This document shows positions 1 through 63,202 of a stretch of 63,202 nt of DNA, in pieces. Below the pieces are notes generated by a model. That model was not told the origin of the DNA, did not search any database, and saw nothing but the letters and a program-made list of their open reading frames with translations. The stretch is from Isotricha intestinalis (taxonomy: Eukaryota; Ciliophora; Litostomatea; Vestibuliferida; Isotrichidae). Made by a program: the position numbers and the translations under genes. The stretch lies in contig JAJJLU010003512.1 in NCBI GenBank assembly GCA_023807065.1, positions 1 through 63,202 of the forward strand. The letters are read 5' to 3'. Position 1 is the first letter of the stretch; every line of letters starts with the position of its first letter.

Positions 1-201
1 CAAGTAATTTTAATATGGATAATATTAAAGAAATTGATAAATGTAATCCAAAAAAAAATATAATAAAAGATAAATTAATTAAAATAATTATAAATTCTAA
101 AATAAAAATAAAATAAACAAATAAATAAAAAAAAAATCGTAAATAATAGTATTTATATAAAATAGGAAAGCTTAAAATTTTGTTATGAAATATATTAGTG
201 T

Positions 202-252
202 GGCACCCCTCCATCCACGTGGGGGGTACCCCCCACCCCCTCATCCATGCCG
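202..252. repeat. GC-rich island with an 18-bp perfect palindrome
   Basis: The sequence GTGGGGGGTACCCCCCAC at 219-236 equals its own reverse complement. It is flanked by two near-identical direct repeats, CCCCTCCATCCA at 206-217 and CCCCTCATCCA at 237-247, and by an outer GGCA (202-205) and TGCC (248-251) that can pair. This is the only strongly GC-rich stretch noticed in the window. It has no open frame of note. Its role is unknown: a structured RNA, a protein-binding site, an element terminus, or a foreign or assembly-derived segment are all possible. Confidence 0.85.
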
Positions 253-672
253 AACAATTTACAATTATAAATTACTTAAAAAAATTTTTAGTATAAAAAA
301 AATTTTTGAAATTCCCCGAAAAAAGGAGTTAATATAAAATATGAGTCTATTAGGTACTTAAAATAACTGACTGACTAACAATTGCAAAATATTAAAAATT
401 TATCACTAAAATTAAAATATGATTAAAATATCTATTAAAAATAATAAAGATAGACCAAAAATTATTTTAGGTTTACAAAATTTAGATAATTATTTAATAT
501 GAATATATTTAATGAAAAAGTAACAATTTATGATAAAATAATTAAAGAAGTATTAGATATTCCATTTATTGCGTATTCAAAGATTAATAATTCAACATTT
601 AAATCTTTTGGGAGAAAAAGAAAGTTGTAAAATTAAAGACGATAAATTTACTTATAGTATAAAATATAAATA

Positions 673-774
673 TATGAAGATAATGATTTTCTTTTACTTA
701 AATTTATGTATCATAGAGGATGTTTTAGAGAAGATAATGTAAAACAGAAAATAATAGTATTAAACATGTTATTA
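673..774 (+). pseudogene. Relic of a possible ISWI-type SANT/SLIDE segment
   Basis: In one plus-strand frame the codons read YEDNDFLLLKFMYHRG then CFREDNVKQKI. This resembles the ISWI SLIDE-domain pattern (Y-x-E-E-E-D-x-F-L, then a D/E-x-E-N-V stretch). Flanking sequence is coding-like but changes frame and carries stops, so it is a fragment and not a gene. The family assignment rests on one short motif and could be wrong. Confidence 0.3.
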
Positions 775-1720
775 ATGATATGAAGAATTCAAAGAAATAA
801 AAAATAATTAATGAATGAACTGAAACGATTAAATGTAAAAATTAAAAAATCAAATCTTTTAGAAATAATCGAATATATTCTATTACTCCAAAAATTATTC
901 AAATAAAAAAGAAAAAAAAAAGAAAAACAATAAGAATAAATAAAAACTTTATTAAAAATATGTACTATAAATATGGAAAGAAAAAGATTATAAAAAAAAA
1001 CAAAAAAAATACTTCAGTTTCTTTTTTAAATATACTATTAAATATGAACCAGAATCAATTAAACTAAAGTAAACAATGACAATTTTTTTGATTTTTTTAA
1101 TTAGAAAAATATTAAGATAATTGGCTTTAATTAAACCATGAAAGTATAATTCAATTATTATATAAGTAATAATCTCTTTATTTAATATTAAATATGAGAA
1201 CTAACTAAGTAATTGACAAATGAAAAAATTTTATTTAAAATAAAATATTTTATTGATTTAATGTAAACAATGAACAAAGAATAGGAAAGTAAAAGAGAAG
1301 ATAGTATTAATAGACAAAGAACCAATGTATTTAAATATTGAAAGAATGAGAGATTAATGAAGTAAAAGAATCAGACAGATTATTTCCTTAGATATTAATG
1401 CCTTGAAAGAGATAATTTTTTTATCCATTATATTATATTGTTAATGAATGATGAGTGAAAAACATTTCTATTTTTTCTTCAAAAAAAAGATTTAAATAAA
1501 AGTGTTAAGAACATCATATAAATAATTAAATAATAAAAAAGAGAATAGAATTTTCTTATAAAAATTAATATATATGGATTATCCTTTTTAAGGTATTAAT
1601 TTCAAATCAAAAAAATTCAAAATTCATTTTAAAAGACTAATTATATTTTTTAATATTTTTATTATATATATTATATATATTATATAAAATATAATAAATA
1701 TTTTTTAAAAATAATATATT

Positions 1721-3054
1721 TTAAAAACAAGAAGATTTACTTTGAGCTGCATTTTTATCTAATTCTAATAGTTTTTTTTCATCTAATTTTATAACTAAAT
1801 ACATATCATAAACCAAACAAAATACAATATCACTTACATTTAAATCCCATTTACAGCTAATTTCAATAAATTTCATTTTTTCATTAAAAGCAATTTTTCT
1901 TCCTTGTTCAGCATAAATTTTTCGTTCTTCAATTAAATCAACTTTATTTCCAAGTAAATAAACAATTAAATGTTCATTTCCAGTTTTTCTAATATCTTTA
2001 GTCCACTGAGAAATATTATTAAAACTTTCTTCATTAGTAATATCATATATTAAAATGATTCCGTCGGCTTTTTCATAATATTTTTGAGGTATGGTTTTAA
2101 ATCTTTTTTGACCTGCTGTATCCCAAATTTGAATTTTAAAAATTTTGTTATCAATTTTAACATATTTACTTGTTTCATTTATTCCTAAAGTACTTGTAAA
2201 AGAATCTGAAAATTCATTTAAAAAAAACCTTCTAAAAAATGCAGTTTTTCCAACTGTCGTATCACCTAACAATATTATTTTAAATTCGTTATATAATTCT
2301 TCTTCTTCTATATTATTAGTTAATGGAAGTATTTTTTGTTTTGGTGGAGATATTTTTTTTATTATTTCTTTTGATATATTTTTTTCATTTGAGAAAAGTT
2401 GAATAGGAGGAGATAAATAAATTTTTGTTTTGAAAGTGTTTATTATTATATTTTTTAGTTTTAAAATATTATGTTTTGTTATGTTTGATATTGAAATATA
2501 TACAATAGGAATATTTAAATATTTATTTGAATCTAAGTCTTTACTCATTGAGCTTTCCCTAGAAAAACTATTATTTATAAGATCATTAATTTCATTTTCT
2601 TCAACTTCACTTTTTTCAATATCATCAAAAGAACTTACTAAAATAATATTAATACATTCATTTTCATTATTACTATTCTTTATTGTTAAATATGATATTA
2701 ATTTCCTTATTTTTGAAAAAGTATAATACTTAGTTTTATCAAATATAATAATAATACATTGACATAAATAAGAAAGAGAAGGAAGAATATTTAAATTCAT
2801 TGTATTAAATTCCATTACCTGAAAATATTTTTTTTTTTTTTCTTCAATTTTCATTGAAATTTTAAATTCATTAAATACTATATAAAAGTGATTAAAAGAG
2901 TATTATTTTTACTCGTTGGCTTCTCTGCCTGCGAGTTATTAATTGAAAATAAATTTTCTATCAAAGAAGTTTTTCCTACTTTATTTTCTCCTATAACTAC
3001 TAGTTTTTCATAGAAAGAATAATCAATTCCATCTTTTATTTTATTCCTTTCCAT
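1721..3054 (-). CDS. Tandem Rab-like GTPase with degenerate first domain (2 exons)
   Basis: A small GTPase protein of about 432 residues assembled from two exons, 3054-2913 and 2877-1721. The intron at 2878-2912 joins the frames exactly. The first exon carries a P-loop, GENKVGKTS (residues 22-30), then a switch-I-like PT. The rest of that first domain is degenerate: no DxxG, and SSFD where NKxD is expected. A second, complete Rab domain follows: GDTTVGKTA (252-260), WDTAGQK (near 300), GNKVD (near 357) and an ISCK G5 box. The C-terminus ends SSCF, not the CC or CxC prenylation motif of typical Rabs. The gene is divergent from NAT10 across 47 bp. A role in membrane traffic or ciliary transport is inferred from the family only. 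Confidence 0.85.
2878..2912 (-). other. 35-nt intron of the tandem GTPase gene
   Basis: On the minus strand it begins GTAAAAATAA and ends TATATAG. Removing it turns a stop-broken reading into one continuous frame (exon 1 leaves one base, exon 2 supplies two, giving Ile). The 5' end resembles the first intron bases of the PKG gene. Confidence 0.85.
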
Positions 3055-3101
3055 TAATTTTTTTTATAATTTTTTTAAATTTTATCATTTATCTTTATTA
3101 A
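3055..3101. promoter_or_regulatory. 47-bp bidirectional promoter region
   Basis: The start codons of the tandem GTPase gene (minus) and NAT10 (plus) lie head to head with 47 bp of AT-only sequence between them. Both promoters must fit here or overlap the first codons. No specific motif is recognised; the regulatory role is inferred from the arrangement. Confidence 0.5.
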
Positions 3102-6062
3102 ATGATAAGAAAGAAAATTGACGATAAGATAAAAATTTTATTGGAAAATTCAATAAATAAAAATGAAAGAGCAATGTTTATTATAGTTGGAGATAAAGGA
3201 AGAGATCAAATATCAAATTTACATAATTTTTATAATAAATTAAACCCAGGAAAAAAATTAAATATATTATGGTGTTATAAGAAAGAATTAGGTTTTAGTA
3301 ATCATGCAAAGAAAAAAATGAAAAAAATAAAAAAACAAATGAATAAAGGAGTATTTGAATTAAATGATGAAAATGCATTTGATTTATTTATTTCTACAGC
3401 AGAAATAAAATTTTGTTATTACCATGATACACAAAGAATTTTAGGAACAACATTTGGAATGTTAATTTTACAAGATTTCGAAGCAATAACACCAAATTTA
3501 TTATGTAGAACAATAGAAACAGTTCAAGGAGGAGGAATAATAATATTTCTTTTTAGTAATATGACAAGTTTAAAACAATTATATACTATAAGTATGGACG
3601 TTCATGATAGATATAGAACAGAAACAAATAAAGATATTGAACCTAGATTTAATGAAAGATTTATTTTATCACTTTCATCTTGTGTAAATTGTTTATGTGT
3701 TGATGATGAATTAAATTTACTTCCAATTACTTCTCATATGAAAAATATGATAAAAGAAAATAAAGAAATAAATGAAAATGAGGATGATATATTTATTTCT
3801 AAAAGAGAAAAAGAATTAAATGATTTAAAAAAATCAATGATAAATAAGAATCCAATAGGTCAATTAATTTCCCTATGTAAGACTATTGATCAAGCAAAAT
3901 GTATAATGTGTATGGTTGATATTATTTCAGAAAGAAATCCTAAAAATACTATAAGTATAACTTCTGGAAGAGGAAGAGGAAAATCAAGTTCAATGGGTTT
4001 AGCAGTTTCAAGTGCAATTGTTTATGGTTATAGTAATATAATAGTTACTGCTCCTTCACCAGAAAATTTAAAAACATTTTTTGAATTTGTTATTAAAGGT
4101 TTAAATCAGTTAAATTTCATTGAACATAAAGATTATATTATTCAAGAAGGAATTGGTGATTTTAAAGGAGTTATTGTAAATATTACAATAAATAAAAATC
4201 ATAAACAAGTTATCAGATATATTTCACCAAGTGATATATTAATTTTTCAAATGGCTGAAATAGTTATTATTGATGAAGCTGCTGCAATTCCATTAAATAT
4301 AGTTAAACGAATTATGCCTGATTGTTTAACTTTTATGGCAAGTACTATTCAAGGATATGAAGGTACTGGAAGATCATTAAGTTTAAAATTAATTGATAAT
4401 TTAAGAAATAATCAAGATAATATTAATGGAAGAATTCTTAAAGAAATTACCTTAAATCAAGCTATTAGATATGCTGATAATGATCCTATTGAAAATTGGT
4501 TAAATAATTTATTAATATTAGATGCTACTAATATTGAAGATTTTGAAGAATCAATTGCAGACCCCAAAAAATTAGAATTATATTATGTTAATAGAGATAC
4601 ATTATTTTCATATCATAAAGCAAGTGAAGCTTTTTTAAGAAAAATAATGTCTCTTTTTGTTTCTAGTCATTATAAAAATTCACCAAATGATTTGCAATTA
4701 TTAAGTGATGCTCCAGCTCATAAAATTTTTGTATTATGTAATAAAATAAACAAAGAATCCAAATCACTTCCAGATATATATTGTGCAATTCAAATATGTG
4801 AAGAAGGTGGAATTTCAAAAGATATAATATTAAACAATTCTAAAAGAGGAATGAAACCTTCAGGTGATTTAATTCCTTGGACAATAAGTGAATATTATCA
4901 AGACTCAGAATTTGGTCATTTAACTGGAATTAGAATTGTTAGAATTGCTTGTCATCCTGATTATCAGAGAATGGGTTATGGAAGTAGAGCTTTGGAATTA
5001 TTAAGTCAATATTATGAAGGAAAATTTATTAAAATTGATAATGATGAAGAAATGAAAAGTGATGATAATGATAATGATAATAATGAGAAAAAGAAAAAAA
5101 AGTTAAAGCCTTTATTAAGTAAATTAGAAGATGTTAAACCAAATTTTATTTATTATTTGGGTACTTCTTTTGGTTTGACTAAAAATTTATATAATTTTTG
5201 GAATAAAAATGGTTATAAACCATTATATTTAGCTTTAGCTTCTAATGATATAACTGGAGAACATTCTTGTATAATGTTAAAACCAATTAGAGAAGGAAAT
5301 ATAAAAACATTAATAGATGTTATTGATACTGATAAAAAAAGTATAAAATGGATTAAACCTTTTATCAATGATTTCAAACATAGATTTACATCTTTATTAT
5401 CTTTTGATTTTAATAATTTATCAATAAAATTATCTTTAAGTTTACTTGATCCACAATTAACTACAACAACTTCAATTGATGATGATGAAATAAATGTGGA
5501 GGAAAGGAAAAATTTAAGTAAAGATCAAATTGAACTTTTTATAACTAAATATGATTTTAAAAGACTTGAAAAATATTCTAAAAATATGGTAAATTATTCT
5601 ATGATAATTGATTTAATTCCTACTTTAGCTAAATTATTTTTTAATAATCAATTATTTGTTTCATTGTCTTATATTCAAGCAGGAGTTTTACTAGGTGTAG
5701 GATTACAAAATAAAAATTTTGATACAATTAGAGAAGAATTTGATATTGAAACTAATCAAATACTTGCTATGTTTAATAAAATGGTTAAAAAATTTGTTTC
5801 TAATATAAGAAATATTTATGAAAAAAAAATTGAAGATGATGAAAAAATTGAATTTGAAAATAAAAATGTTGATTTAAAGACTGATAAAGAATTCATGAAG
5901 GAAAATAAAAAAAATATTTTAAAAGATATGAAAAAAGAATTAGAAGGAGAAGTTGAAAAAATTAATGAAAAAGACAAAGAAGATAAGAGAAAATATATGG
6001 AAGAAAAATTAAAAAAAATGGAAAAATTAAATAAGAAAAGAAAAAGAGATTCAAAGGAATAA
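3102..6062 (+). CDS. NAT10: RNA cytidine acetyltransferase (NAT10/Kre33/TmcA family)
   Basis: A full-length 986-residue homologue of NAT10/Kre33, the nucleolar enzyme that uses ATP and acetyl-CoA to make N4-acetylcytidine in 18S rRNA and tRNAs and assists small-subunit assembly. Visible in order are the N-terminal TmcA-type domain, the helicase P-loop TSGRGRGKSS (residues 287-296), a Walker-B-like IIDEAAAIP (near 391), the GNAT core RIACHPDYQRMGYGSRAL (614-631), the tRNA-binding C-terminal region, and a highly charged Lys/Glu tail that fits nucleolar localisation. An acidic insert with an Asp/Asn run (about 645-665) lies inside the GNAT region. No intron is needed. It is divergent from the tandem GTPase gene. 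Confidence 0.95.
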   Translation: MIRKKIDDKIKILLENSINKNERAMFIIVGDKGRDQISNLHNFYNKLNPGKKLNILWCYKKELGFSNHAKKKMKKIKKQMNKGVFELNDENAFDLFISTAEIKFCYYHDTQRILGTTFGMLILQDFEAITPNLLCRTIETVQGGGIIIFLFSNMTSLKQLYTISMDVHDRYRTETNKDIEPRFNERFILSLSSCVNCLCVDDELNLLPITSHMKNMIKENKEINENEDDIFISKREKELNDLKKSMINKNPIGQLISLCKTIDQAKCIMCMVDIISERNPKNTISITSGRGRGKSSSMGLAVSSAIVYGYSNIIVTAPSPENLKTFFEFVIKGLNQLNFIEHKDYIIQEGIGDFKGVIVNITINKNHKQVIRYISPSDILIFQMAEIVIIDEAAAIPLNIVKRIMPDCLTFMASTIQGYEGTGRSLSLKLIDNLRNNQDNINGRILKEITLNQAIRYADNDPIENWLNNLLILDATNIEDFEESIADPKKLELYYVNRDTLFSYHKASEAFLRKIMSLFVSSHYKNSPNDLQLLSDAPAHKIFVLCNKINKESKSLPDIYCAIQICEEGGISKDIILNNSKRGMKPSGDLIPWTISEYYQDSEFGHLTGIRIVRIACHPDYQRMGYGSRALELLSQYYEGKFIKIDNDEEMKSDDNDNDNNEKKKKKLKPLLSKLEDVKPNFIYYLGTSFGLTKNLYNFWNKNGYKPLYLALASNDITGEHSCIMLKPIREGNIKTLIDVIDTDKKSIKWIKPFINDFKHRFTSLLSFDFNNLSIKLSLSLLDPQLTTTTSIDDDEINVEERKNLSKDQIELFITKYDFKRLEKYSKNMVNYSMIIDLIPTLAKLFFNNQLFVSLSYIQAGVLLGVGLQNKNFDTIREEFDIETNQILAMFNKMVKKFVSNIRNIYEKKIEDDEKIEFENKNVDLKTDKEFMKENKKNILKDMKKELEGEVEKINEKDKEDKRKYMEEKLKKMEKLNKKRKRDSKE

Positions 6063-6560
6063 AATAAAAAAACCCAAATAAATATTTAAATTTAATAAAT
6101 AAATAAATTTTTAAACAATATAAATTTCATAATTGAAAATTGATTAGAAAAATCAATATTTTTCGAGATAATTATCCAAAAATTATTTATTTATTTAATA
6201 AAATATATTAATGTTTAAGAAATTTTTATATATATGACAATAATTATAAATGATTCAATAAATGTTTTAAAATATCATCAATAAATTATTGAGACAAGGA
6301 ATTTAACAAAGAATTAAATTACCACAAATAAAAAGTATTTTAATTATATATTATGAGGAAAAAGATTATTACTAATCATGCATTAAATATATTCATATTC
6401 TCCAATAGACAAATCATAATTAAAGAGTTAGAAAAAAACAAGATGATACATATTTGATATATCAATTGATGAAATATAGGGCAATAAAAAAATAGATTTT
6501 TTATATATTATTAATCATAATTTAATTATTTAAATTTCCATATAGTTTTTATTTGTTTTT
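6063..6560. other. Intergenic, 498 bp, weak coding relics
   Basis: AT-rich spacer between the converging NAT10 and Med7-like genes. A 33-codon open stretch begins at about 6353 and other short coding-like pieces run to about 6525 with in-frame stops. None is long or recognisable enough to call a gene. Confidence 0.5.
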
Positions 6561-7193
6561 TTAATCATCTATATTTTTTAAATCTCCTTTTATCTCTTTT
6601 AAGTTTTCACTTAGTAAATTTTGGAAATTATTTATATTTTCTTTTAATTGGTTTTCTATTAATTTATTTCTTTCATTTTCTTTTTTGAAAAATTTGATTG
6701 CTTCATTTAATATTTGTTTTTTTTTTAAAATTTGCAAATAAAAAAATACTTTTTGAAAACTTAATCTAATTAACTTAACATCTATTTCAGCTCCGTCAAT
6801 ATTATTACATAAATTATCTAATAATATTTTATATCTTTTTTTAATGAAATTTATTTCATTTTCTAATTCCTTAATAGGATTAAAATTAATAGTTTCAGAT
6901 TTAATAAAATTATATCCAAAATAATTACCATTTGAATCATTAAGATTTTGAAAATATTCCATATTTTCCAATGAATATTTTTTAATTTCTTCTTTCTTAA
7001 TTTTAGAAACATCAACTGGATTTAAAAATATATTAATATTTTTAGTTTTATATTCCACACCAAAAGATTTAAAAGAATTCATTTTAGAAATAATATTTAA
7101 ATCAGGAGGATTCTTTGAATTAGGTTCTTCAAAATCTTTATAATAAGTTGGTGGTAAAGGATATTTTGAATTAATTCTTTCAAGATTTTCCAT
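6561..7193 (-). CDS. MED7: Mediator complex subunit 7
   Basis: A 210-residue protein matching the size and layout of Mediator Med7, a middle-module subunit that bridges transcription factors and RNA polymerase II. The N-terminus has the typical aromatic/proline start, YPLPPTYYKDF (residues 10-20), followed by a PPDL segment and a short region ending in FGVEY. The second half is helical and heptad-like, as expected for the Med7 hinge that pairs with Med21. It is intronless and starts from the first ATG after a TAA-rich leader. The downstream coiled-coil gene lies on the same strand, 96 bp further upstream in transcription. The call rests on the N-terminal motif, size and helical tail; another small coiled-coil protein is possible. 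Confidence 0.65.
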   Translation of the reverse strand: MENLERINSKYPLPPTYYKDFEEPNSKNPPDLNIISKMNSFKSFGVEYKTKNINIFLNPVDVSKIKKEEIKKYSLENMEYFQNLNDSNGNYFGYNFIKSETINFNPIKELENEINFIKKRYKILLDNLCNNIDGAEIDVKLIRLSFQKVFFYLQILKKKQILNEAIKFFKKENERNKLIENQLKENINNFQNLLSENLKEIKGDLKNIDD

Positions 7194-7289
7194 TAATTAA
7201 TGAATTTAAAAAATTAAATTTTTGAATCGTATAACTCAAATACCAAAATAAAAAATATATATATAATTATATATATATGTAACATATAT

Positions 7290-7940
7290 TTATTTAAAAT
7301 TAAGTTTTACAACTCCATTATTATTTCTTCCATTTTTATTATCTGAACTATTACTATTTATTCTATTTTTTTTCCCTAAAGGAATAATAGTATTTGTATT
7401 ATTATACACAGTATTTTCTCTTTGAGGATTTTGTTTATTTTTATTTGATTTTTTCCTCATTGCTTCTAATTCTTTTACAATTGATGCAAATTGTTCTCTT
7501 ATTATATTTAAAGTTTTTTCTGTATTTGCTCTGAAATTTTCAGAATGATCAATTTCTTTTTTTAACATTTCTCTTAATTTTATATTATCATTTAACAAAT
7601 TTTTTTTTATTTCTTCACTATTCCCATTTTCTTTCTTTGATTTAATTTGATTTTCTAATTCTGATAATCTTTGAGTTAATGCTTTTAAAGATTCAAAAGA
7701 TTTTTCTGATATACATTTTGAACATTCTCTTTGATATATAAGATCTTCAATTGAATTTAAACTAAGAAAACTTTCTTTAAATTTTACTACATAATTTTTA
7801 TTATTGGTATCATCATTAAATTCATATAATTCAAATTTATCTTCTACTATATTAAATTGAGTACAACATAATTTTATTAATTCAGTTTTATTTGTAGTGT
7901 TAAAATGAAATGCAGGAAGAAGAATTGAAATATAAGACAT
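7290..7940 (-). CDS. Coiled-coil protein of unknown function
   Basis: I do not recognise this 216-residue protein. Residues 1-75 form a compact, possibly ubiquitin-like or PB1-like start (SYISILLPAF, then alternating strand and helix stretches). Two Cys pairs are visible, CC near residue 25 and CSKC near 72. Residues 85-165 are a strongly predicted coiled coil with Leu/Glu/Lys heptads. The tail is Asn/Ser/Lys-rich and disordered, with RKKSNKNKQ suggesting a basic patch. It sits immediately upstream of the Med7-like gene on the same strand and is divergent from RPS16. No function is assigned. Confidence 0.75.
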   Translation of the reverse strand: MSYISILLPAFHFNTTNKTELIKLCCTQFNIVEDKFELYEFNDDTNNKNYVVKFKESFLSLNSIEDLIYQRECSKCISEKSFESLKALTQRLSELENQIKSKKENGNSEEIKKNLLNDNIKLREMLKKEIDHSENFRANTEKTLNIIREQFASIVKELEAMRKKSNKNKQNPQRENTVYNNTNTIIPLGKKNRINSNSSDNKNGRNNNGVVKLNFK

Positions 7941-8264
7941 TTTAATTTAATTTTTCCAAATTTATTTCAATTAAACAAACAAATAAAATCAAAATATATT
8001 AAAAAAAAATTAAAAATAACAATAAAATCCCAATAAAAAACATTAAAACCCAAAAATCTTAATTTTAAAAAACCTATTAAGCCAAAAATCTCTTTCTAAA
8101 AACATCAAATAAAAAACTATAAAACAAAAAACCTATAAAATTCAAAAAAAATAAAATAAAACAAAACAAAACTAAAAAATAAATAAAAAAACAAATATAT
8201 TTCCAAATAATTAATTATTCCAAAAAAAAAATAAATTAATATCCATAAAAAATTCATTTAAAAA
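7941..8264 (+). promoter_or_regulatory. G-depleted A/C-rich leader upstream of RPS16
   Basis: For more than 320 bp the plus strand has almost no G: I find a single one, in AAGCC near 8081, before the RPS16 start. The stretch is rich in A with C in short runs, including AAACCCAAAAATC, AAGCCAAAAATC and ATCCCAATAAAA. The same strand-asymmetric composition and CCCAAAAA-type words appear upstream, on the coding strand, of the UDP-sugar pyrophosphorylase and IFT80 genes. A promoter or untranslated leader role is inferred. The divergent coiled-coil gene starts at its other end. Confidence 0.55.
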
Positions 8265-8729
8265 ATGGGAAAGAACATGAAAACTCGATTAAAAAAGAAC
8301 GAAGAATTAAAAATGGTATACACACATGGTAAAAAGAGGAATGCAATAGCAAACGCAGTAATACAAGAAGGGAAAGGAATAATAACAATAAATAGAGTTC
8401 CCATTCAAAATATAGAACCAAAGCCTTTAAGAATAAAAATATTTGAACCAATATTAATTTTGGGAGTAGATCAATTTAAAAATTTAAGAATAAAAGTAAG
8501 AGTTTCTGGAGGAGGTGCAGTAGCTCAATTATATGCTGCCAGAATGGCTATTGCTAAAGGAATTGTTGCTTGGAATCAAAAATATGTTGATGAAGAAGAA
8601 AAAGATAAAGTTAGAAAAGATTTTATGAATTATGATAAAACTCTTCTAGTTGCTGATAATAGAAGAATTGAACCTAAAAAATATGGAGGACCTGGAGCCA
8701 GGGCAAGATTCCAAAAATCTTATCGTTAA
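8265..8729 (+). CDS. RPS16: 40S ribosomal protein S16 (uS9)
   Basis: A 154-residue cytosolic small-subunit protein uS9, which lines the P-site tRNA region of the 40S head. Diagnostic segments are GKKRNAIANAV near the start, VRVSGGGAVAQLYAARMAIAKG in the middle, KYVDEEEKDKVRKDF, the TLLVADNRR stretch, and the hallmark C-terminus GGPGARARFQKSYR whose final Arg contacts tRNA. It carries about 16 extra N-terminal residues (GKNMKTRLKKNEELK) relative to most homologues; the second Met in this extension is an alternative start. No intron. The upstream leader is the G-depleted tract described separately, and the 3' flank is T/G-rich. Confidence 0.97.
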   Translation: MGKNMKTRLKKNEELKMVYTHGKKRNAIANAVIQEGKGIITINRVPIQNIEPKPLRIKIFEPILILGVDQFKNLRIKVRVSGGGAVAQLYAARMAIAKGIVAWNQKYVDEEEKDKVRKDFMNYDKTLLVADNRRIEPKKYGGPGARARFQKSYR

Positions 8730-8927
8730 TTTTTATTTTTCATATAATCGTTTTTTCCTTTTTTTGGAGATTTTCGAATTTTTTTATTTAATTTTTATTG
8801 TTATTTTTTTTTCTGGGTTTTATTTTCTTTCATCTATTTTATCTTTTGAAATTTTTGTGGGTTTGTTTTTTAATATTTAAATATTCATAAAAAATATATA
8901 ATTAAACTTAAAATAAAATAATAAAAT

Positions 8928-10697
8928 ATGTTTTTAGGTGGACCTGTGAATTTTGTTTTATCTTCAGATACTTCAAATCAAAGAAGATTATCAGAAATGC
9001 CTTCAAGAACAATGACAATAAATGATGATGAAATATCAACAACAACAAAAAATAAAGGAAGTACAAGACCAACATCAAAACAAACTTCAACAATGAATGA
9101 ACCTCTTCAAAGAGAAGTATTAGATGAACCTGAACTAAATTCAAACCCAATAATAGGTAAAGATGACTTAATTCAAAGACAATATGAACTACAAATGAAA
9201 AGAAAAAAATATGAGCAACAACAATTAGAAAAGAAATTTAAAAGAACTTTAATAAGATTATCTAACCAAGAACATATATTATGTTTAGTTGTTGATGGAT
9301 ATGAAATTTCAAAAGAATCATATGAAATTGTTATAAATGAATTTTTGCCAAGAATAAAAAACTCAGTTTTAATTGCTTGTTATATTTATAATAATATTCA
9401 TGACGAAGAGTATAATTGGAGACATCAAAAACAATATATAATTGAATATTACAAAACAAGATTAACTACATCTTTAAGTGATGATAAAGGTTATTTAATT
9501 ATACAAGATAAAAATCCAAATTGTGTACATGAAGTAGAACAAATTTATAAGATTGCTCAAAGAAATAATTTTGAATATTTTATTATTGGATATAATGCTT
9601 TAAAAGGACCAACTTTAAAACCAAGAAATATTCCAAAAGGATTAGATTATCTTTTATCTGAAAGTAGAGTACCTACTTTTATTATGAAAGATAAATTAAT
9701 GAGAGGACAAAAAAATAAAGGTTATAAATGGTTATTAGTTATGGATAGATCTTCAAGTGATTGTTTTAAAGTTTTTGATTACTTTCTTCCTTTTATGGAT
9801 ATTGAAAAAGATTTTATTTATGGATTAACTTTAATTCCTCCATATGTTAATTTTGATGATATTAAAAGACAATTTTATGAAAGATTAAAAGAAGTTGGTT
9901 TTGATGAAGAAGAGCAATGTGGTTATGAAAGTCAACAATATACTACTAGATATGCTACTTTTGTTAGAGAATTTGTTAATCATAGTACTATACATTATTT
10001 TGATTTTGTTTTATTTTATAATAATCCTGATAAATATAAAATTCAAAGAACTGATTCTGAGTCTTTAAAATTATTAGAATATATTAATGCTAATATTGGC
10101 TTTGTAAATGGAGCTTATTTAGATAAGTTTAATCCAGATAATTATATGGAAATTGCAGAGAAGGTTGAAAAAGTTGAAGAAGATGAATTTAACCCTTATG
10201 ATGAAGAAATTGCTGAAATTGAAAATAAATATGAAGAAAAAGAAGAAAAAAAATATGAAGAAAAAGAAGAAGAAAAAAATGAAGAAAAAGTAGAAGAAAA
10301 AGAAGATGAAAAGGAAGAAAAAAAAGAAGAAGAAAAAGAAGAAGAAAAAGAAGAAGAAAAAGAAGAAGAAAAAGAAGATGAAAAGGAAGAAAAAAAAGAA
10401 GAAGAAAAAGAAAATGATGAAGAAGATAAAAGTGAAGCTCTTGATCAAGAAATTAAAATAAATGTGGAAAATAAAACAACTAATCAAAATAAGACTACAA
10501 ATAAACAACCTTTAAAACCTGTAAAGCCAGTTATTAAAGGAAATAAAAATCCAATTCCATTAAAAGTAAATGTTCAAAGTAATAAACCAGGTTCAAAACA
10601 AGGTTCAAGAAGTATAAATGCTAAAAGTGATTTACAAAAACCAATATCAACAGGAAGACCCAAACCTCAAGTTCATTATCCAATAGTGAAAAAATAA
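8928..10697 (+). CDS. Tandem universal-stress-protein-like domain protein with acidic tail
   Basis: A 589-residue intronless protein. Residues 1-75 are Ser/Thr-rich and likely disordered. Two alpha/beta modules follow (about 105-250 and 268-390). Each opens with a beta strand of UspA type, HILCLVVDGYEIS and KWLLVMDRSSSDCF, and the first ends in the Usp-like YFIIGYNALKGPTLKP then SLLSESRVPTFIMK pattern, including the phrase 'S.VP..I'. Residues 405-505 are a Glu/Lys repeat, and the end is Lys/Pro/Ser-rich and basic. Usp-like domains often bind ATP/AMP; the classical G-x2-G-x9-G-S/T loop is not clear here, so nucleotide binding is doubtful. The family call rests on fold-like pattern, not strong motifs. 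Confidence 0.55.
   Translation: MFLGGPVNFVLSSDTSNQRRLSEMPSRTMTINDDEISTTTKNKGSTRPTSKQTSTMNEPLQREVLDEPELNSNPIIGKDDLIQRQYELQMKRKKYEQQQLEKKFKRTLIRLSNQEHILCLVVDGYEISKESYEIVINEFLPRIKNSVLIACYIYNNIHDEEYNWRHQKQYIIEYYKTRLTTSLSDDKGYLIIQDKNPNCVHEVEQIYKIAQRNNFEYFIIGYNALKGPTLKPRNIPKGLDYLLSESRVPTFIMKDKLMRGQKNKGYKWLLVMDRSSSDCFKVFDYFLPFMDIEKDFIYGLTLIPPYVNFDDIKRQFYERLKEVGFDEEEQCGYESQQYTTRYATFVREFVNHSTIHYFDFVLFYNNPDKYKIQRTDSESLKLLEYINANIGFVNGAYLDKFNPDNYMEIAEKVEKVEEDEFNPYDEEIAEIENKYEEKEEKKYEEKEEEKNEEKVEEKEDEKEEKKEEEKEEEKEEEKEEEKEDEKEEKKEEEKENDEEDKSEALDQEIKINVENKTTNQNKTTNKQPLKPVKPVIKGNKNPIPLKVNVQSNKPGSKQGSRSINAKSDLQKPISTGRPKPQVHYPIVKK
10316..10378 (+). repeat. Polypurine tract inside the Glu/Lys repeat
   Basis: About 60 bases of pure A/G on the coding strand, built from GAAGAAGAAAAA-type units encoding EEKEEEKEE. 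The mirror-like purine run could form triplex DNA. It codes for the acidic tail of the Usp-like protein, so the simplest explanation is protein composition. Confidence 0.7.
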
Positions 10698-10838
10698 TAA
10701 AAAAAAAATTTAAAAAATAAAAATGATTACTATAAAATCTAATTAATATTGTAATAATTTTAATAAGAAAATAAATAATAAATAATTTTATAACTAATCT
10801 TAAAAAAATGAAAAAAAAAATTTAAAAAAATAAAAAAA

Positions 10839-11600
10839 ATGTTAGAAGTAGAAATAGATGGAGTCAAAACAAAAGTGCCTCAATGTACATGTGGAAAATG
10901 TATAGTACGTCGTCTTCGAGAAAACAACTGGGATACATTACCATATAACAAGAATTTGGCAACAACATACACAACAGATTACCCATGGAAAACAGGTATA
11001 AAAGACCCAGGTTATTATAACCGTTCAATGCATACAGGTTTTGAAGATCAATATAAGGAACATTTACCAAATGGAATGACTAGTGAAATGAAAGCAAAAT
11101 ATATTCCTTGGGAATTAGAAAATGATAAAAATAATAAAGAACCAAATAAAATTTATTCTACTCCCTTTATAGGAAGTTCAACTAATGAAATTGAATATCC
11201 AAATTGGGGAACAATAACAAGAGAAGAAGTTGAAAAAGTTAAATTTCCTGATATTCAAATTCCTTTTAGAGGAACTTCTAATTATGGAGATAATTATAAG
11301 AAATATCCTGATCAATATTATAAAACGAGAGAACCTTTAAAATTTGGGAAAGATACTATGAAATTTAGTGGTGAACTGAATCCTAATACTACTTATAATA
11401 CTGAATATGTTCCTAAGAAATTATATGATAATAATGCTGACAAAAACCCTAATTTAACTAGTTATGCTTTTGTTCCTTGTGATAATGCTCCTGATAATTT
11501 TGATACTACTTATAGAAGTCATTATGTTGAGTATGAAGATGGTATGTGTAAATTAAGGAAATATTTAAATGCTAGAGGAATGAGGTATTTGGTTATATAA
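10839..11600 (+). CDS. Putative SAXO-like axonemal microtubule protein
   Basis: A 253-residue intronless protein without membrane segments. It begins with a Cys-rich patch, CTCGKCIVRRL (residues 17-27), and then has spaced aromatic/proline segments: TTYTTDYPWKTG, MHTGFEDQYKEHLP, KAKYIPWELE, FRGTSNYGDNYKKYP, TTYNTEYVPKKL and DTTYRSHYVEYE. The N-terminal Cys cluster followed by repeated T-T-Y-x-x-x-Y/F-x-P motifs resembles the SAXO/STOP axonemal microtubule-stabiliser layout. That would place it on or in doublet microtubules. The match is pattern-level only and repeats are irregular; it could be another cilia-associated inner-microtubule protein. Confidence 0.4.
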   Translation: MLEVEIDGVKTKVPQCTCGKCIVRRLRENNWDTLPYNKNLATTYTTDYPWKTGIKDPGYYNRSMHTGFEDQYKEHLPNGMTSEMKAKYIPWELENDKNNKEPNKIYSTPFIGSSTNEIEYPNWGTITREEVEKVKFPDIQIPFRGTSNYGDNYKKYPDQYYKTREPLKFGKDTMKFSGELNPNTTYNTEYVPKKLYDNNADKNPNLTSYAFVPCDNAPDNFDTTYRSHYVEYEDGMCKLRKYLNARGMRYLVI

Positions 11601-14108
11601 ATTTATTTTTTGTTTTTTTTGAAAAAGAAAAAAAATGATTTTTTTATTTGTATTTGTTTTATTTTTTTGGAAATTTCAATGTTTCTTGAATTATCATTTA
11701 TTTACAAAAAAAAAATATTTTGAATATTATATATAACCTTTTTTCATCCTATAAACATATCTATTTTTTCTAATATCATACATTCATGATTATTTATATT
11801 ATTATATCTTCCTTTTTTTGTGATTTTAAATGATTATTTGGAAATTTATAAAACTGTTTGTATATTTATTAATTGTTTTAATAATTATTATTTATATTAA
11901 GAAAAACTCTTTTAATATTTTAATTAATTTTTGTTTCAATATTTTTGTATTTAATAAAGTCATTTATAAAATTTTATTATTGAAAAATTATTTTCCTTTG
12001 TCTTTGAAATGTTTATAATTATAATAATAGATATAATTTGGTTTATTATTGAGTTACTTTCTAAATTTGAAGAATTTTGTTTATTTGCCTGTTTGAATTC
12101 ATAATTATTATCTTCTAAGTTTAATTTTTTTTAATATCATCAACGAATTCTTAATATGCTTTATATTTAAAATATTTTTTAAAATTATTTCTAAAACATT
12201 TAAAGACTGTTGATATTTCTCCATTTTATTATATTAAATTTATCTATTCCTTCATTCATTCATTTTATCTTTTCAATTTCATTTTTATTTTCATTAGATG
12301 TTAATTGATTAATAGATGGATCAATATAATATCATCAATTTAATCGAATTTGACTATTTTTTACATATTATTCATTTTCTTAGTGTATAGATTATATTTT
12401 TAATCATTTTAGTTCCTTTAGGTTTAATAGTTTTTTAGGACAATTATTTCAATACATAATCTCTCATTTCACCATATTCATTAATCATTTTTAATAAAAG
12501 ATTTTCATCTTTATCATTGTTTCTACAATATAATATTTTGTTTTAATTCATTTTTTCTCCTTCAGAATCATTATTTTATTTATTTTCTAAGTTTATGATT
12601 ATATAACACCTTCTTTAATAATCATACTTTGATTATTATCAGCAGAAATTTTTGATTATATTCTTTCCAATGATCATTGCAAATAACATTATTTTCCAAA
12701 ATTTTCTTTTATTATAAAACAAAATTAATTTACTCACTTATTAATTTATTCCCTTTATTATTTTTAAAAAAAAGGATGATTTAATTAATCTTTTGAAATA
12801 AGTCTTTCATTAGATTCATAAATTAGATATTTTGCAAAATAATGTTGAATGGAAAGACTATTTTATATTTTCTTTGAAAAATATGCATTAATTGTGAATA
12901 ACACCAAAATCACCTTATTATGCTATTCCTTCTAATAATATATATTTCCTATTTTAACATATCTTTATTTTTTTATTTTCATGAAGAAAAATTTAATCAT
13001 ATAAAATTAATGAAACTTATTTGTTGTTCATTAAAGATTTTGAAGAATTTTTATTAAGTCTAATCATCCTCCTCCATCACAATATTTTCAAATAATCAAT
13101 ATTTGGTTATTTTTTATATAAAATCATAATAATGTAATATATATGGGATTAATATTCTTTTAAACATTTATTCTATTTTAAAAGAATGTATTTCATTATT
13201 TATACCTAATTTTGTTATTTTTGCTACATATATTATACTTGATTTGTATGTAATACTTTTATTTAACTTTAATTTTTTTGTTCTATTAATTCAAATTAAT
13301 CTTTCTAGTTCTGGAACTATTCCTTTTTTGATGAAATAAAATCATACATTTATTTTTTTTTTCAATTAATAAAATTCTATAAATAATAAAAATTGATAAT
13401 GATCCAATTAATAAAAATTTCTTTTTATAAAATAAGGTGAATATAAATATAATTGAAAAAGATGTATAATGTCAATTAGAAAAAAAGAAAAAGTAATTGA
13501 TTCTATTTGTTTCAGAAATTGAAAACATAAAAAATAAATAAGAAATATATAATTCTGAGCATATTTAGAAGCATTAATAGTTATTTTATAAAAAGGGTAA
13601 ATATAATATATTATTTATGAAGATTCATTAAAATTTGAAAAACAGATTTGTTTATTTTGGACACAAGATAATCAAACAAAATATTGTTGAAATTTTTTTT
13701 ATCAAAATTTTAATGAATTATAATTAAAAGATTATTTACTTATATTTGTAAAAATTATATAATATTGTATAAAAGAAAAATATTAAATTACATCAAGGGG
13801 TGTTTGAAATTAAAAAAGTCTTTTTAGGAGTATTTGTAAAATTATTGAAAAAATATTGGTTTTTAAAAACAAAAATATATAATTAATAAAGTAAAAAAGT
13901 CATCTGGTTACATTTATTTATTTTGATGATTTTAAATAAAGATAAAAAGGTTTTTGAAAAAATAAATATATACTAAATATCTTTTTTGACTGTTAAATTT
14001 TTTAAGAAGAAGAGTTTTGTGTTTAAAATTTTATTCATTATTTAAATATCAACAAATTTTAAAAATTTTAATAAGATAAAAAAATAGTATTTCTTTTTAT
14101 TTATTAAA
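11601..14108. other. 2.5-kb gene graveyard
   Basis: No intact gene is supported. The minus strand carries many coding-like pieces with in-frame TAA, TGA and TAG and frame changes. The clearest are the Myb relic (12370-12775) and a piece near 13165-13345 that reads KGIVPELERLI, one stop, then INRTKKLKLNKSITYK. The plus strand at about 13790-13880 has a 35-codon open run (LHQGVFEIKKVFLG). The 62-codon run at 11830-12018 is Ile/Phe/Tyr-rich from AT bias and is not called. The first 40 bases after the SAXO-like stop are T/G-rich, as after RPS16. Confidence 0.55.
12370..12775 (-). pseudogene. Decayed R2R3 Myb-type DNA-binding domain
   Basis: On the minus strand, about 12772-12637 reads KGNKLISE, stop, INFVL, two stops, KKILENNVICNDHWKEY, which aligns with a Myb repeat ending in the typical QC-x-D-H-W-x-E-Y. 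After a frame change, 12520-12374 reads KDENLLLKMINEYGEMRDYVLK, stop, LS, stop, KTIKP and then GTKMIKNIIYTLRK, which aligns with the last Myb repeat (ED-x-LLLK, EYG, and T-x-x-x-IKNR-x-Y-x-x-LRK). At least six stops and one frameshift lie inside the domain, so it is a pseudogene of a sequence-specific transcription factor. Conserved Trp positions are partly lost. Confidence 0.5.
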
Positions 14109-14918
14109 TTAAAAAAGAATAAACAACATAGAGAATAATAAAAATATCGTTGATTTTAAATAAGCTGTAGATAAAGTTTCAGTATAATTCATAAAGTTTC
14201 TATAAATTGGTCGGTCATAAGAATAAGCAAAATTTCTTTTAGCCCAATCATCACTATAATTTATTTTAATATTTGCTTTAAAAAGATCATATAAAACAAT
14301 ATAATTAACATCTTCTTGACAAGGATTATATATGAAACTACCTTCATAATAAAATGCTCTTTTATCTTGGAAAATAGGATAATTAGTTAAATCACAATTA
14401 CCTCCATTAATACAATCATATAATCCATTATCATTTATCCCTGAAGATGTATGATATCGAACAACAAGGACTAAATAATTATTTGCATCTTGAATTCTTC
14501 TATATTGATTTTGATTAGTAGTAAATCCAAGTACTTTTTTAAAAACAAAATGTAATTCATATTGAGATATTTCTTCTTCGACTTTATGTAACCCTTGGTA
14601 TAATTCTAATCTTTCTAATTTATATTGTTTAATAACACCTCCTTTTTGGAAATTAATATATTGTGGGGAGCCAGAAGCTGAGACTCTAATTACTGGTTCT
14701 GATTTACTAAAACCTGAAAAATTGTATGTAGCATTTGAAAATTGTTGATATACTATAGAGAAATCTGAACTAAATACACTTTGAGTTATATTTAGTCTTA
14801 CTGGTGACTGTAATCTTCCCATTCTACATGCTGGAAATGATGTCCATAATTCCTCATATTCAGTCTCTTCTAATGAAAAATAAATACTAAGAAAAAATAT
14901 AAATAATTGTGCTTTCAT
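14109..14918 (-). CDS. Alpha-carbonic anhydrase-related protein, zinc ligands lost, probably GPI-anchored
   Basis: A 269-residue secreted protein of the alpha-carbonic anhydrase fold. It has a signal peptide (residues 1-16, QLFIFFLSIYFS), the family motif QSPV (37-40), ELHFVF (121-126, from ELHLVH) and the SGSLTTPPC-like YEGSFIYNPC (191-200). Active enzymes need three His zinc ligands. The F-H-F-H-W-G segment appears here as LELYQG, so the first two His are absent and only the His of ELH remains. Hydration of CO2 is therefore unlikely. The hydrophobic last 14 residues (STIFLLFSMLFILF) with no tail fit a GPI-anchor signal. Several N-x-S/T sequons are present. A surface binding or structural role is inferred. 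Confidence 0.8.
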   Translation of the reverse strand: MKAQLFIFFLSIYFSLEETEYEELWTSFPACRMGRLQSPVRLNITQSVFSSDFSIVYQQFSNATYNFSGFSKSEPVIRVSASGSPQYINFQKGGVIKQYKLERLELYQGLHKVEEEISQYELHFVFKKVLGFTTNQNQYRRIQDANNYLVLVVRYHTSSGINDNGLYDCINGGNCDLTNYPIFQDKRAFYYEGSFIYNPCQEDVNYIVLYDLFKANIKINYSDDWAKRNFAYSYDRPIYRNFMNYTETLSTAYLKSTIFLLFSMLFILF

Positions 14919-15204
14919 TTTTTTATTATAAATATTTATGATATATACAATTTATTTTTATATAGAAAAATAATTAAAAAACAAATAGCCAGATTTTAAA
15001 AATTAAAAAAATAAATCAAAAAACATGAAATTGTTTTTAAATCAAAAAAATTTTTTTAAAATGAAAATTTCTTTAATGCAATTGTTTTAGATTAATCAAA
15101 CAAAATAACAATTACTATTCAATTTTGATAATATTCCCTCATATAAATTTAAAAATAAAAAAATAATTTTTATTTTAAATCATAAAAAACCAATTTTTAA
15201 AAAA

Positions 15205-15795
15205 ATGGAAAACGAACAAAATTTAAAACAATTATGTAAATATTGTTTCAATATTTTAACTTATGTTTTAAAAAATGATGACAAAGAAAAAGAACCAGAA
15301 TTTCCAAAAGAATTTATAGGAAAATCATATCCATTATTTGTGACATGGACAACAGGAGAAGAAAAAGAACTAAGAGGTTGCATAGGTACATTTGCAAGTG
15401 AAAAATTAGAAAAAAATGTACAAAGATATGCATTAATTTCTGCATTAAAAGATGATAGATTTCCACCCATTAAATTAAATGAAATTCCAAATTTAAATTG
15501 TGAAATTTCACTTCTTGTTAATTTTGAAAAAATTAAAAGTCCTATTGATTGGGAAGTTGGAAAACATGGAATTGATATTACTTTTAAAGATAAAAGAGGT
15601 GATGAATATTCTGCTACTTTTTTACCTGATGTGGCTGAAGAACAAAATTGGGATCAAACTACTACTTTAAAATATTTAGTTAGGAAAGCTGGATATTATG
15701 GGAAATTAGATGATGTTTATAATAATATTGAAACTGAAAGATATCAATCCATTAAAACTACTGTCACTTATGATGAATGGAAAAATAACAAATAG
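15205..15795 (+). CDS. AMMECR1: AMMECR1 domain protein
   Basis: A 196-residue single-domain AMMECR1 protein, a conserved family of undefined biochemical role found in archaea and eukaryotes. The invariant signature LRGCIG is at residues 56-61. Other family landmarks are YPLFVTW (42-48), the NVQRYALISALKDDRFPPI stretch, CEISLLVNFE, the conserved G-x-H-G-I, ATFLPDVAEEQNWD and the C-terminal E-x-x-x-Y-x-S segment. It consists only of the domain, lacking the long N-terminal region of the human protein. No intron. It is divergent from the carbonic anhydrase-related gene by 286 bp, and ends with TAG. Confidence 0.93.
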   Translation: MENEQNLKQLCKYCFNILTYVLKNDDKEKEPEFPKEFIGKSYPLFVTWTTGEEKELRGCIGTFASEKLEKNVQRYALISALKDDRFPPIKLNEIPNLNCEISLLVNFEKIKSPIDWEVGKHGIDITFKDKRGDEYSATFLPDVAEEQNWDQTTTLKYLVRKAGYYGKLDDVYNNIETERYQSIKTTVTYDEWKNNK

Positions 15796-16078
15796 AATTG
15801 TTTTTTAGTTTATTAAATTTCTTTTTATATTTTTAAGAATTTATTATTTTTAATAAATGATTTGAATATTATTTAATTGTTTACATTTGTGAAGATTTAT
15901 TAAATTCTTAATAACAGAAATTTTTTATAATTTTAACATAATGTAAAAAACAGTCGTACAAGTAATGTTTTATTGAATATGATTTTTTATTTGTCTAAAT
16001 ATTTAATTTTGCAAATTTTAAGAAACAAAGAATTAAAAATAAGATAAACAATATAAAATCAATTCAAATTAGATTTAT

Positions 16079-17192
16079 CTAACATTTGCATTGAGATTTT
16101 TGTATTATTGTTTTTTCATGACATATATTCTCATTTAAATTTTTTTTACCTCTTCCATTGATTATTGTTTCTCTATAAGTATTTTCAATCAATGTTTCAA
16201 AAGCATCTGCAACATTATTGTCTTCAAGACAAGAAGTTTCCATAAAAATATAATTATTTTCTAAAGCTAATTCTGAGGCTTCTTCAGAACTTATTGTTCT
16301 TTCATTTTCCAAATCAGTTTTATTCCCTAATAAAATTACTTTTACATATTTAGGGCATTTATCTTTTATTTCTTGATTATAATAATTTTTTATTTCTTCA
16401 AAAGATTTTTGGTAAGTAATATCATAAACTAATAAACAACAATCTGCTCCTCTATAATATTGTGTATTTAATGCTTTAAATCTCTCTTGTCCAGCAGTAT
16501 CCATTATTTTTACATTTATAAGTGAACCATCAGATAATTTGTATGTATTAAAATAATGAGGTAAACCTATTGTATTAATTTGAATTAAGGTCGATTTTTG
16601 ATTTATAAAACTAAAATAGTTAATTTTTATTTGTTACGTTTGAATTAAACTTGTTTTTCCGACTCCAGAACATCCTAATGTGATTACTTTATTTATTAAA
16701 ATATAATAAATATAATATTATTTTACATGTAATATATATTATATCCTTCCCTTCTTTTTTAAGTTTTGAAGATTCTTCAAAAGAAAGTCTATGAAATTGT
16801 GATTTTTTTTTTTTCATTTTTTTTCTGAGATTATTTTTATCTGGGCAAGAATTATAATGTGATTGTATTTTTTCATATTCTATTTCATTTTCACAATTCA
16901 AACATTTAAATTTTAATTTTGATAATATATCTTTTTTCCCTAAGCTCCTCTGATAATTTGGATTTTCACATCTATTAGGACATTTATTATCTTTTTCTTT
17001 CCATTGATCTATACATTTCTTGCAATATACATTTTGACATTTCATACACATCATTTGATCAATCAAAATATTAAAGCACAAAGGGTATGTTATTAATTCT
17101 TTAAATGTATTATAAATGACATCTTTTATGACTGATTCATCATTAATATATTTTTCCATTTTTATTATTTTGAAATTATGGTATTTATTCAC
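16079..17192 (-). CDS. RING/TRAF-type zinc finger fused to a Rab GTPase (3 exons)
   Basis: One gene of three exons, 17192-16727, 16686-16638 and 16610-16079, giving 348 residues; both introns restore frame exactly. The N-terminal half is RING-like: ligand positions Y36 (normally Cys), C39, C49, C52, C57, C60, C71 and C75, then a TRAF/SIAH-like C96, C99, H111, C115. A basic linker (RKKMKKKK) follows, then a complete Rab domain: P-loop GCSGVGKTS (160-168), TIG switch I, MDTAGQERF, GNKTDL and an ETSC G5 box. The C-terminus QCKC is a CxC double-prenylation signal. Each half looks like a separate gene until the introns are removed. A membrane-anchored, GTP-switched ubiquitin ligase or adaptor is inferred. 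RING plus ARF (TRIM23) is the nearest known idea. The first Met (17192) or the Met 11 codons later may start it. Confidence 0.8.
16611..16637 (-). other. 27-nt intron 2 of the RING-Rab gene
   Basis: It begins GTAACAAATA and ends CTATTTTAG on the minus strand. Splicing joins the P-loop helix (TSLIQ) to TFINQKSTLI and the TIG switch-I motif with no gap relative to Rab proteins. Confidence 0.85.
16687..16726 (-). other. 40-nt intron 1 of the RING-Rab gene
   Basis: It begins GTAAAATAAT and ends ATAAATAAAG on the minus strand, and contains the TAA that would otherwise end the RING half. Splicing joins DIIYIT to LITLGCSGVGKTS, which has the spacing expected for a Rab first strand and P-loop. No ATG lies between the two halves in the Rab frame, which supports fusion. 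Confidence 0.7.
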
Positions 17193-18058
17193 TTTGATTG
17201 TAACTATTTTAAAATAGGTAACATTTTTTCAAAAAATAAAATATATTGATGACAAATAATTGTATTATTTCTCTTTTATAAAATTTCAATATATATTGTC
17301 TTTTCCTTTATGACAAAATTTAATATACAGTTTTTCTTTTTGTTAAAAACATTTTTTTAAAATATATTTTAAAGTTTCTTTATTATAGTTAAATACCATT
17401 TTCCTTATTAATATCTTATTCAAAAAATTAAAAAATATATATATATTATTATTTAACAGTCTTATCATTGATATTATTGTTTTAATCGTTTAAAAAGTTA
17501 TTATAATTTCATTTACTTTAAATATTATCTTTTTAAAACTATGATATCAACACTCAAATTTTTATAGATATCATAATAAATTCAAAGTTTAAATCTTCAA
17601 TATTTAAAAATATTATGATTTTTTTTAAATAAAAGTAGAGCTTTTAAAAAAATTTAATATCCCATTTTCTTTATTGATGATACTTCAATTTATAAAGTAA
17701 ACAATAAACTTTGATGATTTAATGTTTTTTTTTAGACTTTTTTATCTTTTTTTTATTTATTAATTTATTATTTTACTTAAATACATAAAATTTTTTTTAA
17801 CCTTAAAAAAAATAAAATATGCTAACCAATATTTAAATATATTTACTAGTTTTAATTATTAATCACATTAACCTTTGTTTTATATTTTTAAAATGAAAAA
17901 GTAAAAAAATATTATTCAAAAAAATTCATGTTATTACTTCAAAGGAAATGTTTATCATTTAAATATTATAGGAATTATTTAATATGTTTAATTGAATTTA
18001 AATATAATTATTAAAATAAATGAAAAAATAATTTTTATCAAAGAAGCATAAAAAACAT
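17193..18058. other. Intergenic, 866 bp, no gene seen
   Basis: AT-rich spacer upstream of the RING-Rab gene and downstream of the large zinc-finger gene. A 9-bp inverted repeat TATGATATC (17540-17548) and GATATCATA (17567-17575) with an 18-base spacer is the only structure noticed. Short minus-strand coding-like runs exist around 17590-17700 but are not recognisable. Confidence 0.5.
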
Positions 18059-21000
18059 TTAGATTTCATGAAAAGGTATTTTTAAGTCTTCTAATTTTTT
18101 TTGGTTGAACTTTTTTTCGCTTTTGCTTCTTTTTAATTCATAGTCATATTGTAAACGTATATTTTCTTTATGAACAGGTTTTTTTTCAATGTAACCTTGT
18201 TTAGGATAAGTCCAAGGAATCATAATTCTACTTTGAATTTTTTCGTTTTCTAATACTCTAACATTATTTTCCATTAATAATTTATCTTTTAAAGGACTAA
18301 TTAAATTTAATTGATTAGGATTATGAGCACCTTCACATTCATTATACGGATTTAGACATTTAATAAATTTTTTTCTTATTTCTTCTCTATCATATTCGTC
18401 TTGTTCAATTTCTTTTCCATTTATAAATATTTTTTGAGTATAATCAGGATGTAACTTTTTACACATATGATTTTTAAATGTTTTATATTTTGTATTTAAT
18501 TTCTCATATTTTTCAGGATCTTCTATTTCCATATCTATCCCTTTTTTAATAAAGATTTCTAATAATAATATTCTTTCTTTTAATTTTTCTATATCTATAT
18601 CATATTTTGCCATTATATTTTTTACATTTAAATAAAAATCTTCAATTTGTATATTTAAATATGTATGTCTATTATATATTGAAAAATTACTTCCTTTTTT
18701 CATTTTTTCACTATAAATTAAAAAAGTACTTAATGGAATTTTAATATTAAAATGATCTAATACTGATTGAGTAACTCTATAATTCAAAACATCTTTTGGT
18801 ATTTTTCTCTTAATATTTAAATTTTTTCTCCATTTTTCATCTAAAATTTTATATTTTTCATTCATTTCTTTTTGTTCTTTTATGACAGTTTCATGTAATT
18901 TAGTGATTAACTTATTACATTCGGTATATCTTCTAAAATTATATAAGATAATTGCTTTTTTTAATAAACCAAATTTTTTCATATAATCTTGATCAATTTC
19001 TTCAGGATTTCCTTTGTAATTTATTTTCTTTAAAATTTTTTCATTAGTTTTTTTAGCATTTATTTTATTTTTTAGAAGTTCTTCATCATTTAATTTTTGA
19101 TATTTACAGAAATTACATAAAGTTTTTTTTTTTCCTTTAGTATTTTTTCCACATCCCGAACAATAAAAAAGGGGTCCAGAAGGTTTCCATTCTTTTTCAA
19201 TACATGGGTCTTTATTTTTCTCTAAATTTTTTAATACTTCTTTCCTTGAATTAATAACACCATTTATTTCTTGTTCAAATTTTAATTCACTTATTTGATG
19301 GGCATAAGGACATTTTCCTCCAAATTGAACCGATAAATTTATATCTGAATGAGGCCATCGAGGCCTTGAATCTAATGGACATTGACTTTTTAAAGGACAC
19401 ATTATTGTTTTAAAATAATTGAAATATTTATCTTTTATAAAAGTAAATTGAGGATTTGAATCTTTATATTTTGGATTTATTAAATATTTTACATCTATTT
19501 TATCCTTATCTTTTAATAATTGTTTATTAAATTCTATCATTGATATTTCTTCTTGTAATTGTTCTGCTTCTTTTTGCTTATTTTTTCTATAATCTTCAAT
19601 TGATTTTATTATTGAATATACTTCAGAACATAATTCTTTATTTTTTAAATTGTCAAAATTATCTGGTATAACTTCTATTTTTTTTTTTTTATCTTCTTTT
19701 TTTTCTTCTGTTTCATTGAGTAAATCTAATATATCTTTCTTTTTATTTTTATTTAGTTCATTTTTTATTCTTTCAGCTTCTCTTTTTTGATTTAAATACA
19801 GGGCAAATTTAGGATCAAAATATGCTTTGATATCATCTAAACTAAATGCTTTTTCTAATAATTCAATGGTTTCATTATATTTACCTTCATTAAATAATAA
19901 TTTTGCTTGTCTACAAATACCTTCTTTATAAATAATTGGATATCTTGTTGTTAAATTTTTTCCCATTTCTCCGACCCATTTATCATTATTTACTCTCATT
20001 TCAATTAATTCTTCTTGATTCATATTATTTATTTTATTTATATCTTTAACACTTTTATTTATATTTGGTTCAAAAGTACATTGTTTGGCATCGCTTAAAC
20101 ACATAAAAATTTTTTCTTTTTCTTTATTGAATTCTGGTCTTTTCCACATATTAAATTTTTCATCTTTTTCTAAACTTTTTTCATTATTAAAAACTTCATT
20201 GAAATTTTTTTCTCTTTGTTCTAATATAATATTATTATGAGAATTATGGATACAATATAAAGGACAATTATTAGTATGGATTTTACAATTATTAGATTTT
20301 GAAGGTCCCCAAAAAGATAAATTATCACTTTTAGCAAATATAAATTTCCCTTTTTCATTTACTCCTAATCTATGTAATAATTTAAAAAAATAATATTTTA
20401 AACCATCTGAATAATATTTATGTAATTTCCTATATTTAAATGAATTTTGATTATTCATTTCGTTTTTATTACCAAATTTTCTTTTTGATGCTTCTGGATA
20501 TTTTTTTCTTATATATTGTTCCATTTGATTTAAATATTTAGATATTGAATCTTTATTATTATCGATTATTCTATTTTGCATTTTTTTATAATATTTTATC
20601 ACCATTGATTTAATATAATTATTTAATTTCCTATCTTGTATTAATATTTCTTCTAATTTTTGTTTTTCTTTTTTTTCATTCTCAATATCAATATTATTTC
20701 TTTTTATCATATATTTTTTATTTTTTTCATGTTGTTTTTTAATTTTACTGTCATTTAAAATTCCTTTTTCATTATTTTTCAAATGTTTAAATAAAGCTTT
20801 TATTTCTTTATCTTTATCATTAACTTCCCATCCTTCAGGATAAACAATTGTTCTATAATCTCTAAATTCTTGATCAATCATTTTTTTAATAATATTATCA
20901 TATTTAAATTGGTTTTTTAAACTTATCATAACCCTTCCAGTTTTATATTTATCTTTTGGTTTGGATAGCTCATCAAATCTTTTAAATAATTTAATTACTT

Positions 21001-22252
21001 CTTCATTTGTTAATTTTCTATTTTCTCTATCAATTATTTCATTTTTAATTCTTTCTTCTTCAAGTATTTCAAATTCATTTTCTCTTTCTTCTTTATCTAT
21101 ATTATATTTTTCTTCTATTAAATTATAAAACTTTTTTTTATCATATTTATATAAACCTTTATAATATCTATCTCTTGGTTTAATTTTATTTTCCCAATAA
21201 TCTATTAAAGGTTTTGGATGAAGAGTTTTTGTTCCTGTTGCTTTCTTAAATATTTTACTTAATCTATTTATTATTTCATCATCACTTAAAAAAAATTGTA
21301 ATTCATTTTCTAAGTTATTTACTCCATATTCCCATTGAATTCTTTTTTTGTTTTTTTCAATAATACTTAAACTTTTCCAAAATTCAATTAATTTTTTTTC
21401 GTCATTTGTTAAATTTAAATTTTTTTTTTCATAATTATCTAATAATTTTGAAAAGAATTTTTGAAAATTATTTACATTCATTTCTTTTTCTTCTATTTCA
21501 TCAAGCTCCTTTTGATTAGGATATAATCTTCTCATAGTTTCTTTTGTAAATTTAGGTTTATCTTTTTCTGAATTTTGTTTTTGATTTATATTATATTTCT
21601 CTGAATAACGATTGATTTGACTTTGTAAATCATCCAAAAAAAATTTATTATAATATTCAATACTATAATTTATATCTCCATTAGAATATTTCATTAAAGG
21701 TTTTATTTTTTTATTTATTTTTATACCTTTGTTTTCTTGAACACGATAATTTAAAAAAAATTTAAATAATTCTTCAGCATTGGTTTGCATATAACCTTTT
21801 TGTTTAGTATATTCATCTTTCAAATTTAGAATTAAAGTTTGTGGAATTAATTTATAATCTTCGTTATCATCTAATTTAAATTCTGATTGAGTATGATAAT
21901 TACTATCACTTACTGAAGAATTAACATCAATATTCATATTATTATTATTGTTTTTATTAATATTGCTACTATAATTCTTGTTAATATTTCTAACTTTATT
22001 AGTACTTGATTTTGAAATTTTACTTTGATTTAAATTTTGACTTTTATTGATTGGAACTGGCTGAGAATTTTCATTTTCATATATTTTAAAATTATATTTT
22101 GATTTTGGCATATTTGTATTTGGATATTCAATTTCTGAATAATAATTATTATAATCTGGTAAAGGATAATCTTCATCAACAATTGCATCATCAAAATTTT
22201 GGTTAAACTGTATTTGATTAATATCTGAATATTGATCATATAAATAAGTCAT
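18059..22252 (-). CDS. Large zinc-finger protein, CCCH-like and CxxC clusters, unknown function
   Basis: A 1397-residue intronless protein I do not recognise. The first 120 residues are Asn/Ser-rich and disordered; residues 150-620 are charged and helical. Cys/His clusters are spread through the rest: CKIHTNNCPLYCIH (near 650), a region with CPLKSQC and GGKCPYAH (about 950-985) that looks like a CCCH finger, a CSGCGKNTKGKKKTLCNFC zinc ribbon (about 1030-1048), MCKKLHPDYT (near 1262) and CLNPYNECEGAH (near 1300). Between them are two TPR-like helical pairs, ICRQAKLLFNEGKYNETIELL (near 780) and KKAIILYNFRRYTECNKLI (near 1100). CCCH fingers usually bind RNA, so an RNA-binding scaffold is a reasonable guess. 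Its upstream neighbour on the same strand is IFT80, 161 bp away. Confidence 0.7.
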   Translation of the reverse strand: MTYLYDQYSDINQIQFNQNFDDAIVDEDYPLPDYNNYYSEIEYPNTNMPKSKYNFKIYENENSQPVPINKSQNLNQSKISKSSTNKVRNINKNYSSNINKNNNNNMNIDVNSSVSDSNYHTQSEFKLDDNEDYKLIPQTLILNLKDEYTKQKGYMQTNAEELFKFFLNYRVQENKGIKINKKIKPLMKYSNGDINYSIEYYNKFFLDDLQSQINRYSEKYNINQKQNSEKDKPKFTKETMRRLYPNQKELDEIEEKEMNVNNFQKFFSKLLDNYEKKNLNLTNDEKKLIEFWKSLSIIEKNKKRIQWEYGVNNLENELQFFLSDDEIINRLSKIFKKATGTKTLHPKPLIDYWENKIKPRDRYYKGLYKYDKKKFYNLIEEKYNIDKEERENEFEILEEERIKNEIIDRENRKLTNEEVIKLFKRFDELSKPKDKYKTGRVMISLKNQFKYDNIIKKMIDQEFRDYRTIVYPEGWEVNDKDKEIKALFKHLKNNEKGILNDSKIKKQHEKNKKYMIKRNNIDIENEKKEKQKLEEILIQDRKLNNYIKSMVIKYYKKMQNRIIDNNKDSISKYLNQMEQYIRKKYPEASKRKFGNKNEMNNQNSFKYRKLHKYYSDGLKYYFFKLLHRLGVNEKGKFIFAKSDNLSFWGPSKSNNCKIHTNNCPLYCIHNSHNNIILEQREKNFNEVFNNEKSLEKDEKFNMWKRPEFNKEKEKIFMCLSDAKQCTFEPNINKSVKDINKINNMNQEELIEMRVNNDKWVGEMGKNLTTRYPIIYKEGICRQAKLLFNEGKYNETIELLEKAFSLDDIKAYFDPKFALYLNQKREAERIKNELNKNKKKDILDLLNETEEKKEDKKKKIEVIPDNFDNLKNKELCSEVYSIIKSIEDYRKNKQKEAEQLQEEISMIEFNKQLLKDKDKIDVKYLINPKYKDSNPQFTFIKDKYFNYFKTIMCPLKSQCPLDSRPRWPHSDINLSVQFGGKCPYAHQISELKFEQEINGVINSRKEVLKNLEKNKDPCIEKEWKPSGPLFYCSGCGKNTKGKKKTLCNFCKYQKLNDEELLKNKINAKKTNEKILKKINYKGNPEEIDQDYMKKFGLLKKAIILYNFRRYTECNKLITKLHETVIKEQKEMNEKYKILDEKWRKNLNIKRKIPKDVLNYRVTQSVLDHFNIKIPLSTFLIYSEKMKKGSNFSIYNRHTYLNIQIEDFYLNVKNIMAKYDIDIEKLKERILLLEIFIKKGIDMEIEDPEKYEKLNTKYKTFKNHMCKKLHPDYTQKIFINGKEIEQDEYDREEIRKKFIKCLNPYNECEGAHNPNQLNLISPLKDKLLMENNVRVLENEKIQSRIMIPWTYPKQGYIEKKPVHKENIRLQYDYELKRSKSEKKFNQKKLEDLKIPFHEI

Positions 22253-22413
22253 TTTAAAATTATATATTTATATTATTTATTTCAAACACAAAAAATTTAA
22301 AAAAATAATACTTAAAAAATCTAAATTTAATTTAATAAAATAATATGAATTTTTATTAATAACAAATTTAAAAATTAAACTTTTTAAATTTTATGTTTTC
22401 AAAATTTAATAAT

Positions 22414-24672
22414 TTATTTTTGAGTTTCTAGCTTTTTATCTTCTGCAATTTTTGCTTTAATTTTATCCCAATCAATAGTATTATCTCTTGATAATTCAAT
22501 AAATTTAGAATTAACTTCTTCTAAACCAACACTTTCTAAATATTTTTGTCTATAACCTAAAACAGTATCAATATGAGTTTTAAAATTAAGTGCTAAATTC
22601 AAAGCTCTATCCCATCTAAATAAATTTATATTAATTTTAATAGCTCTATAAATTAATTTCCCTTGAATTAATATATTTTCAGCTTCATCAATTCTATTAG
22701 ATAATAATAAAACATAAGCTGATATTAAATTTTCATTATAATTTTGTTCTTTTAATTTTAATATTTTTTCAATGAAATTTACTTTATCAACTTCATCAAT
22801 AGAAGCAACTGCAGTTTCAGCTATTTGAATTTCTCTATAATTAATGCAAATTGCACTGAATGCAGTCCATAAAACTTTATCTTTAACATATCTACATAAT
22901 TTTAATCCTCTTTCAATTCCATCTTGATAACTTAATAAATTTAATAATAAACCAGCATAAGGAGTTATTGTCTTTGAACATAATGATCCGTCACTTTTTA
23001 ATATATTACAAAATGAACCAGTGAAATTTAATATTTGTGAATTTTTCCCTATATTACTTGCATCTTTTTCATATCTACATCCATCTAAAATTTCCTTTTC
23101 TAAATAAACTGCATTTGGATAAACCCAAGCATAAAATTTTTCATCTGCTATTGCACATAACATATCATTTGAATCATTCCATGCAAAAGAATCACACATA
23201 TTTGTTATTTTTACTACTTTTGGTATATATACATTACTAATATATAAGTCTTTATTTGTATCTGTGAAACATACTTTTCTATCTCTACTTAAATCACTTT
23301 GATTTAATTGAATTTCACATATATCCATTGAATGATTAATTTCTACATTAAGTGGTTTTCCACTTTGAATATCATATAATTTTATTGTTTTTGGATTATT
23401 TGGAGGTAAAATTGCAATAATATCATTTGATATACAAATCATTTTTTTAGATAACAAAGAAAATCTAACTCCAGTAATTTGGGGAGATTGAATTTGTTTA
23501 CCATCATAAGTATAAATATTTAATCCATTCATATCATCTAACAAAGCAAAAAATCTTGGACACATTAAAGTCATTTTAACCTTATCTTTAATATCAAATT
23601 TATAAGGAGCACTTAAATTATCAACATTATAAATATGGCATTGATTATTAGTAACAACGATTAAATAATCATAACCAAGAGTCATATCAATTAATCTTTC
23701 ATTAAAGTCAATTTCTGCGAATCCATCAGTTTGAAAATCAGTAACAATTAATTTATTATTTTCATCTAATCTAACTTCAATATTTTTCCAAGAAACAGCT
23801 CTATCAATAATATTTCCAAAAACAACAGAACCATTACCTCCAGCCCCTGCAACAGTAGTACCATCTCCACTCCAGCTTAATTTAAATAAACTTCCAGAAT
23901 CAACTTTATTAAAAGAATAAGTCCATCCTGTTTTATTACATAATCTCATCATTTCAAAAGAACCAACTGCAAAATATTCTCCTGATGGAGCCCATGCAAC
24001 AGAAGTAGTAACATAATTATATGGTAAACTAACAAATAAATTTCTTCCATATTGATCCCATATTTTATATTTCCTATCTTCTCCACCTGATACAATTAAT
24101 TTATTTGAAAAATTCCAATCAACACATAGGACAATTTCATCATGAGCTTTCCAAGAAAGTGTTTTATTCCCTCCTTTAAATATGGGTTTAATAGCTAAAT
24201 TTTTCTCACTTGAATAAAGCATATAATTTTCATCAGGGGACCAAGCAATAGCATAAACAGGTGAAGAAATTTCAACTAATTTTGAACGTAAAACTCCTTG
24301 TCTACTCCAAATTTTAACAATTCCATCTTCACCACTTGTTGCAATTGCTTGACCATCACTATTCCATTTAATACATATTATTGCTGTTGAATGTGCTGAA
24401 TCTACTATTTTTTCTACTTTACCTGTTTTATTTATTACTTTTAATGTCCCTTCTACAGTCCCTAATGCAATAGCATCTGTATGAGATGAAGGTCCCCACT
24501 CTATCGAAGTACAACCTACATCCAGCTCCATGAACTCGTCTATGTATTCACCGTTATAGTCCCACATTAATATTGTTTTGTCACTTAAAGTGTACAACTT
24601 ATTATCAGGTGCCCAACAACATGAAGAAACTAAACCTGAATGGCGTTCTGATTTTTTTATTTTAAGTTTCAT
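22414..24672 (-). CDS. IFT80: Intraflagellar transport protein IFT80
   Basis: A 752-residue intronless homologue of IFT80, an IFT-B peripheral subunit needed to build cilia. Length matches the family (about 750-780). The N-terminal half is a WD40 propeller with repeats such as LVSSCCWAPDNKLYTLSD, IICIKWNSDGQAIATSGEDG, IVKIWSRQGV, VLCVDWNFSNKLIVSGGEDR and KYKIWDQYG. A second propeller follows (about 300-560), then a helical C-terminal region including VLWTAFSAICINYREIQIAETA. The N-terminal order and spacing of WD motifs, and the C-terminal LWTAFSA and FRWDRALNLAL segments, are what I recognise from IFT80. The start is the first ATG after a leader with AAACCCAAAAAAAAA on the coding strand. It is divergent from the gene at 24854. 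Confidence 0.93.
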   Translation of the reverse strand: MKLKIKKSERHSGLVSSCCWAPDNKLYTLSDKTILMWDYNGEYIDEFMELDVGCTSIEWGPSSHTDAIALGTVEGTLKVINKTGKVEKIVDSAHSTAIICIKWNSDGQAIATSGEDGIVKIWSRQGVLRSKLVEISSPVYAIAWSPDENYMLYSSEKNLAIKPIFKGGNKTLSWKAHDEIVLCVDWNFSNKLIVSGGEDRKYKIWDQYGRNLFVSLPYNYVTTSVAWAPSGEYFAVGSFEMMRLCNKTGWTYSFNKVDSGSLFKLSWSGDGTTVAGAGGNGSVVFGNIIDRAVSWKNIEVRLDENNKLIVTDFQTDGFAEIDFNERLIDMTLGYDYLIVVTNNQCHIYNVDNLSAPYKFDIKDKVKMTLMCPRFFALLDDMNGLNIYTYDGKQIQSPQITGVRFSLLSKKMICISNDIIAILPPNNPKTIKLYDIQSGKPLNVEINHSMDICEIQLNQSDLSRDRKVCFTDTNKDLYISNVYIPKVVKITNMCDSFAWNDSNDMLCAIADEKFYAWVYPNAVYLEKEILDGCRYEKDASNIGKNSQILNFTGSFCNILKSDGSLCSKTITPYAGLLLNLLSYQDGIERGLKLCRYVKDKVLWTAFSAICINYREIQIAETAVASIDEVDKVNFIEKILKLKEQNYNENLISAYVLLLSNRIDEAENILIQGKLIYRAIKININLFRWDRALNLALNFKTHIDTVLGYRQKYLESVGLEEVNSKFIELSRDNTIDWDKIKAKIAEDKKLETQK

Positions 24673-24853
24673 TTTTTTAATCTTAATTTTTTTTTTGGGT
24701 TTTTTATTGATTTTTTTTCATTTTTTTATATTTAGGGTTTTAAAGGGCGTTTATTATTTTAAATATTTTTTAATTATTTTTAATTTTTATATTTATTTGA
24801 GATATTATTTATTTTATTTAATGTTAAAAATTTAAAATTTAAATTTTTTAAAA
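24673..24853. promoter_or_regulatory. Divergent promoter region of IFT80 and the basic protein
   Basis: 181 bp between two divergent start codons. On the IFT80 coding strand it is A-rich with C runs: AACGCCCTTTAAAACCCTAA and, nearer the start, AAAAAACCCAAAAAAAAA. These match the A/C-rich leader words upstream of RPS16 and UDP-sugar pyrophosphorylase. A promoter function is inferred from position and recurrence. Confidence 0.45.
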
Positions 24854-26617
24854 ATGAATTCATTTACTAAATTTTCTGGTTTTGAATTAGAAAGTCCTGA
24901 TTCAAATGTTTTAACACCAATTGAACTTAATTGTGAAAAAGTTCCTGAAGATACTTATGAGGGTTTAACAACAACTGAGCAAAACGATCAGATATTTCAA
25001 AATTATATGTCACTTTCCAAATTTAAAAACACAAATTTTGATGGAAGTGCCTCATTTGGGATTAATAAAGAAACTCCTGAAAATAATAATATTAATAATA
25101 TATCAATAAATTCTTATCGAAAAAATTTATCAAGAAATAATTCTAATATTACTCTTAAAGATATAGATGTCACTCCTTACAAAGATGAAATAAACAATGA
25201 AAAAGAAAATAAAGGAAAAGATTCAAATGGTAATTATACTCCAATTTCTACAATTTGTAATTATTATTTGCAAAGTGAAAGTAATTTAAAAACTGCAAAA
25301 AAGAAAAAAATGAATGTTAAAAAAGATAATTGTAAAAAAAATATTTATGAATATTTAAATACTCCAACAGTTAATTATATTAAGGAAAAAAATGGAAATT
25401 CAGAAATAAGATGCCTAGATAAATGTAAAAATAAATTAAATAATATTATAAGCTCAATTAAAAAAGAATACAAAAATAATAGTTTTATCAATAAAGAAAA
25501 GGGAAATAGCTTAAGACCTAAATCATATAGTCATGGAAAAAATTATTTGTGTAAAAAATTTTCTGTTAAATTTGTTAATCCTTATTGTAAACAATCAGCG
25601 ATTGAAGAAATAAAGAAAATTTATCATTTTTCTATGAGTAAAAATAAAGAAAAAAATCCTTTATATGATATAATTCAAAAAATAAAAAAGCAAGAATCAA
25701 AAGATATAAAAAAAAAAGATAAAGAAAAAATTAGAAATAAAAATAAAAAATTAATACCTCATTGTAAAATAGATATTAGAATTGATAAAGAAACATCAAG
25801 AAATAATTATAAACCAATGAAAACAGAAAAAAAAAGAAATTGTTCAGTTGAACCAAATAATAATAACCATATTTATCATACAATAAATAGTGCAAATAGA
25901 ACAAAAGGTATTTATCAAAATTATAAAAAATATCAACCAAAAATTTCAAAAATAAATTTAAAACTTAACACAAAAATACCAAAGCAATATTCTCAAAGTT
26001 TCATTAACGATAATAATTGCATTAAATATAATAATAAAGGTAATAATAAAAGAAATTATTCTTTTCAAAATAAAAATACTGCCATTCAAAAAAAACAAAT
26101 TTTAAATTCTTCAAATAAAAATTCTAGAACAAATTCAAATTTTCTTCCTCAAAGTAAGAGAACAGTTCCAAAATATTATATAATTAAATCTCCATTTGAA
26201 AAATCAAATATTCAATCAGCAAGACAATCAAATAAAAATAAAAGAAGTTTTTTAACTAAAATAAAAAAATCACCTTCAAATTATATATGTACAACAAATG
26301 CAAATACATCTTCAAATTATACTCCAAATATTACCACAACAAATGGTAATAATATTATTAAAACTGAAAATACTATTGAAACTATTCCTAGTAGTTTTAG
26401 ATTAAATTCCGAAAACAATAAATTTAAAAAAATGGTTTGCTATGCTAATAAAATGTATAAAGATTTTAAAGAAAAAGGAAAAATTCCTACAAAAAAAAGA
26501 CATAAAGCAAATAGTATTACTAGAAAAATTCAAGCTACTATTATTAAAACTAATGATGATAGAAAAAAAAGTAGTAATTTATCTTTTACAAGAAGTAATT
26601 CCAGAAATATTAAATAA
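24854..26617 (+). CDS. Basic low-complexity protein, unknown function
   Basis: A 587-residue intronless protein rich in Asn, Lys, Ser and Tyr with few hydrophobic blocks and no recognisable domain. Landmarks are an acidic, Thr/Pro-containing N-terminus (SPDSNVLTPIELN and TPENNN), SPF/TP sites that could be phosphorylated (TPISTICNYYLQ, KSPFEKSNIQ), and long stretches of Lys/Arg/Asn that would bind nucleic acid or microtubules. A short region around 220-265 (LCKKFSVKFVNPYCKQSAIEEIKKIYHF) is the only part with a folded look. It shares a promoter region with IFT80, which hints at, but does not show, a ciliary or basal-body role. Confidence 0.7.
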   Translation: MNSFTKFSGFELESPDSNVLTPIELNCEKVPEDTYEGLTTTEQNDQIFQNYMSLSKFKNTNFDGSASFGINKETPENNNINNISINSYRKNLSRNNSNITLKDIDVTPYKDEINNEKENKGKDSNGNYTPISTICNYYLQSESNLKTAKKKKMNVKKDNCKKNIYEYLNTPTVNYIKEKNGNSEIRCLDKCKNKLNNIISSIKKEYKNNSFINKEKGNSLRPKSYSHGKNYLCKKFSVKFVNPYCKQSAIEEIKKIYHFSMSKNKEKNPLYDIIQKIKKQESKDIKKKDKEKIRNKNKKLIPHCKIDIRIDKETSRNNYKPMKTEKKRNCSVEPNNNNHIYHTINSANRTKGIYQNYKKYQPKISKINLKLNTKIPKQYSQSFINDNNCIKYNNKGNNKRNYSFQNKNTAIQKKQILNSSNKNSRTNSNFLPQSKRTVPKYYIIKSPFEKSNIQSARQSNKNKRSFLTKIKKSPSNYICTTNANTSSNYTPNITTTNGNNIIKTENTIETIPSSFRLNSENNKFKKMVCYANKMYKDFKEKGKIPTKKRHKANSITRKIQATIIKTNDDRKKSSNLSFTRSNSRNIK

Positions 26618-26718
26618 AAGGATATATTATAAATTAAATATTTATATTATATATCATTTTCAATTTCAATAAAAAACTTATTTTGGCAAATTTTATTAAT
26701 ACATAAATTATTATATAT

Positions 26719-28515
26719 TTAATTGAAAATAAGAGATATATATTCATCATTTCTTTCATTTTGCATTTGTCTTTTTTTAATTGGACTAGATAAAAATTTC
26801 TCATTTAAATCTCTTGTAATTTTTATATCACAAGTAAATAAAACAATAGTAGGATTATAATTATGTAAACTCCCTTCAAAGATTATATTTGAATCACAAA
26901 AAATTTTAATATCCTTAACAGTATCTAAAGTATTAGATTTTAAATGTGAAAATTTTATATAAGAAACAAAAACAGGCTCTGAAAAAATATAATATATACT
27001 ATCATTAGATGTTTCATAATAACATAATTTTATATTATTATATTTAAAAAGAATTTCTTTATCACTAATTAATTCTGTATTTGTTAATATTTTATATTCT
27101 TTTACATTAAATAAATTATCTCCATTTTCATTGTAAATTTCAATTTTATCTAAACCAATATTATCATTTTCTTTGTAATTTATACTAAAATTACTAATAA
27201 ATTCAAATTTAAAAATATAACCACAAGGTAAATAAGGAGTTTCATAACATTGTTCATATAAAAAAGAGGCATATTTTTTAATTTCATCTTTTTTATTTTC
27301 ATATTTACTTAAATCAATTTTTTTAATAGGAAAAGTAATATCTTGTCCAAAATCTTTTTTATCTTTATTTTCTAAACAAGTTTCCCCAATTCCTTGATAT
27401 AAATAAATAGTATCATAATATTCATCGTCTAAATAAATTTCAATCGTTTTAGTGCATTTTTCCAATTCATTTTTTTTATTAAAATTATATATTTTAATTC
27501 TTTTAATATTAATAACATCAGCAAAAAATAATTCAATATAAGGAGGGCTTTCTTCTTTTTTTAATGAAGTTAACCACATATTAGTTTCATCATCAGTATT
27601 ATTGATTCCATTAAAAACATTTTCAAAAATTCTATCATCATTTTCATCATCATATATTGTTCTTAAATCTTTTGGCATTGCTCCTATTGTTTCTGCAGTT
27701 TCAACGGAAATTAATTCATTTTTTAAATCATAAAATTCTATTCCTGTTAAACCTACATTTTTTCTATTTCCATAATTTTGAGTTATTATTAATCTAATTT
27801 TATTAAATGATATATATTTTTTTTCTTGTGGTTTTATATTAAATGATTTTGATTTTTCTATTGGGGATAGCATATCATACATTGATCTAAAATTTATATT
27901 TATATTATTTATATCATAATTATTTATGTTTCTTGCACTATAAATATTTTCTTTGGTGAAAAATCTTTTTTGAGGATATTTAGTTTTAGAAGATGAAAAA
28001 AATCTTTTATTTTCTTGAAAAACATTTGAATATTTTATTTCTCCTATTCTTATACAATTAAATTCCCTATTTTTTAAAAGTGAACCTTTATAAATTAAAA
28101 TATTATTTTTATATATTTCTATGTCTTTTATTGGAGAAATACTTATTTCTTCTTCATTGAAATTATTTATTATTATTTTTTCTATCTCATATTTACTTAT
28201 AATTGAAAAATTAATTGTAAGACCTTTAAAGAATTGAGTTATAAAATAATTATCTTCATATTGATTATTGTTATCATTAAATAAATATCTAAGATTAAAT
28301 GAATCTACTTCTAAACAATTTGAATTATAATTTAAAATTTGAATTTTTTCTTGTTTGTGATTTAATAATTGAATATTTTTCAGACCCATATATTTATTAT
28401 CATTATTATAAGTAGATAAAATAACAAGAGAATATTGAATTAGACGATATTCATTATTATTAATAAAATTATTATTTTTTTCATTATTGTCCAATCCACG
28501 TTTGTGGAACGACAT
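26719..28515 (-). CDS. KATNIP: Katanin-interacting protein (KATNIP/KIAA0556) homologue, short form
   Basis: A 598-residue intronless protein with three copies of the DUF4457-type module found in KATNIP, a ciliary-base protein that binds microtubules and katanin. Each copy has a strand-rich start ending in G-L-x-x-I-x-x-x (YMGLKNIQLLNH, NVGLTGIEFYDLK, NIGLDKIEIYNENG) and a galactose-binding-like lip with an I-x-I-Y-x-x-x-x-I-Y-x-G element (IEIYKNNILIYKGSL, IEIYLDDEYYDTIYLYQG, IKIFCDSNIIFEGSL). The middle copy is the most typical, with the segment NMWLTSLKKEE then YIELFF. The protein is much shorter than vertebrate KATNIP and keeps essentially only these modules. A role in cilium assembly is inferred by homology. 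Confidence 0.78.
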   Translation of the reverse strand: MSFHKRGLDNNEKNNNFINNNEYRLIQYSLVILSTYNNDNKYMGLKNIQLLNHKQEKIQILNYNSNCLEVDSFNLRYLFNDNNNQYEDNYFITQFFKGLTINFSIISKYEIEKIIINNFNEEEISISPIKDIEIYKNNILIYKGSLLKNREFNCIRIGEIKYSNVFQENKRFFSSSKTKYPQKRFFTKENIYSARNINNYDINNININFRSMYDMLSPIEKSKSFNIKPQEKKYISFNKIRLIITQNYGNRKNVGLTGIEFYDLKNELISVETAETIGAMPKDLRTIYDDENDDRIFENVFNGINNTDDETNMWLTSLKKEESPPYIELFFADVINIKRIKIYNFNKKNELEKCTKTIEIYLDDEYYDTIYLYQGIGETCLENKDKKDFGQDITFPIKKIDLSKYENKKDEIKKYASFLYEQCYETPYLPCGYIFKFEFISNFSINYKENDNIGLDKIEIYNENGDNLFNVKEYKILTNTELISDKEILFKYNNIKLCYYETSNDSIYYIFSEPVFVSYIKFSHLKSNTLDTVKDIKIFCDSNIIFEGSLHNYNPTIVLFTCDIKITRDLNEKFLSSPIKKRQMQNERNDEYISLIFN

Positions 28516-29563
28516 TTTTTAATTATATTATTTTTAAAAGTTTATTTTCATTTTTATTTAAAAATTAAAAAAATAGTATTTAATAAATGAATAAACAAAT
28601 AAAAACCCAATTTTTATTTTTAAATTTTATTAAAATAATAATACTTTCATTAATTCTATTACTTAATATATAATTATTAAAATTAAATTATTATTTTATA
28701 GTAAATTGTTTCTTTTTTTTTACTCTAAATGAACTTTTATTTACTTCTCAAAAATTCATAATTCTTGAATAAAACATAAAAAAAAATTGTAAGTTTAATA
28801 TTATTCATAATTTATAAAATCCCCGCCTTTTCTGTAATTAATTAAGAAAAATTAACAATTTTTTAATTTACAATTGATGAATTTGAAAATTAATATTGTA
28901 TTGATTGTTATGAATTTAATTTATGGAGAAAATATAGATAATTTGAAAGAGAAAAATTCTAATTTCTTAAAATTAACCTTATAATATTATTAATTTAATG
29001 AATATCTAAACATATAAATTAAATTCTTAAAATAACATTTTTTATAAATTATTAAAAAAATCAAAAGTAAATATAGTCATTTATATATATTATTATATTT
29101 ATTTAGGAAAATCATATATTTTAATTTTTATTAAAAATATAAATAACAATTAAAAATCAATTAATATTTATTCTTTTTCATATGAAAATTTTAATTTATT
29201 TTATTTAAGTATTATATTTAATTTACACTAAATTATCATTATATTATTATTTCAAGATTATCAAATAAAAACAAAATTTTTGATTTGAATTTATTTAAAA
29301 ACATGTAAAAATTTAAAGAGAAACCTGAAAATACTTTGATTAATTAGAAAAAAGAAGTTGAAATAATATAATTCTTCCATCAACTTTATTTTTTTCTTTA
29401 AATTGTTCTTTTTAATAATGTATTCAAATTAAAATACACTAATTAAAATAAAATAAATTAAAAAAAATTTCATTCTACGTAAACTTTTTCTTAAAAAATA
29501 AAAAAATAAATTATAAAAATAGAATATCGAAATATAATTTCATTAATAATAATTTAAACATAA
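28516..29563. other. Intergenic, 1.05 kb, no gene supported
   Basis: Very AT-rich. The only open run noticed is about 35 codons from ATG at 28876 (MNLKINIVLIVMNLIYGEN), signal-peptide-like but too short and composition-driven to call. The rest is homopolymer-rich spacer leading into the relic at 29564. Confidence 0.5.
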
Positions 29564-30314
29564 ATGAATCCAAATATTATAAAAAAATTTCACCTTTCTT
29601 CGAATGATGTTAACTTATCAAAAGATGAAGACACACTCAAAAAAATGATAAAATAACATCAAATAATAATAATCTTCCAAATAATAATTCTTTTCATCTT
29701 TATAAAAATAATATCTTCAAAAAAAATACTTTATGTTAAGATAATGATTTTACCAAAAACATTAACCCAAAGAATATTTATTTTAAGTTATTCAAAGAGA
29801 ATTCAGATTATACTTATATTAAGAATTCTTTTTCTCATTCATTTCATATAAATTTTAATAATTTAAGAATAAAATTAGGAATAGATGATTCTAGAAAAAC
29901 TCATATTGATAGTCTTTTAAAAAAATCAAAATCAAAATGTTTAAAAGCAATACATGAAGTTTTAAAATTAAGTTTAAATCTTTTAATAGAGAAATTACCT
30001 CAAAATTTTATAACGAATATAAAAATAGATTTTAATAAAAAATACTTAGCAAAATCTATCGGTGAAATTATTATGAATATAAACTACTTCCCACATATGA
30101 TGAAATTTTAAAAAAAAACTTAATTAGAAAAGGAAGATTAGCATTATTTAACGAAATATATAATTCTTCTTTTAAAAATATTTATACGATATATATTGAA
30201 AGTGATTTATATAAAAAAGATTTTGAAAAAATATTCTTAAAAAATGGACAAAAAATTGCATTATTATATGATTATGTTGCTAAAATATATGTGCGAATAT
30301 TTCCTTTTAAGTAA
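29564..30314 (+). pseudogene. Decayed gene of an unrecognised family
   Basis: A coding-like relic of roughly 250 codons. It starts MNPNIIKKFHLSSNDVNLSK, breaks, then runs open for over 100 codons: YFKLFKENSDYTYIKN, HINFNNLRIKLGIDDSRK, LLKKSKSKCLKAIHEVLKL, LNLLIEKLPQNFITNIKI. After a single-base frameshift near 30073-30085 it continues EYKLLPTYDEILKKNLIRKG and ends ALLYDYVAKIYVRIFPFK with TAA at 30312. A TAA also interrupts it near 29733. The helical, Lys/Leu-rich second half looks like a real conserved domain, but I do not recognise it. Few lesions suggest recent loss. Confidence 0.5.
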
Positions 30315-30324
30315 AGGAAATAAA

Positions 30325-30351
30325 AAAAAAGTATTTAAAAAATACTTTTTT
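30325..30351. terminator. Perfect 12-bp hairpin after the relic gene
   Basis: AAAAAAGTATTT (30325-30336) and AAATACTTTTTT (30340-30351) are exact reverse complements with a 3-base loop, ending in a T run 11 bp past the relic's stop. It could be a 3'-end or transcription-stop structure or an element end; in sequence this AT-rich chance cannot be ruled out. Confidence 0.35.
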
Positions 30352-30593
30352 AGGTAGGAAAAAAAAATATTTAATATTAATTGAGAAAAATTTTTATAAT
30401 TATTTTTTAATCATAGGAATTGTAAATTGGTAAATTCCTTTTTTTATGTTATTTCTAATTATAATTTATGAAAAATATTAGAAACAACAAAAAATTGTTT
30501 ATTATTTATTATATTTTAAACCGAAATTATTTTTATATTTTTTTCTTTTTTTCGGGGTTAATTATTTTTTTTAATTTAAAAAACTTTTAAATA

Positions 30594-31325
30594 ATGTTTT
30601 CTTTTCTTTCATGTTGTACTCAAAGTATTGAAAATTCTCAAATAACTCTTAATTTACCAATTCAAGAATCTTTCAGAAGTGATTCAATAAATGTCAATAA
30701 TTTAAAGAATTATTTAAATGATAAATTAGGCTTTATTGTAATTTATTCTGATGAAAATAATTTAAGAATTTTTAATGAAATTAAAAAAGACAATGAAATA
30801 AATAATATATTATTGAATTCTTATAAAGAAATTTATAGAAAAAAAAGTTGTATTTTTGTAAAAAGTTTATTATACTACTTAGAAATGAATAAATTAAATC
30901 AAAATTATGAACCATTTACATTTTTATTATTGATAATATCTTTAAAAAGAGAAAAACTCTTAAACCCAAATTGCTTATTATCATCATTAAAAGATGATAA
31001 TTTAAATGAAAATTCAATAAAAGAATTAATAAAGTTCAATCAATACAAAAATTTTTCTTTGACTCCAGAACCAATAGATATTAATAATAACAGAATTGTA
31101 AAAATTAAATTTATAATTCCAGATACTAATCAAACAACTTTAGAAAGAAATTTCCTAAAAGAAGATTTAGTTGAAAGTTTATATAAGTTTATAAAATATA
31201 CGAATATAGGATATGACTTTGATCTAATTCAAGGATTCCCATATAAAATATATAATCAAATGACAAATACATTAGAACAAGAAGGTTTATTTCCTTCATC
31301 TGTAATACAAATAAGAAAAAAATAA
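30594..31325 (+). CDS. UBX domain protein (probable Cdc48/p97 adaptor)
   Basis: A 243-residue intronless protein. The last 80 residues are a UBX domain: IVKIKFIIPDTNQTTLERNF as the first hairpin, LVESLYKFIKYTNIG as the helix, then the p97-binding loop FPYKIYN (canonical FPR replaced by FPY) and the closing TLEQEGLFPSSVIQIRKK. Residues 45-130 (LGFIVIYSDENN, SCIFVKSLLYYLEM, TFLLLIISLKRE) resemble a weakened UAS thioredoxin-like domain, as in UBXN7/FAF proteins. UBX proteins recruit Cdc48/p97 to substrates such as ubiquitinated or ER/lipid-droplet proteins. The N-terminus MFSFLSCC could be palmitoylated. It is flanked on both sides by gene relics. Confidence 0.8.
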   Translation: MFSFLSCCTQSIENSQITLNLPIQESFRSDSINVNNLKNYLNDKLGFIVIYSDENNLRIFNEIKKDNEINNILLNSYKEIYRKKSCIFVKSLLYYLEMNKLNQNYEPFTFLLLIISLKREKLLNPNCLLSSLKDDNLNENSIKELIKFNQYKNFSLTPEPIDINNNRIVKIKFIIPDTNQTTLERNFLKEDLVESLYKFIKYTNIGYDFDLIQGFPYKIYNQMTNTLEQEGLFPSSVIQIRKK

Positions 31326-32951
31326 TCTATATATTAAAATATATATATTATAAATAACCAACAAATATTATTGTTTTTTCAATATAAATCAAAAATACCA
31401 AAAAATAAAAAAAACACTAAGAAAAGTAGAAAATCAAAAAATAAAATCAATAAATTTTAATGAGGTTTTCTGAAAAATGAAAAAGTTAAAACAGTTATAT
31501 TATTTTATCAACAAACTATAATTGTAAAAATTTAATTCTCAAAATTGTGTTATTAAAAAATATTCTTTCTTCATTATTTGAATAATAATATAGATATAAC
31601 TTTTTTATTTCCTTTATGATTGTTTAGAAAATTTAGAGATTTGAAAATATTGTTTGATGGTTTTTAATCATATTAAAACTTTTAAATTATTTGATTTTTA
31701 TCTTAAAAAAACAAAAAAAATATAATTAATGGTTTTTATTTTTTTATTTTTCTGTTTTTAACTTCTTTATTTATTTTATTAAGAAATTAATTTTTTCAAA
31801 ATAGATACATTTATTTATTGTGAAATAATATATATACAAAATTATTGAATGAAATACAATTTAGCCAGTTTAACATCATTTAATGGATATGATAAAAAAT
31901 ATTTTTCTAAAAAAAGCCAATATTATCTGTTTTAAACACAAAAAAAAATATATCTTTTAGATTTTCTTTTAAAAGCCCAAAAAGAAACCTGGAAATGTAA
32001 AATAAATCATTATTAAATAATGATAATATAATAAATAATTATCATAATATTCCACAAAAAAAAAATGAGAATGATATTATAAAAACCAAAAAAACTAAAA
32101 AACTTTATAATAATCAAGATTCAATTAATGAAAATAATTCTTGTATTTTCAAAAATTCTTTTATAAGGGAAGTTTTAATTAAAAATGAAAATCATAAAAA
32201 TTCTCAAAAAAATTCAAAAAGTAAAAGTAATTTTAAACTAGAAAAAAAAATATCTGGTTTAACTTTAATTAAACATAAAAATATCATAGAAAAGAGAACT
32301 ATTCATAATAATAATAATATTTATGGAACTAGAAAAAATAAAATTTATGTAAAAAATTGGGAAAAAATAATTCTACTGGTAATTTATTTATCAAGACTTG
32401 TTATCTTAATCTTTATTTTAAAATTTTCCAAAATAAAATTTTGGTTTAACAATTTCTTTTAAATTTGTGAAAAAATACCAAATAAATAATTATTTATTTA
32501 AAGATTATATATCTTTATATTTCATTATTAAATATAAATTACAATTCTTATTTATTCTTTTATTATTATCAAAATACTTCTTATTTTTTAATCATATAAA
32601 ATCAATTATATAATAAATTTAATTATTTAGAGCACACAATATAAATCATATTTTTATAATAATTAATTAAAAAATCAATTTTTAATATGTTTTATGTAAC
32701 CCTCAATGATTTAAATTTATTTAAAAAAGATGTATAATTAATTGATTTTATGCATAAATTTTGGGTTATTATATATAAAATGAGCTTATAATTGTATTTA
32801 TTTTTTATGAGATTGAAATCATTTAAATTTTAATAATTTATTTGATTATAAAAGAAATTATTGAATTACTCTTTAATGTAAAAAATAAAAAAATAATTAA
32901 ATAAACACTCCAAATTTTTTTTATTATCTTAAATAAATAACTCTATTTACT
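31326..32951. other. Intergenic, 1.6 kb, containing a relic gene
   Basis: Apart from the relic at 31849-32462 nothing gene-like is seen. The left 500 bp and the right 490 bp are AT-rich spacer with scattered stops in all frames. Confidence 0.5.
31849..32462 (+). pseudogene. Relic gene that keeps an intron, broken by TAA
   Basis: Starts MKYNLASLTSFNGYDKKYF, has an intron-like 32-nt segment at 31929-31960 (GTTTTAAACA..CTTTTAG) whose removal gives SQYYLFSFKSPKRNLEM, and then hits an in-frame TAA at 31998. The same frame stays open for about 150 further codons: SLLNNDNIINNYHNIPQ, LYNNQDSINENNSC, NSFIREVLIKNENHK, LEKKISGLTLIKHKN. A probable frameshift follows near 32365 (alternative frame reads GKNNSTGNLFIKTCYLN). 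Asn/Lys/Ser-rich, like the low-complexity proteins nearby; no family recognised. Confidence 0.45.
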
Positions 32952-34667
32952 TTAGTTATGTTTATGAACGGTATAACCTCTAATTTGTTCATAATTCTTT
33001 CCCTCACCTGGTTTAAGAAGAACAAATTGATGTCTTTGCTTATTATGAATTTTAAAATCTTTAGTTTCATCGCATATACATCCAATACCATCAACATCAA
33101 CATCTTTATTAATTTCGATATCATTTTTCAAAATTAAAGTAGAATTATTTGTTACTTTAATATTAGCTTTAACTTTTTCTTTTAATTCACTAACAGTAGA
33201 AGCAAAAGAAGGATAAATAATAACTTTAGGTCCAAAAGTTACATGAGTACCTTCAATTTCTAAATCTAAATCAGGTTCAGTTTTTTCAATGGTTAATTTA
33301 CCTAAAATATCTTTAAGAACTTTAATATTCCAATTATAAATATCTTGTTCTTCACTAAAAGCAGTTTCAGCTGAGATTCCTTTTTTTAATTTATCACAAC
33401 CATCTTTTAAATTATTTTTACAGGTAGTAAAACAGAACCATTTTTCATAAGAAGAAAAACCTACTTTTTCATTATTAACTAATAATTTAGGAAAATCTTG
33501 CATTAAGCATTCTAATCTAGTAGGACTTTTAAATTTAGTTTTAGTTTCATCAGAATATTTAGGATTAACAAATTCAGGCATTAAACCTTTTGTTCTTTCA
33601 AGAGCTTTTAAATAAGGATCTAATTGGAAAATAAGAACATTTGAATTTCCAGGGAAATCACTTAATCCTTCAGCATTAGCTACATCACCGGCAGGATTAT
33701 ATTTAGCCTTTAATAATGGATCAAGTTGATTATATTCAACATTATTTGTTAAAACTTTACCATCTTTTGAAGTAAGTTTACATATAGCTCCAACTGCTTC
33801 ACCTGGTTTTCTTGGAATACAAATTGTATTTATAGCTAAACCAAGTTGTTTAGATACTCCAATTGCAGATGGAATTGCATTAAATATTAAAGCATTTGTA
33901 TCTTGGAATAAAAGGAACCATTTTTTACCATCTTCAACCCATTTATGAACAAGACCATTTTGATAAAGAAGAGTATGAATATCTCCATGTCCATGTGGTT
34001 TAGTTTCTAATTCTAAAACATCTTTCTTAACAGCTAAATGACAATCATTATCTAATATAGCTGGGCATTTTTCTTGTTTAACAATAGTAATTTGGAAAGG
34101 TTTCATACCGAAATTATAATTATTGTTAAGTAACTTAACAGTTCTTTCATGAGTATCACCAGAAGTCATAATAGCAAGAGGGATATACCAATCTTCACAT
34201 AAATTTTGTTCTTTTTTGAATTTATGTTCATAAGCTAAAATATAATTGATATATACTTGAATAAATCTATCTAAAGTAACCATATTACTTTGAATACCAA
34301 TTTTAATATCACTGTAACCTAAACGTTCACCTAATCCTCCAGCAACAAGGACAAAGCAAGTATCTTTAATTTCAGCAAAACCTAATTTTTCTAATTCATA
34401 AAATTTATCATCTCCTACTTTAACATTAAATCCTTCTGGAACTGAAGGTGTATATTCTTCTAATGGATTTTTACCATTTTTCGAATCTTCAAGAAGAACT
34501 TTTGCTCTTTTTATATATTCACGAATTCCACCAGGCCATACTCTTTCAAGGTGATTTATTTGCTTTACAAATGCGTTTAATTCATCTTCTTTTGCTTTGC
34601 CCATACGATCCACTATCTCGTCTTGGTTCAACTCCTTCATCATTGCCAATACTTGAGCATTATCCAT
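32952..34667 (-). CDS. USP: UDP-sugar pyrophosphorylase (UTP-monosaccharide-1-phosphate uridylyltransferase)
   Basis: A 571-residue enzyme of the UGPase/UAP superfamily that converts sugar-1-phosphates and UTP to UDP-sugars and PPi (EC 2.7.7.64 type). The nucleotide-binding signature LVAGGLGERLGYSDIK is at residues 107-122 and matches the plant/protist USP form (AGGLGERLGY-x-x-IK). Later landmarks are PLAIMTSGDTHERT, a CPAILDNDCHLA segment, PHGHGDIHTLLYQ (substrate loop), WFLLFQDTNALIFNAIP, AINTICIPRKPGEAVGAIC, VEYNQLDPLL and the FPGNSNVLIFQL stretch. The C-terminal domain has a left-handed beta-helix look. No signal peptide, so cytosolic. Preceded on its coding strand by an A/C-rich leader. 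UDP-sugars feed glycoprotein and storage-sugar synthesis. Confidence 0.92.
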   Translation of the reverse strand: MDNAQVLAMMKELNQDEIVDRMGKAKEDELNAFVKQINHLERVWPGGIREYIKRAKVLLEDSKNGKNPLEEYTPSVPEGFNVKVGDDKFYELEKLGFAEIKDTCFVLVAGGLGERLGYSDIKIGIQSNMVTLDRFIQVYINYILAYEHKFKKEQNLCEDWYIPLAIMTSGDTHERTVKLLNNNYNFGMKPFQITIVKQEKCPAILDNDCHLAVKKDVLELETKPHGHGDIHTLLYQNGLVHKWVEDGKKWFLLFQDTNALIFNAIPSAIGVSKQLGLAINTICIPRKPGEAVGAICKLTSKDGKVLTNNVEYNQLDPLLKAKYNPAGDVANAEGLSDFPGNSNVLIFQLDPYLKALERTKGLMPEFVNPKYSDETKTKFKSPTRLECLMQDFPKLLVNNEKVGFSSYEKWFCFTTCKNNLKDGCDKLKKGISAETAFSEEQDIYNWNIKVLKDILGKLTIEKTEPDLDLEIEGTHVTFGPKVIIYPSFASTVSELKEKVKANIKVTNNSTLILKNDIEINKDVDVDGIGCICDETKDFKIHNKQRHQFVLLKPGEGKNYEQIRGYTVHKHN

Positions 34668-35278
34668 TTTTTTATATATTTTATTTTTTTCTTTTCTCCG
34701 TTTTATATTAATTTTTTGGAGTGGTGTTAAAATTTTTTTTTATTTTTTTTTTTTTTTAAAGAATTTTGGTAATTTTTTGAAATTTGTTTATGACTTGTTT
34801 TTTATATTCTTTATTCTTAACTCATTAACTAGGTTTATTTTTGGTTTTTTGGAATTTATTTTTGGGTTTTTTTTTGGATTTTGGATTTATTTTTCTTGTT
34901 ATTTTGGTTTTTACAATAGTTTTTAGATTTTTAAATAAAATTTTAAATTTACTTCACCTGCGAATATTATATTAATTACATTATTAAACAAAATAATTGT
35001 TTATTTATTTTTTTTTTAATTTTTATTAAATTTAAATTAATTAAGTTGAATATGAATAAATTTATTAAAATAAATTAGTTAATGAAAAAAAAGAAATGTA
35101 TTTTTTTTATTTTAGTTTAATTTTTCAAATTGATTATAGTTTTTTTATTATTTAAACAGAAGAATAATTTTTATGTTCTTTTTATTTTCATTAATATTTA
35201 AAATTATTATTTTTCCTAAATATTTCCTTAATTCAAAAAATGAATTAAAATTTTAAATAAAAATTGAAGAGAGAAAAA
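34668..35278. promoter_or_regulatory. Intergenic 611 bp with A/C-rich leader of the pyrophosphorylase gene
   Basis: Seen from the pyrophosphorylase coding strand (minus), about 34680-34960 is A-rich with C runs and little G or T, including AACCCAAAAATAAATTCC, ACCAAAAATAAACC and ATCCAAAATCC. These match leader words at RPS16 and IFT80. The right half, 34960-35278, is ordinary AT-rich spacer before the ankyrin gene, with no gene seen. Promoter function is inferred. Confidence 0.45.
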
Positions 35279-37674
35279 ATGTTGAAAAAATTATCTCTGT
35301 AAACAATATACTTTAAAAAAATTTAATATTTTTTAGTCCTTCTCTTCAACTTTCATCATTTAAAGAAATAAGCAATTCAAATATATCAAATTGCCAAATA
35401 CAAGAAACAGAATCATTTAATTTAAATCAAAAAATAAAAAGAATAAATACATCACCAACAAAAGAAGAACCATCATTTAGAAAACTTAATATACAAAATT
35501 TAAAATCAAATATCAACAAACAAAATTTACATTTAAATTTTTTTTCTAACTTATTATCTGAGAAAAAACCAAAATATAAAGGAAGAAATTATAAAGGAGC
35601 TTTATCAATTGGACTTTCAAATATATTTTCAAAAATTTCAAGAGATAAACCAATTGGAATTTTTAACACAAATTCATCTTCCAATTCATTAACAATAACA
35701 AATAATAATTCTTCAAGACCACATTCACATTCTTTTCATCATAAAACTAATAATTCACCTATATTTTGGGATTTGAAAAGAAATAAAACTTATAGACAAG
35801 GAACTGTTAATACTTTTATTTCTACTTCTGAAACTGATATGCAAAAAGATTATTCTTTTGAAAATATTTCAGGTGATAAAAATATGAGAAAAGTTTATAA
35901 AACTCAATTAAGTAAAATTTCAGAAAATCCTAAAAATAAAACCTTTTATAATGAAAAAAATAATACTGATTTAACTATTATTAGTTATAATTCAATTAAT
36001 AATACATTAAAAAATAACAGTAGTAATAATAATAATTTTAATATTAATTTAAATATTAATGATATTCAATATAAAAAAAAATTATATAGTCCTATTACAA
36101 AAAATATAAAAAATTCTCTTTTTAATAATAATGTTTTGTTGAATAGAAGTATGAAAAATCGATTATTAACTGAAAATCTTAGTAGAAATTTAACAAAAAA
36201 ATTAACGAATTATAATACATATTTAAATAAAGAGAATAATTTATCTGATAATTCACCAAGTGATACTCCTTTTGATATTCAAAAAATAAGACGGAAAGAA
36301 GTTTGTAAAAAGTTAATCGAAAAAAATAAAGCAAAACAAATTGAAATTAAAAATAAAAAATATAAGTTTTTATCAAAGTTTAATTTCTATGATAGTAATA
36401 TATTTAAATTAAATACATTAAAAACAAATATTATCAGGAATCATGTTACTAATTTAAAAGAAATCATCAAAAAAAAATTAAAAAAAAATAATTTTATATT
36501 AGAAGAAAAAAAAAAGACTTTAACGCAATATAAAAATGAAATATTAATATCCTCAAAGGTGGAAAAAAGAGAGTTATTAGTTATAAAATATGTTATTAAA
36601 TTATTCAAAAAAATAAAGAAAAAATATACGAATATTATTAATTTCAATTATGCATTAGAATTATCAGAAAAATATTTTCATTTAACTTTAAATCCAAAGA
36701 CTATAAGTTTAAGATTGGAAAAAGATTTATCATCAAAATTAATAGATAATTTTACTTTAAATGGAAATCATAAAAGATCAAGTGCATATTATCATTTAAT
36801 AATAAAAAGTGATACTTTTCTTCAGAGAAGTTTTGGAAAAAAATTATCTGAACCAATTAATGTTAATATAATTACAATAACTAAAAAATCTTTAAAATTT
36901 ATTAATCGATTTTTAATCATTGATTATCATTCAGCAATATTAAAATTTTGCAATAAAATAGAAAATAAAGTAAATATTTTTAAAAAATTATTTAAATCTC
37001 AAAAATCATCTAAAAAAAAGACATACTTCAAAAAAAAAACCATGAAAAATAAAAATGAAGTTAAAAATTATGATAGACCTATTTTTTCAAAATATTTTTA
37101 TTTCAGAAAAGATTTTAAGCAAACAATGATCAGTAAAAAAAAAACAGAAATGACCCCTATTTCAACAATATCATTATCACAAGAAATGAGGAAAAACAAT
37201 ATATATTTATTTACTGATTCCTTAATAAATAATAAAGAACATACTTTATTAAGAACAATAGAAATTAAATCAATATTAGAATCTAAATTACAAGATGAAT
37301 TAGAAAAATTAATTTATAGTATAAAAGATTTAAATTTCCCTTTATTTAAAAAAATTTTTGAACAATATACAGTTTCACCAAATTTACACGATCAAAAAGG
37401 AAATACTTTATTATCTTTAGCAGTTCAATCAAATTGTTTTCAAATTGTCAATTTTTTACTTCATTCAGGAGCAGATCCTAATTTAAGTAATGTAACTATT
37501 ATATTATATAATATTTTTTAGTCTAAAGGAAATACTCCTTTACATTATGCTTTAGTTTATCATAATTTTGAAATGGCTGATATGTTAATTAAAAGTGGAG
37601 CTAATGAAAATGTTAGAAATCATAAAGGATTTAATCCTTGGCAATGTCTAGATTCGACTATTAGTATTGTTTAG
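35279..37674 (+). CDS. Ankyrin-repeat protein (3 exons)
   Basis: Three exons: 35279-35298, 35337-37491 and 37522-37674, 775 residues in total; both introns restore a continuous frame. Exon 1 encodes only MLKKLSL. The long N-terminal part is Asn/Ser/Lys-rich and disordered. Residues about 280-560 are basic and helical with Lys-rich runs. The C-terminal 110 residues hold ankyrin repeats: a linker helix (LQDELEKLIYSIKDLNFPLFKKIFEQY), DQKGNTLLSLAVQSNCFQIV with NFLLHSGADPNL, then KGNTPLHYALVYHNFEMADM with LIKSGANENV, and a capping HKGFNPWQCLD. Ankyrin repeats bind proteins; the partner is unknown. The terminal repeat is encoded by the last exon only and is lost if that intron is missed. Confidence 0.85.
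35299..35336 (+). other. 38-nt intron 1 of the ankyrin gene
   Basis: It begins GTAAACAATA and ends ATTTTTTAG. It lies after only 20 coding bases. Splicing gives TTATCT-CT plus T, reading LSLPSLQLSSF, and opens the exon-2 frame that otherwise has no ATG. Confidence 0.85.
37492..37521 (+). other. 30-nt intron 2 of the ankyrin gene
   Basis: It begins GTAACTATTA and ends ATTTTTTAG. It sits in phase 0 between ADPNLSN and SKGNTPLHYAL, exactly at the boundary of two ankyrin repeats. Confidence 0.9.
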
Positions 37675-38385
37675 TTATTATTTATTCTTTTTTTTGAAAA
37701 AAATTATCAAAGGAAATATAGATAAAAAGTATTTTAATTGGAAAAAAGTTATAATTGGATTTTTTGGTGATGTTTCATATTGTTTTATATTGAAATTAAA
37801 AATATAAATAAAATATATATTTTTATTTAGTCAGTTGATATATTTAAATATGTTAATTTTTACATTATATAAAAATTATAATAACATCTAAATAATAATC
37901 CTTTAAAATATAATAATTAGACATTTGAACAATTAAGAATGAGTATTTGATAATTAGTATAATATTGATTTTCATATTATCTTTATTATAGAATATATAG
38001 AATATAAAATTTTATTTTAAATTTAATAACTTTAATAAATTGATAAGAAGTATATAATATTTTTTTTGTTTTATAAAAATTCAAGAAATAAAGAAACTAA
38101 TTCATTAAAATTATATTTACCAAAATTTGAATCATTCACTGAAAAACACAAGATATTTTTAAGAAGTAGAAGATGAAAACTAATATAATACTTTATTGAA
38201 TGTTTGCAGATTTATATTTCTATAATTATTTAAAAATTTTATTTAAATAAATACAACCTTTCTTATTGAGAAAAAATAAAAAAAACCTTTGAAAAAACTG
38301 AAATATTTTCAAATAAATATACTTAATAAAAAATAAATTTTAGAATCCTTAAACTTTTTATATAAAAAAAATAATTAAAAAATAC
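37675..38385. other. Intergenic, 711 bp, one short relic
   Basis: AT-rich spacer. A 35-codon coding-like run at about 38075-38175 reads FYKNSRNKETNSLKLYLPKF then ESFTEKHKIFLRSRR before TGA. It is too short to assign and has no plausible splice partners. Confidence 0.45.
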
Positions 38386-40563
38386 ATGAAAATATGTATT
38401 TGTTGTTTTGGTTTATTTAATCGTCCAAAACACAAAGGATCATTAATAATTCAAAAAAAAACAAATAAAAAAGTCCAAAAATTAAATTTAAACGATATAA
38501 ATTCTTCATTTGCTCCATTTCAAAACAAGAAAAGAACAATAATATTAGAAAATATAAAGCAAATAAATCAATTATCTTTAAATTTAAATTCTCCTAAAAA
38601 AAATATAGATTCACCATATTTCTCAAATTTAAAACTATCATATACAAAAAAGAAAATAAATCAAACCCAAAAATCATTATATGATTTAAAAGATACATTT
38701 CGTTGTTTATTTTGTGGAGGAATAAGATGTCCCTGTGAAGATTATAAGACAAATCCAAAATATGCAATAGAAGGATTAAACTGTGATTTAATATATAATG
38801 AAATATATGCATCACAAAGACCAAGTAATGTCTTAATAGAAAAATATAATTTAATAAAAAAATTTCATGAAAATAATATAGGTTTAATAGTAAATTTACA
38901 AAGACCGGGAGAACATCCATATTGTGGTCCCAATGCTTTAGATCCAGTTTCTGGTTATTCTTATTCACCATCAATTTTTTCTAGTGAAGGTATTAAAGTT
39001 AAATTATCTGGATGGAAAGATATGGATGTTCCTGATTCATTATATTTTATGCTTGATATTATAAAAGAAATATATGAAATGATTAAAATTAAAGGTAAAA
39101 AAGTTTTAGTTCATTGTCATGCTGGAAATGGAAGAACTGGAATTGTTGTTGCTTGCTATTTAATGTATGCTTATAATTTTAATACTGAAAAAGCTGTTTT
39201 AGAATTAAGGAATATTAGGAAAAAATGTATTGAAAAAAATACTCAAATGAATTATTGTTTTAAATTTTATTCTTTTATCAATCAATTAAAAAAAGTTTTT
39301 ACTAGTGAAAAATATGATGTCGATTATTTTATTAAACATCAATGTGATTTAGGAATGGATGATAATAAAAAAAATGATTTCATACCTAAAATTATTTGGA
39401 TGAGTATTGATATGTTATATAATTTGAGATTTGATGAGAAAGCTAATTATGATAATAACACTATATATAAAGCATTAAATGGTTCTCTTGAAATTATTCA
39501 AGAAGATTATAAAGAAATGATTAAAATTGTTGATGATATAAATGAATGGAATTGGGATTCATTTCAAAATAATAATAAAATAGTAATTTTATCTGAATTA
39601 CTTTTTAATTGGTTAGAAGATTGTGTTACTTTTTGTATTTCACCTCAAAAAGTAAATGAAATTTTTTTAAATCATAATTTTAATTCAGAAATTATAGAAA
39701 TCACTAATGGAAATAATGATGAAAATTTTATTAAGAGTGTTAATGAAAATATTGAATCAAATTTTAAAAAACTTGAAATTGAAATTATTAACTATATAGC
39801 AACTTTTTTATGTAATATTTATCCAAAAGTTCATATTGATCAAATAATTGAGTATAAAAGAATGATTGAAAAAATATCAATTTACTTATTAGGCTTCAAC
39901 ATTGAATTATTATTAAATTTAAATGCAAAATTTACAGATAAATCAAATGTTGAAGAAATTGATAATGAGTTTGAGTTAGGAAAAGATATATCAATTAAAG
40001 AATGTATTGATGCCATTGAAAATCTAATTTTAATTTTTGAATTTTTAAGAATAAAAATTTATTATTCAATTAATAAAGCATATAATAATAAAATAATTAA
40101 TATATCTAAGGACAGTTTTAAAAATTTAAATATAACAAATAATACTTTAAAAAGTTTAATTACTAGTAATATTGAATCAAATAATAATAGTTTTATAAAT
40201 AGTAAATCATCATATACTAACAAATTGCATATTGAAGATAATAATAAACATTTACATTTGTCAATTTTAGAAGGAATGAATTATGAAAAAAATCAAAAAG
40301 TTAAGAAAACTATTTCACCAATTAAAAATCATCTTATTGATTTAGAAAAAAAAAATCATCCAACAAAAAAAAATTCCACTCCGATTGATAAAAAGGTTTT
40401 ATTTATAAAGTCTTATAAACATCATAAATCATTCTCTCCTGATTATTTCAAATCTAAATCATTTGGAAAAGATCATAATTTAAATGATTCAAAAATCCAT
40501 TTAAAAAATATAAATAGAAAGAATATTCCTATAATTACAATTAATTATGTGGAAAACAAATAA
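38386..40563 (+). CDS. PTPDC1: PTPDC1-like dual-specificity/tyrosine phosphatase
   Basis: A 725-residue intronless protein with a cysteine phosphatase domain of PTPDC1/PTP9Q22 type, linked in animals to centrosome and cilium length. The catalytic loop HCHAGNGRTG (residues 243-252, nucleophile C244, R250) is intact. Other landmarks are LFCGGIRCPCEDYKTNPKYA just before the domain, IYASQRPSNVLIEKYNLI, LIVNLQRPGEHPYCG (the PTPDC1-specific loop), VKLSGWKDMDVPD with the general-acid Asp region, and CYLMYAY. The N-terminus MKICICCFG may be palmitoylated. The C-terminal 350 residues are helical then Asn/Ser/Lys-rich. It is convergent with the glycoprotein gene. Confidence 0.85.
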   Translation: MKICICCFGLFNRPKHKGSLIIQKKTNKKVQKLNLNDINSSFAPFQNKKRTIILENIKQINQLSLNLNSPKKNIDSPYFSNLKLSYTKKKINQTQKSLYDLKDTFRCLFCGGIRCPCEDYKTNPKYAIEGLNCDLIYNEIYASQRPSNVLIEKYNLIKKFHENNIGLIVNLQRPGEHPYCGPNALDPVSGYSYSPSIFSSEGIKVKLSGWKDMDVPDSLYFMLDIIKEIYEMIKIKGKKVLVHCHAGNGRTGIVVACYLMYAYNFNTEKAVLELRNIRKKCIEKNTQMNYCFKFYSFINQLKKVFTSEKYDVDYFIKHQCDLGMDDNKKNDFIPKIIWMSIDMLYNLRFDEKANYDNNTIYKALNGSLEIIQEDYKEMIKIVDDINEWNWDSFQNNNKIVILSELLFNWLEDCVTFCISPQKVNEIFLNHNFNSEIIEITNGNNDENFIKSVNENIESNFKKLEIEIINYIATFLCNIYPKVHIDQIIEYKRMIEKISIYLLGFNIELLLNLNAKFTDKSNVEEIDNEFELGKDISIKECIDAIENLILIFEFLRIKIYYSINKAYNNKIINISKDSFKNLNITNNTLKSLITSNIESNNNSFINSKSSYTNKLHIEDNNKHLHLSILEGMNYEKNQKVKKTISPIKNHLIDLEKKNHPTKKNSTPIDKKVLFIKSYKHHKSFSPDYFKSKSFGKDHNLNDSKIHLKNINRKNIPIITINYVENK

Positions 40564-40797
40564 ATAAATATGAATATTCTTTGTAAATTATTTTATGTAA
40601 TAAAATATATAACTAAATGATTTCATTATATTTTTTAATTTGAATAATTTTCAATTAAATTTGAAAACTTTTTGTAATAGTTTTAAAAAATTTGGTATGT
40701 AATTAAGAATTATAATATTTCTTTGATATAAAATTAATAAATATTTTGTTTAATAATTAATTAATTTAATATTTTCATTAAATATTTTCTTATTGTT

Positions 40798-42783
40798 TTA
40801 AGATTTTATTTTTGACATTATTGTACCTTGTAAATACAAAATATTTTTTCTTGCTAAATTTTCACTTGATATTTCATTATTTCTTTGATGAATTATGTCC
40901 AATAAATCATTTAATTCATTTTTTAAATTATCTAATCCATTTATATCATTTTCATTTAAATCTAAACTTGGATTATTTAATTTATTATTACTTTGTTTAA
41001 GAATAATTGCTTTTAATACTTTTTGATTATTATATAAATCAGGACTATTACTTTCATTTTCTTGAAAGGATTTAAAATAAGAAATTAAAAAAGACATAAA
41101 TATATATCCAAAAATGATTATAATAAAATTATCAAATGGAGAAGATATAAATTTGTTTATATCTTTTTTTATAAAATAAGCATATTTACCAAAAAAATTT
41201 TGAGGATAATCTAAATAGATATTATTATTATTTTCTGATAAATTTTCATTTTTATTTTTTATGTTTTCTAATTTTGTTTTATTTTTCTCTATTTGTTTAT
41301 TAATAATAGTTTCATTTTTTTTATTTGATATATTAAGTTCTTTAGAATTATTTACTGTTTCTTCGGTGGTTCTCTTTGATTCTTTTTTCTCTTTTTCATC
41401 ATTTATTATTGTTTTATTTAGAATATTTTTTATATTTGAAATATTTTTATTATTAAATTTTGTTTCATTGAATTTTATATTTGATTCTTTATCTTTCGTC
41501 TCATTAACTATTTTTTTTTTTGAAATATTAAGTGTTTGATTTATAGTTAAATTATTTATAGAATCTTCAAATTTTTTTTCATTTTTCACTAAGTATGATT
41601 CATTTTTTGATAAATTAAGTGTTTTTTGTTGATTAATTAAATTACTATTTAATGCTTCATTTACTTTAATATCATTAATAGAATTATTTAATACTTTTTT
41701 ATTTTGATCAAGAATAATATTAAATTTATCTTTGTTATTTGAGATTGTTTGATTATTTAAATTTAAAGAATTATTTTTTGTATTGTTTGGAATATTATTA
41801 TTTTGTAATAAATTAATTGAAGAATCATTGTTTTGGACATTAACATTTAAACTATAATTTTTAAATTCAGTTTGATTGAAAAAATGATTTTGTTCAGAAT
41901 TATTTGACTTATTCAAATTTAATTGACTTTTGTTTTTATCATTATTTTGTTCAGTAACAATTACATTATCATTTTTTGAATTATTGTTTTTTAATAAATT
42001 ATTTTTAAATTCATTATTATTATTTTGATTAGTATTATTTAGAATATCATTTTTTAGTTTAGTATCATTTAATTCTTTATTTTTCTGATTTTTTTTTAAA
42101 GTATCATTATTTAGTTGAATATTACTTATTTTATCATTTTTTAATGAATTTTCTGTTGAATCATTACTTTCATTTTTCAAACCCCCACTCACATTGATAT
42201 TTTGAAATAAATTATTTGTTTGAAAAGTATGATTATTTATTTGAGTATTATCTAAAGAAATATTTTCATTATTTGTATTATTTTTTATTAAAGATTCATT
42301 TATAATTTTGGTTTCACTTATATTTAAATTCTTATTGTTTATTTGTGATTCATTTAAAGAAATTGATTCGTTTTTTTGATTTTTAATTATATTTAAATCA
42401 TCATTTTTTAATTGTGAATTATTTGAATTGAAATTTTGTTCCTTTATTGTTATGTTTTTTGTTAAATTATCATCTTTTATATTACTATTATTTACATTAT
42501 TATTTTTTAGATTATTAATTAAATTTAATGTTTCATTCTTTAATTGATTCTTTTCTTTTAAAATGTTTTTTATTGTATCTTTATTTTTATTTTCATTTTT
42601 ATTTTTATCTTCTTCATTTTTTTTTCCTTTTAATTCATTATTATTTTTTTTAGTTATTTCTTCATTTTTATGTTGTTCATTATAATTCTGATTTTTATTC
42701 TTATTCTGTTTTTTACCTTTTTGTTGATTTGATATCTCAATACATAGTAATAAAGTAAGGAACAATAAATTAATTAATTTCAT
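40798..42783 (-). CDS. Type I membrane glycoprotein with sequon-rich Asn/Lys/Ser ectodomain
   Basis: A 661-residue intronless membrane protein. Residues 1-20 are a signal peptide (LINLLFLTLLLCIEIS). Residues 25-540 are an Asn/Lys-rich low-complexity ectodomain packed with N-x-S/T sequons (NET, NNS, NLT, NIT, NES, NIS, NNT, NVS, NDS, NDT and many more, dozens in all) arranged in loose repeats such as KNDxLxxNQ. One transmembrane helix follows (about 545-568, IIIIFGYIFMSFLISYF) and a 90-residue cytoplasmic tail with a leucine-rich coiled-coil-like stretch (LDNLKNELNDLLDIIHQRNNE). The layout is that of a heavily N-glycosylated brush or surface-coat protein. No family is recognised, and surface location is inferred. 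Confidence 0.8.
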   Translation of the reverse strand: MKLINLLFLTLLLCIEISNQQKGKKQNKNKNQNYNEQHKNEEITKKNNNELKGKKNEEDKNKNENKNKDTIKNILKEKNQLKNETLNLINNLKNNNVNNSNIKDDNLTKNITIKEQNFNSNNSQLKNDDLNIIKNQKNESISLNESQINNKNLNISETKIINESLIKNNTNNENISLDNTQINNHTFQTNNLFQNINVSGGLKNESNDSTENSLKNDKISNIQLNNDTLKKNQKNKELNDTKLKNDILNNTNQNNNNEFKNNLLKNNNSKNDNVIVTEQNNDKNKSQLNLNKSNNSEQNHFFNQTEFKNYSLNVNVQNNDSSINLLQNNNIPNNTKNNSLNLNNQTISNNKDKFNIILDQNKKVLNNSINDIKVNEALNSNLINQQKTLNLSKNESYLVKNEKKFEDSINNLTINQTLNISKKKIVNETKDKESNIKFNETKFNNKNISNIKNILNKTIINDEKEKKESKRTTEETVNNSKELNISNKKNETIINKQIEKNKTKLENIKNKNENLSENNNNIYLDYPQNFFGKYAYFIKKDINKFISSPFDNFIIIIFGYIFMSFLISYFKSFQENESNSPDLYNNQKVLKAIILKQSNNKLNNPSLDLNENDINGLDNLKNELNDLLDIIHQRNNEISSENLARKNILYLQGTIMSKIKS

Positions 42784-43005
42784 TTTAAAATTAAATAATT
42801 AAATTAAATATAAAAATTAAATGTTAGATAAAAAATTTGATTTTTATTTTTCCACATTAATTATTTTATCATTTAAAAATTAATTTCAAAATTATAATAT
42901 ATATAGAAATGCCATTTAATATATATGTATATACATTATTTTTTTCTTTAACCATTTTTCAACTTCTTATCTTCAAGAAAAAGAAAGTTTATCCTTTTTT
43001 ATTAT

Positions 43006-44109
43006 TTATTTATTTTTTTCAAAATTTAATTTAGAACTTGGTCTAGTTTTTTCTGAATCATTGCTTGAAATAATTTGTTTATTTTTTAGATTTTCATAAT
43101 TTATGTTTTCTCCTAAACTTATTATAGAATCTTCTTCTTCATTATTTGTTTTTTTAGAATTATTTGAATTTTGAATATTTTTAAATTCAAGCAGAAAATA
43201 ACTCATTGAACTTTGAAGTTCTTTAATTTCAATATCTTTATTAGCTAAATCATTTTTTAAAGATTTATTCTCTTTAATTATATCTTCCATTTTATTTTCA
43301 ATTTTTTCAAATTTTTTATTTAATTCTTCATTTTGTTCTTTTATAAATTTATTATCATTCAAAAGTGTTTTAATAATATTATCTTGGATTTCTTGATTTT
43401 GGTGTGATATAATTAAATTATAATTTTTTTCTAATTCAGTGAAAATATAATCTTTTTCATTTTTATTTGCTTTATCTATTAAATTAGATATTTGATTATT
43501 TATATCTTTAATTTTAAATTTAATTTGTTCTTCTGATAATTTTAATTTATTGTTATTATTATTTCTTAAAGAAGAAATATCTGAGGAATTATCGTTTGAA
43601 TTAGTTAGATAATTATTTTTTTTTGAATCATGATTTTTTTTTATTTCATTATTTCCAAGGGTATTAAAATTAAGATTCAAATTTGATGATGTAATCAAAT
43701 AGGATTTTTGTAAATTATTTTCATTATTAATATTATTTCTTTGTTTGTCTAAATGATTTTCGATTTCTAAACACTTCAAAGAATTGTTTTTCTTTTTATT
43801 AAAAGGAATTCCATGATTCATTTTATTAAAATTATGAATATTAATATTTTGTGTTTCTTTTTCTTTTGAATTTGATTTGATTTTTTTATTGAGATTCATC
43901 AAATAATTTAAATTCTTTTGATTAGCCTCAGTATTATGATATACATTATATGAATTATAAGAATTTGTTCTTGTATTTCTTTTTTTATTTTTTTTTGTTT
44001 TAGGAGAAGGTAATTCAATAATTTTATTTGTAATTTTATTATTTGGAGTATTTTCTCTTGGCAACTTCTTAAAATTGTATTTTTGGGGAATAAAATGAAA
44101 TTTATTCAT
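43006..44109 (-). CDS. Asn/Lys-rich coiled-coil protein, unknown function
   Basis: A 367-residue intronless protein of no recognised family. Residues 1-190 are Asn/Lys/Ser-rich and disordered, with basic patches (PKTKKNKKRNTRTN). Residues 195-310 are a continuous coiled coil (EEQIKFKIKDINNQISNLID through ENKSLKNDLANKDIEIKELQ). The tail is acidic then Lys-rich. It is divergent from the ABHD17-like gene across 110 bp. Structural or cytoskeletal roles would fit, but nothing shows one. Confidence 0.7.
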   Translation of the reverse strand: MNKFHFIPQKYNFKKLPRENTPNNKITNKIIELPSPKTKKNKKRNTRTNSYNSYNVYHNTEANQKNLNYLMNLNKKIKSNSKEKETQNINIHNFNKMNHGIPFNKKKNNSLKCLEIENHLDKQRNNINNENNLQKSYLITSSNLNLNFNTLGNNEIKKNHDSKKNNYLTNSNDNSSDISSLRNNNNNKLKLSEEQIKFKIKDINNQISNLIDKANKNEKDYIFTELEKNYNLIISHQNQEIQDNIIKTLLNDNKFIKEQNEELNKKFEKIENKMEDIIKENKSLKNDLANKDIEIKELQSSMSYFLLEFKNIQNSNNSKKTNNEEEDSIISLGENINYENLKNKQIISSNDSEKTRPSSKLNFEKNK

Positions 44110-44219
44110 TATAAATAAAAATGATTAAAAATATATAAAAATTTAATATTTTATATACTTTTCTAATTTTTTTTTTAAATTCACTTGAATATACCATAAA
44201 TTTAATATATTAATTTTTA

Positions 44220-45401
44220 ATGTGTTCCATTTTTTCAAAAGAAGAAAATCTTGAAAATGAAGAAAATATCAATGATTTAGATTATTACACCTTTGATATT
44301 CCAACTAATCCTCTTATCACTTTTAAAAAATCTAAAATTAAAACTAGAAATAATATATTCATATCCAAATATCAAAATATAATTAAAAAATATAAATGGA
44401 TTCAAATTAATGCATTTAAAATATATTTTGACAAAGATTATACACTTCAATGTCTTCACATAAAAAATAAAAATGTAAAAGATTTAAGTAGAATAATATT
44501 ATTTTCTCAATCATCAAATTCAAATTTAGGAAAAATATTACCAAACTTAATTGATTTATCATCATTTTTAAAAATCAATATAATAACATATGAATACAAC
44601 GAACCAAAAGAAGAAAGTAAAATAAATTTTGATGTAAAATGTTTATATTGTTATTTGAATAAATTAGAATTTATAAAACATATAATTTTAATGGGAATTG
44701 ATATAGGAACATTAGTGAATTTTTCAATATTTTCATCAAATTTATTGAAAATTACAAAAATATATTCTATAATATTAATCAGTCCATGTTGGTTTTTTAA
44801 TCAAAATAATTCAAAATCAATAGGAAAAACAAATAAAATGAAAAAAAGAATGGATAATATATTTTTATGTTTAAAAGATAAAAATATTCCAATTTTTTTA
44901 ATTCATGGAAAAAATGATAATGTTGTTAGATATTTATTATCTCTTTCATTGGCTAAAAGAATGTGTAATGCCATTGAATGGTATCCATCTGATGGAACAC
45001 ATTTTAATTTGATAAACAATTGTAGAATTAAGTTTTTAATAAAAGTTAAAAAGTTTATTTATGAAAATATAAATAATACTCATAAAAATAATCCAAATAA
45101 TAGAAATACTATAGGTGTTTTTAATTTAAAAGAAAATCAATTAAATTTAAATAATTCAAATTTATCTGATAATGAAATTAATACTTGTAAAAATGGAATA
45201 AATAAAACTATTAATCTTTCAAATGAATTAAATATGACTCCTAATTTTGATAATCAAAAATCTTTAATTCCCGAAAATATTTCAAATGAGGGAATAAATG
45301 ATATTGGGAATTTTAAAGATTTGAAAATTGGAACTTTTAATATTAATTCTCAAGAAGATGAAAAAGAAGGAAGTTTTCAAATGGAAACTTCTTTTTCATA
45401 A
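44220..45401 (+). CDS. ABHD17-like alpha/beta hydrolase with replaced nucleophile (pseudoenzyme)
   Basis: A 393-residue protein with the ABHD17 fold (family of acyl-protein depalmitoylases). Landmarks in order are a strand IILFSQSSN where SHGN is expected, NIITYEYNEP (from the FSYDYSGYG segment), HIILMGIDIGT where IILYGQSIGT is expected, ILISPCWF, IFLIHGKNDNVV carrying the acid Asp, and SDGTHFNLI carrying the His. The nucleophile elbow G-x-S-x-G therefore reads GIDIG (residues 159-163) with Asp161 in place of Ser. The HGN oxyanion motif is also altered. The triad cannot work as a serine hydrolase, although acid and His remain. The C-terminal 120 residues are an Asn-rich tail. The start MCSIF has a Cys that could be acylated, as in the ABHD17 N-terminus. 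Confidence 0.72.
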   Translation: MCSIFSKEENLENEENINDLDYYTFDIPTNPLITFKKSKIKTRNNIFISKYQNIIKKYKWIQINAFKIYFDKDYTLQCLHIKNKNVKDLSRIILFSQSSNSNLGKILPNLIDLSSFLKINIITYEYNEPKEESKINFDVKCLYCYLNKLEFIKHIILMGIDIGTLVNFSIFSSNLLKITKIYSIILISPCWFFNQNNSKSIGKTNKMKKRMDNIFLCLKDKNIPIFLIHGKNDNVVRYLLSLSLAKRMCNAIEWYPSDGTHFNLINNCRIKFLIKVKKFIYENINNTHKNNPNNRNTIGVFNLKENQLNLNNSNLSDNEINTCKNGINKTINLSNELNMTPNFDNQKSLIPENISNEGINDIGNFKDLKIGTFNINSQEDEKEGSFQMETSFS

Positions 45402-45499
45402 ATTAAATATTTAAATAGAAAAAATTAGAAAAGACTATTATTATTATTATTTATATTCAAATTTATTTTAATGTAATTTTTATTAAATATTAATTTAAA

Positions 45500-46951
45500 A
45501 TGTCAATTAATTCTTTTAGTCCTTCAACTTTAATTAAGGTTGGAACTTTATTATCTACTCTTTCAGAGGCTGAAAAAGATATAGATATATCTAGACAAAT
45601 ATTAAATGAAAATTTTGATTTTGAACCTTATTTGATTTTTACTTATCTTGACAGAGAGAATAAAAATAAAATAACAATTGATGATATTATTTATTATCTT
45701 AATCTTAAAAATATTTATGTTTCAAAAGAAGAAGCAAATAAAATAATTTCTTTTTATGATGAAGATAAAGATAATCAATTATCATATATGGAATTTATTT
45801 ATTTAATCCAGTCTTCAAAACATATTATAAATGTAAATGGAAATTTATATAACAGAAAAGTATATGAAAATAAAAAAATTAGTCAAAATGTAGAATATTC
45901 TTTTATCCAATTATTAGACAAAGAATTAAGCTTAGTTAGAAGAATTTTTTCTTTAATTAACGAAATAAAATCTCAAGGAGATTATGACATTGAAAAATTA
46001 TTTAATTTAATGAAAATTTATACTAATATAACAGCTGAAGGAATTGATAAGTTTTTTACTGAAATTTTACAAAAACCAATCAATAGACAAAGTAATTTTA
46101 TTAGAAACATTATTAAAAGAATTGATATTAATAATGATGGAAGAATTGATTTAAATGAATTTAAAAATTTTTTTAACACATATAAAACTACTAATATCGA
46201 AGAATTAAATTTAAAAAAAGATAATAATATAAATAATAATAATCTAATAATCAATATGAATAATCAAAATGATGTAAGTGATTTTGTTTTTGATAATAAA
46301 TTTAATGATTTTATAACTGAATTAATGAGCATAGAAGAAAAAATAGAAAATGCAAAAATAGATTTGGCTTTAAGGCATGATTTTAATATTGAAAACATTT
46401 TTAGATTTTTTGATTTTGATAATAAAGGTTATATAACAATAAACGACTTTGAAAGAGGATTTAATAAACTTTCTTTATATCCAAATCCATTAGAAATTAA
46501 AGTTGTTTTTAATAAATATGATTCAAATATGAAAAATCAAATAAATTTTGGTGATTTATTTGATATGTTTACTCCTTTTGAAAGAGATTATAGAATAATG
46601 GTAGAAAATAGAAAACCAATAGAAAATGAATTTATGTTAAGTACAAAAATTTATTTAGTTAATTTAATTAAGGAAATAATTTCAAATGAAAATAAATTAA
46701 ATTATTTAAAAAGACAATTTATAAATTTCAAGAAAAGATTAAGAGAAATATTTGCAGATATTGATAGAGATAATAAAGGCTATTTTGATATTGAAGATTG
46801 GAGTTCATATTTGAAGAGAAAATCTAAATTGAACGGAGTAATAAATGACAATAAAAAAGGAAGATATTTACTATTTATTCGTTTAGATAAAAAAAGAAGA
46901 GGAAGAGTAGACTATTGTGATTTAATGGATGAATTAAATCCAATAGACTAA
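45500..46951 (+). CDS. Multi-EF-hand calcium-binding protein
   Basis: A 483-residue intronless protein with six or seven EF-hand loops. Good loops are YDEDKDNQLSYM (near 86), IDINNDGRIDLN (near 208), FDFDNKGYITIN (near 307) and IDRDNKGYFDIE (near 421). Weaker or degenerate ones are LDRENKNKITID (near 50), YDSNMKNQINFG (near 345) and LDKKRRGRVDYC (near 460). They sit in pairs separated by helical and Asn-rich stretches (NNNINNNNLIINMNNQN). No kinase, calpain or membrane segment is attached. The family is a ciliate-type EF-hand scaffold; a calcium-responsive role at the cortex or cilium is a guess from composition alone. Confidence 0.85.
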   Translation: MSINSFSPSTLIKVGTLLSTLSEAEKDIDISRQILNENFDFEPYLIFTYLDRENKNKITIDDIIYYLNLKNIYVSKEEANKIISFYDEDKDNQLSYMEFIYLIQSSKHIINVNGNLYNRKVYENKKISQNVEYSFIQLLDKELSLVRRIFSLINEIKSQGDYDIEKLFNLMKIYTNITAEGIDKFFTEILQKPINRQSNFIRNIIKRIDINNDGRIDLNEFKNFFNTYKTTNIEELNLKKDNNINNNNLIINMNNQNDVSDFVFDNKFNDFITELMSIEEKIENAKIDLALRHDFNIENIFRFFDFDNKGYITINDFERGFNKLSLYPNPLEIKVVFNKYDSNMKNQINFGDLFDMFTPFERDYRIMVENRKPIENEFMLSTKIYLVNLIKEIISNENKLNYLKRQFINFKKRLREIFADIDRDNKGYFDIEDWSSYLKRKSKLNGVINDNKKGRYLLFIRLDKKRRGRVDYCDLMDELNPID

Positions 46952-47087
46952 AAAACCTGAAAAGAAAAAATAGATAAAAAATTAATTTTTTTATTTAAAC
47001 ATATTAAATAAAAAAAATTTAAAAATATAAAAATAAAACATAAAAAAGATAAAAAACAATAAATTTTATATATATTTAAATTAAAAA

Positions 47088-49499
47088 ATGGAAAAAAATC
47101 TAGAAGAAAAGAAAGAAATGACAATAAAAATACAAACAATGGATTCGTCATTTCCAATAACTCTTCCAACAACATCAACAGTTCAACAATTAAAAGATAT
47201 AATATCTTCAAAATATACAATACCTCAAATAAATCAGCGTTTAATATTTCAAGGAAAATTAATGCAAAACCAAAACACATTATCATCCTATAAAATCACA
47301 GATGAATGTGTAATTCATTTAGTGGCAAAATCCTTAGAAGAAACAAATCAAAATAATATAAATAATCAAAATCAATTGAATAATCAAAATCCATTAAATA
47401 ATCAAAATTCAAATAATAATAATAATAATATTAATAATAACAATAATAATCATCCTCAATATGAAGAAATGTTACCAGTAATTCAAATTCCTTTCAGAAG
47501 TACTCGTCGAAGAAGAAGAATAATGATGCCTCATTTTGATATGTCTGAATGTTTCGAAGCATTATATCAAAATATGTTATCAATAAATAATTTATCCAAT
47601 TGTAAAAAAAATTATAATCCAAATACAAACAAAATAGAAGTTTTCGATTTTTCAAAGACAAAATATGAAGTTGGTCAATGGGTAGATGTAAAAGATACAA
47701 TAGAACAATGGTTAGAAGCTCAAGTAATGCAAGTTCAAGATAATAAAGCATATGTTCATTATAATGGTTGGGGAACAAGATGGGATGAATGGATTGAATT
47801 TTCAAGTCCTAGAATGAGAAATTTTAAAGTTTATACTCTTCAAAGTCCTGGAAGTGTTTTTATGAGTCCTTATCCTGGAATACCTTGTGATAGTAATATT
47901 GACCCACAACCTAGAACTATTGATTGCTTTTTTTATTTAGAAAAATGTCAAGAATATTTAAAAGAATTAAATTTAGAAATTGAAAAATTAGTTTTTCTAA
48001 GAAAAAAAAATAAAAATTCACTTTTTAATGATAAAGGAATGAATCCAGATGATAAGGAAATTTTATTCAAAATCACTCAAATTATTCCTTTTATGGATAG
48101 AATTGGAAGAATGTTAAGTGATATTTCTTTACAATTTTCTCATTTGGTTGTTAATCCTAGTTTTTATCCACAAATGATTTTAGGGTATAAAAGAGAGGAA
48201 ATGTTTAAAGGAAAGGATGAAAAGAAAAAAGTTGTAACTGAAGTTAGTCAAACTAATGATTCTTTTCCTATTAGAAGAAATCCTAATGCTTTTGATAATA
48301 TTTTAGATAAAAAAGGAAGTGATGGGAATGATGATAGTGATGGTAAAAATAAGAAAAATAATGATAACAACAGGAAGAAAGAGGATAAAGATGGCAAAGA
48401 TGTTATAAATGAAATAGAAAATAAAGAAATAAAAATTGAAAATAAAGAAATAAAAACAGAGTTAAAACAAGAAAATATTGAAATTAAAAGTGAAAATAAA
48501 GAAATAAAAACAGAGTTAAAACAAGAAAATCAAGAAATTAAAGATATAAATAAGGAAGTAAAAAAAGAGATAAAAGAAGATAATAAAGAAATAAAACAAG
48601 AAATAAAAAATGAAATAAAAAAAAATGAAAATTCTGAAAAAAAATTAGAAAAAGAACAAAACATAGAAAATAAAGACTCAAAGCTAATTAAAAAACAAAC
48701 AAATGAAGAAGAAACGGAAATAACAACAACTCCTAAAAAAGAAGAAAATATGAATAAAGATGAATCATTGACTAAAGAAAAAACTAAAAATGAAAATCAA
48801 GAAAATAATAATTCAGAAGAAGAATCAAATTCCCAAGAAATAAATCAACATGTTCAATCAGAGCCAAATGAATTAGAGCGTAATCGTCAAATAATAGAAA
48901 ATTATCATTTTGAAAGAAATAATCATAATAGACCTCATTCTCAATCATTTAATGGAACAAGAACAAGTCTAAGACAAGAACAAATAATTCAACCTCAAAA
49001 TCCTATTTTTATTCAAACTAATTTAGGTTATAATTTAAGTTCTTCTTCTAGTGAATTACCTTTTATTCAAAGAATTATTACGTCTTATACTGTTAATGAT
49101 AGAATTGTTGGTCCTTCTTCTCATATTGCACAATTAATTTCTAATCAAAATTTATTTCCTAAAGTTAATTTGCAAGTTCCTGGTTTATTATCACCTGGAG
49201 AAGTTATGATGATGACTGGTTATACTCCTTATTCTGAACCTAATTTTGATATTTATGTTCATACTATTATTTCCAATCCTAGAAATAATGATAATAATAA
49301 TAATCAAAATAATAATAATAATAATCAAAATAGTAATAATCTAAATAGCAATAATAACCAAAATAATAATAATAACCAAAATAATAATAATAGTCAAAAT
49401 AATAATATCAATCTAAATAATAATAGTAATCAAAAAGAGTTTTTGGAAAAAGGAGTTCAAACTGAGGAAATTAAGGAAAAAACTATTGAAGATAAATAA
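47088..49499 (+). CDS. Ubiquitin-like and Tudor-knot domain protein
   Basis: An 803-residue intronless protein. Residues 9-78 form a ubiquitin-like domain (MTIKIQTMDSSFPITLPTTS with TVQQLKDIISSKYTIP, then QRLIFQGKLMQNQNTLSSYK), of the BAG6/ubiquilin type and without a C-terminal Gly-Gly. Residues 193-245 are a Tudor-knot/chromo-barrel domain: VGQWVDVKDTIEQWLEAQVM, NKAYVHYNGWGTRWDEWIEF. A helical region follows, then a Lys/Glu repeat at about 440-530 (ENKEIKTELKQENIEIK, repeated), Pro/Asn/Ser segments, and an Asn-run tail ending in acidic residues. Ubl proteins usually bind the proteasome or chaperones; Tudor-knots read RNA or methyl-lysine. The combination is unusual, and no family name is claimed. 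Confidence 0.75.
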   Translation: MEKNLEEKKEMTIKIQTMDSSFPITLPTTSTVQQLKDIISSKYTIPQINQRLIFQGKLMQNQNTLSSYKITDECVIHLVAKSLEETNQNNINNQNQLNNQNPLNNQNSNNNNNNINNNNNNHPQYEEMLPVIQIPFRSTRRRRRIMMPHFDMSECFEALYQNMLSINNLSNCKKNYNPNTNKIEVFDFSKTKYEVGQWVDVKDTIEQWLEAQVMQVQDNKAYVHYNGWGTRWDEWIEFSSPRMRNFKVYTLQSPGSVFMSPYPGIPCDSNIDPQPRTIDCFFYLEKCQEYLKELNLEIEKLVFLRKKNKNSLFNDKGMNPDDKEILFKITQIIPFMDRIGRMLSDISLQFSHLVVNPSFYPQMILGYKREEMFKGKDEKKKVVTEVSQTNDSFPIRRNPNAFDNILDKKGSDGNDDSDGKNKKNNDNNRKKEDKDGKDVINEIENKEIKIENKEIKTELKQENIEIKSENKEIKTELKQENQEIKDINKEVKKEIKEDNKEIKQEIKNEIKKNENSEKKLEKEQNIENKDSKLIKKQTNEEETEITTTPKKEENMNKDESLTKEKTKNENQENNNSEEESNSQEINQHVQSEPNELERNRQIIENYHFERNNHNRPHSQSFNGTRTSLRQEQIIQPQNPIFIQTNLGYNLSSSSSELPFIQRIITSYTVNDRIVGPSSHIAQLISNQNLFPKVNLQVPGLLSPGEVMMMTGYTPYSEPNFDIYVHTIISNPRNNDNNNNQNNNNNNQNSNNLNSNNNQNNNNNQNNNNSQNNNINLNNNSNQKEFLEKGVQTEEIKEKTIEDK
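49282..49440 (+). repeat. AAT/CAA trinucleotide run coding poly-Asn/Gln
   Basis: A tract of AAT with interspersed CAA and AGT codons, giving runs of Asn and Gln near the protein's end. It is a low-complexity tract of the kind common in AT-rich protists, prone to length change. Confidence 0.8.
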
Positions 49500-49731
49500 T
49501 TATATTCATGAAAAATATATTAATTCAATGAATTTTTTTATTATTATTATTAAATATATATTTTAAATTAATATATAATATCATTTTAAAAAAAAAATAT
49601 TAATCAAAAAATAACCAAAAAAAATAATAAATAATAAATTATTTTTATTCATCTCAAAAAAATAATTTTTGATTTTCAAAAAAAAAAATATATAAAAAAG
49701 AAAAAATAAATCACTTTTAAAAGGAAAAAAA

Positions 49732-52700
49732 ATGTTAGAAAACCCAAAGGAAGAAGAATCAGATATAAAATCTAATAAAAATATAGAAGGAGATACAAAA
49801 TCAAAAAGAACAAGTACAGTAATTAAAAATTCAGATGGAACAACTACAGTAACAGACATAGTAACAAAAATAAAACCATTAAATGAAATTAAAATGGATC
49901 CTAACGCTGAAATTCAATCATTTAAAGTAGAAGCAACTTCAGAAGATACAAGATATATTAATGCATTATATTTAAAAAAAGAAGTTGCCATTATTGAAGG
50001 AAATAATAATTTAATTTGTATTATTCCATTAAATTCCCTTAAAAAGATATTTCAATTATTTGATGAAACTATTGAAATGTCTTTTGACAGAGTTTCTTAT
50101 GGAATTTATTCCACTGAAGAAATTATTCAATTTAAACAAATGGTTCATTATCATAATAATGAATTTAAAAATGAAAATGAGAAAAGATATTTGGAATATA
50201 ATTTAGAATATGCTAAAAAATTAAGAAAAGGAAATTTAAATGAAGAACAATTAAATAATGCTTTTTTATTTTATCAAAAATTAAAAAATAGTCAAAATGA
50301 ACATTTAAATAAAAGTGAAAAAAAGTTGAATGATGATAATATTGATTTAAAAGGAAAAAATAAATCTGATGAATCTAATAAAAAAAAAAATGATGATGAA
50401 GAAAATTTAAAGTTAAATAAAATAAAGAAAGAAGAAGAGTTAATATTAGAAAAATCAGATGAAGAAAAAAAGAAGTTAAAATTAAAATTAGAAGAAGAAC
50501 AAAAGAAAAAAGAAGAAGAAGAAAAAAAATTACTTGAATTAAAAAAGAAAAAAGAACAAGATGAAATTGCTAAAAAATTAATATTTCTTCAGGAACAAAT
50601 AACATCTAAACAAGAAAAAGAAAAATCAAAAGAAATATCAAATGAAAAATTAAAACCAAGTGAAAAATTAAAATTAAATGAAAAACCAAAATCAAGTGAA
50701 ATTGCAAGTGAAAAATCAAGTGAAAAATTAAGTGAAAAATTAAGAGAAAAATCAAAAGAAAAAGATGAATATGATGAAAAATTAATAATGACATCATCAT
50801 TACCATCAGATTTATATTCAAATAAATCAGGAGATTTTATCCAAAATAAATCAAATATTAAAAATAATAATGAAGATAAAAGTAATACATTAGAAAATGC
50901 AATGAAAATAAATACAACAAAATCAGGAATTCCTCTTCCCGTGGAAAATAAAAAAAATGTAAAAGCAAATATATTAGTAAGCAATATTGAACCTGAATTT
51001 GAAAATGAAAAAAAAATAAAAAAACCCCAAAAAAAACAAATAAAAAAACCTGAAATAAAAAATAATGATAATTCTCCAATCAATAAAAATGTTGAAAATA
51101 ATAAAAGTCAAGAACCAAAAAAGCAAAAGAAAAAAGTGATAAAAAAAGTAATAAAAAAAGTACAGAAACATTCATCAAATTCAAATTACATAAGTGATTT
51201 AGTATCATTTACTGGACCTCAATTAGAGAATAAACAAATATATACAGAAAATCCAAAAACAACTCTTCAATATAATATATCTCATTCAGGATATAAACCT
51301 AACAAGTACAACAATAATCAACAATGTATGATTTGTAAAGGATTACCAGTTCGTCCTCAGGAATGTATAAATTGTCATAGACAAATATGTACTTTATGTA
51401 CTTATGAATTAGAAAAAAGTGGTTTTTGTGATATTTGTAATGGTAGAATTGAACCTATTAATAGGAATAATAATAATAATAACATTAGATTTGAAAGTAA
51501 CATCACTAAATTTCAACCTAAAAATAATTTATATTATGGAAATGAGAATACATATAACACCATGAACACAAAGGAATTTTATGAACAAAATAAAGATAGA
51601 TTTATGAATGATACTTGGAAAGATGATAAAAATAATTATAATAGTAAAAATACTAATAATACTAATTATAAAAGTAATTTAAATTTAGAGTTTTGTGAAT
51701 GTGATTTATGTGGAAAAAGTTTTCCAAATGAAAATGAAAAAATAAATCATATGAATGAAGCTCATAATGATAAGAATATTAATTTCAATAAAAATAATTT
51801 TAAAAGATTACTTAATAATAAATCAAATCAAAAAGGAATAAGGCAACAAAGTGTTGGAGCCATAAATTTATATATTTGTAAATATTGTAATAAAACTTTT
51901 GGAAATAAAGCAACAAGAGCTGCACATATTAAAAATATTCATGGAGAAGATGATGATGAGGATAATAATGATGAAAATATTAATAAAAATAATCAAAGGA
52001 AATTAAATAAAAATAGAAGTGATTTAAGTATTGATTTTAAAAATAATACTTATGAAAAAAGAAGAAAAAGATTAGATTCTTGGTTTGAAAGATATCCTTG
52101 TGAAAATTGTTCTCAAATATTTGATAATTTAAATTCATTAGAATATCATATGAAAAATATACATAAGAAGAATTTAGATGAGAAGAATTATTTAAAAAAT
52201 TCAATGGAAAAAGGGATTAACAACAATTCAACAGAAATAAACAAAAATTTAGATTATTTTCCTTGTGATTATTGTAGTAAAGTATATAATAACATAAAAG
52301 AATTAAAGGAACATACCAGAGATAAACATAATAAAATATTTGATGAACAAAAATACCTTACAAAATTAAATGAAATAAATACTGGAAAAACCCAAGAACA
52401 ATATCCTGAAAAATATCCTTGTGAATATTGTAATAAAACATATAACAATTTAAATAATTTAATCCATCATAATAACATTGATCATAACATTGAAATTAAT
52501 AAAGATGAATATTTAAATAAATTAAATTCTAAAAATAACCTAAATGATAATTATACTAATTTAAAAAAAGGATGTTTAAATAATTATTATCCATGTCAAT
52601 ATTGTAATAAAGTTTATAATAATTTCAATACATTATCAAATCATGTTAAAAATGATCATGGTAAATCTATAAATAGTCAAAATAGTACTCCAAAAACTAA

Positions 52701-54156
52701 TAAAAATCAAAATCAAATTGTAATAAAGCCAAATGAACATTATTGCAGATATTGTTTAAAAAAATTCCCCTCAATAATACAAAGAGATAATCATATATCT
52801 GCAATTCATAAAATTACACCTTTTGAAGAAGATAAATATAGACCTTTAAATTATTCAAAAGATATTGATAGAAATTCAAATAATAATCACTTTTGCAGAC
52901 ATTGTGGTAAAAATTTTCTTTTAAAAGATGAAAGAGATTTACATTTAAAAAACAGTCATTTAATTAATGAAGATGTTATTAATCAAAATGTTCAATATAT
53001 ATTAGATAAAAAAAAAGATAATATTGATGAAGATGAAATGTATTATAATAATAGAAGAAGATATGATTTAGAATGTAAATATTGTCTTCGTCCTTTCAAT
53101 AGTTTAAAGTATTTATATCAACATATGTATGAAATGCATCATATTCCCATTAATAAAAATGAGGAAAATATTCCTTCAAATTTAGAAAAAGAATTTGAAT
53201 GTAAATATTGTAATAAAACTTATAATAATTTAAAGTCAATAAATTACCATTTGATTTCTGCTCATCACATAAATGAAAATTTATCAGAAAATGAAATTCA
53301 TAAATCAAATCATATTAAATTAAAAACAAAAAATTTAGATGATTATTTTTATTGTGATAATTGTGGACAAGTTTTTAATTATAGGCCAAACTATATAAGT
53401 CATTTAAAAGAGATTCATGGAATATCTAAAATAAATAATAGTAATTCTAAGATATCATATAAATCTGATGAAGAAGGAAATTATGATTCAATAAAAAAGA
53501 AATTAAACGATAATGAATATGAAAGAAATAAATTAAATCTTACTTTTAAAAATGGAAAATATGAATGTAATTATTGTAAAAAAAATTATCCAAATTATGA
53601 AAAGTGTGAAAAACATATTAAAAGACATCATTATTATCCTGATTATTATCCTCAAAATCCAACATCTGTAATACAAGGAATAAAAGTTAAGAAAGGACAA
53701 TTTGAATGTGATTTTTGTGGTATAATATATAATTACTATAATGATTGTGTTCGACATATTTCTCGACATCATTTAAACGATACTAACAAAATAGAAGAAA
53801 TTCCACATAATTTAATTCAGGGTTGTAATTATATTAATGGTAAATTCGATTGTAATTTTTGTAATAAAAGTTATGTTCTTTATAAAGATTGTGAGAAACA
53901 TATTATTAAACATCATTTGAATAATAAAAATGATAATGATAATTTAAATAATAATAATTATGGTGTCAATTATAATTTTTCAAGAGTTAAAAGAAGTGAA
54001 TATAATTGCTTTTTCTGTAAACAAATATTAAAATCTAAAAGTTTATATATTAGTCATTTAAGAGATTATCATAAAATAGAATTTGAAGATAATGTTCATT
54101 TATATGATAGTTGTGATAAAACTTCTTATAGAATTCAAACTGAATTTTTGAAATGA
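49732..54156 (+). CDS. Fifteen-finger C2H2 protein with a RING-like cluster
   Basis: A 1474-residue intronless protein. Residues 60-180 hold a small folded region of unknown type (IPLNSLKKIFQLFDETIEMS). Residues 190-480 are a Lys/Glu coiled coil and disordered stretch. At about 531-575 lies a RING/zinc-ribbon-like cluster, CMICKGLPVRPQECINCHRQ then ICTLCTYELEKSGFCDICNG. From about 654 to 1455 there are fifteen C2H2 fingers of the form C-x2-C-x12-H-x4-H, with the rare repeated cores YPCEYCNKTYNN, YPCQYCNKVYNN, FECKYCNKTYNN. Linkers are long, unlike the TGEKP type, so each finger may act independently. It ends with TGA. DNA, RNA or protein binding cannot be distinguished. No named family. Confidence 0.8.
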   Translation: MLENPKEEESDIKSNKNIEGDTKSKRTSTVIKNSDGTTTVTDIVTKIKPLNEIKMDPNAEIQSFKVEATSEDTRYINALYLKKEVAIIEGNNNLICIIPLNSLKKIFQLFDETIEMSFDRVSYGIYSTEEIIQFKQMVHYHNNEFKNENEKRYLEYNLEYAKKLRKGNLNEEQLNNAFLFYQKLKNSQNEHLNKSEKKLNDDNIDLKGKNKSDESNKKKNDDEENLKLNKIKKEEELILEKSDEEKKKLKLKLEEEQKKKEEEEKKLLELKKKKEQDEIAKKLIFLQEQITSKQEKEKSKEISNEKLKPSEKLKLNEKPKSSEIASEKSSEKLSEKLREKSKEKDEYDEKLIMTSSLPSDLYSNKSGDFIQNKSNIKNNNEDKSNTLENAMKINTTKSGIPLPVENKKNVKANILVSNIEPEFENEKKIKKPQKKQIKKPEIKNNDNSPINKNVENNKSQEPKKQKKKVIKKVIKKVQKHSSNSNYISDLVSFTGPQLENKQIYTENPKTTLQYNISHSGYKPNKYNNNQQCMICKGLPVRPQECINCHRQICTLCTYELEKSGFCDICNGRIEPINRNNNNNNIRFESNITKFQPKNNLYYGNENTYNTMNTKEFYEQNKDRFMNDTWKDDKNNYNSKNTNNTNYKSNLNLEFCECDLCGKSFPNENEKINHMNEAHNDKNINFNKNNFKRLLNNKSNQKGIRQQSVGAINLYICKYCNKTFGNKATRAAHIKNIHGEDDDEDNNDENINKNNQRKLNKNRSDLSIDFKNNTYEKRRKRLDSWFERYPCENCSQIFDNLNSLEYHMKNIHKKNLDEKNYLKNSMEKGINNNSTEINKNLDYFPCDYCSKVYNNIKELKEHTRDKHNKIFDEQKYLTKLNEINTGKTQEQYPEKYPCEYCNKTYNNLNNLIHHNNIDHNIEINKDEYLNKLNSKNNLNDNYTNLKKGCLNNYYPCQYCNKVYNNFNTLSNHVKNDHGKSINSQNSTPKTNKNQNQIVIKPNEHYCRYCLKKFPSIIQRDNHISAIHKITPFEEDKYRPLNYSKDIDRNSNNNHFCRHCGKNFLLKDERDLHLKNSHLINEDVINQNVQYILDKKKDNIDEDEMYYNNRRRYDLECKYCLRPFNSLKYLYQHMYEMHHIPINKNEENIPSNLEKEFECKYCNKTYNNLKSINYHLISAHHINENLSENEIHKSNHIKLKTKNLDDYFYCDNCGQVFNYRPNYISHLKEIHGISKINNSNSKISYKSDEEGNYDSIKKKLNDNEYERNKLNLTFKNGKYECNYCKKNYPNYEKCEKHIKRHHYYPDYYPQNPTSVIQGIKVKKGQFECDFCGIIYNYYNDCVRHISRHHLNDTNKIEEIPHNLIQGCNYINGKFDCNFCNKSYVLYKDCEKHIIKHHLNNKNDNDNLNNNNYGVNYNFSRVKRSEYNCFFCKQILKSKSLYISHLRDYHKIEFEDNVHLYDSCDKTSYRIQTEFLK

Positions 54157-54266
54157 GATTTTTTTAATTTTTAATTAATATACTATAAATTAATTATTAA
54201 AATAATTTTTTTTTCATTTTATAAAAATTATAAATAATATTATTATATTAATATATTTTTGAACTA

Positions 54267-56669
54267 TTATTTTTTTAATTGATAAAGAAATTTTTCTTTC
54301 TTTTTAAAATTATTTATATCTTTATCTAATATCGAAATAATATTATTATTTATATTTGAAACATTTTTAATATTTTTTTCAAATTTTTCTAAATAAAAAT
54401 CTTTTTCTTTAACGCCATCTTTTTTAGTTTTATAATTATTAGTATGAAGTAATTTTGTGAATTGTTCATTTCTCATAATTTCAATATTTTTATCTAAAAC
54501 CTTCAATAATTCTATTTTTTTTGGATTTAATCCAGCAATTAAATTCTCTTGTAATTGACTTTTTTGAAGATTTAACTTATCTATTTCATCGACTTTATTT
54601 TGAGATGAAGGGGCAAATAATAATTTTGCTTTTTTAAACTTTTTATATATTTTTTCTTTTATCAAATTAAAAGAAAAATTTGCTTTATTTATTCCTTTTA
54701 CAGTGTAATCATTTTCTTTTTCTACATCTTTTAAAATTCTACTTTCAACTTTTTTTAAATATAATATATTTTTTTGAAATTTTATTTCTCTATTATTCAT
54801 TTTCTCAAGATATTCTATTTTTCTCTTAAAAGTCTTATTAAAAATAAATGATTGATTTAAAGGATATCTTTCAATTTGTTTAGGAGAATAATATTTAATA
54901 ATTTTATTCTTCTTTTTTGAATTTAAAATTGTATTTTTATTTTTCGTAGATTCACTTTTTTCAAGTTTTTCAAATTGATAAGTCCCTTTACTTATATTTA
55001 ATCTTCTTGAAGATAACTCTTTTGTTGAAATTGAATTAGAAGATTTTTCTAATTTTTCAGATTTTTCATTTATATGTTTTTTCTTTTTCAAAAAATATAC
55101 ATCTGATTTTTTTTTATTATAACTTCTCATTGATTTTTGACTATTTATTGGAGTTAGCATTTTATAATAATTATTATTTAAAGATATATTTTGACTATTA
55201 CTGAAATTTTGTTCAATATTTTGTTTTAAAGTTTTTTTTTTTCTTTCTAATACATGCTTTTTATCAATCACTAAATTCCTATTATATCTTTCTAATTTGT
55301 CAAAATTGTCTTTATTACAATTATTAAAGTTTAAATCTTTAGTATTATTAATAAACTTTTGGTAATCTTGTGATAAAAGATCATTATATAATATAACATT
55401 ATCAATCATTTTTATTATTGAAGAAGATGGAAAATTTTTTTTTTCTTTTTCAGATTTTAGAGAGCCAAAATTATATGATGATATTGTAACTGGTGCATTA
55501 GATTGAAGAAATTGAATTTTTTTTTCCAAATAATTTGGAAAAGAAAATTTATCAACATCATACAACAAACCTGAAGAAATTTTATTTAATTGTTTTAATC
55601 TTTCAAAATCTAATCTTTTTTTTTTATTTTCCTTCTCAAGTTTTTCTTGTTCTGAAGCTCTATTTCTAATTTTTTCCATGAGCAAACCATATAATTTAAA
55701 AGCTAAAATTTCTGTTCCTTGAATAATTTCAAATAATTTGGAATTTGATTGATGATAAAATTTTGTAATAAACCAAGCAGCTTGTTTATAGCAATCAATA
55801 GCTTTTGATAAATTCCCTAAATTTTCATAACAAATTCCCGAAAAATATAAACTTAAGTTAATATTTTGAAATATTTCTCTAAAATTATTCCTAATTTTAT
55901 AAGGCATAGTATTTAAATTGATTCCTTTATCTAGAGTATTTCTAATGAATAATTCTTTAATACATAATTTTAAACATAGAAAAATATAATCAATTGCTTT
56001 ATAATAACAATTATCTTCAATTAATAATGTAGATAATAATATTAAAATTTTTTGATATACTTGAAAAGTATATGGATCTTTACATTTTTCAATATATGTT
56101 TTTAACATTGAATGGCTTATTGATAAATAAGAAGATGCATCTTGTGTTTGATTTTTTATTTTATGAAATTTTGCTATTAAATATAAACCTTCACAATAAT
56201 TTTGAATTAAAATCTCTTTTATTGTTTCATTTGCATCTTCGAAATAAAAAACTTGAATTATTTCTTTAAAATATTTTATCATTTTTTGAAACATTTTTTC
56301 TAAAGATGTACTTATTTTCATTGTGGGTGAGTATTCAATGATTTTATTTCTATATTTATATTTTGATAATTCATTTTTTATAATTTTAAAAAAACATTTT
56401 AATTTTATATCAAAAAATAAATAATTAAATGAATGATCATCTAATGATTTTTCTTTTAATTCTATAAATTTTATAGTTTCATTATATTGTTTTGAAATTA
56501 AATATAAGTTTATTTTTTCTAATATTAATTCATCATCAAAATCGGATTCTTTTGTTCCTTGATTTGTTTTTAATCTTTGTGCTAAGTTACTAATATTAAC
56601 TGAATTTGTAAATTCATAATTTAAAGTTAAATCTGAATCGGTATCAATATTTTTATTCATTTCATTCAT
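54267..56669 (-). CDS. TPR-like helical protein, unknown function
   Basis: An 800-residue intronless protein. Residues 40-350 are paired helices of TPR type, clearest at LYFSGICYENLGNLSKAIDCYKQAAWFI (about 280-307) and LYLIAKFHKIKNQTQDASSYLSISHSML (about 175-200). A coiled-coil helix follows (NRASEQEKLEKENKKKRLDF, near 350) and the C-terminal half is Lys/Ser/Asn-rich with scattered helices. TPRs mediate protein contacts; the sequence has the look of ciliate TPR scaffolds, but the partner is unknown. It is convergent with the C2H2 gene across 111 bp. Confidence 0.7.
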   Translation of the reverse strand: MNEMNKNIDTDSDLTLNYEFTNSVNISNLAQRLKTNQGTKESDFDDELILEKINLYLISKQYNETIKFIELKEKSLDDHSFNYLFFDIKLKCFFKIIKNELSKYKYRNKIIEYSPTMKISTSLEKMFQKMIKYFKEIIQVFYFEDANETIKEILIQNYCEGLYLIAKFHKIKNQTQDASSYLSISHSMLKTYIEKCKDPYTFQVYQKILILLSTLLIEDNCYYKAIDYIFLCLKLCIKELFIRNTLDKGINLNTMPYKIRNNFREIFQNINLSLYFSGICYENLGNLSKAIDCYKQAAWFITKFYHQSNSKLFEIIQGTEILAFKLYGLLMEKIRNRASEQEKLEKENKKKRLDFERLKQLNKISSGLLYDVDKFSFPNYLEKKIQFLQSNAPVTISSYNFGSLKSEKEKKNFPSSSIIKMIDNVILYNDLLSQDYQKFINNTKDLNFNNCNKDNFDKLERYNRNLVIDKKHVLERKKKTLKQNIEQNFSNSQNISLNNNYYKMLTPINSQKSMRSYNKKKSDVYFLKKKKHINEKSEKLEKSSNSISTKELSSRRLNISKGTYQFEKLEKSESTKNKNTILNSKKKNKIIKYYSPKQIERYPLNQSFIFNKTFKRKIEYLEKMNNREIKFQKNILYLKKVESRILKDVEKENDYTVKGINKANFSFNLIKEKIYKKFKKAKLLFAPSSQNKVDEIDKLNLQKSQLQENLIAGLNPKKIELLKVLDKNIEIMRNEQFTKLLHTNNYKTKKDGVKEKDFYLEKFEKNIKNVSNINNNIISILDKDINNFKKKEKFLYQLKK

Positions 56670-57516
56670 TAACTAAAAATTTTTTATATAATTTCCTTTT
56701 ATTCTTTTATTCAAATAATTAATTAAATATTTTTATATATTTTCAATTAAAAACATTTATAAAATAAAATATAGTTTTTCATTTGAATTTCTAAACAACA
56801 AAATTTTTTGATAATATTTTGAGAAAAATATAAAACTTGAAAACATTGAATTTAAAAATATTATTATTTTAATTTTAGGTGATTATATTTAAATATTACA
56901 ATATAAATATAATTTTAAAAGGTAATTCCAAGGAAAAAAAGAAAATAATTTGAATTTTGAAAATAGATTATTCTTTGAATAAAATTGTAGCAATAAAAAA
57001 AAATAATAAATACAGGGATATATATAATAAAAAGCTATTGATGAAATATATGAAATAATATTTTTTATTGATTATTTATTTTAATTTGTTCGTTCTTCTC
57101 TTGTATAATGAAAGGATCAAAGAAATAATGAAAAATTTTTTTATAAATTATTATTTTAATTCAATTTATTTTATGTATTTTATTTTGTTCTATAGTAAAT
57201 AAATAAATTGTAATATATAATTTTAATATTGATTTTGTTATTTGTGTTTTTTAAAGTGTGATTATCAAGAATCATTTTTTTTATTTTAATAGGAAGGATT
57301 TTTAATTCTTTTTCAAATCGAAAATTTGTTAATTTTAAAAAGAATTTGTTTTTTTTATAATAATTATATTTATTTATTTTTTATTTTTTCATTTTTAAAA
57401 CTTCAGATATAAATTACAATTATTCATTCAAAGAAATAATAGAATATAAATCTCAAAAAAAAAACTTTTTAAAAAAATAATCTTAAATTTAAAATTATTT
57501 TTTATATAATAAAAAA
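56670..57516. other. Intergenic, 847 bp, no gene seen
   Basis: AT-rich spacer between the divergent TPR and PKG genes. A 24-codon run at about 56981-57054 reads KIVAIKKNNKYRDIYNKK, reminiscent of a kinase VAIKK segment, but is short and ends in TAA. The last 200 bp before the PKG start are A/T-only homopolymers. Confidence 0.5.
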
Positions 57517-60440
57517 ATGGGAATTGAAGGTTCATGTTGTAGAGGTAAAAACAATATTTAACCAAAAAAATAAAAATAGTGTCTGTAAAAAAAGTCGGAG
57601 AAATCCAAGTAGATAATAATAGGAGTGAACTAAAAAAAACAGAAAATGAAATATTAACAATGGAAAACACGGTAAATAACACAGAACAAAAGCAAAGTAA
57701 ACAAATAACAAAAAATAATTCATCTCATGAAAACAAATTAGTAGAAATAAGAACAATAAATATGGAAAAACAAAAAAAAGTAAATAAAAGTGGTGAATTT
57801 ATATTAAATTATATTTATAAACATAAAAAATCAATAAATCAAATTTCAAAAGAATTTAAAGGCAAAAACGAAGAACCATCACAATTAAATCAAATTAATG
57901 AAGATATAAATTTAGAAGAAGATGATTTATTAAATAAATTAAATCATGTAATGACTCAAAAAGAAGAAGAATCAATTAGAAATTCATTAAAAAATTATTT
58001 TGTATTTAATAATATTACAAATGACGTTTTAAATTTAGTAATGAATGAATTAATATATTGCCCTTTTTCAAAAGATACACTTATTTATCAAGAAGGCGAT
58101 GAAGGAAATTTTTTTTATATAATAAGTTCTGGAAGTGTTGAAGCAACTGAAAAAGGGAAATTTAAAAAAAAATATGGAGTTTGGGAATGTTTTGGTGAAT
58201 TAAGTTTAATTACTCAAAATAAAAGAGAAGAAACTATAAAATGTTTAGAAGATGTTACTGTTTTTACTATTGATGGTATTTCTTTTAGAGATATTCAAAA
58301 GAGAATTAATGAAAGAATATTAAAAGAAAGATTTAATTTTTTAAATACTATTTCTATTTTTGAATCACTTGATAATATTAGTAAATATAATGTTGCTCAA
58401 AAAATTAAATTAAAAGAATTTGATGAAAATACTCAAATTATTCATAGAGGTGATATCGGAGATAATTTATATATTATTAAAGATGGTTTAGTTTCTTGTA
58501 GAATTGGAATTAAAGAAGTTAGAAAATTAGGGAATAATGATTATTTTGGCCAAAATTCAATTTTAATTGATGTTAAAAGAGGTTTAGATATTGTTGCTAT
58601 TCAAAAAACTTTATGTTATGAATTATCTAGAAATGATTTAAAAGATGCTTTGGGAAAAGATTATATTGATGTTATTTTATTTTGCTTTTTTAGAAATTGC
58701 GTTGAAAAATCTGATTATTTAAAAATTATATTTAATGAATCAAAAATGCAAGAAATATTCAAATCATTTAAAATAAAAATTTATTCAAAAAATGAAAAAA
58801 TATATCAACCCACAAGTCAAGATAAATTAAAGTCAAATAATAAAAGAATGATAGCAGTTGTTGAAGGTTCATTATATAAAGAGAGTAATGATAAATTAAT
58901 TGCAGAAAAAGGCAAAATTATAGGAGAAGAAATATTTAAAGATTATAATAACACTTTACCAGAAGATTTAGTTGCTCATCCTGATTGTATTTCTTTGGAA
59001 GCATCAATTTTAGCTTTATCAAAAGTAATGAAAATAGATTTAAATCAAGAAAAACCATTAAATTTATTAAATAGGATTGGAAAATTAAAAAAATTATCCC
59101 TATTTAAAAATCTCTCTGAAAAAACATTAGAATTAATAGCATCAAAATTAAAAAAAATGAAATATGAACCAAATCAAACTATTGTAATTGAAGATACAAT
59201 TGGTGATACATTATATTTAATAGCCAAAGGTAGAGTAAGAATAACAAAAGGTGGAGTATATATTAGAGATTTAGAAAGTGGAAATTGTTTTGGAGAAAAT
59301 GTATTATTATTATCTGGAGTTAAAAGAACAGCAACAGTAAGTGCAATTGATAAAGTAGTATGTTATGTTTTATCAAAAAGTGATTTTGAAATAATATTAG
59401 ATGATAAAAATATGAAACAACATTTATTAAAAAAATTTGCTTTACAAGATACTTCAATTACCCTTCATGACTTACATTATATTAGATTTTTAGGAAAAGG
59501 AAAGTTTGGTTCTGTTTCATTAGTTCATAATCATAAAAATATATATGCTATTAAAGCAATTTCAAGAAAAAGTGTTGAAAAACAGAAAATATTAGCAAAA
59601 TATTTTGTTAATGAAAGAAGAGTTATGTTAACATTAGATCATCCATTTATAATAAAAATGGTTAAAAGTATGAAAAATGATGCTTTTTGTTTTTTATTAA
59701 TTGAATATGTTCAAGGGAAAAGTTTAGATGAATATTTATCATTAAGATCTGTAAAAAAAAATATATATGAAACTCAATTTTATATAGCTTCAATGTTATT
59801 AATGTTAGAATATTTACAGAAAAAATTTATAGCACATAGAGATATAAAACCAGCAAATATAATGATAGATACAAATGGATATTTGAAAATGATTGATTTT
59901 GGAACCGCAAAAGTTTTAACAGATTATACTTTAACTGTTATTGGTACTCCTCATTATATAGCTCCTGAAATTTTACAAGGAAAAGGTTATTCTTTAAGTT
60001 GTGATTTTTGGTCAGTTGGAATTTGTATGTATGAAATATTTTATGGAAGTTATCCTTTTGGAAATTATGCTAAAGAAGTTATTGAAATTTATAAAGAAGT
60101 TTTACATAAAGATTGCTTTTTTCCTTCTGATAATATTAAATATTCTTATGTTAATCAATTTATCAAAGATTTATTAACCAAGAAAATCAATCATAGAATT
60201 TGTAATGTGGATATTTTAAAAAGAAAACAATTTTTTACCAATTTTGATTTTGATAAATTAAAAGATTTTAAATTAAAATCTCCATATTTACCTGAAAGTA
60301 GTGATTTAAGTGGTTATTTAAAAGAAAATAATCCTTATGAAGACTTAGTTGCTGTAGATAATTGCGTTGACAATAGTAAAAATGATAAAGATGATTATAT
60401 TCCAGTTGGATATGACAGACATTGGGCTGATGAATTTTAA
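57517..60440 (+). CDS. PKG: cGMP-dependent protein kinase, four CNB domains, dually acylated N-terminus (2 exons)
   Basis: Exons 57517-57544 and 57580-60440 give 962 residues. The first exon encodes MGIEGSCCR, a myristoylation (Gly2) plus palmitoylation (Cys7, Cys8) signal that would tether it to membranes. Four cyclic-nucleotide-binding domains follow, an arrangement known from apicomplexan PKG: CNB-A (FGELSLITQNKREET), CNB-B (FGQNSILIDVKRG, Glu changed to Gln), a degenerate CNB-C (near 380-500) and CNB-D with the full cassette FGENVLLLSGVKRTATVSA. The AGC kinase domain (about 640-900) has GKGKFGSV, YAIKAISR, AHRDIKPAN, MIDFGTAK, TPHYIAPE and DFWSVGICMYE, so it should be active. cGMP signalling in motility or secretion is the family role; here it is inferred. 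Confidence 0.93.
57545..57579 (+). other. 35-nt intron of the PKG gene
   Basis: It begins GTAAAAACAA and ends TAAAAATAG. It follows only 28 coding bases and separates the acylation signal from the rest. Without it the protein would start at a GTG and lose membrane targeting. Confidence 0.85.
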
Positions 60441-61516
60441 TTATTATATATTTTTTGTTTATATTTTTTTGTTTGTTGAAGGAATTGATAATTCTTAGTA
60501 AATAAATGAAAGTTAATTTATTGTTGTATATAATATAATTTAGAATTTTTATTATAATGAAATTTATTTTTTTTATTTATATTTTTTCAAATAATATTAA
60601 TAGTAATAATTTAAATTATTATTATTTTACCTTATTTAAACTTAATTTATAATTTGAACAAATAAAAATATTGAATAAATAAAAAAAATTGAAAACATTA
60701 CTCAAAAGTAAAACATTGAGAAATAAAAAAGATGATAAAAATGATAGTTTAATATATAATGATAATATTAAAGAAAAATGTGAAAAAAATATATTTAATG
60801 AAATATATAAATATAGATTTAATGAAAAATGAAAGATATTTATTGAAAATATAAGGGGTTATGAAATTATTTTTTATATAATATATTAAATGAAACTTTA
60901 GAATTTTTATTAGTTTTTTGAAAAATATAAGCAATTTAAATATTTAAAAAAAATTAATTATTTAAAAAAAAAATTATTATTATTTAAACTTTATATATTT
61001 ATTTAATAAGATAAAAATTATTTATTTTATGTTGCCACAATTATTCTTCTTTTATAATACAATATTTTCCACTGAACTTATGAAATTATTGTTTTTCATA
61101 ATTTCTTTTACTTTTACTATTTGATTAAAAATTAATCAAAAAAATAATTTTAATGAATTTTTCTAATCTCCTCATATATCTTAAAAGAGAATACAATATA
61201 AAAGATTATTGATTATCTTATAAATATATAAAAGTGTTATTTTAATTCATTTAATTATTTATAAAAATATTAAAATTAATGAATTAAAATCCCAATTAAT
61301 CAATCCTTTTTGTAAATTCATAATTAATTAATTAACAATAAGAACCATGAAATTATTTAAAATTTATCATTACATGTAATTATCAGTAAAACAAATCTAA
61401 AAAAAAATCAAAAACAAATTAAAAATGTTGTAATTCAATAACTGTATTTGTTAAATAATTAATAATGTTTAGTCATACTATAAATAATGAAATCTTAAAT
61501 TAAATTGTATAAAAAA
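60441..61516. other. Intergenic, 1.08 kb with one relic
   Basis: AT-rich spacer. Apart from the relic at 60689-60890 no gene, RNA or repeat is recognised. The first 40 bases after the PKG stop are T/G-rich. Confidence 0.5.
60689..60890 (+). pseudogene. Short coding relic broken by TGA
   Basis: One frame reads LKTLLKSKTLRNKKDDKNDS, IKEKCEKNIFNEIYKYRFNEK, then TGA at 60830, then KIFIENIRGYEIIFYIIY and TAA, after which stops multiply. Continuity across the TGA suggests a decayed exon rather than chance, but AT-rich Lys/Asn/Ile composition makes this uncertain. Confidence 0.3.
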
Positions 61517-63202
61517 ATGTCAGCTGAAGAACCAACCCAACCAACAGTTCCACCAACAGAAGAGGAAAAAGCCCCAGAAATTCCTCCAACAGAAGAGGAA
61601 AAAGTAGAACAACCAAAGCCTGAAGAAACTAAATCAGAAGAACCGAAACCTGAAGAACCAAAAGTTGAAGAGCTTAAACCAGAAGAACCAAAAGTAGAAG
61701 AACCAAAAGTTGAAGAACCTAAACCAGAAGAACCAAAAGTAGAAGAACCAAAAGTAGAAGAACCTAAACCAGAAGAACCAAAAGTAGAAGAACCAAAAGT
61801 TGAAGAACCTAAAGTAGAAGAACCTAAAGTAGAAGAACCAAAAGTTGAAGAACCAAAAGTAGAAGAACCAAAAGTTGAAGAACCTAAACCAGAAGAACCA
61901 AAAGTAGAAGAACCTAAACCAGAAGAACCAAAAGTAGAAGAACCTAAACCAGAAGAACCAAAAGTAGAAGAACCTAAAGTTGAAGAACCTAAAGTTGAAG
62001 AACCTAAAGTAGAAGAACCAAAAGTTGAAGAACCAAAAGTAGAAGAACCTAAAGTTGAAGAACCTAAACCAGAAGAACCAAAAGTAGAAGAAACTAAACC
62101 AGAAGAACCAAAAGTAGAAGAACCTAAAGTTGAAGAACCAAAAGTTGAAGAACCTAAAGTAGAAGAACCTAAAGTTGAAGAACCAAAAGTTGAAGAACCT
62201 AAACCAGAAGAACCAAAAGTAGAAGAACCTAAAGTTGAAGAACCTAAAGTTGAAGAACCTAAAGTTGAAGAACCAAAAGTTGAAGAAAAGAAGCCTCAAC
62301 CTGTAGAAGAAAAAAAACCAGAAGTAGTAGAAGAAAAAATTAAATCAAGTGATAAAAAAGTATTTAATATTTCCCTTCCATTGATTCAAAAAATAAGTGA
62401 TTAAAACCAAATGACCCAGAATCTTCATTAATAGAATTTATCACATCAAATGGATTACCATATGATTTACAATGTGAAAATTGTATATCATTATATTAAT
62501 ACTTCCATCAAATGCTTATTCCATTTTATTCAATATTATCAAAAATAAAAAAAGATGAAGTAAAAAGGGATGCCTTAAAAGAAAAATTTCAATTAGTTTC
62601 AAAATCGAAAACAAGCATTTTAATTTTGATGAAATTGGAAAATCACTTAACGGAAAAATAACTAAAAAATTAGATGAATCAGAAGTTTCAAAAATTTCAA
62701 TTGAAATTGGAGAACGGACAAAAGGAAATTTCAATTTAAATAAAAACTTACTTTCTTTAGGAGAAAAAGGACTTGGAAGATTAGATATATATATTAAAGT
62801 ACATATTATTAAAAGTATTATATTATATTTAGGTATTGATGAACTAGCTACTTTTACTCAAAATTTCAAAACAATGGAAGATGATTTAATGAAAATTAGT
62901 GAAATTGCTGAAAAGGAAAAATTCACTATGGAAAAATATAATGATATGGTTAATTTTTTTGCAAATGAAGAAAAAAAAATGATTGGTATCAAGTATTAAA
63001 TCAATTAAAAAAATTATTAATTTTTTTCTAAAATGTTAATGATCAAGAATCAATTAATAATTTAGAAAGATTATATGTTCAATTATTAGGTCATTTTGAA
63101 AGAGAATGTAGAAATGAAGCTATTGAAGTTTTAACAATGATATATGATGAAAGTAATTGGGAAGATAAAGCAGCATATAATATTCAAAATACTAGAATTA
63201 AG
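61517..63202 (+). pseudogene. Decaying gene: PKVEEP-repeat N-terminus plus a broken C-terminal domain (cut by window end)
   Basis: The first 295 codons (MSAEEPTQPTVPPTEEEK, the repeat, then KVFNISLPLIQKISD) are intact to TAA at 62402. Downstream the plus strand stays coding-like in shifting frames: PNDPESSLIEFITSNGLPYD, stop TAA at 62497, YFHQMLIPFYSILSKIKKDE, a one-base shift near 62602, HFNFDEIGKSLNGKITKKL, GIDELATFTQNFKTMEDDL, another shift near 62975, DWYQVLNQLKKLL, TAA at 63029, and then ERLYVQLLGHFERECRNE to the window end. An intron-like GTACAT..TATTTAG lies at about 62797-62830. Two stops and three shifts, each shift in or near a homopolymer, point to a pseudogene or to sequencing errors; the 299-codon N-terminal half alone could still be expressed. 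Family unknown. Confidence 0.6.
61641..62286 (+). repeat. 15-bp tandem array encoding P-K-V-E-E / P-K-P-E-E
   Basis: More than forty 15-bp units (CCAAAAGTAGAAGAA, CCTAAAGTTGAAGAA, CCTAAACCAGAAGAA and close variants). Protein units are almost invariant while synonymous third positions (CCA/CCT, GTA/GTT) vary and recur in blocks. That pattern indicates spread by unequal exchange with selection on protein composition. The encoded chain would be extended, Pro-ordered and acidic/basic alternating. Confidence 0.95.

Follow-up and report, generated by a model that had tools for sequence, protein, structure and literature searches.

A predicted spliced gene joining a RING-zinc finger head to a Rab GTPase in the ciliate Isotricha intestinalis

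A single spliced gene on the minus strand of Isotricha intestinalis contig JAJJLU010003512.1 (16079-17159) is predicted to encode a 337-aa protein that comprises, in this order, a RING, a C2HC zinc finger, a linker, a Rab domain with its GTP motifs and a CxC end. We propose, with a probability of roughly 0.6, that this protein acts as a prenylated, GTP-switched platform that would bring RING-dependent ubiquitylation to a membrane; the architecture is read from the gene, its homologues and structural models, and from it we infer the activity. Positions below refer to the window, i.e. the whole stretch of 63,202 nt that was analysed; all features of the gene lie on its minus strand.

16079..17159, minus: whole RING-ZnF-Rab gene, ATG to TAA (spliced product of 337 aa)
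16727..17159, minus: exon 1 with RING, C2HC zinc finger and linker (splice scan; homologous exon-1 pieces P0121-P0126)
16968..17087, minus: RING finger, residues 25-64, with Y25, C28, C38, C41, C46, C49, C60, C64 and W53 (Pfam, alignment)
16845..16904, minus: TRAF-like C2HC zinc finger, residues 86-105 (alignment; fold match to TRAF6/RAG1/LNX)
16728..16790, minus: linker RLSFEESSKLKKEGKDIIYIT, residues 124-144 (similar in homologues and in the kinase-Rab P0043)
16687..16726, minus: intron 1, 40 nt, phase 1 (splice scan; same codon in 8/8 read-through homologues examined)
16638..16686, minus: exon 2, 49 nt, with the P-loop inside (splice scan)
16652..16675, minus: P-loop GCSGVGKT, residues 149-156 (sequence)
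16611..16637, minus: intron 2, 27 nt, phase 2 (splice scan; P0124 and P0126 terminate at the same place)
16079..16610, minus: exon 3, remaining Rab domain and C-terminus (Pfam Ras 5.4e-41)
16484..16501, minus: switch II DTAGQE, residues 198-203 (sequence)
16313..16324, minus: NKTD, residues 257-260 (sequence)
16082..16090, minus: C-terminal CKC, an end of the double-prenylation type (sequence)

Gene model, recurrence of the fusion and genomic setting

The first in-frame ATG lies at 17159 and the stop codon at 16081-16079. The initial annotation had delimited the gene as 16079-17192; its stop end holds, the start has to be moved to 17159, and the strand is minus. Read unspliced, the RING-bearing frame stops at 16691-16689 and the Rab-bearing frame spans 16633-16079; the in-frame TAA at 16689 to which the annotation drew attention is thus real if intron 1 is retained. 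GT..AG combinations were scanned with the donor and acceptor of intron 1 between 16842 and the P-loop at 16675, and with the donor of intron 2 at most 80 nt past the P-loop and its acceptor at most 80 nt further. Exactly one combination (16726-16687 with 16637-16611) yields a stop-free frame from the ATG through the P-loop into the Rab body, which bears out the two small frame-restoring introns suspected earlier (40 and 27 nt). Short GT..AG introns are also found elsewhere in the genome: of three ordinary Rab genes examined, two could be joined sensibly, by introns of 52 and 49 nt.

The unspliced TAA at 16689 could mean that the RING-ZnF and the Rab are two adjacent genes and the fusion merely apparent. 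However, no in-frame start codon was found on reading the P-loop exon (16686-16638), therefore a separate Rab gene cannot begin there; only one splice restores the frame, and three uninterrupted fusion ORFs and shared intron positions occur elsewhere (see below). We consider this explanation very improbable, and rejected separate RING and Rab genes on account of the startless P-loop exon and the recurring fusion.

The whole-protein search reported P0001 (350 aa), P0002 (354 aa) and P0005 (388 aa) as fusions among the best 120 of 5708 matches, and in P0001 both the RING and Ras are found by Pfam. The search with residues 1-158 returned 8 proteins, namely P0001, P0127 (361 aa) and the exon-1 pieces P0121-P0126. 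The fusion is a single uninterrupted ORF in P0001, P0002 and P0127, while P0005 and the six exon-1 pieces have this layout too, intron 1 falling at the identical codon; the earlier proposal of a RING/zinc-finger head and a Rab in one gene, and the suggestion to look for the same fusion in relatives, are borne out by these homologues and by the single two-intron model on the minus strand. A profile search with five fusion proteins yielded no additional complete RING-Rab in its best 120 of 5121 matches and missed P0002, so the homologue lists are incomplete; the search moreover admits only proteins of 0.55-1.75 times the query length, among which shorter exon-1 pieces cannot appear.

After the linker, the codons of P0121-P0126, P0005 and P0043 agree with N|GT AAN in 8/8 cases, as expected of a phase-1 intron at a shared codon; the exon-1 ends were chosen by eye from several pattern matches in each protein. 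The letters of P0124 and P0126 run on across intron 1 into VITLGD..VGKTSLINT and stop at the start of intron 2. P0005, P0121, P0043 and P0034 each contain, in a shifted frame, a hidden P-loop exon that runs into a stop (4/180 proteins, vs. 0/180 reversed and 0/180 shuffled controls). A count of exon-3 pieces with Arg or Ser ahead of Phe (30 of 83) relied on a pattern that was too narrow and overlooked pieces starting later, and we take no figure from it. Altogether, the fusion homologues and the common intron-1 site make a single predicted RING-ZnF-Rab polypeptide, with both introns, well supported. An assembly artefact joining two loci would agree with the gene being known from one assembly only; yet the same RING-ZnF/Rab join is present in other contigs at 37-46% identity, and we regard this explanation as exceedingly improbable. 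Another metagenome protein, P0081 (390 aa), is a Rab with a long C-terminal extension and without a prenylation end.

The genome is AT-rich, uses the standard code and has CCCCAAT telomeres, as in Litostomatea ciliates. The window has about 19% GC, and its frames of at least 200 codons (n=27, real genes or not) end with TAA in 23 cases, TAG in 2 and TGA in 2. The repeat (CCCCAAT)3 gave 840 forward and 746 reverse matches in the genome and none in the reversed control; the forward matches listed fall within 71 bases of contig starts, and the reverse matches listed have high coordinates, in the manner of telomeres, and the window's own ends carry no telomere repeat. The CCCCAAT telomere and the standard code are also described for the litostome Muniziella (accessible part of PMC11316547), and by these traits alone a litostome ciliate of the gut type would be the most likely source. 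Among the other ORFs of the window, 61499-62404 (plus strand) consists of EEPKVEEPK-type repeats, and 1721-2902 (minus strand) is a 393-aa ORF whose N-terminal half reads as degenerate and GTPase-like and whose remainder is a full Rab ending with SSCF. Relatives with the latter layout are found in the same genome at L042 (twice), L043 and L045; they form one starred clade in the tree of G domains described below, among whose rows the window copy is not included.

The RING-zinc finger head and the Rab domain

The RING exhibits the spacing [Y]-x2-C-x9-C-x2-C-x4-C-x2-C-x10-C-x3-C and is followed by a zinc finger of the TRAF type, C86-x2-C89-x11-H101-x3-C105. Pfam reports zf-C3HC4_2 (1.1e-5, 25.6 bits), under the gathering score of 27, and the RING scores are weak throughout the family: among the sequences scanned, P0001 alone passes the cut-off (27.3 vs. 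27), the others reaching about 16-26 bits. In the 10-row alignment of the fusion family C28, C38, C41, C46, C49, C64, C86, C89 and H101 are invariant (10/10), positions 25 and 60 are Cys in 9/10 rows each (C60 is missing from P0002), and C105, the last ligand of the finger, varies, being absent from P0001 and placed one residue later in several rows. The caveat of the initial annotation that Tyr takes the place of the first RING Cys (Y25, TYPLC) was correct, and among the sequences compared this substitution is confined to the Isotricha copy. It retains 7 of the 8 zinc ligands, vs. all eight in 8 of the 9 other alignment rows, and is for this reason described here as RING-like and not filed as an E3. 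All 14 RING paralogues fetched from the same genome fit a pattern beginning with C-x2-C. The usual RING His is absent as well: position 43 is Asn, and N, H, K, S or G in the 14 paralogues, in which C38 and C41 are retained whatever residue stands there. This suggests an all-Cys second zinc site, which we take to be C4C4-like, as in CNOT4. Behind the RING and zinc finger, the paralogues L007, L008, L009, L011, L012 and L013 carry a second Cys-rich motif, presumably ZZ/DC1-like, at the place where the fusion gene has the Rab.

The model of exon 1 of the Isotricha gene has a pLDDT of 80-89 per block over residues 21-100. The structure search with the models reported TRAF6, TRAF2, RAG1 and LNX1/2 as fold matches of the RING-ZnF module, in agreement with the earlier "RING/TRAF" reading, so that a TRAF6/RAG1/LNX-like module is predicted with support from the fold. 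One could argue that the RING has lost catalysis and turned into an adaptor or a dimerisation head, so that the protein would work as a large Rab that binds effectors through this head, by a logic similar to that of RASEF/Rab44. The Tyr that replaces the first ligand and the Asn that stands for the usual His in the Isotricha copy, together with the weak Pfam scores of the family, are consistent with such a head. Nonetheless, 8/9 other alignment rows retain all eight RING Cys positions (P0002 is without one), W53 is present, which we take to be the E2-contact Trp, and most of the top fold matches are active E3s. We consider the adaptor head rather unlikely.

The G domain displays five G motifs: GCSGVGKT, the switch T174, DTAGQE, NKTD and the SAK-like ETSC. 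With Pfam scores of 5.4e-41 for Ras and 4.8e-8 for Arf, and with the CxC end in place, the complete Rab domain ending with QCKC that had been noted earlier stands. Its closest solved relatives by sequence are Rab8A and Rab11 (best 60 of 135 matches), the fold matches of P0001 among the 50 rows listed are Rabs, and the domain is predicted to be Rab8/Rab11-like. Of the RabF-like segments, ERFKALN, YYRGA and LVYDIT fit, and IGLPHY and NVKIMD depart from the consensus IGVDFK and KLQIW. A prenylation-type end is found in the Isotricha protein (QCKC) and in P0001 (CC); P0002 and P0005 have no C-terminal Cys and P0127 ends with CTKCW, while the catalytic Gln is missing from P0001 and P0127, so probably not all fusion homologues have kept the function of a Rab. 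In the model of P0001 the P-loop/switch region (residues 151-190) is of low confidence (37-56), as is the linker, and we therefore make no claim about the inter-domain geometry.

Related genes in Isotricha and beyond

The Isotricha genome (57.3 Mb, 2153 contigs) contains 621 Ras-superfamily candidates, of which 150 were scored and 150/150 matched. The nearest own Rab reaches 122 bits vs. 404 for the fused Rab itself (150 of 486 candidates scored), i.e. the fused Rab is without a close paralogue among the own-genome candidates scored. This, the many relatives in metagenomes and the lost RING ligand would be expected of a relic, the family being active elsewhere and decaying in the Isotricha genome; but the gene has kept its Rab motifs, its splice sites, the CxC end and the remaining zinc ligands, and there is neither a stop nor a frameshift, which renders a degenerating gene improbable.

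RING matches in the genome number 34 (the fusion gene and 33 others). Fourteen of the 33 (L006-L019) were fetched together with flanks of up to 1.5 kb per side, and no same-strand Rab was found in the stretch; at L009 there are two matches to Rabs, which lie on the strand opposite to the RING. The remaining 19 matches share no contig with the best-150 Rab lists, as compared by eye. Conversely, 20 Rab loci chosen for introns or long ORFs, and C1096 (L055), revealed no RING head. C1096, the only linker+Rab match besides the fusion gene, was considered as an own-genome kinase-Rab and rejected, as it reads as an ordinary one-intron Rab. Kinase matches were found near the Rab in four of the Rab loci read (L037, L042, L044 and L046). 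Two of these loci, L044 and L046, have the kinase frame upstream of the Rab and on its strand; it closes with its own stop 578 and 220 nt before the Rab frame, which has its own Met, and the pairs were read as probable neighbouring genes. The Rabs of L044 and L046 carry a homologous-looking N-terminal extension.

The metagenome protein P0043 (426 aa) combines a kinase (Pkinase 2.6e-36) with a similar linker and a Rab of the same kind. Worked back by hand from the protein sequence, the donor of its second intron would be AT and not GT, which makes the splicing at this site doubtful; the near relative P0029 is GT-compatible. P0043 is thus only a lead for a putative kinase-headed Rab.

In a tree of 64 G domains (rows selected for their similarity to the query; P-loop part missing from P0005 and the exon-3 rows; bootstrap unsettled) one branch (100/99, length 0.7) has on one side 40 rows, namely 5 RING-Rabs including the Isotricha fusion, 34 metagenome Rab pieces and 1 kinase-Rab, and on the other side 24 own Rabs, which are a sample. 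RING fusions occur in 3/4 sub-branches; the RING label needs 4 changes, a number as low as that in 63/500 shuffles, and by itself it is not significantly clustered. The tree fits one ancient RING fusion with later radiation as well as several fusions, because the heads of the 34 metagenome pieces are unread. We tentatively put forward, as a possibility that we would not yet call probable, that litostome ciliates possess an ancient Rab clade whose members share one exon cassette, a constant linker-intron-P-loop-intron-Rab body, and which radiated with exchangeable N-terminal heads (a RING-ZnF ligase, a protein kinase), so that the GTP switch of the Rab would govern ubiquitylation or phosphorylation in cis at selected membranes.

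The search of viral contigs found no match, and that of prokaryote genomes yielded 12 matching loci, all from archaeal MAGs; the frames of the two loci read (L061 and L062) are GTPases without a RING. A Lokiarchaeal protein at L062:4692-5732 has about 175 residues ahead of a Rab-like GTPase domain, with no RING seen in them.

Known systems and the proposed function

As a rule, the effectors that a Rab recruits are separate proteins, and ubiquitin ligases mostly depend on partners to reach a membrane; TRIM23 is not known to have a prenyl end. To our knowledge, Rab40 has no RING of its own, and the RING-ZnF proteins TRAF6/TRAF2, LNX1/2, RNF125 and RAG1, which as modules are among the closest known systems, have no GTPase domain. 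Pfam found no match to B-box, EF-hand or SOCS in the Isotricha fusion protein.

TRIM23/ARD1 (RING-Bbox-Bbox-coiled coil-ARF) likewise has an N-terminal RING and a C-terminal Ras-superfamily G domain in one chain; its G domain binds the substrate, for whose ubiquitylation the RING in the same chain is needed (accessible parts of PMC11217408, PMC2533329, PMC8358228). It differs in being of an animal lineage, in having an ARF instead of a Rab, and B-boxes and a coiled coil instead of one C2HC finger; the absence of a B-box match, the Ras score far above that of Arf and the nearest structures (Rabs, among the best 60 of 135 matches) place the Isotricha protein outside the TRIM23 family. The Rab40 subfamily also consists of Rabs that bring ubiquitylation machinery, by means of a SOCS box after the Rab that recruits Cullin5, and Rab40C can bring a ubiquitin-ligase complex to its partner, a negative mutant being inactive (excerpts of PMC4359733); no SOCS match links the Isotricha protein to it. 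The large Rabs Rab44, Rab45/RASEF and Rab46 share the layout of an N-terminal module and a C-terminal Rab, but have EF-hands and a coiled coil, with no RING or zinc finger named in the accessible part of PMC8303950, and the Isotricha protein has no EF-hand match. These EF-hands and the SOCS box of Rab40 (PMC4359733) show that the statement of the initial annotation that Rabs are single-domain switches was too strict. RNF115/Rabring7 is a RING E3 that binds or modifies Rabs, with RING and Rab as separate proteins (available text of PMC9279554). Multidomain ARFs of protists (ciliate ARF-RSP3, Malawimonas Rab-BTB-BACK-Arf) join a G domain to extra, sometimes ubiquitin-linked modules; there is, however, no RING-Rab among these lineage-specific proteins in the part of PMC8358228 available.

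The matches listed in the open-licence PMC literature (titles and abstract starts) included no RING-Rab fusion. Term searches of the available text found no "RING", "ubiquitin" or "zinc finger" in a Tetrahymena Rab survey (PMC2954822), and no "RING" in a large Rab survey (PMC3425129), which counts Rab44 and Rab45 among the three Rabs that carry an additional domain. RING-ARF and Rab-SOCS proteins are already known, as are further multidomain G proteins, and RING plus Rab in one chain is a different pairing.

Given these precedents, a GTP-switched membrane ubiquitin ligase or adaptor is plausible by analogy. The CxC end would be prenylated by Rab escort protein and geranylgeranyl transferase, and the GTP-bound form would then reside on a particular endomembrane, the Rab domain selecting the place and the partners. 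There the N-terminal RING-ZnF could recruit an E2, and proteins at that membrane, or the Rab itself, would be ubiquitylated while the switch is on. With a RING minus one zinc ligand, the Isotricha protein might be a weak ligase or act as an adaptor mainly through the zinc-finger surface; because of the Tyr at the first ligand, reduced ligase activity is a serious alternative for this copy, which may be only an adaptor.

A Rab and a RING in one chain would couple membrane identity to ubiquitylation directly and in a testable manner, which would parallel TRIM23 (with an ARF) and Rab40 (with a SOCS box), with different parts. If the kinase-headed relative is real, these proteins would form a natural set of head-swapped Rabs, in which one could ask how the GTP switch controls an attached enzyme.
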